Positions 1 through 39,568 of a DNA stretch of 39,568 nt are shown one piece after another. The translations under genes were made by a program, and so were the position numbers. This stretch comes from Oscillospiraceae bacterium. GTDB lineage: Bacteria > Bacillota > Clostridia > UMGS1810. The notes under the pieces are model-generated. The model did not search any database, was not told where the DNA came from, and worked only from the letters and a program-made list of their open reading frames with translations. The stretch spans positions 1 to 39,568 of the forward strand of contig SVJK01000013.1 in NCBI GenBank assembly GCA_015069015.1, written 5' to 3'. The first letter of the stretch is position 1. Every line of letters starts with the position of its first letter.

Positions 1-227
1 TAAATAATGAAGATGTCGGGGTAAATGTCGGGGTAAATTTAAATAAAACGCAAAGAAAGATTGTTGAACTTATAAGAAATAATCCAAGCATAACAATTGA
101 AGAAATGGCAAAGTTTGCAGATGTTGCAACAAGAACAATAGAAAGAAACATTAAAAAATTAAAAGAAAGAGAAATCATCGACAGAGTAGGCGCTGACAAA
201 AATGGGCAATGGATTGCAAAAATCTGA
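1..227 (+). CDS. C-terminal winged-helix domain of a truncated protein (AlbA_2/divergent-AAA type likely)
   Basis: The frame is open at the left edge (first full codon at position 3) and stops with TGA at 225-227, giving 74 residues. It starts with a Gly-Val-Asn-rich linker, followed by a winged helix-turn-helix: KTQRKIVELIRNNPSITIEE, then a recognition helix with VATRTIERNIKKLKE and a wing ending NGQWIAKI. This linker plus HTH layout is, from memory, typical of the C-terminus of Schlafen/AlbA_2-domain ATP-binding proteins in Firmicutes, which are putative transcription regulators. The ATPase-like domain lies outside the window, so the family is inferred and only the HTH is seen. Confidence 0.7.
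   Translation, partial: NNEDVGVNVGVNLNKTQRKIVELIRNNPSITIEEMAKFADVATRTIERNIKKLKEREIIDRVGADKNGQWIAKI
15..38 (+). repeat. Two tandem copies of a 12-bp unit
   Basis: GTCGGGGTAAAT occurs twice head-to-tail, encoding Val-Gly-Val-Asn twice in the linker before the winged helix. The unit is a multiple of three, so copy-number change would alter linker length without breaking the frame. Confidence 0.8.
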
Positions 228-434
228 TTGCAATAAAAATTTATATAATAGTTTGCCGATAATGATATTTACATATACTAACAGACTGCAAAGAGACCGA
301 GACCGGAATTTTTCCGGAACCATCAACCGGCAGGAGAAATAAACCAATTCACAGTATCCGGGTAATTATATCATAGTTCTTTCAAATGAACTTTGAGAAT
401 CACAAAATTATATTAGTATGAGGAGAGTATAACG

Positions 435-1100
435 ATGCTTAAAAATATTAAAGGTGCAATATTTGATATGGACGGAACCTTAATTGATTCTTTGATGTTA
501 TGGAATATTATTTGGGAAAAATTTGGCAAACTTTTTTGTGAAGACGGTAAATTCCTTCCGTCATCTTCAGATGATAAAGCAGTAAGAACAATGACATTGA
601 AGGACGCAATGGATCATATACATAAGCAATATAATATCGGCAATTCAGGAGACGAACTGTTGGAGAGTGCAAACAAAATAATGATAGATTTTTACTCCAA
701 TGAAGTTATGCTCAAAGAAGGTGTGGCAGAGTTTCTGGAATACTGCTATAACAAGGGAATAAAGATGTGCATAGCTTCTGCAACTGATATAGAACTGATA
801 AAAATTGCCGCTAAACATTGTAACATTGAAAAGTATTTTGAAAATATTCTTTCCTGCGCAGACATAGGAAAGGGGAAGGATGAACCGGATATATATTTAA
901 AGGCACAGGAATGTCTTGGAACGTCTGCTGATGAAACCTGTATATTTGAAGATTCACATATTGCCATATGTACTGCAGATAAATTGGGATTTAAAACAGT
1001 TGGAATTTATGATAAATATAATTATGGTCAGGATGAAATCAAAAAAACCTCAAATGTATACATAGCAGAGGGAGATTCGTTAAGAAGTCTTATGGTTTAA
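435..1100 (+). CDS. HAD-superfamily phosphatase (beta-phosphoglucomutase-like)
   Basis: A 221-residue haloacid dehalogenase-type hydrolase. Motif I is DMDGTLIDS near residues 10-18 (nucleophile and acid/base Asp). Motif II is IASATD, the Lys region is GKGKDEPDIYLKAQE, and motif IV is FEDSHIAI. The insertion between motif I and II looks like the helical cap of the beta-phosphoglucomutase subgroup. Such enzymes dephosphorylate small phosphosugars or nucleotides in the cytoplasm; the substrate cannot be read from sequence. The start is supported by AGGAGA at 421-426. It may be co-transcribed with the M20 peptidase 63 bp downstream. Confidence 0.9.
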   Translation: MLKNIKGAIFDMDGTLIDSLMLWNIIWEKFGKLFCEDGKFLPSSSDDKAVRTMTLKDAMDHIHKQYNIGNSGDELLESANKIMIDFYSNEVMLKEGVAEFLEYCYNKGIKMCIASATDIELIKIAAKHCNIEKYFENILSCADIGKGKDEPDIYLKAQECLGTSADETCIFEDSHIAICTADKLGFKTVGIYDKYNYGQDEIKKTSNVYIAEGDSLRSLMV

Positions 1101-1163
1101 GATTTTACTTGGAATTATATAATCTCAATATCATACACTCTGAATTTACAAGGGGAGAATAAA

Positions 1164-2315
1164 ATGAGAGAATATGAAAAACTTTTTGAAAGAATAGATT
1201 TATCAGAAGATGAGTATAAAACATTCTGGAAAGAATTGTGCCTGATTGAAAGCCCCACAGATTGTAAAGAGGGTGTAGATGCTGTGGGTAATTATATTAT
1301 AGAAAAGGCGATGGCGCGGGGCTGGAAGATTGAAAAACAAGAGCAGAAAATATCAGGAGACTGTATTTGCATTACTATGAATCCCGATGCCGAAGGAAAA
1401 TCCATATGTTTATCCGGTCATATGGATACAGTTCATCCCATTGGACTTTTTGGAGATCATCCCGTAAAAATAGATGAAGACATAATCTATGGTCCGGGAG
1501 TTTCTGATTGCAAAGGTGGTATTGTGGCTGCTTTCATGGCAATGGCAGCACTTGATGATGAAGGGTTCAGCGCCCGTCCTGTAAAACTGATACTCCAGTC
1601 AGATGAAGAAACAAGCAGTGATGGGAGTAATAAAACAACTGTTCAGTATATGTGCGAATGTGCACGTGATGCAGTTGCATTTCTGAACTGCGAACCATAT
1701 GTTATGGGTACAGCAGTTTTGAAGCGAAAAGGTATCGCAAAATATACATTCAAAATCAAAGGAAAAGCGGAGCACGCTGCATATTGTTATAACGGAATAA
1801 GTGCAATAACGGAAGCCGCACACAAAATCATTGAATTGGAAAAATATAAAGATGAAAATGGTATAACGGCAAATTGCGGTAAAATTTATGGAGGAACTAA
1901 AACAAATACTGTCCCTGAGGAATGTGTGTTTAAGGTTGATTTCAGATTTTCAAATTCTGATGAACTTTCCGAAATTAAAAACATTGCTCAAAGAGTAGCC
2001 GACACTTCTTATATTGAAGGTACAACCTGCGAACTTATATTGGAAAGTTTCAGAGACGCCATGGAACTTACCGATAAAAATACTGCACTTCTCGAAAAGG
2101 CAAATGAAATTTTTGCTTCAACAGGGTTAGTGCAACTGTCTCCCCGCTCAACAGGCGGTGGTTCTGATGCCGCATATACAACAAATTGCGGTATACCTAC
2201 AATTGATTCAATAGGCGTTGAACTTGGTAATATTCATTCGAAAAACGAATATGCATCAGTTTCATCATTGAAAGAAGCGGCAAAGAGAATTGCAGCCATT
2301 TGCTATTATATATAA
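1164..2315 (+). CDS. M20-family metallopeptidase (ArgE/DapE/CPG2-like)
   Basis: A 383-residue zinc-dependent amidohydrolase or peptidase. The metal-site motifs are in order: LSGHMDTVH (His86, Asp88), YGPGVSDCKGG (bridging Asp), LQSDEETSS (catalytic Glu pair), NCEP, and NIHSKNEY near the C-terminus (last His ligand). The central RKGIAKYTFKIKGKAEHAA stretch begins the dimerisation lid. Relatives deacylate N-acyl amino acids or cleave dipeptides; substrate specificity cannot be assigned. Start chosen for the AAGGGGAG ribosome binding site ahead of it. It lies between a HAD phosphatase and an alpha/beta hydrolase, suggesting a small catabolic cluster. Confidence 0.9.
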   Translation: MREYEKLFERIDLSEDEYKTFWKELCLIESPTDCKEGVDAVGNYIIEKAMARGWKIEKQEQKISGDCICITMNPDAEGKSICLSGHMDTVHPIGLFGDHPVKIDEDIIYGPGVSDCKGGIVAAFMAMAALDDEGFSARPVKLILQSDEETSSDGSNKTTVQYMCECARDAVAFLNCEPYVMGTAVLKRKGIAKYTFKIKGKAEHAAYCYNGISAITEAAHKIIELEKYKDENGITANCGKIYGGTKTNTVPEECVFKVDFRFSNSDELSEIKNIAQRVADTSYIEGTTCELILESFRDAMELTDKNTALLEKANEIFASTGLVQLSPRSTGGGSDAAYTTNCGIPTIDSIGVELGNIHSKNEYASVSSLKEAAKRIAAICYYI

Positions 2316-2373
2316 TTTCGGCGATTGAAATATGAAGTCTCACATACATCTATAAACATAAGGAGCAGATATT

Positions 2374-3270
2374 ATGGAAAACATAAAGCAAAAATGGATT
2401 GAGGCACTTGGAAGTCCCTCATATGAAATCCCAAAAGAGCCGATACAACTCGTTAAAAAATATGAATATGAAGATTTTGACCTTGAAGTATACGTGCAAA
2501 GAAATGATCCGAAATCTTTTCAGAGAGTGATGATTGCATTTCCGAAAAATCTTACAACACCTCGCTCCGCAGTTGTCATTCCTTTCTACCATCCCGAGGC
2601 AATGCTCGGATTCGATCCCGTAACGGGGGAAACATTGAAAAACTTCAGCGACATCACCATGATGAATGATCTTGTAAAAAAGGGATATATCACAGCAACT
2701 GCAGATGCATATTATATCACATACACACGAAACATCTACGGCAAAGGTGATTTTGAACGCTGGGGAGAAGCGGGAAAATATTTAAGACTTGATAACCCAA
2801 ACTGGACAGGCGTCGGAAAACTTTTCTCGGACACAACACTTTTGGTTGATGCCCTTTCTTCCGATTCAAGAGTAGATACCAATCGTATTGGTATCATGGG
2901 ACATTCTCTTGGTGGAAAGATGGCTTTTTATACAGGCTGTCTTGATGAAAGAATCAAGGTTATTGTTGCAAGTGATTTCGGAATATGCTGGGAACAGTCA
3001 AACTGGGATGATATATGGTACTGGCACGATAAGGTGAATGAACTCAAAGAAAAAAATATGGATCATTCAGACCTTCTTGGAATTTCATCAAAACCATTTT
3101 GCCTCATTGCGGGACAGTATGACGATGAAAAAAGTTTAGAAATGATGAAAAAAGCAAAAGGATATTTGCCCGATGATGAAAAACTCAAATTCATAAACCA
3201 TGCCACAGGTCACAGACCGCCTGCGTGGGCACTTAAAGAATCCTATGATTTTCTTGAAAAGTGGATATGA
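2374..3270 (+). CDS. Alpha/beta hydrolase (dienelactone hydrolase/acetyl-xylan-esterase-like)
   Basis: A 298-residue serine hydrolase without a signal peptide, so probably cytoplasmic. The nucleophile elbow is GHSLGG with Ser178. A likely acidic residue is in IAGQYDDE, and the catalytic His is in FINHATGHRPP near the C-terminus. The N-terminal part (SAVVIPFYHPEAMLGF) has the hydrophobic strand and oxyanion region seen in large dienelactone-hydrolase-like esterases. The substrate is unknown; esters of sugars or acyl compounds are plausible. AAGGAG sits about 8 bp before the ATG. The gene stops just before the hairpin that precedes the recombinase, which may also serve as its transcription end. 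Confidence 0.85.
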   Translation: MENIKQKWIEALGSPSYEIPKEPIQLVKKYEYEDFDLEVYVQRNDPKSFQRVMIAFPKNLTTPRSAVVIPFYHPEAMLGFDPVTGETLKNFSDITMMNDLVKKGYITATADAYYITYTRNIYGKGDFERWGEAGKYLRLDNPNWTGVGKLFSDTTLLVDALSSDSRVDTNRIGIMGHSLGGKMAFYTGCLDERIKVIVASDFGICWEQSNWDDIWYWHDKVNELKEKNMDHSDLLGISSKPFCLIAGQYDDEKSLEMMKKAKGYLPDDEKLKFINHATGHRPPAWALKESYDFLEKWI

Positions 3271-3284
3271 AAATGTCATAAATA

Positions 3285-3333
3285 TAAAATACCTCCATAT
3301 ATATTAACCGAAAATATGTATGGAGGTATTTTA
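3285..3333 (+). promoter_or_regulatory. 21-bp hairpin burying the recombinase ribosome binding site
   Basis: Positions 3285-3305 pair with 3313-3333 with one G-T wobble and a 7-nt loop (AACCGAA). The left arm contains ACCTCC (3291-3296), the exact complement of the GGAGGT Shine-Dalgarno at 3322-3327. The right arm ends one base before the recombinase ATG at 3334. In RNA this would hide the ribosome binding site. It could instead be a DNA-level operator or recombination site, or act as a weak terminator for the hydrolase gene. Confidence 0.7.
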
Positions 3334-4194
3334 ATGAAAATTGCTGCATACTGCAGAGTATCAACAGGCAGCGAAAATCAACTTTCCTCTCTGGAAAACC
3401 AAAAAACATTTTTTGAAGAATATGCAAAAAAGAACGGATATGACCTTGTGGAAATATATGCTGACAAAGGCATAAGCGGAAAAGCACTCAAAAACAGGAA
3501 AGCCTTTTCAAAGATGCTTTCCGACAGTTCCAAAAAAGTTTTTGATATGCTGATTGTAAAAGATATAAGCCGTTTTGCCAGAAATACCGTTGACTTTCTG
3601 ACGGGCATAAGAAAACTCAAATCAAACGGTATAGACATCCGCTTTCTCTCTTGTGATATGACTGTTTTGGGAGAGTCTGAATTTGCCCTTACCATGTTTG
3701 CGGCAATTGCTCAGGAAGAGTCCTACAATCTTTCCAAAAGAATAATATTCGGGAAAGATGTTTCGGCAAAAAGGGGACGGACTCCTTCTGTTATATATGG
3801 TTATGATAAAGACGGAACATATTCTCTTTCAAGAAACGAGTCAGAACTTGAAACTGTGAAAGAAATTTTTGAAATGTACACATCAAAAAATATGGGCATA
3901 AGGAAAATTTCTTCATATCTGAATGAAAAACACATTCCGCCAAAGCACGGAAGTAAATGGCACCCGAAAACCGTGAGGCGAATCATATCAAATCCCTTGT
4001 ATTGCGGGAAACTCATAAATAACAAAACCCGCACTTTGGATTTTATGGAATCCACAAGGAAAACTTTGCCAAAAGAAGAGAACTACATACATCAAAGACC
4101 GGAACTTGCAGTCATATCAGAAGATACATTTCAGATGGCTATGAGAATCCTTGGTTCAAAAACAAAAAAAGGTGACACAAACAGAAATTGTTGA
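3334..4194 (+). CDS. Large serine recombinase, C-terminally truncated
   Basis: A 286-residue site-specific recombinase. The N-terminal resolvase domain (about 1-140) shows AYCRVSTG with the catalytic Ser, KDISRFARN with active-site Arg residues, and FAAIAQEES leading to the long helix. It is followed by the Recombinase (PF07508-like) domain with GYDKDG, IRKISSYLNEKHIPP and WHPKTVRRIISNPLYCG. Family members usually run to 450-550 residues with a zinc ribbon and coiled coil; here the protein stops after AMRILGSKTKK and lacks both. The ATG at 3334 is chosen over an upstream ATG at 3316 because GGAGG lies 7 bp ahead of it. Integrase activity is doubtful, since the missing part binds attachment-site DNA in relatives. 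Confidence 0.85.
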   Translation: MKIAAYCRVSTGSENQLSSLENQKTFFEEYAKKNGYDLVEIYADKGISGKALKNRKAFSKMLSDSSKKVFDMLIVKDISRFARNTVDFLTGIRKLKSNGIDIRFLSCDMTVLGESEFALTMFAAIAQEESYNLSKRIIFGKDVSAKRGRTPSVIYGYDKDGTYSLSRNESELETVKEIFEMYTSKNMGIRKISSYLNEKHIPPKHGSKWHPKTVRRIISNPLYCGKLINNKTRTLDFMESTRKTLPKEENYIHQRPELAVISEDTFQMAMRILGSKTKKGDTNRNC

Positions 4195-4588
4195 CCCCAT
4201 TTGTCTTGCATCAAGAGTTGAAGATGCCTGCCAGGACAACTGCTCCTGCTGTTGCTGCGGAGAAATGGATGTAAGTTCCGTTCCCGATGACATCTGCAAG
4301 GTTTTTGATGATATTTTAGTTGACAATGACGATTGTAAGAGAGTATATGTTACAATTGGTCTTTTCACCATCGTCAGACTCACAAGAAAAGTTGAACTTC
4401 TCATTCCTGTTGTGGATTTCTGCATTCCCAGAAACGAATGTATTCAGTCCACAGACAGCAATCCCTGTGAACTTTTCGACAAACTCAAATTCCCTGTGGA
4501 TGAATTCTTCCCACCCGAAAAATGTCACTTTGACAGCATTGATTCCGTGTCGGCAGGATATGGATGCGGTTGCGGCTGCGGAAACTGA
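4151..4588 (+). CDS. C-terminal half of a cysteine-rich clostridial protein (probable gene remnant)
   Basis: An open frame of 145 residues whose nominal start is TTG at 4151 (a GTG at 4172 is an alternative); neither has a clear ribosome binding site. It overlaps the recombinase tail by 44 bp in another frame. It has a Cys cluster (CQDNCSCCCCGE), a hydrophobic middle (VTIGLFTIVRLTRKVELLIP), VVDFCIPRNEC, PCELFDKLKFPVDEFFPP and a GCGCGCGN end. From memory this matches the C-terminal part of a roughly 300-residue Cys-rich protein common in Clostridia and of unproven function. If so, about half the gene has been replaced by the recombinase. A terminator follows. Confidence 0.65.
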   Translation: MVQKQKKVTQTEIVDPICLASRVEDACQDNCSCCCCGEMDVSSVPDDICKVFDDILVDNDDCKRVYVTIGLFTIVRLTRKVELLIPVVDFCIPRNECIQSTDSNPCELFDKLKFPVDEFFPPEKCHFDSIDSVSAGYGCGCGCGN

Positions 4589-4615
4589 TAATTTAACACA
4601 ATAAACTTTCACTTT

Positions 4616-4642
4616 GGAGGCGGATGTTTTCATCCGCCTTTT
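4616..4642 (+). terminator. Rho-independent terminator after the Cys-rich gene
   Basis: GGCGGATG (4619-4626) and CATCCGCC (4631-4638) form a perfect 8-bp GC-rich stem around a TTTT loop, followed by a short T run. It lies 28 bp after the stop codon. Confidence 0.85.
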
Positions 4643-4840
4643 AAGTTGAAATTTATCTTGTATATTGATTTTAATAATCGGGAATGAAATGCATATGAAG
4701 GTGCAAGAAATGAAACCCTTACGTTTTATGAAATACTGCTTCTGATTATCATCCTAAAACATCCGAAAAAAAGGATTTTTTTCAAAATTGTAGTATATAA
4801 TAATTATACATAGATATTTTGAAAGGACGTACATAATATT

Positions 4841-5416
4841 ATGAAAATTATTGGCATAAACGGAAGTCACAAAAATGACGGAAACTGTGCATTTCTTCTC
4901 GATATAGTTTTGTCAGACCTTGAAAAAATGGGTTGCGAGACAAAAACATATAATGCAACACAGGTTATATCAGACTGCAAAATTCCCTTTTGCATTTCAT
5001 GTTCTTCTCCATGTAACAAATCCTGCTACGGCGAAAAACTAAAAGAGGTTTTTGAGGAATTCAAAACTGCAGATGCAGTTGTCTTTGCTTCTCCCGTATA
5101 CTTTGGTTCAATGAGCGGACAACTCAAATGTCTTTTTGATAAAACAAGGGATGTGAGGGCAAACAATGTTCTTCTTGGCAAAATAGGTCTTGGAATCACT
5201 TGCGGTGCATCCAAATACGGCGGTCAGGAAAAAGCCCTTGACGCAATACATAACTGTATGCTTGTAAACGGCATGACAATTGTGGGAAGTTCAAGCACAA
5301 ATCTTGCAGGTCACATGGGAATATGTGCTCAGGCACCGTCTTGCGACGATGAATTTGCAATTTCAAGAGCCCACAGCGGTGCAAAAAGAATATTTGAACA
5401 ATTATGTAAAAGATAA
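4841..5416 (+). CDS. NADPH-dependent FMN reductase / iron-sulfur flavoprotein-like
   Basis: A 191-residue flavodoxin-fold protein. The N-terminal GINGSHKNDGN is the FMN phosphate-binding loop, and FASPVYFGSMSGQLKCLFDKT is the typical second FMN contact. A compact Cys cluster, FCISCSSPCNKSC at about residues 50-60, resembles the 4Fe-4S motif of Isf-type iron-sulfur flavoproteins of anaerobes. These pass electrons from ferredoxin-like donors to oxidants or quinones. The last third (GITCGASKYGGQEKAL) fits the family. GAAAGGACG precedes the ATG. The gene ends 14 bp before dgt and may be co-transcribed with it. TATAAT at 4796-4801 could be a -10 box, but I see no good -35. Confidence 0.88.
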   Translation: MKIIGINGSHKNDGNCAFLLDIVLSDLEKMGCETKTYNATQVISDCKIPFCISCSSPCNKSCYGEKLKEVFEEFKTADAVVFASPVYFGSMSGQLKCLFDKTRDVRANNVLLGKIGLGITCGASKYGGQEKALDAIHNCMLVNGMTIVGSSSTNLAGHMGICAQAPSCDDEFAISRAHSGAKRIFEQLCKR

Positions 5417-5430
5417 AAGAGGTGCTCCGT

Positions 5431-6417
5431 ATGAACATTCGTCAGATGCGAGAAAATCAGGAAAGAGAAACTCTTTCAGAATATGCAACTCTTTCCGAAA
5501 ATTCAAAAGGCAGACAAAACTTCGAGGAAAAATGCCCCTTGCGTACAGACTTTTCAAGAGACAGAGACCGCATTATTCACTCAAAAGCCTTCAGACGCCT
5601 GAAACATAAAACTCAGGTCTTCATCTCTCTTGACAATGACCATTTCCGTACAAGACTCACTCACACTCTTGAAGTTTCCCAGATTGCCCGCACAATTGCA
5701 AGGGCGCTTGGTTTGAACGAAGACTTAGCAGAGGCAATATCAATGGGACACGACCTTGGTCACACGCCTTTTGGCCATTCGGGTGAAAGAGCCCTTGATG
5801 CTTTGTCTTCCAAAGGATTCAGACACTATGAGCAGAGTCTTCGTGTGGTGGACATTCTTGAAAAAAACGGCATGGGAATGAATCTGACATATGAGGTGCG
5901 TGACGGAATAGTAAATCACACAGGAAGCGATATGGCACAAACTTTAGAGGGCAGAATTGTAAAGTATGCAGACCGTATAGCCTACATAAATCATGATATA
6001 GACGACGCCATAAGAGCAGGAGTCATAGATTCAGAAGACATCCCGTCAGAATTTCTTGAAAAACTTGGCGAAACAGGTTCCCAGAGAATTGATAATCTCA
6101 TATCCGATATTGTATATACAAGTCTTGGCAAAAACGACATAAAGATGAGCGCGGAAACAGAGAAAAATATGCTTTCTTTAAGAAGTTTTATGTTTGAAAA
6201 TGTATATCATAATATGGCGCTGAGGGATTCTCAGTCTTTTATGGTTATTGAAAAACTTTTTAATTATTTTTTAAACGATGTAACACTTCTGCCTGTGGAA
6301 TATAAATTTCTTCTTGAGTCATGGGACAAAGAAACTGTTGTGTGTGACTATATTGCAGGAATGACCGATAATTTCTGTGTTGCACTTTTTAACGAACTCT
6401 TTATGCCCATAAAGTAA
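5431..6417 (+). CDS. dgt: Deoxyguanosinetriphosphate triphosphohydrolase-like protein (dGTPase, HD domain)
   Basis: A 328-residue HD-domain enzyme that hydrolyses dNTPs (classically dGTP) to the nucleoside and tripolyphosphate, limiting nucleotide pools. Metal ligands are visible as THTLEVSQIA (His78) and GHDLGHTPFGHSGE (His107, Asp108), with a later Asp in YADRIAYINHDIDDA. The N-terminal RDRDRIIHSKAFRRLKHKTQV is the family signature. The ATG at 5431 is preferred over GTG at 5422 because AGAGG lies 8 bp ahead and the family begins here. Length fits the shorter bacterial subfamily. It sits directly before dnaG and rpoD, an arrangement common in Clostridia. Confidence 0.93.
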   Translation: MNIRQMRENQERETLSEYATLSENSKGRQNFEEKCPLRTDFSRDRDRIIHSKAFRRLKHKTQVFISLDNDHFRTRLTHTLEVSQIARTIARALGLNEDLAEAISMGHDLGHTPFGHSGERALDALSSKGFRHYEQSLRVVDILEKNGMGMNLTYEVRDGIVNHTGSDMAQTLEGRIVKYADRIAYINHDIDDAIRAGVIDSEDIPSEFLEKLGETGSQRIDNLISDIVYTSLGKNDIKMSAETEKNMLSLRSFMFENVYHNMALRDSQSFMVIEKLFNYFLNDVTLLPVEYKFLLESWDKETVVCDYIAGMTDNFCVALFNELFMPIK

Positions 6418-6441
6418 TTGTTAAAATAGCATAGAAAAATG

Positions 6442-6474
6442 ACGGGAAATGATAAAATATTTCCCCGTATTTTA
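6442..6474 (+). terminator. Possible weak terminator between dgt and dnaG
   Basis: ACGGGAAAT (6442-6450) pairs with ATTTCCCCGT ending at 6469, with one bulged C, and is followed by ATTTTA. The stem is moderate and the T run poor, so partial readthrough into dnaG is likely. Confidence 0.4.
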
Positions 6475-6557
6475 GAAACGGAATTTCAAAAAAGGGATTC
6501 CGGGTTAAATGTCGAATAAAAATCTGTAAGAAACAAAAGATGAAAGGAGAATATGGG

Positions 6558-7886
6558 ATGCCGCTTTTTCCGGATTATGTAATTAAAGAAGTTGCAGATA
6601 AAAATGATATATATGATGTTATTTCCCAAACGGTATCTCTGAAAAAATCAGGCAGTTCCTACATAGGTCTTTGCCCCTTTCACAATGAAAAGACTCCGTC
6701 TTTTTCTGTTTCACCCAGACGTGGAATTTTTAAATGCTTTGGTTGCGGCGAAGGCGGAGACGTAATAGGTTTTGTTATGAAAAATGAAAACCTTTCATTT
6801 TTTGATGCGGTGACAAAACTTGCCTCAAGAGCCAATATAACTTTGCCTGAGGTCAAAAACTTTGACAAGGATAAAAGTGAAAAAAGAAAAGAAAAAGCAC
6901 AGCATATTTATGAAATTAATAAAGAGGCCGCGAACTACTTTTATTCAAACATAAAAAACTCTCCCGAGGCAATAGCCTATTTTAAAAAAAGAGAACTTTC
7001 TTCATCTCAGGTAAAGGCTTTCTGGCTTGGCTATGCCCCTGATTCATGGACAGGCCTTTTTGACCATCTTGTTTCAAAAGGGTATACTGAGGGGGATATT
7101 TATGATGCCGGACTCATCCGCCGTCACGAATCGGGAAGGTATTATGACTATTTCAGAAACCGCGTGATGTTTACCATTTTTGATTCAAATTCCAATATAA
7201 TCGGATTTGGTGGAAGGGTTTTAGATGACAGTAAACCCAAATACTTAAACTCTCCTGACAGTTCTGTTTTCAGCAAAGGAAAAAATCTTTATTCCATAAA
7301 CCTGGCAAAGCACTCAAAGAAAAAATTCTGTATTCTCTGTGAGGGGTATATGGATGCCATTGCCCTTATAAGTGCCGGCTATGATAATACAGTTGCCACA
7401 CTTGGAACTGCAATAGGTGACAGTCAGGCAAGAATGCTTTCAAGATTTTTTGAAGAAGTTGTCATATGCTATGACAGTGATGATGCAGGCAGAAACGCCA
7501 CAAATCGCGCAATCACGGTTTTAAGAGGACAGGACAAACTTAAAATTTCGGTTCTTGACTTAAAAGCAAAAAAAGATCCTGATGAATATATCAAAACCTA
7601 CGGAAAAGAACGGTTCAATTCGATGCTTAATGCAAGGAAGACCGATATGGAGTATTTAATAGACTATTTCGGGGAAAACTATAACCTGAAAAAATCAGAT
7701 GAGAAAATCAGATATATATCAGAACTCACTCAGTATTTGAGCCTCATTCCCACAAAAGTAGAACTTGATGTATATGCATCGGTTGTGGCGGAAAAAACAG
7801 GGGTACAAGCCTCGTCAATAATTTCTCAGTGTGGTGTAAAAAGGGCTGCAGGATTGGCGATATCCCGGGAAATACTGATGTTATAA
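6558..7886 (+). CDS. dnaG: DNA primase, N-terminal and catalytic portion (frameshifted gene)
   Basis: DnaG makes the RNA primers for replication. Starting at ATG 6558 (AAGGAG 8 bp ahead; an upstream ATG at 6540 precedes the ribosome binding site and is rejected), the protein has the CHC2 zinc finger CPFH...CFGC (Cys39, His42, Cys60, Cys63). The catalytic core and TOPRIM domain follow, with CEGYMDAI and VVICYDSDDAGRNA supplying acidic metal ligands. The homologous reading is lost near 7838-7845, and the frame ends at 7886 after a dozen unrelated residues. The helicase-binding C-terminus continues in another frame (7829-8311). Normal DnaG is about 590-600 residues, matching the two pieces together. 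One base missing beside AAAAAGGG would explain it. Confidence 0.93.
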   Translation: MPLFPDYVIKEVADKNDIYDVISQTVSLKKSGSSYIGLCPFHNEKTPSFSVSPRRGIFKCFGCGEGGDVIGFVMKNENLSFFDAVTKLASRANITLPEVKNFDKDKSEKRKEKAQHIYEINKEAANYFYSNIKNSPEAIAYFKKRELSSSQVKAFWLGYAPDSWTGLFDHLVSKGYTEGDIYDAGLIRRHESGRYYDYFRNRVMFTIFDSNSNIIGFGGRVLDDSKPKYLNSPDSSVFSKGKNLYSINLAKHSKKKFCILCEGYMDAIALISAGYDNTVATLGTAIGDSQARMLSRFFEEVVICYDSDDAGRNATNRAITVLRGQDKLKISVLDLKAKKDPDEYIKTYGKERFNSMLNARKTDMEYLIDYFGENYNLKKSDEKIRYISELTQYLSLIPTKVELDVYASVVAEKTGVQASSIISQCGVKRAAGLAISREILML

Positions 7887-8311
7887 ATGTTGTTAACAGA
7901 GGCGGAACGCCCACAGACGGCAAGGAGTATCTTGAAAAAACACGTTCACTTCTTCTTGGCACTCTCTTTTATGAACAGAAACTTTTTGTGAAGTATTCAT
8001 CAAAAATTGATATTACATTATTTGAAAATCCTCTTCACAAAAAGATATATTCTTACATAAAGGACTGCTCTGAAAAAGGCGAGAAGGTGTCCAACTCATA
8101 CCTTTTGTCCACTTTTGACACAAAAGAGGACATAAATGCGGTGTCGGGCATACTTGCTCTCGATCTTCAGTCGGATGATTCTGACAAAGCAGTGAACGAT
8201 TATATAAATCAGATTAAAGAAAAGGCAGGTCCAGAGAGGGCGATGGAACTTTTGCAAGAGGGAAAGATCACTCTTGAGGAATTTAACAAAATGATAAATA
8301 ACAAAGGATAA
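7829..8311 (+). CDS. dnaG: DNA primase, C-terminal helicase-interaction portion (frameshifted gene)
   Basis: This frame carries the rest of dnaG. After the shift it reads EYLEKTRSLLLGTLFYEQK, followed by a helical domain (PLHKKIYSYIKDCSEKGEK, EEFNKMINNKG), the DnaB-type helicase-binding region of bacterial primases. It is unlikely to be translated alone: the GTG at 7829 has no convincing ribosome binding site, and homology begins only near 7845. Read as one gene with the segment above, broken by a -1 shift. It ends 15 bp before rpoD, which has its own ribosome binding site. Confidence 0.85.
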   Translation: MWCKKGCRIGDIPGNTDVINVVNRGGTPTDGKEYLEKTRSLLLGTLFYEQKLFVKYSSKIDITLFENPLHKKIYSYIKDCSEKGEKVSNSYLLSTFDTKEDINAVSGILALDLQSDDSDKAVNDYINQIKEKAGPERAMELLQEGKITLEEFNKMINNKG

Positions 8312-8326
8312 GAAAGGGGTAGTGAC

Positions 8327-9427
8327 ATGAGTACAAAAAAAGAAACAATGTCAGCCGACAACAAAAGCCTTATCATAAAGAAACTAATTGAAAACGGAAA
8401 GAAAAAGGGTGTCTTAAGTTACAAAGAAATTATGGACGCTCTTATGGAGATTGACCTCAATGAAAAACAGATTGACAAAATCTATGAGGCAATCGAAGCA
8501 AAGGGAATTGAACTTGTTGAAGATTTTGACAAAGAACTTGAAGAAATTCAGTCAAATCAGGAAGAGGAAGAAATTGACATTTCCGTTCCCGAAGGTGTAG
8601 GACTTGACGATCCCGTAAGAATGTATCTTAAGGAAATCGGAAAAGTACCTCTTCTTTCTGCTCAGGAAGAAATTGAACTTGCAGAAAGAATGCACGAAGG
8701 CGACGAAAGAGCAAAGAAAAGACTTGCTGAGGCAAACTTAAGACTTGTTGTCAGTATTGCAAAGCGTTATGTGGGCAGAGGTATGCTTTTCCTTGACCTT
8801 ATTCAGGAAGGTAACCTCGGTCTTATTAAGGCTGTTGAAAAATTTGATTATACAAAAGGATATAAATTCTCAACCTATGCAACATGGTGGATCAGACAGG
8901 CAATCACCCGTGCCATAGCTGATCAGGCACGTACAATCCGAATTCCCGTTCATATGGTTGAAACCATCAATAAACTAATAAGAGTTTCCCGTCAACTTCT
9001 TCAGGAACACGGAAGAGAGCCTCATGTTGATGAAATTGCAAGAGAAATGAATATGAACGAAGACAGAGTCCGTGAAATTATGAAAATTGCTCAGGAACCC
9101 GTGTCTTTGGAAACTCCTATAGGTGAGGAAGAAGATAGTATCCTCGGTGATTTTATTCCGGACTCCGATGCTCCCGCGCCATCTGAAATGGCAGCCTTTA
9201 TGCTTTTGAAAGAGCAACTTATGAGCGTTTTGGACACTCTTCAGCCAAGAGAAGCAAAAGTTTTGAGACTTCGTTTCGGTCTTGACGACGGAAGAGCACG
9301 AACCCTTGAAGAAGTTGGAAGAGAGTTTAAAGTTACCCGTGAGAGAATCAGACAGATTGAAGCAAAAGCACTTAGGAAACTCCGTCATCCAAGCAGAAGC
9401 AAAAAATTGAAAGATTTTCTGGAGTAA
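8327..9427 (+). CDS. rpoD: RNA polymerase primary sigma factor (sigma-70/SigA)
   Basis: A 366-residue housekeeping sigma factor. It has an N-terminal region 1.1-like helical part, region 1.2 [20 protein letters not shown], region 2 with [20 protein letters not shown] and [20 protein letters not shown] (-10 recognition and melting), region 3 around [15 protein letters not shown], and region 4.2 [20 protein letters not shown] (-35 recognition). Length matches Firmicutes SigA. GAAAGGGG precedes the ATG. It is downstream of dnaG as in the macromolecular-synthesis operon and is followed 2 bp later by a ComEA-like gene, so the operon extends further than usual. Confidence 0.97.
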
Positions 9428-9429
9428 AA

Positions 9430-10002
9430 ATGAAACTTGAAACCCTTTTTAAATATGCAGGATATACCTTATGTTTTTTCCTCATTTCTCATTTCGGTTA
9501 TTGGTATGAAGAAAAAACCGATATTAATACAATAAGGATTACAGGCGTGGAGTTTAAAGATACGGAGGATGTAATTGTAGAACTTCAAGGGGAGGTAAAA
9601 TATCCCGGGAAATACAGTGTAAAAAAGGGTACAAAAGTCCATAGTTTGATATACAGAGCAGGCGGACTTACAGAAGATGGCGATCCCGAATCTTTTGATG
9701 CGGATATGATTGTTATCGAACCCTGTGTAATAAATGTTTTGGGCAAATCGGATTCTTATGTGGAGGCATATTTCACACACGGTGAATATTCTACGGAAAA
9801 TCCTTGTAACATTAACATTGCAACCAAAGATGATTTGATTGCCTTGCCGAAAATCGGAGAGATAACGGCAGAGAATATCATAAATTATCGAAAGGTCAAT
9901 GGAGATTTCAAACATAAATCTCAAATACAAAATGTTGACGGAATTGGCAAAGAAAAGTATGAAAATATTAAGGATATAATAACGGTCGGAGGGGACGGAT
10001 AG
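9430..10002 (+). CDS. SLBB plus helix-hairpin-helix (ComEA-like) membrane-anchored protein
   Basis: A 190-residue protein. Residues about 9-26 (YAGYTLCFFLISHFGYWY) form one membrane anchor. Next comes an SLBB-type domain (VIVELQGEVKYPGKYSVKKG, LIYRAGGLTEDGDPESF). The C-terminal HhH pair (INIATKDDLIALPKIGEITA, QIQNVDGIGKEKYENIK) closely resembles ComEA, the cell-surface DNA-binding protein of transformation. A DNA-uptake role is inferred; no comEC or comEB is nearby. It starts 2 bp after the rpoD stop, using GGAG inside the rpoD end, and ends 1 bp before the response regulator, so all three are probably translated from one mRNA. Confidence 0.8.
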   Translation: MKLETLFKYAGYTLCFFLISHFGYWYEEKTDINTIRITGVEFKDTEDVIVELQGEVKYPGKYSVKKGTKVHSLIYRAGGLTEDGDPESFDADMIVIEPCVINVLGKSDSYVEAYFTHGEYSTENPCNINIATKDDLIALPKIGEITAENIINYRKVNGDFKHKSQIQNVDGIGKEKYENIKDIITVGGDG

Positions 10003-10003
10003 A

Positions 10004-10687
10004 ATGAAAATACTGATTGTTGACGACGAAAAACTCCTTGTGAAAGGTATGAAGTTCAACTTTGAACAGGAAGGCTATCAGGTGGAAACTGCATATGACG
10101 GAGAAGAAGCACTTCGCCAGGCAAGAGATAAAAATCTTGATATAATAATTCTTGATCTGATGCTTCCAAAACTTGACGGTCTTTCAGTATGTCAAAAAAT
10201 CAGAGAATTTTCCAACATCCCAATAGTTATGCTTACTGCAAAAACCGAAGATATGGACAAAATATTGGGTCTTGAATATGGTGCTGACGACTACATAACA
10301 AAGCCCTTTAACATTTTAGAACTCAAAGCAAGGGTAAAGGCTATAATGAGGCGAATAACCCCCATTGCACCCAAAGGAGACAGAACAAGGGTGAGAATAG
10401 GAGCTGTTGAACTTGACTACAATCAGAGAAAAGTTACCATAGACGGAAAAACAACAGATCTCACATCAAAAGAGTTCGACCTTATGGATCTTCTTGTGAC
10501 AAATCCGGGAAGAGTATATTCAAGAGATAATCTTCTTGATCTTATATGGGGATATGACTATCCGGGTGATGCAAGAACCGTTGACGTTCACATCAGAAGG
10601 CTCAGAGAAAAAATTGAGCCAAATGCAGCAGAACCGAAATATCTTTTGACAAAATGGGGTGCCGGCTATTATTTCAACGAAATTTAA
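10004..10687 (+). CDS. OmpR/PhoB-family two-component response regulator
   Basis: A 227-residue regulator. The receiver domain has acidic DDE at residues 7-9, phospho-acceptor Asp51 in IIILDLMLP, a Thr/Ser switch in VMLTAKTE and Lys in DDYITKPFN. The C-terminal winged helix (RIGAVELDYNQRKVTIDGK, LTSKEFDLMDLLV, DARTVDVHIRRLREKIEP) binds DNA. Its kinase overlaps it by 29 bp. Resemblance is to PhoP/WalR/MtrA-type regulators; which one cannot be fixed without a tree. With a downstream GerMN lipoprotein, an envelope-related regulon is plausible. Confidence 0.95.
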   Translation: MKILIVDDEKLLVKGMKFNFEQEGYQVETAYDGEEALRQARDKNLDIIILDLMLPKLDGLSVCQKIREFSNIPIVMLTAKTEDMDKILGLEYGADDYITKPFNILELKARVKAIMRRITPIAPKGDRTRVRIGAVELDYNQRKVTIDGKTTDLTSKEFDLMDLLVTNPGRVYSRDNLLDLIWGYDYPGDARTVDVHIRRLREKIEPNAAEPKYLLTKWGAGYYFNEI

Positions 10688-12140
10688 AGGAAAATTTGCA
10701 AGTATAACCACAAAACTTGTTTTTACATACTTTCTCATTATGCTTATCACGCTTTTGCTTTTCGGGTACTATGTTCTCACAAGCATGAAGAGCTATTTGT
10801 ATGATGAGGAAAAAATCAATGTCACAACCACCTCTAATATGGTTGCAAGTTTCGCGGCTGAATATATAGATGATGAAACGGGATATCTTGATACGATTAG
10901 TTTTGACCGTTTTTTAAAAGGACTTAGAGTGGATTCACAAATGAGGGTGCTTGTTCTCGGGAAGGATATAACGGTTTTGTATGATTCACAAAATAACCAA
11001 AATCTTCTCGGTGTTGCTCAAGTCAGACCATCTGTTCTTTCAGCCATAAATGGTACAGACGGATTTGTGCGTTATGACAGAGATGATATAATTAGTTTTG
11101 ATGCTGCAGCACCTATAATTAATTCTGATGGAAAAATTTTGGGTGTGGTGAATATTATATATGTTCCGGACACCACATCTCACTTTATAGATGCTATTTT
11201 AACAGAAATGATATTTCTTATTATTGTCATTTCGATTCTGATAGGCGTGGTCATATTTATTGTGGCAAATATTGTTTCAAAAAGAATTGTGGATTTCACA
11301 TCTAAAATAACATCTATGAGTGATGATGGAATTTTAGATGAAAAACTTGACATATCCGGAAATGATGAAATTTCACGTCTTGGTGAAGCCTTCAATATGA
11401 TGAGCGAGAAGGTTGTAAACCTTGAGATGCAAAGAGTTCAGTTTGTGTCTGATGCATCTCATGAGCTGAAAACCCCGCTCAGCTCCATAAAACTTATGGC
11501 AGATTCAATACTTCAGACACCTGACATCACAATGGACTATGTAAGAGAGTTTATGACAGATATGAATAACGAAGTTGACAGACTTAACCGAATTGTTAAT
11601 AAACTTCTATACATAACAAAAATGGATGTTCATTCAAATGATGAAAATAAAAACCTTGAACTCATAAGCCTCAACGACATTGTTCAGGGCATTGAAAAAA
11701 ATCTTCAGCCCCTTGCAAAAAAGGCGGATATAACGCTTGTTACCAGTGCACCCGGAGAAATCTTTCTTATGGCAAACAAGGATGTATTGTGGCAGGGTAT
11801 ATATAACATAGTTGATAATGCCATAAAATATACCGATTCTGACGGATATGTACTTGTTGCATTAGAGCAAAAAAATAGTTTTGTTACAATAGAAGTTCGT
11901 GATACAGGGGTTGGTATATCAAAAGAGGATACAGACAAAATATTTGACAGATTTTACCGAGTTGACAAAGCAAGGTCCCGTGAAACCGGCGGAACAGGAC
12001 TTGGACTTTCGATTGCTCTTTCTGCCGTAAAATATCATAACGGTACAATTGAAGTTGAAAGCGATCCGGGAAAGGGGTCAACATTCAGAATAATTCTTCC
12101 GGACACAGTTCCTGAAAAAGAAGAGGAGGAAGAAATATGA
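10659..12140 (+). CDS. Sensor histidine kinase (HAMP, HisKA, HATPase)
   Basis: A 493-residue membrane kinase. TM1 is about residues 20-41 and TM2 about 183-206, enclosing an extracytoplasmic sensor of roughly 140 residues with a PAS/Cache-like look (VLVLGKDITVLYDS, APIINSDGKILGVVNIIYV). HAMP follows (about 207-258), then HisKA with phospho-acceptor His268 in SDASHELKTPLSS, and HATPase with N-box NIVDNAIKYT, G1 DTGVGIS and G2 GGTGLGLSIA. The start used is GTG at 10659, inside the regulator's 3' end. The stop overlaps the GerMN lipoprotein start by 4 bp. The signal sensed is unknown. Confidence 0.94.
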   Translation: MPAIISTKFKGKFASITTKLVFTYFLIMLITLLLFGYYVLTSMKSYLYDEEKINVTTTSNMVASFAAEYIDDETGYLDTISFDRFLKGLRVDSQMRVLVLGKDITVLYDSQNNQNLLGVAQVRPSVLSAINGTDGFVRYDRDDIISFDAAAPIINSDGKILGVVNIIYVPDTTSHFIDAILTEMIFLIIVISILIGVVIFIVANIVSKRIVDFTSKITSMSDDGILDEKLDISGNDEISRLGEAFNMMSEKVVNLEMQRVQFVSDASHELKTPLSSIKLMADSILQTPDITMDYVREFMTDMNNEVDRLNRIVNKLLYITKMDVHSNDENKNLELISLNDIVQGIEKNLQPLAKKADITLVTSAPGEIFLMANKDVLWQGIYNIVDNAIKYTDSDGYVLVALEQKNSFVTIEVRDTGVGISKEDTDKIFDRFYRVDKARSRETGGTGLGLSIALSAVKYHNGTIEVESDPGKGSTFRIILPDTVPEKEEEEEI

Positions 12141-13096
12141 GAAAACTGATATCATCACTTTGTTTGTGTCTTGTCTTTGTTTTGACTCTTTCTTCTTGCT
12201 CAGGAAATATTCCTGACGGAATGAGAGAAGTCAAACTCTATTTCACAGATTCTTCTCACACATCTTTGGTGTACGAAACGGTACATATTTCAAAGGAAGA
12301 TTTTTCAGACCGAGTAACCCTGGTAAAATCTGTTATGGAAAAGCTTCTTTTGGGACCTTCGTCTCAGGAATATGGGGCAATCATTCCTGAAAGTGTGACA
12401 CTTCGCGGGGTTTCACTATCACAGTCTGATCCTACAACCGTTAATGTTGACCTGGGTGGAGATTATTACGAAAGTCTTTCACAAGAAGGTAATGCATCCG
12501 GTGAACTTCTTGCAAGATATTCAATAATTTGTACCTTGTGTCAGTTTGAAAACATAAAAAAGGTAAAGTTTTATGTAAATGGCAAGGATATGTGTGATTC
12601 TTTCGGAAACGGAGATATAATTCTTCCCATGGGAAGTGAAAAGATTATGACAGAATCACCCACAGGTGAAGGAACACAAACTGAAAAATTTGTAACTTTG
12701 TATTTCACCGATAAAAAAGGTAAGAAACTGTATGCCGAGACAAGAAAGGCTGTAATGTCAGACAACAGTGTTGAAAAAACGGTTATTACAGAACTAATAA
12801 AAGGCCCTGTATCCGATGATTATTATGAAACCATTCCCTCAAATACAGAGCTAATCAGCATAGAAACCACAGAGGAAGTTTGCTTTGTAAACTTTACAAG
12901 CGAATTTACACGAGGTTTTGAAAGCGGATCAGCTAAAGAAAAAACAATAGTATATTCTGTGGTAAATTCTCTTACAAGAATTTCAGGCATAGAAAAAGTT
13001 CAGATTCTTATAGACGGCAAAAAGCCTGAGGAGGATAAAAATCAGTTGTTTTCAGTACCTCTCGAACGTGATGAGAGTATTTTAGCAGAAAAATAA
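12137..13096 (+). CDS. Lipoprotein with two GerMN (sporulation/spore-germination) domains
   Basis: A 319-residue lipoprotein. The signal peptide ends in lipobox LTLSSC (Cys21). Two GerMN-like repeats follow (about residues 30-150 and 185-305), each with REVKLYFTD or KFVTLYFTD starts, a KLLLGPSSQEY or LIKGPVSDDYY motif, and a VNVDLGG or VNFTSEF strand. GerMN domains occur in Bacillus GerM and actinobacterial LpqB and are thought to act near the cell wall. The ATGA overlap with the kinase gene shows translational coupling, so this protein may modulate the kinase. No other spore gene is in the window, so a germination role is not assumed. Confidence 0.88.
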   Translation: MRKLISSLCLCLVFVLTLSSCSGNIPDGMREVKLYFTDSSHTSLVYETVHISKEDFSDRVTLVKSVMEKLLLGPSSQEYGAIIPESVTLRGVSLSQSDPTTVNVDLGGDYYESLSQEGNASGELLARYSIICTLCQFENIKKVKFYVNGKDMCDSFGNGDIILPMGSEKIMTESPTGEGTQTEKFVTLYFTDKKGKKLYAETRKAVMSDNSVEKTVITELIKGPVSDDYYETIPSNTELISIETTEEVCFVNFTSEFTRGFESGSAKEKTIVYSVVNSLTRISGIEKVQILIDGKKPEEDKNQLFSVPLERDESILAEK

Positions 13097-13117
13097 TTTC
13101 ATAAAGGAGACAAAAAT

Positions 13118-14542
13118 ATGAAAAAGACTGTAAAAGACGTAATGAAAATGATAAAGGATTCAGACATCAAAATGGTGGACTTTAAGATGGTCGACATCAA
13201 CGGTCAATATCGCCATGTAACAATTCCTGCAAATAATTTCTCGGAAAAAACAATGGAAAACGGAATTGGTTTTGATGCATCAAACTATGGCTATGCAATG
13301 GTTGAAAAAAGTGATATGGTTTTCATTCCTGATCCCGATACCGCAGTAATTGATCCTTTCTGCGAGATCCCCACACTTTCAATGACAGGGGATGCAATGA
13401 TCATTGACTATCCTTCCAACAGACCTCTTCCCCAGTATCCGAGAAACATCGTAAAGGCAGCAACACAGTTTATGAAAGATTCAGGCGTTGCAGATACAAT
13501 GCTCATTTTACCCGAATTTGAGTTTTATCTTTTTGATGATGTTTCATGGGACGTTTCACCAAACTCTGTGGGCTATTCAATAGATGCCCGTCAGGCACAT
13601 TGGAACACCGCAGTTGAAGGTCATGGATGTGTTGTACCAAAGCAGAAAAACTATCATATTGCAAAACCCTTTGATGTTTCCTATGAAGCGAGAAGCGAAA
13701 TGTGTATGCTCATAGAAGATGCAGGAATTGCTCTCAACTATCACCACCCCGAAGTTGGCGCTGCAGGTCAGTTTGAAATTGAACCCGAACTTGGTGAAAT
13801 GGTAAAAATGGCAGATGCCACAATGAACATTAAATATATTATCCATAACACCGCAATCAAACACGGAATGTCTGCAACCTTTATGCCAAAGCCCGTGGCA
13901 GGAGAGGCTGGAAACGGTATGCACGTACATATGCTCCTCTTAAAAGACGGCGAACCTGTATTTTCCGACGATGACGGCTATTCCCACCTCAGTCAGGAAG
14001 CACATTGGTTCATGGGTGGACTTTTAAAACACATTGCATCTCTTTGTGCAATCACAAACCCCAGCACAAACTCATTCAAAAGACTTGTTCCCGGATTTGA
14101 AGCACCTGTAACAGTTGGATATGCAACATCTAACAGAAGTGCAGTAATCCGTATTCCTGCATATGCAAAAGCGCCAAACCTCAGACGTTTTGAACTCCGT
14201 AACCCTGATGCAACCTGTAACCCGTATTTCTGCTATGCGGCAATACTTATGGCAGGACTTGACGGAATAAAAAATAAAATTGATCCTCACAAAGAAGGTT
14301 GGGGACCTTATGATTTCAACCTTTTCCACTTAAGCGATGAAGAAAAGGCAAAACTTAAATCTCTTCCCACATCTCTTGATGAAGCACTTGATGCCCTTGA
14401 AAAAGATTATGCATATCTCACAGAGGGCGGAGTATTCCCTGAAGAACTTATCAAAAACTTCATCAAAGGAAAGAGAGAAGAAGTCAGAAGTATGGCGGCA
14501 ATTCCACATCCTGCAGAATTTGACAGATATTATAACCTTTGA
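13118..14542 (+). CDS. glnA: Glutamine synthetase, type I
   Basis: A 474-residue GSI that condenses glutamate and ammonia with ATP. Signatures are DGSN-region equivalent VDINGQYRHVTIPA, metal ligands in LPEFEFYLFDD and GAAGQFEIEPELGEMV, HVHMLLL, and the ATP/substrate stretch NSFKRLVPGFEAPV and PNLRRFELRNPD. The C-terminus is the long beta-type form and matches the Escherichia coli layout with no length difference over the last 74 residues. The adenylylation tyrosine is replaced by Phe403 (NLFHLS versus NLYDLP), so adenylylation control is not expected. AAAGGAG precedes the ATG. It ends the block and is followed by a bidirectional terminator. Confidence 0.95.
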   Translation: MKKTVKDVMKMIKDSDIKMVDFKMVDINGQYRHVTIPANNFSEKTMENGIGFDASNYGYAMVEKSDMVFIPDPDTAVIDPFCEIPTLSMTGDAMIIDYPSNRPLPQYPRNIVKAATQFMKDSGVADTMLILPEFEFYLFDDVSWDVSPNSVGYSIDARQAHWNTAVEGHGCVVPKQKNYHIAKPFDVSYEARSEMCMLIEDAGIALNYHHPEVGAAGQFEIEPELGEMVKMADATMNIKYIIHNTAIKHGMSATFMPKPVAGEAGNGMHVHMLLLKDGEPVFSDDDGYSHLSQEAHWFMGGLLKHIASLCAITNPSTNSFKRLVPGFEAPVTVGYATSNRSAVIRIPAYAKAPNLRRFELRNPDATCNPYFCYAAILMAGLDGIKNKIDPHKEGWGPYDFNLFHLSDEEKAKLKSLPTSLDEALDALEKDYAYLTEGGVFPEELIKNFIKGKREEVRSMAAIPHPAEFDRYYNL

Positions 14543-14580
14543 TAAATCGAAAAAGGCAAGTTTGAAAAATACGATATTTA

Positions 14581-14628
14581 AAAATGCACTTAATGAAGCA
14601 TATGGGCTTTGTTAAGTGCATTTTTCTA
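14581..14628. terminator. Bidirectional terminator between convergent genes
   Basis: AAAATGCACTTA (14581-14592) pairs perfectly with TAAGTGCATTTT (14613-14624), and the stem continues inward with two wobbles to AAGC/GCTT around a short loop. T-rich and A-rich flanks on both sides let it end glnA on the plus strand and the phosphoesterase gene on the minus strand. Confidence 0.85.
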
Positions 14629-14662
14629 TCCCTCACAAAATGGCATAGCCTGAAAAGCAGAA

Positions 14663-15298
14663 TCAATCAACGCTTATCAATTTATCGTAAACAATAATAT
14701 GTTTGTCATCAATCTTTTCATTTACATGCCAATGACCGGAATACCATTTATTAAATTTCACATTGTTATCTATAAAATCAGTTAATTTTTGTAGTTCGTC
14801 ATATTCAGAACCTTTCTCATATTTATGAGTCAACACATAATCTACTTCGTAATTATGTATCTTTAGATTTTTGTATGCAAGTGTCAATTCATCATCATTT
14901 GGCATTTCATCGGGATGCCATAATCCTGCCTTTTTCCACTTGTCTGAACTTTTACATCCACCAAAAACAAAGAATTTTTTCCCGTTTATTGTATAAACAT
15001 TACCTCTCTTTAAATGAATAATATTTTCTGTAATCCTGCCAGCAGTGCCGCCATTCCATTCTTTCTCGGGAAAAGTTTTTAAATAGTCAAAATTCTCATG
15101 ATTTCCGTCTATAAATGCAATTTTTTTATTTATGGATAAAAAGTAATCATCAAATTCTCTGTTTTGCTGAGTTTTTTCAAATTTAAGACCAATATCCCCA
15201 AGAATAATTAACAAATCATCATCTGTTGCAATGTCAAGATAGTTTTTAAGAGTTGAAAAATTTATGTTACTGTGCAAATCGCTTAAAAAATATATCAT
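14663..15298 (-). CDS. Calcineurin-like metallophosphoesterase
   Basis: A 211-residue two-metal phosphoesterase. Motifs in order are FLSDLHSN, ILGDIG, FIDGNHENFD, YVLTHK and SGHWHVNE, giving the metal-binding Asp, His and Asn set of the family. Substrates range from phosphoproteins to nucleotides; none can be assigned. The ATG at 15298 is chosen because AAGGGGTGAT lies just ahead; an upstream start at 15331 would precede this site and overlap the PHP gene. The ribosome binding site overlaps the PHP gene stop, so the two genes are translationally coupled. Confidence 0.88.
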   Translation of the reverse strand: MIYFLSDLHSNINFSTLKNYLDIATDDDLLIILGDIGLKFEKTQQNREFDDYFLSINKKIAFIDGNHENFDYLKTFPEKEWNGGTAGRITENIIHLKRGNVYTINGKKFFVFGGCKSSDKWKKAGLWHPDEMPNDDELTLAYKNLKIHNYEVDYVLTHKYEKGSEYDELQKLTDFIDNNVKFNKWYSGHWHVNEKIDDKHIIVYDKLISVD

Positions 15299-15302
15299 GG
15301 TA

Positions 15303-15968
15303 TCACCCCTTGAAAATCTGAAAACTGCCACTTTTAATCACTTCAATATAATCATCTGCACTAAAGATTTCGGTTTCAGTTAAAATTCCGCCTTTGGCAA
15401 CGTCCTCCACTCTGTGTGCATCAGAGCCTGCAGTCATATATAATCTATGTTGCTTGGCACATTTTTCTGCCATATCGTTAGAATCATTATGCCTCGGGCT
15501 TGAATTATAAACCTCAAAAGCATCTGCATATTCGGGTGTGGGGAAACATTCACCATCCCTGTAGGGGTGGGCTTGTACAACAAAAATATTATTCGATTTG
15601 GCAATTTCTGAAAAATTCTCAGTTCCCCTGTAACACCAGTCGGGAAATGCTTCAAGAAATTCCTTTGTTATTCCGTATACAAGATAATGATTTGGCGAAT
15701 CGTCAAAGGACACTTCCGCAGACAAAAGCACATTCATTCCATACTTTTTGCCCGCTTCCCTGGCTTTATAATATCCTGATAAAAAAATTGTTACTTTATC
15801 ATGCCAGGTTATATCACCGAGAGAATTAAAATAATACGGCATAAAATGATCGGAAATAAATATGGTTTTATATCCGGCATCATAGTACATTTTGACCATA
15901 TCGGCTGCACACAGATGTGAGCAGGCACTTATTTCCTGCACGTGTAGGTGGGGTTCGGTTTTATACAT
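15303..15968 (-). CDS. PHP-domain phosphoesterase (histidinol-phosphatase-like)
   Basis: A 221-residue PHP-superfamily protein. Metal-binding motifs are EPHLHV (HxH), FISDHF, LSAEVSFDD (Glu), VQAHPYRDG, and the final SDAH in TAGSDAHRVED. These match the trinuclear metal site of HisK-type histidinol phosphatase and related phosphatases. No histidine-biosynthesis genes are nearby, so another phosphorylated substrate is likely. AAAGGA precedes the ATG. It is the first gene of a two-gene minus-strand operon with the metallophosphoesterase and is divergent from the AraC-type regulator, which may control both. Confidence 0.85.
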   Translation of the reverse strand: MYKTEPHLHVQEISACSHLCAADMVKMYYDAGYKTIFISDHFMPYYFNSLGDITWHDKVTIFLSGYYKAREAGKKYGMNVLLSAEVSFDDSPNHYLVYGITKEFLEAFPDWCYRGTENFSEIAKSNNIFVVQAHPYRDGECFPTPEYADAFEVYNSSPRHNDSNDMAEKCAKQHRLYMTAGSDAHRVEDVAKGGILTETEIFSADDYIEVIKSGSFQIFKG

Positions 15969-15986
15969 AATTTCAATCCTTTCTTA

Positions 15987-16015
15987 TTGACCGATATTTC
16001 AGATTGTGATATTAT
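15987..16015 (+). promoter_or_regulatory. Probable promoter of the AraC-type regulator
   Basis: TTGACC at 15987-15992 and TATTAT at 16010-16015 are separated by 17 bp, a good fit to a SigA promoter reading toward the regulator at 16093. Confidence 0.5.
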
Positions 16016-16068
16016 AATATCATATCTTATACGCAATTAAAATTGCACTATCAGATAATATTATTGCG
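16008..16068. promoter_or_regulatory. Palindromes in the divergent intergenic region (candidate operators)
   Basis: GATATTATAATATC (16008-16021) is a perfect 14-bp palindrome overlapping the -10 region. GCAATT-AA-AATTGC (16033-16046) is a second inverted repeat. CGCAAT at 16032 recurs inverted as ATTGCG ending at 16068. These lie between the divergent PHP gene and the AraC-type regulator and are candidate binding sites; AT richness makes some chance symmetry likely. Confidence 0.4.
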
Positions 16069-16092
16069 TTTTTCTACCAAGGGAGTTTTAAT

Positions 16093-16944
16093 ATGACCGA
16101 ATCCGATTTTTCAATTAATTACACCGGACTGGGTGGCGCGATACAATTATTTTCATCATTAACAAACAATGCTCAGCCAAACAGCGAATTTGAAGTACAC
16201 ACGCATTACAATGAATTTGAAGTTTATTATTTTTTACAGGGTGATTTATATTTCTCTTTTGAAGGGAAGCGCTATTGCGTGGAAGAAGGTTCGATGATTA
16301 TAATAGCAAACGGTATGCTTCATCGTCCTATTATAAAAAATTCCTGCAGATATTACAGAAAGCGAATTTTATTCACGAAAGAAATATTTGGCCGATTTAA
16401 CATTTCGGATTTTGAACTATATTCCATCCTTTTAAAAAGGAAATTGTTAATTGTTGACAGTATATCTGTTGAAAAATTTCAATTAGGCAAAATATTTGAG
16501 GAAATAGAACAATCTCTTTCATTAAATACTCTCTATGAGGATTATTCTTCTGCTTTTTCTCTTTTAACATTATTAATAAAGGCAGAGAAAAACAGTATAT
16601 CATATAACTTTAATCAGCATTGCGTATATAGCACAAAAACTATGGAAATCATAAAATTTATAGACGAAAATCTGTCTGAAGATTTAAGTTACAAAAAACT
16701 GTCGCAGCATTTCTTTATGTCAGAAAAAAATTTGTATAAATTTTTTAAAAAAGAGACCGGGTTCACGTTAGGTAATTACATCAATGAACGCAGAATTATT
16801 AAAGCACAATCACTTTTGAATGCAGGTGAAAGTGCCTGCGTCGCTGCCTTAAATTCAGGATTTTGCGACTACTCTGTTTTTTACAGAAGTTTTTTGCGCA
16901 AGGTTGGAATCACGCCAATGGAATATATCAAAAATTTAAAATGA
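16093..16944 (+). CDS. AraC-family transcriptional regulator with cupin sensor domain
   Basis: A 283-residue regulator. The N-terminal cupin (about 35-90: VHTHYNEFEVYYFLQGDLYF, CVEEGSMIIIANGMLHRP) should bind a small ligand. The C-terminal pair of HTH motifs (about 185-283) includes LSYKKLSQHFFMSEKNLYKF and VAALNSGFCDYSVFYRSFLR, ending in VGITPMEYIK, the classic AraC/XylS close. AAGGGAG precedes the ATG. It is transcribed away from the PHP/metallophosphoesterase pair, suggesting local control. A hairpin terminator overlaps its stop codon. Confidence 0.92.
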   Translation: MTESDFSINYTGLGGAIQLFSSLTNNAQPNSEFEVHTHYNEFEVYYFLQGDLYFSFEGKRYCVEEGSMIIIANGMLHRPIIKNSCRYYRKRILFTKEIFGRFNISDFELYSILLKRKLLIVDSISVEKFQLGKIFEEIEQSLSLNTLYEDYSSAFSLLTLLIKAEKNSISYNFNQHCVYSTKTMEIIKFIDENLSEDLSYKKLSQHFFMSEKNLYKFFKKETGFTLGNYINERRIIKAQSLLNAGESACVAALNSGFCDYSVFYRSFLRKVGITPMEYIKNLK

Positions 16945-16966
16945 CTTGAAAGTGACAGTCATTTTT
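16938..16966 (+). terminator. Terminator overlapping the stop of the AraC-type gene
   Basis: AAAATGACT (16938-16946) pairs perfectly with AGTCATTTT (16957-16965) around a 10-nt loop, followed by T-rich DNA. The stop codon (16942-16944) lies inside the left arm. Confidence 0.6.
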
Positions 16967-17045
16967 AAGTTTTTGTTTCTTCATTTCATAGGAATTTTGA
17001 GTAACATTTTTCCATTCACGATTTGTTTAAAATATTAAAGGTGAG

Positions 17046-17309
17046 TTGTCGAAAACACCAATCTATAAATATTTGGATGATGCAAAGAACTTTTCCCCTT
17101 TACAGATGGAGCAATATTTAAATAGAATGCAACCTTTTTATATTCGAATTTGTATTATATGTAAGGAAACATTTTCCTTTAAAAAACGGCGGAATACTAT
17201 GAAACAGTTTGGAGTACAAAATGAAAAGATATCCGGATTTTGGCTTGATGTTTTGATATATGGTAAAATATGGATATTCATGCTATTTCATAAGGAGTGG
17301 AAACGATGA
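17046..17309 (+). CDS. Doubtful small open frame before the secretion locus
   Basis: An 87-codon frame starting at TTG, with AAAGGTGAG too close ahead to be an ideal ribosome binding site. Its stop overlaps the ATG of the next gene as ATGA, which would be normal for coupled genes. The product (SKTPIYKYLDDAKNF, FSPLQMEQYLNRMQPFY, then a basic KKRR stretch) matches nothing I recognise. It may be a real small protein, a decayed gene or chance. The rest of 16967-17305 shows no other clear feature. Confidence 0.25.
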   Translation: MSKTPIYKYLDDAKNFSPLQMEQYLNRMQPFYIRICIICKETFSFKKRRNTMKQFGVQNEKISGFWLDVLIYGKIWIFMLFHKEWKR

Positions 17310-17563
17310 AGAAAATCATAGTGTTAATACTTACAATCGCTGTACTGATTGCCATATCTTCAGTGGTGTATGGAAAAGATTCAAAAATCCATGATGGCGT
17401 TTACAGAGGTGAGAAATGGGGACTTGATTTTGGAAAACCGGAGAATAACAAAATAATAATTTTTCCGCAGGATAGAGCGGAACCGAAAGTGTACGGAAAT
17501 GGTTATGTAGGTCGTATTGGAATTTATGAAAAGGAATACGAAATAACCCTGTTAGGTCAGTAA
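17306..17563 (+). CDS. Small exported protein of unknown function
   Basis: An 85-residue protein. Residues 1-24 form a Sec signal peptide (KKIIVLILTIAVLIAISSVVYG). The mature part of about 60 residues (KDSKIHDGVYRGEKWGLDFG, then PQDRAEPKVYGNGYVGRIGI) has no cysteine and looks like a small beta-rich domain. I recognise no family. The ATG at 17306 is chosen over GTG at 17297 because AAGGAG lies just before. Its stop codon overlaps the strong AAGGAGGT (17562-17569) of the serpin gene, so the two are probably one operon and may work together at the cell surface. Confidence 0.75.
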   Translation: MKKIIVLILTIAVLIAISSVVYGKDSKIHDGVYRGEKWGLDFGKPENNKIIIFPQDRAEPKVYGNGYVGRIGIYEKEYEITLLGQ

Positions 17564-17576
17564 GGAGGTACATATA

Positions 17577-19895
17577 ATGAAAAAGTTATTATCAATCATT
17601 TTAGCAATCATGATGTTTTTTTCAATGTCAAGGGTAACTTTCGCAGACGGAATTGACGGCCCAATGCAGAAAGCAATAATTAAAGTCGGAACAAGTGCTG
17701 ATTTTAAGCCTTTCGAGTATTATGATGAAAATGGTGAACTTACCGGTTTTGATATTGACCTTATGAATTATGTCGGTGAAAAAATAGGATTTGACATTGA
17801 GTTTGTTAATATGTCATTTGACAAACTCATTCCGGCAGTTGTTAGTGGTGAGATTGATTGTGCTATTTCTGCTATTTCGGTTACGGAGGAAAGAGATAAC
17901 ATAATAGATTATTCAAGAGAGTATTTGAAAACATATAATATCACTTTTGATGAAAATGGCAACCGTTCTACAAAGCATGGCGAACAATATGCAATAGTGT
18001 TCAGAGAAGGCCTGGCAGGTTCGCCATATGAGGAATTGTCAGAGCCGACAGGTGATGAAACTTTGTATATATTGATTGACAAAGCACTGCGTGAGTTATC
18101 AGATGACAGGACAGTGATGAAACTCATAGAAAAATATGAACTCAATAAGCCGCTGGATGAAAGCACTGTTAATGTTAAATACAGCGCAATTATGGGAGAC
18201 GGTGATCCGGGTGCAAATACGGATGACTCGGAACCAATAACTTCTGCAACATCTGTTGAGGCAAGTGAGTGGGCTTGGGCTGACATTGACAAAGCACACG
18301 CACTTAATATAACAAATGCCGGTGGAAACTATAACTTCCCCGGAGCAATCACCCGTGAAAAGTTTTGCGAACTTGCATATAATTATGTTTCAGAATTCGG
18401 TAACCTTCCGGTTGATGACGGACATATTGTTTTTGTGGATACGGACAATATGAAAGTTCGTATTCTTAACACAATGGGAATTATAAAGGGTAAATCTAAA
18501 GCGCAATTTGCCCCCAATGACTTGTTAACCCGTGAAGAAGCGGCAACAATATTAAACCGTCTTATAAACATAGTGCATCCTGATTTGGTAAGCACAGAAT
18601 TGTATTATGAATTTTCGGACAACGCACAAATTTCCGATTGGGCGATGAGTGCTGTTCAGAGGATCTGCAATATGGGCATTATGAAAGGTGTTGGGAACAA
18701 TAACTTTGCTCCGAAGGAGAATTACACCACAGAGCAGGCTATTGTAACTCTCGTAAGAGTATATGCAAGTTCCGGCATCAGTAAACCTGATAACATGACC
18801 TTTGCGGATAAATTAAAATCACAGATGCCGACAAATACGAACTATATGTTCTCGCCGTTGTCAATCAAAATGGCTTTTGCTATGGCGGCAAACGGGGCTG
18901 ACGGAAATACTAAAACAGAGATTTTGAATACTTTGGATATTGACAACTTGGATGAATATAATGAGTATGCAAAAAAACTTATTGAAGGCTATCAGAAAGC
19001 AGACATACTAAAACTTGATATTGCAAATGCACTTTGGATTAACAAAACCAACACCACACAAAAATTTTCTGAAAGTTACCAAAACACTCTCGAAAATTTT
19101 TATGACGCTGAAGTGAACAGTTCAACCCGGGATAAGATTGCGGGCGAAATTAACAGTTGGGTAAAAGAAAAGACAAACGATAAGATAGACGGCATCATAA
19201 CAGATGAATTGGCACAAGATGAGCGTTTTATTATGGCACTTTTGAACGCTGTATATTTCAAAGGGGCATGGCAGAATGAATTTGATGAAGATGCAACAAA
19301 GAAAGACATTTTTACCGACAGAAATGGTGCTGAAAAACAGACGGACTTTATGAACGAAACCGCATACTATGGCTATTACAACGAAAACGGCACTGAAGTT
19401 CTGGCACTTCCATATAAAAACAGAGTTTATGATGAAACAGCAGAAGAAATGCTTTCCTATGATTTTGATGTTTCAATGTATTTAATAAGGGGTGACTATA
19501 GCGAAAATACTTTATCAGGTCTTATTGAAAACAAAAGTCTTGCAAACAAAAGAATAAAACTCAGTATTCCTAAATTCGAAAGTGAGTTTGACACATCTCT
19601 TATAGATATTATGAATAACCTCGGTGTTGTGGATGCTTTTGAAGACAAGAAAGCAGATTTCAGAAAGATGTTTGATAAGGGAAATATGTATTTGATGGCG
19701 GCTATGCATAAAACGTATATCAAGGTTGACGAAAGAGGAACTGAAGCTGCAGCAGTTACAGGTTTATTTGGAGGTACTACATCTGTGCCGCCTGAACCGA
19801 TTGTTGTGAAGTTTGATACTCCGTTTACCTATGTTATCCGTGATGATGCAAATGGTGAAATATTATTTATGGGAGAATATGCCTTTGTAGAATAA
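17577..19895 (+). CDS. Exported SBP_bac_3-like / SLH-repeat / serpin fusion protein
   Basis: A 772-residue secreted multidomain protein. Residues 1-23 are a signal peptide. About 33-192 resemble a family-3 solute-binding domain (IIKVGTSADFKPFEYYDENG, LTGFDIDLMNYVGEKIGF, DKLIPAVVSGEIDCAISAIS, SVTEERDNIIDYSREY), but the middle of lobe 2 is missing. About 230-397 are three SLH-like repeats (WADIDKAHALNITNAGG, ILNTMGIIKGKSKAQFAPND, ICNMGIMKGVGNNNFAPKEN), which in relatives bind secondary cell-wall polymer. About 407-772 are a full serpin: MFSPLSIKMAFAMAANGADG, ALLNAVYFKGAWQNEF, the inhibitory hinge DERGTEAAAVT (718-728) and FTYVIRD-to-ILFMGEYAF at the end. Serpins trap serine or cysteine proteases as covalent complexes. 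Wall-anchored protease inhibition is inferred. Confidence 0.9.
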   Translation: MKKLLSIILAIMMFFSMSRVTFADGIDGPMQKAIIKVGTSADFKPFEYYDENGELTGFDIDLMNYVGEKIGFDIEFVNMSFDKLIPAVVSGEIDCAISAISVTEERDNIIDYSREYLKTYNITFDENGNRSTKHGEQYAIVFREGLAGSPYEELSEPTGDETLYILIDKALRELSDDRTVMKLIEKYELNKPLDESTVNVKYSAIMGDGDPGANTDDSEPITSATSVEASEWAWADIDKAHALNITNAGGNYNFPGAITREKFCELAYNYVSEFGNLPVDDGHIVFVDTDNMKVRILNTMGIIKGKSKAQFAPNDLLTREEAATILNRLINIVHPDLVSTELYYEFSDNAQISDWAMSAVQRICNMGIMKGVGNNNFAPKENYTTEQAIVTLVRVYASSGISKPDNMTFADKLKSQMPTNTNYMFSPLSIKMAFAMAANGADGNTKTEILNTLDIDNLDEYNEYAKKLIEGYQKADILKLDIANALWINKTNTTQKFSESYQNTLENFYDAEVNSSTRDKIAGEINSWVKEKTNDKIDGIITDELAQDERFIMALLNAVYFKGAWQNEFDEDATKKDIFTDRNGAEKQTDFMNETAYYGYYNENGTEVLALPYKNRVYDETAEEMLSYDFDVSMYLIRGDYSENTLSGLIENKSLANKRIKLSIPKFESEFDTSLIDIMNNLGVVDAFEDKKADFRKMFDKGNMYLMAAMHKTYIKVDERGTEAAAVTGLFGGTTSVPPEPIVVKFDTPFTYVIRDDANGEILFMGEYAFVE

Positions 19896-19908
19896 GGAGA
19901 TATGCTTA

Positions 19909-19959
19909 ATGAAAAGATTATTATCAATGATTTTAAATAGAAAAGATAATGTTAAATGA
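19909..19959 (+). pseudogene. Relic of a second signal-peptide gene start
   Basis: Just after the serpin gene, AAGGAG is followed by an ATG at 19909 and a 16-codon frame, MKRLLSMILNRKDNVK. It closely resembles the first residues of the serpin protein (MKKLLSIILA) at both DNA and protein level. The coding sequence then stops and a terminator follows. This looks like the surviving 5' end of a duplicated paralogue whose body has been deleted. Confidence 0.5.
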
Positions 19960-19964
19960 GAAAT

Positions 19965-20000
19965 AGCCTATCACTCCGAAAAAGTGATAGGCTGTTTATT
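19965..20000 (+). terminator. Terminator of the serpin locus
   Basis: AGCCTATCACT (19965-19975) pairs perfectly with AGTGATAGGCT (19983-19993) around a 7-nt loop, followed by GTTTATT. The 11-bp perfect stem makes this a convincing intrinsic terminator. Confidence 0.85.
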
Positions 20001-20144
20001 TACTGTATAGGAAACTTCGTTATAACCTCCCATATAAAACTATACTCCGGCATATAAGGTCGCGTTACATTATATGATTTTTCTTCATAAATTGACACAT
20101 GTGGTGTTCGTAATAATTAAAAACCATTAAAAATAAAAAAATGC

Positions 20145-20173
20145 TTGCAATTTGGAAACATTTGTGTTATTAT
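20145..20173 (+). promoter_or_regulatory. Probable SigA promoter of the rimP-nusA-infB operon
   Basis: TTGCAA at 20145-20150 and TATTAT at 20168-20173 are separated by 17 bp, with TATAAT overlapping slightly downstream. They lie about 85 bp before rimP. The rest of 20001-20144 holds no recognisable gene. Confidence 0.6.
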
Positions 20174-20200
20174 AATAAAGTAAATATTGTACTTGTGATT

Positions 20201-20228
20201 AGAGTGGGTTGAAAAACCCACTCTTTTC
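20201..20228 (+). promoter_or_regulatory. Terminator-like leader hairpin upstream of rimP
   Basis: AGAGTGGGTT (20201-20210) pairs perfectly with AACCCACTCT (20215-20224) around a GAAA tetraloop, followed by TTTC. It lies between the promoter and rimP, about 28 nt into the predicted transcript, where a terminator could only act as an attenuator. NusA, encoded in this operon, is known to act at such hairpins, so feedback control is a reasonable inference. Confidence 0.7.
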
Positions 20229-20258
20229 GTTAGTCCGTTATCCGAAAGGAGTGATAGA

Positions 20259-20729
20259 ATGGCAGACAATAAAGTAACACAGACTGTTTTTGAAATTGCC
20301 TCGCCAATAGCCCTTGCCAACAATTGCTTTGTTGACGATGTGGAATTTAAAAAGGAAGGCCCTGACTATGTTTTAAGGGTCATCATTGATGTTGATGATG
20401 AAAAAGGCGGAGTATCCATTGACCAGTGCGAAGCGGTCAGCAAAGCATTAAGTGACATACTTGACGAAAAAGACCCCATAACCCAAGCCTATATGCTTGA
20501 AGTTTCATCTCCTGGCATTGACAGGGAACTGAAAAAGGATAAAGATTTTGAAAGGTTTGCCGGACGTGATGTGGACGTTAAACTATACAAAGCCATAAAC
20601 GGTCAGAAAATCATAACTGCAAAACTTTTGGGGCTCGATAACGGAATCATTAAATTAGAGTCAGGCAAAGAGACATTGGAACTTGAAAAATCCTCTGTTG
20701 CATCTGTCAGACTTGCAATAATATGGTAA
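20259..20729 (+). CDS. rimP: Ribosome maturation factor RimP
   Basis: A 156-residue RimP (formerly YlxS/DUF150), which helps assemble the 30S subunit in the cytoplasm. The N-terminal domain has LANNCFVDDVEFKKEGPDYV and VSIDQCEAVSKALSDILDEK. The linker has LEVSSPGIDRELKKDKDFER, the family's most conserved motif, and the C-terminal SH3-like domain has VDVKLYKAINGQK. AAAGGAGTGAT precedes the ATG. It is the first gene of the nusA-infB operon. Confidence 0.94.
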   Translation: MADNKVTQTVFEIASPIALANNCFVDDVEFKKEGPDYVLRVIIDVDDEKGGVSIDQCEAVSKALSDILDEKDPITQAYMLEVSSPGIDRELKKDKDFERFAGRDVDVKLYKAINGQKIITAKLLGLDNGIIKLESGKETLELEKSSVASVRLAIIW

Positions 20730-20756
20730 AAAATACAGAAGGGAATGGTAAACAAA

Positions 20757-21797
20757 ATGAACAGCGAATTTTTAACAGCATTAAACGAAATTGAAAAAGA
20801 AAAAAACATCTCAAAAGACCTTATTCTTGATGCAATAGATGCTGCACTTGTGTCTGCATACAAAAGAAACTACAACACAAATCAGAATAATGTCCTTGTA
20901 AACATTGACAGAGAATCAGGCGAAGTAAAAGTTTTTGTCTGCAAAGAAGTTGTGGAAGAAGTTCAGGATTCCTTGTGCCAGATTTCTCTTGATGATGCAA
21001 AAAACATCAGCGGAACATATGAAATCGGTGACGTTGTAAACATTGAAGATACTCCTGCGGCATTTGGAAGAATTGCAGCCCAGACTGCAAAACAGGTTGT
21101 GCTTCAGAGAATCAAAGAAGCAGAAAGAAATCTCATATATGACGAATTTTCCGAAAAAGAGCATAAAGTTGTAGTAGGAACAATTCAGAGAATTGAAAAA
21201 AGAAATATATATCTTGATATCGGAAAAACAGAAGCATATCTTGCTCCCGGTGAACAGGTGAGCACAGAAAGTTACAATTTCCATCAGAGATTAAAGGTGT
21301 ATGTAACAGAAGTAAGAAAAACAACAAAAGGACCTGTTGTTAACGTATCCCGTACACGTCCCGCTCTTGTTGCCAAACTTTTTGCAGAAGAAATTCCCGA
21401 AATTGCAGACGGAGTTGTTGAAGTTAAAAGTGTTTCAAGAGAAGCGGGCTCAAGAACAAAAATTGCAGTATGGTCAAATGACAAAAATGTCGATCCCATA
21501 GGTGCATGTATCGGTGCAAAAGGAACCCGTGTTCAAAATTTGTGGATGAACTGGGCGGTGAAAAAATTGACATCGTACGCTACAGCGAAGATCCTGCAGA
21601 ATTTATCCGTGCAAGTCTTAATCCTGCAGAAGTTGTATCTTTGGAAGTTAACCCCGAAGAAAAAGAAGCACATGTTATTGTGCCTCATCATCAACTTTCT
21701 CTTGCAATCGGCAAAGAAGGCCAGAATGCACGTCTTGCCGCAAGACTCACAGGATATAAAATCGACATCAAAAGCGATGCCGAATAAGGCAGGGTGA
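20757..21797 (+). CDS. nusA: Transcription factor NusA, main portion (frameshifted gene)
   Basis: NusA binds RNA polymerase and nascent RNA to control pausing, termination and antitermination. The N-terminal domain ([20 protein letters not shown]), the S1 domain ([20 protein letters not shown]) and the start of KH1 ([30 protein letters not shown]) are read in this frame. Homology is lost at AAAATTT (21535-21541), after which the frame gives unrelated residues to 21797. The remainder of KH1 and KH2 continues in another frame (21506-21787). The ATG at 20757 fits the family start (MNSEFL); an ATG at 20745 is only 1 bp from GAAGGG. Together the parts equal a normal NusA of about 345 residues. Confidence 0.92.
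21506..21787 (+). CDS. nusA: Transcription factor NusA, KH-domain C-terminal portion (frameshifted gene)
   Basis: From about 21542 this frame carries the rest of Nus[21 protein letters not shown], then [16 protein letters not shown] and [20 protein letters not shown], the end of KH1 and the KH2 domain with its GKEG RNA-binding loop, ending KIDIKSDAE. It has no ribosome binding site of its own and should be read as one gene with the segment above. Restoring one base in the AAAATTT run would join them as RVQ-(N/K)-(I/F)-VDELGG. Confidence 0.85.
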
Positions 21798-21801
21798 GGT
21801 T

Positions 21802-22080
21802 ATGGCCCGCAAAGAGAAAAACACACGAATGTGTGCAGGGTGCAGACAATGTAAGATAAGGTCTGAACTCATAAGAATATATAAACTGTCTGACGGCAGT
21901 ATATCGGCATCGTTTAATAACAGTTTTGACGGAGGCAGAGGACTTTATATTTGTCCTAATGAAAAATGCTTTGAAATGGCAGTGAAGAAAAAAAGTTTTT
22001 CAAGAAGTTTCAAATGCGAACTTCCCGAAAGCGTATATGCCCAAATAGAAGAATTTGTAAAACCCGAAGATGTGGAGTGA
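21802..22080 (+). CDS. ylxR: YlxR-family nucleic-acid-binding protein (RnpM-like)
   Basis: A 92-residue basic protein with the YlxR signature RMCAGCRQCKIRSELIRIYK, then GGRGLYICPNEKCFEMAVKK. The family is always found between nusA and infB in Firmicutes; a Bacillus member has been linked to RNase P modulation. GGTGAGG precedes the ATG. It starts 14 bp after nusA and ends 5 bp before the L7Ae-type gene. Confidence 0.9.
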   Translation: MARKEKNTRMCAGCRQCKIRSELIRIYKLSDGSISASFNNSFDGGRGLYICPNEKCFEMAVKKKSFSRSFKCELPESVYAQIEEFVKPEDVE

Positions 22081-22085
22081 TATGA

Positions 22086-22403
22086 ATGAAAAAAGCACTC
22101 GGACTTTTAGGCCTTGCCAAAAGGGCAGGAAGAGTTTCAAGCGGCGAAAGTGCCTGTAAAGAGGCAATAAGATTTGGCTCGTCATATCTTATCTTGCTCG
22201 CAAAAGATGCAAGTGCCAACACAAAAAAGAATATCACAGACAGTTGCAGTTTCTATGATGTCCCATATGCTGAAATTGCAGACAAAGAAACTCTCGGCGG
22301 TGCAATAGGCAATTTTTATAATGCCGTTGTATCGGTAAATGATGAGGGTTTTGCAAAAGGAATATTAAACCATATTCAGGCTAATATTAAGGAAGGTGAG
22401 TGA
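22086..22403 (+). CDS. ylxQ: L7Ae-family ribosomal protein YlxQ
   Basis: A 105-residue L7Ae/L30e-type RNA-binding protein: [54 protein letters not shown]. Relatives bind kink-turn RNA. The ATG at 22086 has GGAGTGAT ahead, overlapping the ylxR stop. Its 3' end carries the ribosome binding site (AAGGTGAG) of infB. Confidence 0.9.
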
Positions 22404-22407
22404 TAAT

Positions 22408-24714
22408 ATGGCTAAAGCAAAAAATACTAACCCCAGAGTTCACGAAATATCAAAATATATTAACGTATCCAGCAAGGACCTTATTGCACTTCTTGCAAAA
22501 TATGGATTTGAAGCAAAAAATCACATGACGGTTCTTGAATACAAACATATTGATATCATTCTTATGACATATCTCAATCAGTATGACAAAGGTGACACAA
22601 TAGAAGAATATTATGCGTCTTTAAAGGCTGAAAAAGAAGAGGCAAAAGCAAAACAGGCAAAGAAAGATGGCAAAGAGCCTGAACCTGTTGCACAACCCAC
22701 AGTTGAAGCAGAAGAAATTGAACCTGAAACTTTAGAAATCAAAAAGGAAGTTAATCAGACAGTTGTAGACACACGTCAGAATAATGTTGACCTTGAAAAA
22801 CTTGACACAGGCAAAATTGAACAACTTGTAGACATTGATAAAGTTGAAGGTAAATCTCAGAAGAAACAGAAAATCAAAAAGAACAATAACCCTGTTAAAA
22901 AACAGGTGGAAAAAGAAATCTTCAACAACAACAAAAAGAAAAAAGAGCAGCCCAAGGAAGAAGGCCCCAAAACAGTGCTTGTTCCCGACGAAATTTCTGT
23001 TGCGGATATTGCAGAAAGAATGGGACTTCCTGCAACATCAGTTGTTAAAAAACTTTTTGAACTTGGAATTATGGCAACAATCAGCCAGAACATCGACTTT
23101 GATACAGCGATGCTCATCGGCGAAGACCTTGGATTCAAAATAGAAAAAGAGATTATCATTACAGACGAAGATCGTCTTTTCAATGACACCGAAGATGCAC
23201 CCGAAGATCTGGAACCCCGTTCACCCGTTGTTGTTGTTATGGGACACGTTGACCACGGTAAAACTTCACTTCTTGATGCAATCCGTAACACAAACGTAAT
23301 TGCAAAAGAAGCTGGCGGTATCACTCAGCATATCGGTGCTTACAGGGTAAGAGTTGGTGACAAGAAAGTCACATTTCTCGATACCCCCGGACACGAAGCA
23401 TTCACAGCAATGCGTATGAGAGGTGCTCAGGTAACAGACGTTGCCATCCTTGTTGTTGCTGCAGATGATGGAATTATGCCTCAGACAATCGAAGCAATAA
23501 ACCACGCAAAAGCAGCAGGGGTTACAATAATAGTAGCAATCAACAAAATTGATAAAGAGGGTGCAAACCCTGACCGTATCAAACAGGAACTCACAGAATA
23601 TGAACTCGTGCCCGAAGAATGGGGCGGTTCAACAATCTGCGTTCCGATTTCTGCAAAATTCAATCAGAACATAGACGAACTTCTCGAAATGGTAACACTG
23701 GTTGCCGATATGAAAGAACTCAAAGCAAACCCCAACAGACGTGCAAAAGGTACAGTTATTGAAGCACGTCTCGATAAAGGCAGAGGTCCTGTTGCAACAG
23801 TTCTTGTTCAGAACGGTACACTCAAAGCAGGTGACATTATTGTTGCAGGAACCAGTGTTGGAAGAGTCAGAGCAATGGTTGATGACAGAGGAAACAAAGT
23901 GAAAAAAGCAGGTCCTTCTGTTCCGGTTGAAATCATCGGTCTTTCCGAAGTTCCCGAAGGCGGCGATGTTTTCTATGCAGTAGATGATGAAAGAAAAGCA
24001 AGAGCCGTTGTTGAAAAGAGAAAACAGAAGATTAAGGAAGAAAACATCAATGCACGCACAGCCGTATCTCTGGATGATCTCTTCAATCAGATTCAGCAGG
24101 GTGAAATGAAAGACCTCAACATCATTGTCAAAGCCGATGTTCAGGGATCTGTTGAAGCAGTAAAACAGTCACTTTCAAAACTTTCAAATGAAGAAGTAAG
24201 AGTAAATTGCATCCATGGCGGTGTTGGCGGTGTGACAGAATCTGATGTTATGCTTGCAGCAGCATCAAATGCTATCATTGTAGGCTTTAACGTAAGACCT
24301 GCAGGCGGCGCTCTTGAATCTGCCAAAGCAAATGATGTTGATGTCAGATTCTACCGCGTAATCTATCACGCAATTGAAGAAATCGAATCCGCTATGAAAG
24401 GTATGCTTGCTCCCAAATTCAAGGAAGTTCTCCTTGGTCATGCTGAAGTTAGAGACGTATTCAAAGTGAGCGGTGTTGGCGCAATTGCCGGCGGATATGT
24501 TCAGGACGGTAAGATTTCAAGAAATTCACAGGTTAGAATTGTCCGTGACAGCATCATCATTCACGAAGGTGTACTGTCAAGCCTCCGTCGTTTCAAAGAT
24601 GACGTAAAAGAAGTTGCGTCAGGATACGAATGTGGTATTGGCATTGAAAACTACAACGACATCAAAGAAGGCGACGTTATTGAATCTTTCATTATGGAAG
24701 AAGTTAAAGACTGA
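22408..24714 (+). CDS. infB: Translation initiation factor IF-2
   Basis: A 768-residue GTPase that places initiator tRNA on the 30S subunit. It has an IF2_N motif ([20 protein letters not shown]), a charged lysine/glutamate-rich linker to about residue 190, and a second IF2_N ([20 protein letters not shown]). The G domain follows with G1 [10 protein letters not shown]3 DTPGHEAF and G4 NKID. Then come domains II and III, and C2 near the end ([20 protein letters not shown]). The start is ATG 22408 with AAGGTGAG ahead; GTG at 22396 lies inside the ribosome binding site and is rejected. Shorter N-terminus than E. coli, normal for Clostridia. Confidence 0.97.
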
Positions 24715-24738
24715 TGAGCCACAGGGAAGGTGATATAA

Positions 24739-25083
24739 GTGGCAAGTAACAGAATGGAAAGAATTAAGGAAGAGTTCAAACGTGAACTTTCTTCCATATT
24801 CAGAGAAATAAAAGATCCGAGACTTTCGTCAATGGTAAGTGTAATTGCCGTTGATGTGACAAAAGACCTTAAGTATGCAAAAGTATATGTAAGCGTAATG
24901 GGAAGTCAGGAAGAAAAGGACAATTCCATAAAGGCACTCAAAAGTGCCACAGGGTTTATAAAAAGAGAAATCGGTGCAAGACTCAATCTTCGTGCCGTTC
25001 CTCAACCCACCTTTGTTCTTGACAATTCCATTGACTATGGTGCACACATAAATGACCTTATCAAAAAGATAAATGAAAATTAA
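24739..25083 (+). CDS. rbfA: 30S ribosome-binding factor RbfA
   Basis: A 114-residue KH-fold protein needed for 16S rRNA 5' end maturation, especially in the cold. Family motifs are RMERIKEEFKRELSSIF, DPRLSSMVSVIAVDVTKDLK, AKVYVSVMG and LRAVPQPTFVLDNSIDYG. It starts with GTG at 24739, with GAAGGTGAT 5-7 bp ahead. Normal length. It is 24 bp after infB in the conserved order. Confidence 0.94.
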   Translation: MASNRMERIKEEFKRELSSIFREIKDPRLSSMVSVIAVDVTKDLKYAKVYVSVMGSQEEKDNSIKALKSATGFIKREIGARLNLRAVPQPTFVLDNSIDYGAHINDLIKKINEN

Positions 25084-25095
25084 GGGTGAATAAAT

Positions 25096-26046
25096 ATGCA
25101 TACAACCAAGGAAATTGCAAAGTTTTTAAAGGAAAATGACAACTTCATACTCATACCTCACAGAAGCCCCGACGGAGACTGTCTGGGCTCTGTGTCGGCT
25201 CTTTTGCTTGCCTTAAGAGCAATGGGCAAAAATGCGAAAGTGAAACTCCCGACTCCTGTCACCCCAAGACTTGAATTTATATGGGATGAGTCCTATGAGA
25301 AGGGTGAGTTTGAATGGGAAATTGCAGTCAGCGTTGATGTTGCCGCTACATATATGATGCTTGATGTCTATGACGAAGTGTTCAAAAAAGCGAAACAAAC
25401 TGTCTGCATTGACCATCACGGCACAAATGAGGGTTTTGCAGATTACAACCTGATAAATCCAACGGCAAGTGCAACAGGTGAGATAATTCACGCCCTGATA
25501 AAAGATATGGGTGTGGAAATGAATCCTGAAATAGCAAAAAGGCTCTTTGTTGCAATAGCGGATGATACAGGCGGTTTTCAATATTCCAACACTACGTCTC
25601 ACACTCATAAAATTGTGGCATCACTATATGAACAAAAGATTGATTCTGATGAGATAATGAGACTCCTTTTTGCAACTCATTCTATGGAGGAAATGAATCT
25701 TTTGAAATTTGTGACAGCCCGTATGCAATATCATTTTGACGGAAAGGTCTGCACAACATATGTTGATTCCGAAGCCCTCGAAAAATCAGGTGCCCAGATG
25801 CACAGCGCCGATGCATGGATAGGACTCACCCGTTCAGGACAGGGCGTTGAAGTTGGTTTGATGTTTAAAGTTATCGGTGAAAAGGAAACAAGAGTAAGTC
25901 TTCGTTCTAACAGATATGTTGATGTGTCTGCTGTTGCAAAAAAATTCGGCGGCGGAGGTCATGTGAGAGCATCGGGTGTTACAATGGAAGAAGACCTTGA
26001 AACTTCCATGAATCTTCTTTTGGATGAACTTGAAAAGTTGGTGTGA
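25096..26046 (+). CDS. nrnA: DHH-family phosphoesterase (NrnA-like, oligoribonuclease/pAp phosphatase)
   Basis: A 316-residue DHH/DHHA1 enzyme that in Bacillus degrades nanoRNA and dephosphorylates 3'-phosphoadenosine 5'-phosphate. Motifs are LIPHRSPDGDCLGS, SVDVAA, the namesake CIDHHGTN, ADDTGGFQYSNT, and DHHA1 KFGGGGHVRASG near the C-terminus. GGGTGAAT precedes the ATG. Its last codons overlap the truB start (GTGA). Standard position between rbfA and truB. Confidence 0.92.
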   Translation: MHTTKEIAKFLKENDNFILIPHRSPDGDCLGSVSALLLALRAMGKNAKVKLPTPVTPRLEFIWDESYEKGEFEWEIAVSVDVAATYMMLDVYDEVFKKAKQTVCIDHHGTNEGFADYNLINPTASATGEIIHALIKDMGVEMNPEIAKRLFVAIADDTGGFQYSNTTSHTHKIVASLYEQKIDSDEIMRLLFATHSMEEMNLLKFVTARMQYHFDGKVCTTYVDSEALEKSGAQMHSADAWIGLTRSGQGVEVGLMFKVIGEKETRVSLRSNRYVDVSAVAKKFGGGGHVRASGVTMEEDLETSMNLLLDELEKLV

Positions 26047-26939
26047 TTTTGGAAACAGTAAACGGAATCGTTATAGTAGATAAAGAAAAAGGGTACACAT
26101 CCCATGATGTGGTAAATGTTATAAGAAAAATTTTTAATACACGCAAAGTAGGACACACGGGAACTCTTGATCCCGATGCAACAGGTGTTCTTCCCATATG
26201 CATCGGGAAAGGTACAAAAGTGTGTGATATGCTCACTTTTTCTGATAAAGAATATGTTGCAAAAGTAAGACTCGGCATTCAAACCGACACTCAGGACATT
26301 TCAGGAGAGGTTATAAGAGAATCGGAAGTTAATGTTACCTTTGATGAACTTAAATGCATTTCAGAAAAGTTCAAAGGTGAAATAATGCAGATTCCACCCA
26401 TGTATTCAGCCATAAAGATTGGCGGAAAAAAACTTTGTGACCTTGCAAGAAAAGGCATAGAAGTTGAAAGAAAACCAAGATCTGTAACGGTGTATTCCAT
26501 AGATATATCCAATTTTGACGGAAAAGAATTTGATATGAAAGTTGCCTGTTCAAAGGGTACCTACATACGCACCCTCTGTCACGATATCGGAAATGCCCTT
26601 GGGTGCGGCGCTGTTATGACAGAGCTTCGACGTACAAAAGCATCGGTTTTTTCAATTGATAATTCCCACACCCTTGAAAGCCTGAAACAAAGGAAGGAAA
26701 ACGGGACCTTAAATGAGGTTCTATCGCCTGTGGATTCTGTGTTCTCTCATATGCCCGAACTTGAAATTTCAGATGGCATAAAAAAGAGAATTACAAATGG
26801 CGCACCCTCATATATAGGTGCACCCCTTGGAACATATCGGATATATGATATGAACAAAACATTTCTCTGTATAGGAGAAGTTGTAAAAGATAATGAAAAA
26901 AATAAAAATGTGCTCAGACTCATGAAAGCATTTTTTTAA
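26043..26939 (+). CDS. truB: tRNA pseudouridine-55 synthase TruB
   Basis: A 298-residue synthase that converts U55 of the tRNA T-loop to pseudouridine. Motifs are IVIVDKEKGYTSHDVV, the catalytic HTGTLDPDATGVLPI (Asp), PPMYSAIKIGGKKLCDLARK and CSKGTYIRTLCHDIG. A short C-terminal domain completes it. The start is GTG at 26043 overlapping the nrnA stop; TTG at 26049 is an alternative. It is 45 bp before the ribF start. Confidence 0.93.
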   Translation: MILETVNGIVIVDKEKGYTSHDVVNVIRKIFNTRKVGHTGTLDPDATGVLPICIGKGTKVCDMLTFSDKEYVAKVRLGIQTDTQDISGEVIRESEVNVTFDELKCISEKFKGEIMQIPPMYSAIKIGGKKLCDLARKGIEVERKPRSVTVYSIDISNFDGKEFDMKVACSKGTYIRTLCHDIGNALGCGAVMTELRRTKASVFSIDNSHTLESLKQRKENGTLNEVLSPVDSVFSHMPELEISDGIKKRITNGAPSYIGAPLGTYRIYDMNKTFLCIGEVVKDNEKNKNVLRLMKAFF

Positions 26940-26983
26940 TATGTTGCATGGCTGCAGGCTCAGCCTGTCTTAGGATGATGATA

Positions 26984-27868
26984 ATGGAAAATACAAAAAA
27001 GACAGTTGTGGCAATAGGTAAATTTGACGGTTTTCATGTTGGACATATGAAACTTTTAAATGTGGCAATCGAAACCGCAAAACAAACCGGCGGAAAATCC
27101 CTCGTGTTTTTTATTGGGAGATTTGCAGGACTTAATCACAACTGTAAATATGCAAATGAATATGCTCTTAAAATCGGATTTGATGAATATCACAGACAGG
27201 AACTTACAAAAGATTTTATGGATCTTGATGCAGAAAGTTTTGTTAAAGATATATTAAAAGAAAAACTTGATTGTTCTCATGTTGTTGTGGGTTATAATTT
27301 CCGCTTTGCAAAGGACAGATGTGCAGATGCCCAAATGCTTAAATGTATTTGCGAAAATTACGGCATCAAGTGCATAATTGTGGATGAAGTGAAACTTGAA
27401 GATTCAGAGGGCAATATGCAAACTGTCAGCAGTTCTTTTATTCGCACTCTTATTGCAAAAGGGGATATGAAAGAAGTTAAAAAATTTCTCGGTCGACCTT
27501 ACAGCGTCAAAGGAACAGTGCAAAAGGGCAGACAAATCGGAAATCAGTATGGATTTCCAACAGCAAACCTCAGTTTCCCTGCGTCCTTTCTTCTTCCGCC
27601 TTTTGGTGTGTATGCAAGCCGGACAAATGTAAATGGAAAAGAATATCTTTCGATAACCAATATTGGCAACAATCCAACTGTCAGTCCGTGTGCAATGACA
27701 GTAACTGTTGAAACAAATATATTTGATTTTTCATCCGATATCTATGGAGAAGAAATAACAGTTGAATTTCTTGAAAAAGTGAGAGATGAGATTAAATTTA
27801 AGTCAATGGATGATTTAAAACAACAAATTGATAAGGACAGAAATTTTGTTTTATATAACTGTAAATAA
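26984..27868 (+). CDS. ribF: Bifunctional riboflavin kinase / FAD synthetase
   Basis: A 294-residue flavin enzyme making FMN and FAD. The C-terminal riboflavin kinase is clear: GRPYSVKGTVQKGRQIGNQY, GFPTANLSF, FGVYASRTNVNGKEY, and ITNIGNNPTV, then VEFLEKVRDE. The N-terminal nucleotidyltransferase has AIGKFDGFHVGH and VVVGYNFRFAKDR, but the usual TF-(D/E)-PHP stretch is LVFFIGRFAG, and SSTRIR is SSSFIR. FAD synthetase activity may therefore be altered. The ATG at 26984 is chosen because TAGGAT lies 8 bp ahead; upstream in-frame ATGs at 26948, 26975 and 26978 lack one. It ends the nusA-infB block. Confidence 0.9.
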   Translation: MENTKKTVVAIGKFDGFHVGHMKLLNVAIETAKQTGGKSLVFFIGRFAGLNHNCKYANEYALKIGFDEYHRQELTKDFMDLDAESFVKDILKEKLDCSHVVVGYNFRFAKDRCADAQMLKCICENYGIKCIIVDEVKLEDSEGNMQTVSSSFIRTLIAKGDMKEVKKFLGRPYSVKGTVQKGRQIGNQYGFPTANLSFPASFLLPPFGVYASRTNVNGKEYLSITNIGNNPTVSPCAMTVTVETNIFDFSSDIYGEEITVEFLEKVRDEIKFKSMDDLKQQIDKDRNFVLYNCK

Positions 27869-27916
27869 AAATAGAGGAGATATAATTTTATAGAGCAAAA
27901 TCAAAAGGAGCTAATT

Positions 27917-29881
27917 ATGTATAAAGTTAATATACCGTTCAAATCAAAATTGAGAAGCGAAAAAGAATGGGAAATTTCCATTTCTGAACTGAAAAGAGCA
28001 AAAGCAGACGGAATCTATCTGATATACGATCGCTTTCTTTTGGATGATAAAAAAAAGCAACGGACGAAAAGCATTTTTGAGGATAACAAAAAAATGCTGG
28101 AAACGGCAGGTTTTGAGGTATATGCATGGGTTGTACCCACCATAGGATACGGCAGTCTGGCAAACGAAACAGAGGTTGAGGCGGCGAAAAAATACAGGAA
28201 AATAATGGGTGTTCACGGAAAAGAAACCAATGCGTTTTGCCCTCTTGACGATGATTTTTGCAAGGATTTATACACCACCTTTTCAAATGTCGCAAAAACG
28301 GGAGTGAAAAGAATTCTTCTCGAAGATGAATTCACGCTTACAGGAGGAAAACTTCCGATAAACAGCATAGGTTGCTGTTGCGATACACATATGAAAAAAC
28401 TTTGTGAAATTCTTGGTGAGGATATTTCGAGGGAAAAACTTGCAAAGCACCTTACAGAGGGAAAACCAAACAAATACCGTGAAGCATTTTTTAAACTTTC
28501 AGAGCAGTCACTCATAAAAGTGGCAAAAGGAATAGAAAAAGCCGTACATGATATAGATCCTCAGATCAGAATAGGGATGTCAGCAAATTCTGCGTCATAT
28601 CATATTGAGGGTGCGGATTTTGTGACTTTATGCAAGACAGTTGCCGGAAACACAAAACCCTTTGCAAGATTAACAGGTGCGCCGTACTGGAAAGATAACG
28701 CACCAAATATGAATTCCGTGATAGAAACCATAAGAGGACAGAGTGTGTGGTGTGCAAATGAAGGAATAGAGTGCATGACAGAGGGTGACACCTATCCGAG
28801 ACCAAGGTTTATAGTTCCTGCATCTCATCTTGAAATGTATGATATGATACTTCGTGCAGATAAAAACACAGACTCAATTTTAAAATATATGCATGACTAC
28901 AATTCCAAAGATAACTATGAAACAGGATATATAGACAATCATGTTGAAAATGCCGGGATTTATGAAGAAATAGAAAAACGGTTCAAAGGCAGTACTGTAG
29001 GTTTAAAGGTGTATGAAACACCCTATAGTATTTCGGAAATGGATTTTGACGAAACATTTCCCTATATGGCTTTTGCCGATCATGGCATACTTCCGCTTAT
29101 AAGCCAGTGGCTTGTGACGGATTGCTCTGTTCCGACAACATACGGTAGCGCCGAGGGGGCATCCCTTGTTTTTGGTCAAAACGCCAAAAGTCTTACGGAA
29201 AGCGACATAAAAGGCGGGTTGATTCTTGATATAGCCGCTGCAAAAATACTGATGGAAAAGGGCGTTGACGTAGGTTTTACAAACATTGAGGAAGCACCCA
29301 AACCAAGCGGAGAATATTTTATTGAACAAGATGACATAATATGCGCCGCCACAGAACGGGAAGGGGGATTTTTCAGAATTACACCAAACCCCGAAGCAAA
29401 AGTACTCAGTGAATTTTATTGTTCATTCGGAAGCCTCATAGGAACAACCGGATTTTGTGAGGCGCAAGATAGATACCCTGCATGTTATATGTATGAGAAC
29501 AAAAAAGGACAGAGATTTATGGTGTACACCTTTGCCGCAACGTGTATAAAGACAAAATGCAGCGGATATAGCGGGCTTTTCAGAAATTACTATCGTCAGT
29601 CACAACTTATAGAAGGATATAAATGGTTATGCGGAAGAAAACTTCCCGCGGTGTGCAAAAAAGCACCGTATCTCTATATAATATGTAAACGAGAAGAAGA
29701 AAAACTTCACATAGGTCTTTTCAATATTTCTGCAGATAAGATATACAATCCGGTAATTGAAGTTGAAAAGGAATATAAAAGTGCAGATTTTTATAATTGT
29801 ACCGGAAGAATCGAAGGCGAAAATGTAGTTTTGGAAGAAACAATACTTCCGTATTCAGTTGCGTTTATAACTTTGTCTTAA
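27917..29881 (+). CDS. Putative glycoside hydrolase-like protein, family not recognised
   Basis: A 654-residue protein with no signal peptide, so probably cytoplasmic. The first half looks like a TIM barrel: GIYLIYDRFLLDDKKK, YAWVVPTIGYGS, CPLDDDFCKDLYTTF, RILLEDEFTLTGGK, and IGCCCDTHMKKLCEIL, similar in style to GH42-like proteins where an acidic residue precedes a Cys-rich segment. The last 130 residues (LHIGLFNISADKIYNP to PYSVAFITLS) resemble the beta-sandwich that closes GH42-type enzymes. I cannot name a family or substrate. AAAGGAG precedes the ATG. It lies between ribF and mannose-6-phosphate isomerase, hinting at sugar use. Confidence 0.6.
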   Translation: MYKVNIPFKSKLRSEKEWEISISELKRAKADGIYLIYDRFLLDDKKKQRTKSIFEDNKKMLETAGFEVYAWVVPTIGYGSLANETEVEAAKKYRKIMGVHGKETNAFCPLDDDFCKDLYTTFSNVAKTGVKRILLEDEFTLTGGKLPINSIGCCCDTHMKKLCEILGEDISREKLAKHLTEGKPNKYREAFFKLSEQSLIKVAKGIEKAVHDIDPQIRIGMSANSASYHIEGADFVTLCKTVAGNTKPFARLTGAPYWKDNAPNMNSVIETIRGQSVWCANEGIECMTEGDTYPRPRFIVPASHLEMYDMILRADKNTDSILKYMHDYNSKDNYETGYIDNHVENAGIYEEIEKRFKGSTVGLKVYETPYSISEMDFDETFPYMAFADHGILPLISQWLVTDCSVPTTYGSAEGASLVFGQNAKSLTESDIKGGLILDIAAAKILMEKGVDVGFTNIEEAPKPSGEYFIEQDDIICAATEREGGFFRITPNPEAKVLSEFYCSFGSLIGTTGFCEAQDRYPACYMYENKKGQRFMVYTFAATCIKTKCSGYSGLFRNYYRQSQLIEGYKWLCGRKLPAVCKKAPYLYIICKREEEKLHIGLFNISADKIYNPVIEVEKEYKSADFYNCTGRIEGENVVLEETILPYSVAFITLS

Positions 29882-29914
29882 ACCGTATTTGCCAAATGGC
29901 ATTTGCTCATATAT

Positions 29915-29943
29915 TTGACTTTTTGTCATATTTATGATATTCT
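29915..29943 (+). promoter_or_regulatory. Probable SigA promoter of manA
   Basis: TTGACT at 29915-29920 and TATTCT at 29938-29943 are separated by 17 bp, 33 bp before the manA ATG. This suggests manA, trpS and the glycosyl-phosphate transferase can be transcribed separately from the upstream hydrolase. Confidence 0.6.
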
Positions 29944-29975
29944 TTATAAGATATTACAGTGGAGGAATTGCAAAG

Positions 29976-30935
29976 ATGATATATCCCATAAAAACTCAGC
30001 CGATTTTTAAACAGTATATCTGGGGCGGAGACAGTTTAAAGAAAAAATTTAATAAGGATGTACCTTTCGATACAGCCGCAGAAAGTTGGGAAATTTCCTG
30101 CCATAATGACGGACTTAGTCTTGTTGCAGATGGAGAATATAAAGGAAAAACGCTCAAAGAGGTAATATTTTCAAATAAAAAAGAGATGCTTGGAAGGGAA
30201 GATACACAAGTTTTCCCGCTTCTTGTAAAAATTCTTGATGCTAAAGATTCTCTTTCCGTTCAGGTTCATCCCGACAATGAATTTGCCGCAAAACATGAAA
30301 ACGGTGAACTTGGAAAAACAGAAATGTGGTACATAATAGATGCAAAACCGGGCGCAAACCTTGTTTTTGGTCTTAAAGAGGGAACAAGTCCCGAAATACT
30401 TAAAAGTTCGATAGAAGACGGAACATTAGAGGAACACCTCAACTATGTGCCTGTGAAAAAAGGTGATTATCTCTATATTCCCTCAGGTACGATTCATGCA
30501 ATCCGTGACGGAATTTTAATTGCCGAGATTCAGCAAAGTTCAAATACAACCTACAGAGTGTATGATTATAACAGAGTGGACAAAGACGGAAACAAACGTC
30601 CTCTTCACGTTGAAAAAGCAGTTCTTGCAACCAACTATGAAAACATCGGAAATATTCCGGAGCCTTCACCTGATGTGGAGATTCCCGGCGGAAAGTTCGA
30701 ACAAATAGCAAAGTGTGAATATTTTACCGTTGAAAAATATGAGACAAGAACTTTTGTTGAGATAGAAAAGGAAACTGACAAATTTGAGATGCTTGTTTTT
30801 ACCGACGGAGCAGGAATAATCGCATATAACGGCAAAGAGTATGATTTTCGTGCAGGTGATAGTTTCTTCATTCCTGCAGCAATGGAAAAATATACAGTCT
30901 CAGGTGAATGTGAGTTTTTAAGATCTTTTGAATGA
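29976..30935 (+). CDS. manA: Mannose-6-phosphate isomerase, class I
   Basis: A 319-residue zinc-dependent isomerase interconverting mannose-6-phosphate and fructose-6-phosphate. Motifs are PIFKQYIWGGDSLKKKF, SVQVHPDNEFA (zinc-binding His), GKTEMWYIID (zinc-binding Glu), YIPSGTIHAI and TTYRVYDYNR. A second cupin half closes the protein (YDFRAGDSFFIPAAMEKY). Length matches the short Firmicutes form. The ATG at 29976 is chosen because GGAGGA lies about 10 bp ahead; an upstream ATG at 29934 lies inside the promoter. Confidence 0.94.
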   Translation: MIYPIKTQPIFKQYIWGGDSLKKKFNKDVPFDTAAESWEISCHNDGLSLVADGEYKGKTLKEVIFSNKKEMLGREDTQVFPLLVKILDAKDSLSVQVHPDNEFAAKHENGELGKTEMWYIIDAKPGANLVFGLKEGTSPEILKSSIEDGTLEEHLNYVPVKKGDYLYIPSGTIHAIRDGILIAEIQQSSNTTYRVYDYNRVDKDGNKRPLHVEKAVLATNYENIGNIPEPSPDVEIPGGKFEQIAKCEYFTVEKYETRTFVEIEKETDKFEMLVFTDGAGIIAYNGKEYDFRAGDSFFIPAAMEKYTVSGECEFLRSFE

Positions 30936-30977
30936 TAAGTATACATATAAGTAAGAGAATTTAAGGAGTAACACAAA

Positions 30978-31973
30978 ATGAACGACAAAAAAACCATATT
31001 TTCAGGCATACAACCCACAGGTTGTATCACACTGGGGAATTACCTCGGTGCATTAAAAAACTGGGTAAATCTTCAAAATGATTATAACTGCATTTTTTCA
31101 GTGGTTGATCTTCACTCCATAACGGTGCGTCAGGACAGCGCTCAACTGAGAAAAAGATGTATGGATTTTCTCACACAATATCTTGCATGCGGAATAGACG
31201 GAGAGGAAAACATAGTGTTTTTTCAATCTCATGTTCCTGCTCACTCTGAACTTGCATGGGTGCTAAATTGCTTTACCTATATGGGTGAACTCAGTCGTAT
31301 GACGCAGTTTAAGGATAAATCTTCAAAGCATGCAGATAATATAAACGCAGGTCTTTTTACCTATCCTGTTTTAATGGCAGCAGACATCCTGCTTTATCAG
31401 ACAGATTTGGTTCCTGTGGGAATTGATCAGAAACAGCATCTTGAACTTGCACGTGACATTGCAATCCGTTTTAACGGCGTATTTGGAGATGTGTTCAAAG
31501 TTCCCGAAGGCTATATCCCCAAAGAAGCGGCAAGAATAATGAGTCTTCAGGATCCTACATCAAAAATGAGTAAGTCTGATCCTAATGTAAACGGATTCAT
31601 TTCAATTTTAGATGATCCCGATACCATCAGGAGAAAATTCAAACGTGCTGTGACAGACTCTGAAGGCGAAATTGCATTCAGAGAAGGTAAACACGGTGTA
31701 AATAATCTTTTGAATATCTATTCTGCAGTGACAAATCAGAGTGTTGAAAAAAGCGTTAATGAGTTTTCAGGTCTTGGCTACGGTGAACTCAAAGAAAGAG
31801 TTGCCCAGGCTGTAATTGAAGAACTCAGACCAATGCAGGAAAGATATGCAGATCTTTGTAAAAATAAGGATTACATAAACAAACTCTACACAGAAGGCGC
31901 ACAGCGTGCGGCATACCTTGCATCAAAAACTCTTCGCAAGGTACACAGAAAACTTGGCTATGTAGACAGATAA
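30978..31973 (+). CDS. trpS: Tryptophanyl-tRNA synthetase
   Basis: A 331-residue class I aminoacyl-tRNA synthetase. The HIGH-type motif is SGIQPTGCITLGNYLGAL and the KMSKS loop is SKMSKSDPN; between them DLVPVGIDQKQHLELARDIA binds tryptophanyl-adenylate. Length is normal. AAGGAG precedes the ATG. Only 42 bp separate it from manA, with no room for a T-box leader, so tryptophan-dependent attenuation is not expected directly here. Confidence 0.96.
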   Translation: MNDKKTIFSGIQPTGCITLGNYLGALKNWVNLQNDYNCIFSVVDLHSITVRQDSAQLRKRCMDFLTQYLACGIDGEENIVFFQSHVPAHSELAWVLNCFTYMGELSRMTQFKDKSSKHADNINAGLFTYPVLMAADILLYQTDLVPVGIDQKQHLELARDIAIRFNGVFGDVFKVPEGYIPKEAARIMSLQDPTSKMSKSDPNVNGFISILDDPDTIRRKFKRAVTDSEGEIAFREGKHGVNNLLNIYSAVTNQSVEKSVNEFSGLGYGELKERVAQAVIEELRPMQERYADLCKNKDYINKLYTEGAQRAAYLASKTLRKVHRKLGYVDR

Positions 31974-31988
31974 AACGTGAGGTCTTGT

Positions 31989-33071
31989 ATGGATATTAAA
32001 ACTTTGGTGCTGTGCTTTTCAATAGCATTTGCAATCAGTTTGGCGGCAACGCCTTTTGTTAAAAATCTTGCATACAAAATAGGTGCGGTAGATGTTCCTG
32101 ATGATGAGCGTCGTATTCATAAAAAACCGATTCCGCGTCTTGGTGGACTTGCAATTTTTTACGGATTTCTCATTGCGGTTTTATGTTTTGCAAAATTTGA
32201 TCAGCAGCTTAAGGGCATCATCATAGGTTCACTAATAATTGTGGGAGTCAGCATTATTGATGACGTAAAGCAACTCAGGGCTTTAATAAAACTTGTCGCA
32301 CAGATTCTTGCGGCACTTGTTGCGGTGGTTCACAATGTGAGAATAAGCGCCATAAGTGTTCCGGGATTTATTTCAGAGACAGGCATTGTGGAACTTGGAA
32401 TGTTTAGTATTCCCGTAACCGTCATATGGATAATTGCAGTTACTAATGCGGTTAACCTTATAGATGGACTTGACGGTCTTGCAGTGGGTGTTTCTTCCAT
32501 TGCATCATTTTCTCTTTTCTTCATTGCCATACTTGGCGGAGAACAGGATGTTGCAATTATAGCGGCGGCACTTGCAGGCGGGTGCCTTGGCTTTATGCCT
32601 TATAACTTTAACCCTGCAAAAATATTCATGGGTGACACAGGCTCCCAGTTCCTTGGGTATATGCTTTCCGTAATATGTATTCAAGGACTTTTCAAAGGCT
32701 ATGCGGTAATTTCCTTCATAGTTCCGTTTCTCATTATGGCACTTCCTCTGTTTGATACCTGCTTTGCAATTATCCGCAGAGCAATCAATCACAAACCCAT
32801 AATGGGTGCAGACAGAGGACATCTTCATCACAGGCTTCTCGACAGCGGATTTTCGCAGAAGGAAACTGTTGCAATTCTCTATGTAATAACCACAATTCTT
32901 GGTCTCAGTGCAGTTTTGGTTCTTGAAAGAGGTTCGTATGTTGCAGGGCTTCTTCTTACTGTTGCTGTGGGCTGTGCTTTTGGAATATATAAACTTTTCA
33001 GAAAAAGATTTAACCGTAAAAGGGCAGAAGCACTTGCTGAGGGTGAACAATCAAACACAGAAACAAAATAG
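31989..33071 (+). CDS. Undecaprenyl-phosphate glycosyl-1-phosphate transferase (WecA/TagO/MraY family)
   Basis: A 360-residue polytopic membrane enzyme with about ten hydrophobic segments. It is expected to transfer a sugar-1-phosphate (often GlcNAc) from UDP-sugar to undecaprenyl phosphate, the first step of wall teichoic acid or similar polymers. Motifs are DVPDDERRIHKKPIPRLGG, IIDDVKQLRALIKL, NAVNLIDGLDGLAVG, NPAKIFMGDTGSQFLG and the HHRLLDSGFSQKE loop. GTGAGGT lies 6 bp before ATG 31989; GTG at 31977 lies within it and is rejected. TagO-type secondary wall polymers are what SLH proteins bind, a possible functional link to the serpin. Confidence 0.9.
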   Translation: MDIKTLVLCFSIAFAISLAATPFVKNLAYKIGAVDVPDDERRIHKKPIPRLGGLAIFYGFLIAVLCFAKFDQQLKGIIIGSLIIVGVSIIDDVKQLRALIKLVAQILAALVAVVHNVRISAISVPGFISETGIVELGMFSIPVTVIWIIAVTNAVNLIDGLDGLAVGVSSIASFSLFFIAILGGEQDVAIIAAALAGGCLGFMPYNFNPAKIFMGDTGSQFLGYMLSVICIQGLFKGYAVISFIVPFLIMALPLFDTCFAIIRRAINHKPIMGADRGHLHHRLLDSGFSQKETVAILYVITTILGLSAVLVLERGSYVAGLLLTVAVGCAFGIYKLFRKRFNRKRAEALAEGEQSNTETK

Positions 33072-33121
33072 CTTAAACAGGAAAAGCATATGTTTGCTTT
33101 TGGAAAAATTTGCACAGAAAT

Positions 33122-33162
33122 AAAAACCATTGTTATCAAAGTTTGGGTAACAATGGTTTTTT
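33122..33162. terminator. Bidirectional terminator between convergent genes
   Basis: AAAAACCATTGTTA (33122-33135) pairs perfectly with TAACAATGGTTTTT (33148-33161) around a 12-nt loop. A-tract and T-tract flanks let it serve the glycosyl-phosphate transferase on the plus strand and the permease gene on the minus strand. Confidence 0.88.
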
Positions 33163-33202
33163 CTGTTCATATTGGTTTATTGTACTATTACGAAGATAAT
33201 TT

Positions 33203-34015
33203 TTATTTTCTTATTGCTCCGATTACAGAAAAGACAATAAATACAAAAAGATTAACAAGTGTTACTGAGGAGCCTGCAGGAACTGAGTCAAAAATAATGG
33301 AAAGACAAAATCCTGTGAGGAAGCAAAAAGCAGAGATTATAACAGAACTTACAGTAACTGAAAAGAAAGATTTGAAAATCCTCATGGACGATATGGCAGG
33401 GAAAACAATAAGAGCCGATATTAAAAGAGCACCCATAAGTCTCATGCCGATAACAACTGTGACAGATACTAAAATTGCAATTACAGTGTTATAAAAATTC
33501 ACTTTCATTCCTGTCGCCCTTGAGAATTCTTCGTCAAACGTGACAGAAAAAATACGGTTGTACATAAGAATGAAAATAGTCATAACTGCCATTGAAAGAA
33601 CAACCGATAAAATAACATCGTTTTTTTCAACAGCATATAAACTTCCGATAAGATAACTGTTCATATCAGTTCCTGAACCGAAATATGATATAAGTAGAAT
33701 ACCGACAGCAAGCGAAGAACTTGAAATTATTGCAATTAGGGAATCACCTTTTATAATTTTCCCGCCAAAACGCAAAAGGAGTATCGATGCAAGTGCCACA
33801 AGAGGAATTGCAACTTTCAAGGGTGCAAATCCAAGTACGGATGCAAGAGCCAGCGCACCAAAACTTATGTGCGAAAGTCCGTCACCAATCATTGAATATC
33901 TTTTTAAAACAAGAATAACCCCCAGAATTGATGCACACAAAGACACGCAAAGTCCAACAATGAGGCCGTAACTTAAAAACTGATATGAAAATATATCCGA
34001 TATAATCTCTCTCAT
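33203..34015 (-). CDS. znuB: Metal (zinc/manganese) ABC transporter permease
   Basis: A 270-residue integral membrane protein of the ABC-3 family with about eight hydrophobic segments. Family motifs are KRYSMIGDGLSHISFGALAL and GMRLMGALLISALIVFPAIS. It forms the channel for a metal ion, most likely zinc given the His-rich binding protein. The ATG at 34015 (GGGAGAG ahead) overlaps the ATPase gene stop by 4 bp; the ATG at 34030 is further into the ATPase gene and lacks a site. Last gene of the regulator-binding protein-ATPase-permease operon. Confidence 0.9.
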   Translation of the reverse strand: MREIISDIFSYQFLSYGLIVGLCVSLCASILGVILVLKRYSMIGDGLSHISFGALALASVLGFAPLKVAIPLVALASILLLRFGGKIIKGDSLIAIISSSSLAVGILLISYFGSGTDMNSYLIGSLYAVEKNDVILSVVLSMAVMTIFILMYNRIFSVTFDEEFSRATGMKVNFYNTVIAILVSVTVVIGMRLMGALLISALIVFPAISSMRIFKSFFSVTVSSVIISAFCFLTGFCLSIIFDSVPAGSSVTLVNLFVFIVFSVIGAIRK

Positions 34016-34716
34016 ATGTTTCTCTCCCAAAATCCACCGTTTTCGGCAGCAAGTTTATATTCTGAACTTTTCCCCGAAAACATAGTTTTTTGCTGACCAA
34101 GATGAAGAATATGTTTTGAATTTTTAATAACTCTTTTAATATCGTGGGAAATCATAATTATTGTAATTCCGTCTTTATTGAGTTTGTCAATGATTTCATA
34201 CATTTCCTGTGCGGCAATTGAGTCAAGACCGTTGACGGGCTCATCCAAAACAAGCACCTTCTGTGATGCGCAAATTGCCCTTGCAAGAAGTACCCGTTGT
34301 TTTTGACCACCTGAAAGATCCTGAAAACTTTTTTTTGAAAGGTGATCGATTTCAAGTTTTTTCATTGCCTCGATTGCCTTTTTTTTGTCTTTTTTTGAAT
34401 AAAAGGGCTTAAATACGGAACCTGAAATTGTTCCTGAAATAACAACCTCTCTTACTGATGCGGGAAAATCTTTCTGAACGGGAGTTTGTTGAGGAAGATA
34501 TCCGATTTTTTCAAGGCTTGTCCCGTCTTTTGTCACAATACTTCCGCTGTCAATTTTTTTCAGACCGAGAAGACCTTTTAAAAGTGTGGTTTTTCCGGTA
34601 CCGTTTTCTCCCACAATGCAAAGATAATCGCCCTCTTCAATTTCAAGACTTAGATTGCTGATTACTCTTTTACCCTCGTAGGACATATTTAGATTATTTA
34701 AAGTTATAAGAGACAT
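34012..34716 (-). CDS. znuC: Metal (zinc) ABC transporter ATP-binding protein
   Basis: A 234-residue ABC ATPase powering metal import. Walker A is GENGTGKTTLL, the Q-loop is GYLPQQTPV, the signature is LSGGQKQRVLLARA, Walker B is VLVLDEPVNGLD and the switch His is in MISHDIKRV. It is on the same strand, 1 bp after the binding-protein gene and overlapping the permease gene by ATGA, so the three are translationally coupled. Confidence 0.93.
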   Translation of the reverse strand: MSLITLNNLNMSYEGKRVISNLSLEIEEGDYLCIVGENGTGKTTLLKGLLGLKKIDSGSIVTKDGTSLEKIGYLPQQTPVQKDFPASVREVVISGTISGSVFKPFYSKKDKKKAIEAMKKLEIDHLSKKSFQDLSGGQKQRVLLARAICASQKVLVLDEPVNGLDSIAAQEMYEIIDKLNKDGITIIMISHDIKRVIKNSKHILHLGQQKTMFSGKSSEYKLAAENGGFWERNI

Positions 34717-34717
34717 A

Positions 34718-35689
34718 TTACAAAAGAGCCTCCTTTAAATGTGTTATGTTTTGACTCATCAAGTCAATATACGTTTTTCCATTTTCAAAATCTTCATTTC
34801 CTATGCTCTGGCAGGAATGAAGAACCAAGATTTCTGCACCTGTTTCCCTTGAAATTGCATTTGCAACTCTTTTGTCAGACTGCTCAGTGCAAAAAACGAT
34901 ACCAATTTTGTCTTCCCCGATTTTGTCAATAATTTTTATCATATCCGACGGATTTGCTTCACTTTCGTGTCCGCATCCGGGTATGGCTGATAAATAATTA
35001 ACGTCAATGTATTCAGTAAGATAAAGATAAGGGAAACGGTCTCCCACAATCAGAGTATCATTTTTAAGATTATCTCTGATATGTGTTAACTCATTTTTCA
35101 AAGTTTTGATTTTTTCTATATAGTTTTTGGCATTTTCTCTGTATGCATCGGAATTTTCAATGTCTTTTTCACACATTGCGTCGCATATGGCATCAATCAT
35201 CAAAACAGCGTTATCAGGATTTAGCCATATATGTTCATCATATCCCGAACCAAATTCACATTCGTCGTGACTGTGACCGTGATGAGAGTGAGAGTGGGTG
35301 TGGCCACTGCTTTCCTTTTTTATGAGTGTTACATAATTTGCAAGAGGCACTTTCACAATGTCCTTTGCATCTTCAAGTTCCGTGATTTCGTGAATCCACA
35401 CATCCGATTCGCCACCGTTATATATAAACACATCTGATTCCGTAATTCTTTTTATATCAGAAAATGATGGCTCGTATCCGTGATATTCACTTCCGGGTTT
35501 CATTATCATATGAACATCGCAAAGACCGCCTGAAATGGCTCTTGCAAAATCATATTGAACAAAGTTTACGGCAGTAACTGTCATTTTGTCATTTGCTCTG
35601 TTGTCTTTTTGCACACAGCCTGTGCACAGGCACAAAAGTACAGAAAGAACCATACATGCTATTAAATTTTTCAAAGATAAGTTTTTCAT
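34718..35689 (-). CDS. znuA: Zinc-type ABC transporter substrate-binding lipoprotein
   Basis: A 323-residue cluster A-I binding protein. The signal peptide ends in lipobox LCTGC (Cys25). A His-rich loop at about 129-142 (HTHSHSHHGHSHDE) is typical of zinc-specific ZnuA/AdcA proteins. Metal-site residues include His60-70 region GSEYHGYEPS, DEHIWLNPDN and the later GCGHESEANPSD. The ATG at 35689 is chosen because AAAGGA lies 7 bp ahead; an ATG at 35758 would overlap the Fur-family gene and place the signal peptide internally. It is 19 bp downstream of the regulator. Confidence 0.92.
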   Translation of the reverse strand: MKNLSLKNLIACMVLSVLLCLCTGCVQKDNRANDKMTVTAVNFVQYDFARAISGGLCDVHMIMKPGSEYHGYEPSFSDIKRITESDVFIYNGGESDVWIHEITELEDAKDIVKVPLANYVTLIKKESSGHTHSHSHHGHSHDECEFGSGYDEHIWLNPDNAVLMIDAICDAMCEKDIENSDAYRENAKNYIEKIKTLKNELTHIRDNLKNDTLIVGDRFPYLYLTEYIDVNYLSAIPGCGHESEANPSDMIKIIDKIGEDKIGIVFCTEQSDKRVANAISRETGAEILVLHSCQSIGNEDFENGKTYIDLMSQNITHLKEALL

Positions 35690-35708
35690 AACAGAATCCT
35701 TTTGTATG

Positions 35709-36110
35709 CTATTTGCCGTTACAATTATCGCAAAGTCCGTAAAGAGTTGTTTTTCCAATATCCAGAAAAAACTTGTGTTCGTCTTTTATATGATCTTTAA
35801 ATGAATCCATCAAATGACAGTCCATATGAATAAGCGTTCCGCAACCGGTACACTTTAGATGAAAATGGTGATTGCACTCTTCCTGATTCTCGCTATATTG
35901 ATACAAAGCCCCCTCAGAATTTGAGCCGATATATTTTTTTATAAGCCCTTCTTTTTCAAATTTGGAAAGAGTTCGATATACGGTTGCCTCACCGAGATTC
36001 ACTTCGGGCATCCTTATAAGCTCCTTTGCACTGAAACATTTTTGGGGACATTCCTTGAAAATGTTTAACAAACTCATTCTTTGTTTTGTATTGTATCCTC
36101 TGGTTTCCAT
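35709..36110 (-). CDS. Fur-family metalloregulator (probably Zur)
   Basis: A 133-residue Fur-family repressor. The winged HTH is in NTKQRMSLLNIFKECPQKCF and LGEATVYRTLSKFEKEGLIK. The dimer domain has CNHHFHLKCTGCG and a C-terminal CDNC; the two CxxC pairs would form the structural zinc site. It is the first gene of the zinc-type importer operon, with GAGGTGG ahead of the ATG. An operator-like palindrome and SigA promoter lie directly upstream, so it probably represses its own operon when metal is plentiful. The context favours zinc, but the operator looks closer to a Fur box, so iron or manganese is not excluded. Confidence 0.9.
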   Translation of the reverse strand: METRGYNTKQRMSLLNIFKECPQKCFSAKELIRMPEVNLGEATVYRTLSKFEKEGLIKKYIGSNSEGALYQYSENQEECNHHFHLKCTGCGTLIHMDCHLMDSFKDHIKDEHKFFLDIGKTTLYGLCDNCNGK

Positions 36111-36125
36111 ATTCCACCTCGAATT

Positions 36126-36140
36126 TGATAGTGATTATCA
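36126..36140. promoter_or_regulatory. Fur-type operator (7-1-7 palindrome)
   Basis: TGATAGTGATTATCA is a 7-1-7 inverted repeat with one mismatch to the classical TGATAATnATTATCA Fur box. A wider AATTTGA/TCAAATT pair (36122-36128 and 36144-36150) flanks it. It covers the expected transcription start of the Fur-family gene. Confidence 0.75.
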
Positions 36141-36147
36141 TTTTCAA

Positions 36148-36176
36148 ATTGTAACATAAAATCCACTAAATGTCAA
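36148..36176 (-). promoter_or_regulatory. SigA promoter of the Fur-family/zinc importer operon
   Basis: On the minus strand TTGACA (36176-36171) and TACAAT (36153-36148) are separated by exactly 17 bp, a near-consensus promoter. The operator lies immediately downstream of the -10 box. Confidence 0.85.
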
Positions 36177-36221
36177 TCAATAGATAAATATAAACTTATT
36201 GTTAATTTTTAACTCCAAATA

Positions 36222-36250
36222 TTGAAAATATTTTTTTGTTAATATATAAT
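36222..36250 (+). promoter_or_regulatory. SigA promoter of the ABC exporter pair
   Basis: TTGAAA (36222-36227) and TATAAT (36245-36250) are separated by 17 bp, 53 bp before the exporter ATG at 36303. The spacer contains a T run. Confidence 0.75.
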
Positions 36251-36302
36251 AAAAATAATAATAGAGTATTATGGGTAGTATTTGTATGCAGGGAGAAAAA
36301 CA

Positions 36303-38036
36303 ATGAAACAATATTTTAAATATATAAAACCTCATATTCTTTTCTTTATTTTTGGGCCAATTTTTATGATAACGGAAGTTGTGGGAGAAGTGCTTATGCC
36401 AAAACTCATTTCCGTCATAATAGACTCAGGTGTTTCCAAAGGCGACCTTTCATCTGTTACTGCAACGGGAATTATGATGATTTTTGTTGCTGTTATGATG
36501 ATGGCAGGCGGAGTTTTAGGAAACTATTTTGCAGTCAGAGCATCAGTTGGCTTTGCCACAAACCTAAGGTCAGATCTTTTCAAAAAGGTGCAGAAGTTTT
36601 CCTTTAAAAATATTGATGAATTTTCCACAGGTTCCCTTGTAACCCGACTCACAAATGACATAACTCAGATGCAAAACGTTATCAGAATGAGCCTTGTAAT
36701 GCTCCTTCGTGCTCCCGGAATGCTTATCGGTGCACTTATTATGGCAATAAGCATAAACAGGTCTCTTGCAACAGTAATTGCAATTGTAATCCCCATTCTT
36801 GCCACAGCCATAATAACCATAATGGTAAAGGCTTTCCCAAGATTTAACATTATGCAGAAAAAACTTGACAAGGTTAATTCTGACATTCAGGAAAACCTTA
36901 CCAATGTGAGAGTTGTAAAATCCTTTGTAAGGACAGATTACGAAAATGAAAAATTCTCAAAGTCAAACCGTGACCTGAGGGATTCAACTCTGAGAGCAAT
37001 GTATCTTGTCATAAAAAATGGCCCTGTTATGACTCTCATGATGAATATCACGACTCTTGCCGTTGTCTGGATGGGCGGTAATTTCATAATAAAGGGAAGT
37101 ATGGAAGTTGGTGAACTTACTGCATTTACAACCTACATTGTCCAGATTTTAATGTCTCTTATGATGGTTTCAATGATAATTTTAAACGCATCCCGTGCTC
37201 TGGCATCTTCAAAGAGAATAAAAGAAGTTTTAAATGCCAAATCTGACATAACCGATGATAATGCCAAAGAAAAAGACAAGAAAATAGAAAAGGGAATTGT
37301 TGAATTTAAAAATGTAAGTTTCAGTTATAATCCTTCGTCTTCCTTAAAAATTCTCGATGGCATAAGTTTTTGCGTAAATTCCGGCGAAACTCTTGGGATT
37401 ATCGGAGCAACGGGTTCCGGTAAAACAAGCCTTGTTCAGCTGATTCCGAGACTGTATGATGTGACAGATGGAGAAATTCTGATAGACGGCACAGATGTAA
37501 GAGACTATTCTCTCTACAATCTCCGTGAGGGGGTTGCAATGGTTCTTCAGAAAAACACCCTCTTTTCCGGAACAATTGAGGAGAATCTGCGTTGGGGAAA
37601 AGAAGATGCGACAGATGAAGAACTCACCCGCTTCACAACCTATGCTCAGGCACATTCTTTCATAACGTCTTTCAAAGACGGATATGAGACAGAACTCGGT
37701 CAGGGAGGAGTCAATGTATCAGGCGGTCAGAAACAAAGACTCTGCATTGCAAGAGCACTTATAAAAAACCCAAAAATACTCATTCTTGATGACAGTACAA
37801 GTGCAGTAGACACTGCCACAGAAACAAGAATAAGGGAAAGTTTTTCAAATGACCTCAGAGACACAACCAAAATAATAATTGCTCAGAGAATCACATCTGT
37901 TATGGATGCAGACAAAATTCTTGTGATAGATGACGGAAAAATAGTGGGAGAGGGAACACACAGAGAACTTCTTGAAACTAATTCCCACTATCAGGAAATA
38001 TACTATTCTCAGAAAGACAAGGAGGCGAATGCATAA
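36303..38036 (+). CDS. Heterodimeric ABC exporter, subunit with degenerate catalytic site
   Basis: A 577-residue half-exporter. Six membrane helices occupy about 1-310. The ATPase domain follows with Walker A GATGSGKTS, Q-loop MVLQKNTLF, signature VSGGQKQRL, Walker B ILILDDSTSAVD and a final Gln (IIIAQRITS) where His is usual. The residue after Walker B is Asp rather than the catalytic Glu, as in the degenerate-site subunit of BmrC/BmrD-type pairs. The exported substrate is unknown (drugs, lipids or peptides). The ATG at 36303 has GGGAGA ahead; TTG at 36282 is rejected. Its stop overlaps the partner's start by 1 bp. Confidence 0.92.
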   Translation: MKQYFKYIKPHILFFIFGPIFMITEVVGEVLMPKLISVIIDSGVSKGDLSSVTATGIMMIFVAVMMMAGGVLGNYFAVRASVGFATNLRSDLFKKVQKFSFKNIDEFSTGSLVTRLTNDITQMQNVIRMSLVMLLRAPGMLIGALIMAISINRSLATVIAIVIPILATAIITIMVKAFPRFNIMQKKLDKVNSDIQENLTNVRVVKSFVRTDYENEKFSKSNRDLRDSTLRAMYLVIKNGPVMTLMMNITTLAVVWMGGNFIIKGSMEVGELTAFTTYIVQILMSLMMVSMIILNASRALASSKRIKEVLNAKSDITDDNAKEKDKKIEKGIVEFKNVSFSYNPSSSLKILDGISFCVNSGETLGIIGATGSGKTSLVQLIPRLYDVTDGEILIDGTDVRDYSLYNLREGVAMVLQKNTLFSGTIEENLRWGKEDATDEELTRFTTYAQAHSFITSFKDGYETELGQGGVNVSGGQKQRLCIARALIKNPKILILDDSTSAVDTATETRIRESFSNDLRDTTKIIIAQRITSVMDADKILVIDDGKIVGEGTHRELLETNSHYQEIYYSQKDKEANA

Positions 38037-39568
38037 TGGATATGTCAAAAAAAGAACGCCTCATAAAACGCTATAGCGCAAAACCTTTCAATATGCCCAA
38101 TATGCCAAAAGGCCCCGGAGGTCCGGGACGGAGAGGCAGACAAATGGGAAAAGGGGGCAAACCTAAAGATACCATTGCCGTAATAAAAAGACTTTTTGGC
38201 TATATTGCAAATGACAAACTTAAGATTGTCGCATCATTCTTGTGCGTGATAGTAACTGCCATATCAACCCTTGCAGGCTCATATATGCTTCGTCCCATAA
38301 TAAATAATTACATTATTCCCGGCGATGTCAAAGGCCTGTTTATGGCATTGATGCTTATGGCTGTCATATACCTTGCAGGTGTTGCATCATCATACATTCA
38401 GTCAAAAATAATGATAGGCATATCCCAAAGAGCCCTTTGCCGCATAAGAGAAGATTTGTTTTTCAAAATGCAAAAACTTCCCGTAAGGTTTTTTGACACC
38501 AACACAAACGGAGAAATTATGAGCCGCTTTACAAATGATGTGGACACCATTGGCGAAATGCTCAATTCAACAATTATTTCTCTTTTTTCAGGGGTAATAA
38601 CCATTGTCGGAACATTTTCTCTTATGATATATACAAATTGGATGCTTGCCATCATCACAATAGTAATGATACCTGTGTTTATTCGTGTTGCCACATTTCT
38701 TGCAGGGAAAAACCGTAAAAACTTTTCCGAGCAACAAAAGGCTTTGGGGGCTGTTAACGGGTATATTGAAGAAACAGTTTCAGGACAGAAAGTTGTAAAG
38801 GTTTTCAATCACGAAAAAAGAGCAGAAGAAGAGTTTGACATTCTCAATGAAGAACTTTGCAAAAGACAAACCAAAGCCCAGTTTTTCGGTTCAATGATGG
38901 GGCCTGTAATGGGTAATTTGAGTCAGATTAACTATTCTTTAACTGCATTAATCGGTGGACTTATGTGTATAGTTCGGGGGTTTGATGTTGGCGGACTTGC
39001 GGTTTTTGTAAACTATTCACGTCAGTTCAGCCGTCCCATAAATGAACTTTCCATGCAGGTAACAAACATTTTTTCAGCCCTTTCGGGTGCAGAGAGAGTT
39101 TTTGCAATTATGGACGAAAAGGCAGAATCTGATATTGACGATAAACCCTCAATCGGTGAGGTATTTGGAAAAGTGGAACTTAAAAACGTATCCTTTGGCT
39201 ACAATCCCGACAGGATGGTCTTAAAAAATATAAATCTTGTTGCCGAAAAAGGGAAAAAGGTGGCGTTTGTAGGTTCGACAGGTGCGGGTAAAACAACAGT
39301 TACAAACCTCATTAGCCGTTTTTACGACATAGAAGAGGGCGAAATTCTTTTTGACGGAAAAGATATCAAAGACTACAACAAATACAGTCTCAGAAAGAAT
39401 ATCGCCATGGTACTTCAGGACACTCATCTTTTCACAGGAACTGTAATGGAAAATATAAGATACGGAAGACTTGAAGCAACTGATGACGAGGTTATAGAGG
39501 CTGCAAAAACTGCAAGCGCTCATTCTTTCATTATGAGACTTCCCGATGGCTACAATACAATACTTGAA
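38036..39568 (+). CDS. Heterodimeric ABC exporter, partner subunit (partial at window end)
   Basis: The frame is open from ATG 38036 to the right edge (511 codons). AAGGAGG lies 10 bp before the start, and the start overlaps the upstream stop (TAATG). The N-terminus has a Gly/Pro/Arg-rich extension (MPKGPGGPGRRGRQMGKGG) seen in partner subunits of Firmicutes heterodimeric exporters. The membrane domain follows, with SRFTNDVDTIGEMLNST and a coupling helix. Then the ATPase begins with Walker A GSTGAGKTT and Q-loop MVLQDTHLF. The signature and Walker B lie outside the window, so the expected intact catalytic Glu cannot be checked. Confidence 0.93.
   Translation, partial: MDMSKKERLIKRYSAKPFNMPNMPKGPGGPGRRGRQMGKGGKPKDTIAVIKRLFGYIANDKLKIVASFLCVIVTAISTLAGSYMLRPIINNYIIPGDVKGLFMALMLMAVIYLAGVASSYIQSKIMIGISQRALCRIREDLFFKMQKLPVRFFDTNTNGEIMSRFTNDVDTIGEMLNSTIISLFSGVITIVGTFSLMIYTNWMLAIITIVMIPVFIRVATFLAGKNRKNFSEQQKALGAVNGYIEETVSGQKVVKVFNHEKRAEEEFDILNEELCKRQTKAQFFGSMMGPVMGNLSQINYSLTALIGGLMCIVRGFDVGGLAVFVNYSRQFSRPINELSMQVTNIFSALSGAERVFAIMDEKAESDIDDKPSIGEVFGKVELKNVSFGYNPDRMVLKNINLVAEKGKKVAFVGSTGAGKTTVTNLISRFYDIEEGEILFDGKDIKDYNKYSLRKNIAMVLQDTHLFTGTVMENIRYGRLEATDDEVIEAAKTASAHSFIMRLPDGYNTILE

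Follow-up and report, generated by a model that had tools for sequence, protein, structure and literature searches.

A 772-residue protein encoded in the genome of an Oscillospiraceae bacterium is probably an exported, wall-anchored serpin of the inhibitory type, a displayed suicide inhibitor that would trap small-P1 serine proteases at the cell surface. Wall anchoring of a serpin is a known idea and a common local form; the new element is a natural one-lobe solute-binding-protein (SBP) module, which occupies a slot whose contents are swapped among related proteins.

The gene lies in the window, by which we mean the whole stretch of 39,568 nucleotides analyzed (Oscillospiraceae bacterium, GCA_015069015.1, contig SVJK01000013.1, positions 1 to 39,568, forward strand); the assembly is a draft of 101 contigs. 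The open reading frame (ORF) at 17577-19895 (+) starts with ATG, is preceded by an AGGAGG site, and has no internal stops. It encodes, in this order, a signal peptide, an SBP_bac_3 domain, a linker, three SLH repeats, and a serpin. A first-pass annotation had described one 772-residue frame with a signal peptide, a binding-protein-like segment, an SLH triplet, and a complete serpin, and Pfam matches and motif spacing confirm this description. The features are as follows.

17306..17563, +: small secreted protein of 85 aa without a Pfam match, separated from the serpin gene by 13 bp
17577..17645, +: Sec-type signal peptide, residues 1-23 (MKK..VTFA/DG), without a lipobox (read from the sequence)
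17679..18137, +: one-lobe SBP_bac_3 module, residues 35-187 (Pfam, PDB alignment, AF2, Foldseek)
18258..18425, +: SLH repeat 1, residues ~228-283, TREK at 259, degenerate (motif spacing, alignment with relatives)
18432..18608, +: SLH repeat 2, residues ~286-344, TREE at 318 (Pfam SLH 294-323)
18609..18782, +: SLH repeat 3, residues ~345-402, TTEQ at 384 (second Pfam SLH stretch; in relatives, a local SLH profile)
18792..19880, +: complete serpin domain, residues 406-768 (Pfam; matches to PDB serpins down to 6e-46)
19737..19796, +: reactive center loop P15-P5', residues 721-740, GTEAAAVTGLFGGTT/SVPPE (register with alpha-1-antitrypsin; reactive-loop survey)
19909..19959, +: 16-codon vestige (MKRLLSMILNRKDNVK*) resembling the start of the serpin gene (DNA match, translation)
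19961..19997, +: terminator-like hairpin of 15 pairs, 3' of the serpin gene

The three-part fusion and its locus

A search of 84,980 species genomes, supplemented by scans of kin genomes, recovered the identical three-part order in G011 (L020/L017; same family; 80% identical across residues 22-771) and in G359 (L023/L076; from a different family; 51% identical across residues 1-772). Both lie outside the genus of the window, and the domain junctions are at homologous places. The fusion is therefore genuine, and an assembly chimera of two genes, which the first reading had named as a finding that would undo it, is excluded by two independent MAGs with the same order. The draft state of the assembly is all that speaks for such a chimera; the reading frame is continuous, and because full-length copies exist in separate records, we reject this explanation as having virtually no chance of being true.

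The neighbors of the serpin gene are the small secreted ORF, an AraC regulator, and a rimP-nusA-IF2 block; no ABC permease or ATPase partner adjoins the SBP segment in the inspected gene neighborhood. The 85-aa ORF and the serpin gene probably form a two-gene operon with a common transcript. L022 matches positions 17343-17758 of the window at 83% DNA identity, a match that covers the 85-aa ORF and the start of the serpin gene. Secreted or lipoprotein-like small ORFs without Pfam matches adjoin serpin genes on the upstream side in several loci (window 17306-17563 (+), L020:462-989, and L021:5380-5904), and such ORFs may be functional partners. Downstream, the vestige matches, as DNA, the gene starts of L020, L022, and L023 and is likely the remnant of a lost tandem copy of the serpin gene. 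Terminator-like sites, to which the hairpin at 19961-19997 belongs, numbered 5, versus 2.1 expected in shuffles.

Elsewhere in the window, dnaG is apparently split into two overlapping frames at 6540-7886 and 7829-8311 (+), which encode 448 aa and 160 aa, the latter carrying the kind of DnaB-N-like domain found at the C terminus of primase; this seems to be either an assembly frameshift error or a genuine split. A 654-residue ORF without a Pfam match (27917-29881 (+)) is flanked by the genes for riboflavin kinase and mannose-6-phosphate isomerase.

Predicted export and wall anchoring, and the reactive center loop

The Sec signal would direct export of the protein, with predicted cleavage by signal peptidase I; L020, L022, and L023 start with comparable signal peptides. 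Three tandem SLH repeats with T-R-x-E-type motifs follow, the third of which lacks the motif Arg. Pfam SLH (PF00395; 3.4e-14) places two repeats above the threshold, and the most N-terminal repeat was identified by motif spacing. The genome of the window also carries a CsaB-type pyruvyl transferase (TIGR03609; 276.5 bits versus a cutoff of 213.1) and many other SLH proteins. Judging from these sequences, the SLH triplet would anchor the protein to the wall by docking on a pyruvylated secondary wall polymer (SCWP).

The serpin profile (PF00079, MEROPS I4) matches at 1.4e-83 from model position 3 to 367 of 370, with 365 of the 370 positions covered. phmmer searches against the PDB yielded conserpin, tengpin, and antithrombin (about 1e-46 to 1e-37), with conserpin and tengpin as the closest solved structures. 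A full-length AF2 model reached a pLDDT of 40 with a shallow alignment of six sequences; because alignment depth was insufficient, the assignment of the serpin fold is based on the sequence profiles. The inhibitory hinge P17-P9 (E-x-G-T-E-A-A-A-A) reads ERGTEAAAV here, with a conservative Val at P9, and a canonical hinge is found in the window protein and nearly all of the 31 related serpins listed. A published study regards this motif as indicating inhibitory competence (PMC8233489). Thus, the earlier description of an exported, SLH-bearing, inhibitory-type serpin is supported by both the domains and the hinge.

Serpins that do not inhibit proteases exist, and the serpin could accordingly serve as a storage, chaperone, or ligand-carrier protein; given the canonical hinge (DERGTEAAAVT) and the complete serpin profile, we consider this very unlikely. 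In an inhibitory serpin, the C-terminal domain would be held out as a suicide substrate. The register with alpha-1-antitrypsin from the hinge to SxPPE is gap free and predicts Thr735 as P1 and Ser736 as P1', an assignment by register only; some serpins are cleaved at neighboring bonds. P1 is Ser or Thr in close relatives, with small residues around it, and a small P1 would suit elastase-like or broad subtilisin-like enzymes. Such a serine protease would cut near Thr735-Ser736, whereupon the reactive loop would insert and the protease would be trapped covalently on the cell surface. In this way, surface proteins would be shielded from the cell's own proteases or from those present in the gut.

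A natural one-lobe SBP module

The SBP_bac_3 (PF00497) match at residues 35-187 is strong (1.8e-32; model 1-129 of 132). In intact family-3 SBPs, lobe 1 is composed of the N- and C-terminal parts, and lobe 2 is inserted between them. The window module consists of the N part of lobe 1 (residues 35-118), a short hairpin linker where lobe 2 would be, and the C part of lobe 1 (residues 136-187). In phmmer/PDB alignments, its match to lobe 1 extends as far as the first crossing strand and resumes, after a gap and only weakly, at the C-terminal helices. Lobe 2, of about 60 to 85 residues, is missing, and the two-lobe (Venus flytrap) form is thus absent. An alignment with two intact SBPs of the window's genome shows that the insert is lacking in the window protein and seven others. 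The SBP_bac_3 span is 212 residues in an intact SBP of the same genome (model 1-130 of 132), 153 in the window, and 127 in L112 and L127. Because the PF00497.25 model has 132 positions, over which an intact SBP spreads a full match of 212 residues, a full-length match is no proof of two lobes, and it is possible that one-lobe SBPs have been overlooked in annotations. The first-pass annotation had proposed a ligand-binding segment of this family; the family assignment stands, whereas the protein is not a Venus-flytrap binding protein. Its view that this domain is the most unusual part of the protein was borne out.

AF2 modeling of the 167-residue SBP piece gave a pLDDT of 71 and a pTM of 0.70, with a long hairpin at the place of lobe 2. 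For the fold alignment, the two-lobe SBP L025 was reduced to its lobe-1 stretch because the whole sequence misaligned lobe 2. In a Foldseek search with this model, ranks 2 to 5 were 6y16, 7a99, and 6gpc (TmArgBP) and 6xks (LAO domain A), with TM scores of 0.75 to 0.80 on the target (0.77 to 0.80 for TmArgBP-D1). These are engineered single-domain SBPs in which, likewise, lobe 2 was excised and the ends were joined; they share 29 to 37% identity with the window module, including the pocket Arg. While TmArgBP-D1 and LAO domain A are laboratory constructs, the window module occurs in nature, recurs, and forms part of a fusion with a wall anchor. To our knowledge, single-lobe SBPs had been known only as laboratory constructs; the literature searched contained no natural one-lobe SBP, which does not prove that none has been described.

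In LAO/TmArgBP-type SBPs, the position of R106 (in TEER) is occupied by the alpha-carboxylate Arg, the T-x-x-R residue that we take to be the holder of the ligand carboxylate in LAO-type SBPs. None of the eight natural one-lobe SBPs has lost this Arg, the pocket strand, or the Phe that corresponds to LAO F52. Arginine binding persists in isolated TmArgBP-D1, the F57W form of which has a Kd of about 3 uM (PMC7589609). Because the carboxylate Arg is kept and TmArgBP-D1 binds arginine, the window module could bind an amino acid or a peptide carboxylate weakly and reversibly. The module sits in a variable accessory slot with its lobe-1 pocket and carboxylate Arg preserved, is incapable of normal SBP closure, and is evolutionarily dispensable. 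It is also conceivable, though improbable, that it acts as a sensor or docking module that recognizes amino acids or new peptide C termini through the carboxylate Arg and concentrates or gates the wall-bound serpin at sites of proteolysis, with the half-SBP-SLH chassis bearing other effectors in relatives.

Alternatively, the module may bind no ligand at all and be a spacer, decayed or neutral, that raises the anchor or shields it, retained solely through its stable folding, with the wall-bound serpin working independently of it. We regard this as falling just short of evenly balanced. It agrees with the loss or absence of the SBP in the close relatives L021, L022, and L014, with the fast divergence of its C part (57% identity with L020 and 42% with L023), and with the removal of lobe 2, which is half of the normal binding site. 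Against it stands the retention of Arg106, the pocket strand, and the Phe corresponding to LAO F52 in eight of eight proteins from four families with two kinds of C-terminal domains.

Turnover of the slot and exchange of serpin cassettes

In SLH-serpins, the slot contains a one-lobe SBP, an SBP stub, nothing, or a subtilisin-prodomain-like module. L013 (G004) and L014 (G005), both from the genus of the window, are identical in the first 44 residues and 97.5% identical in SLH and serpin; between these two stretches, L013 has about 106 additional residues, which form a module similar to the fervidolysin prodomain and also to the propeptide of the secreted subtilase of G011. L013 (1489-3606(-), compared with L014:1489-3288(-)) thus possibly combines two protease-directed modules in one protein. 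In L022 (G009; 5980-7815(+)), the signal peptide and about 37 SBP residues are followed by SLH1 at a GATATTGA-type microhomology, an in-frame loss of the SBP. Other front modules are a PBP_like_2 domain that follows the SLH repeats in L024 and, in L009 and L016, copper-amine-oxidase-N-like domains. In L024 (1474-4308(+)) and L019, the combination of SLH, PBP_like_2 (phosphate-binding-like), and serpin places another binding-protein module beside a serpin.

The dN/dS ratio is about 0.1 in the SBP N part, with dS at saturation, and the values for SLH and serpin lie below 0.12; all three parts appear to be under purifying selection. Between the window and L020, dS is about 2.2 (saturated) in the SBP and 0.8 in SLH and serpin, and hence the front and the back seem to differ in history even in proteins of the same architecture. 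With IF-2 identity as a yardstick, serpins are too similar in three genome pairs: the window and G011 (IF-2, 73%; serpin, 90%), the window and G074 (60% and 77%), and G009 and G092 (60% and 90%, with unrelated regions ahead of the serpin). The window and G009 show the opposite pattern (IF-2, 78%; SLH, 84%; serpin, 48%). This mismatch carries the signature of an exchange of whole serpin cassettes between species, part of which MAG misbinning could mimic. L022 and L024 belong to different families, yet their serpin cassettes share 90% identity.

A half-SBP-SLH chassis with other C termini

A profile spanning the SBP-SLH junction (A2) was searched in 391 genomes of the class and matched the window, G011, G359, G092, G025, and G137. 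Reading of the fetched loci added G190, and family-level searches added G781 and G828. In the phylum sample (399 genomes), the junction had no match beyond the window's own genome. Eight half-SBP-SLH proteins from four families, including the window protein, are complete; the G092 protein, from a fifth family, ends at a contig edge within the SBP part. The C terminus is not a serpin in G025, G137, G190, G781, and G092, in which a domain starting with an IIGGAD-x-PT-type segment is present instead, and the G828 protein stops shortly past a similar segment. Because either a serpin or an unrelated domain follows the one-lobe SBP and the SLH repeats, these parts form a small chassis with exchangeable C-terminal effectors. 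The IIGGAD-x-PT-type domain of about 200 residues (L101:658-2562(-), L102:1093-2976(+), L112:976-2736(+), L127:643-2439(-), and L024:2-1447(+)) may be a second effector on this chassis; in two of these proteins, a weak OAD_beta match is confined to the IIGGAD-x-PT-type segment.

Target protease

The hindgut of deer and sheep is the recorded source of close relatives, which makes a gut setting likely. The main target may be a secreted subtilase of the cell itself or of a neighbor rather than a host protease, with the serpin serving in surface protection or self-control; we lean somewhat against this. The genome of the window encodes a secreted subtilase (L145), and the prodomain-like slot module of L013, from the same genus (Pfam, 0.00026; BLAST against the G011 subtilase propeptide, 1e-7), hints at subtilases as targets. 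According to a review (PMC12484212), subtilisin-like proteases are inhibited by serpins of Clostridium thermocellum. In contrast, no S8 protease was found in G074 (97% complete), the serpin of which is 77% identical, and several S8-bearing relatives have no serpin. Moreover, siropins do not inhibit subtilisin, although they are inhibitors of neutrophil elastase and proteinase 3 (PMC5127057).

Frequency and known systems

Serpins were present in 165 of the 391 sampled genomes of the class, and, at a domain E value of <0.01 for SLH, at least 29 distinct SLH-serpins besides the window protein were found among the long serpin ORFs fetched; the genomes compared are all or mostly MAGs. The statement that bacterial serpins are uncommon was therefore rejected for this class, and the implied rarity of wall anchoring did not hold either. 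No relatives of the SBP or serpin module were found in viral contigs, and the best matches listed from a plasmid collection were serpins of 25 to 36% identity, none covering 80% of the query. SLH-serpins were not found in the literature searched, which does not prove their absence from it.

Like other SLH-serpins of Clostridia (L021, L012, L014, L077, and more), the window protein has SLH repeats ahead of the serpin and the same hinge, whereas in the former the SBP is absent or a different N-terminal module is present. It shares the inhibitory hinge with the Eubacterium siraeum siropins, also from gut Clostridia, and with Group T serpins (miropin, tengpin, and the B. longum serpin); inhibition has been demonstrated for siropins, and the accessible parts of these reports describe no SLH or SBP modules on the siropins or Group T serpins (PMC5127057, PMC8233489). 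PinA, a cellulosomal serpin of C. thermocellum, and the dockerin-borne Dpi are thought to guard surface complexes; like the window protein, they are surface-linked protease inhibitors of Clostridia, but they are linked to the cellulosome without SLH repeats in the same chain, and no SBP lobe is mentioned (PMC12484212). Another C. thermocellum protein, with three SLH repeats and IPI (BsuPI) inhibitor-like domains (PMC3901451), likewise fuses an SLH anchor to a protease-inhibitor-type domain, which is, however, Ig-like, with neither a serpin nor an SBP.

Wall-anchored serpins thus emerge as a standard surface part in many gut Clostridia, which bears on how commensals deal with proteases of the host or of competitors. 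The swapping of front modules and serpin cassettes illustrates, in compact form, how domains are shuffled among gut species. With what appear to be naturally evolved single-lobe SBPs, the usefulness of half a Venus flytrap as a binding domain becomes directly testable.
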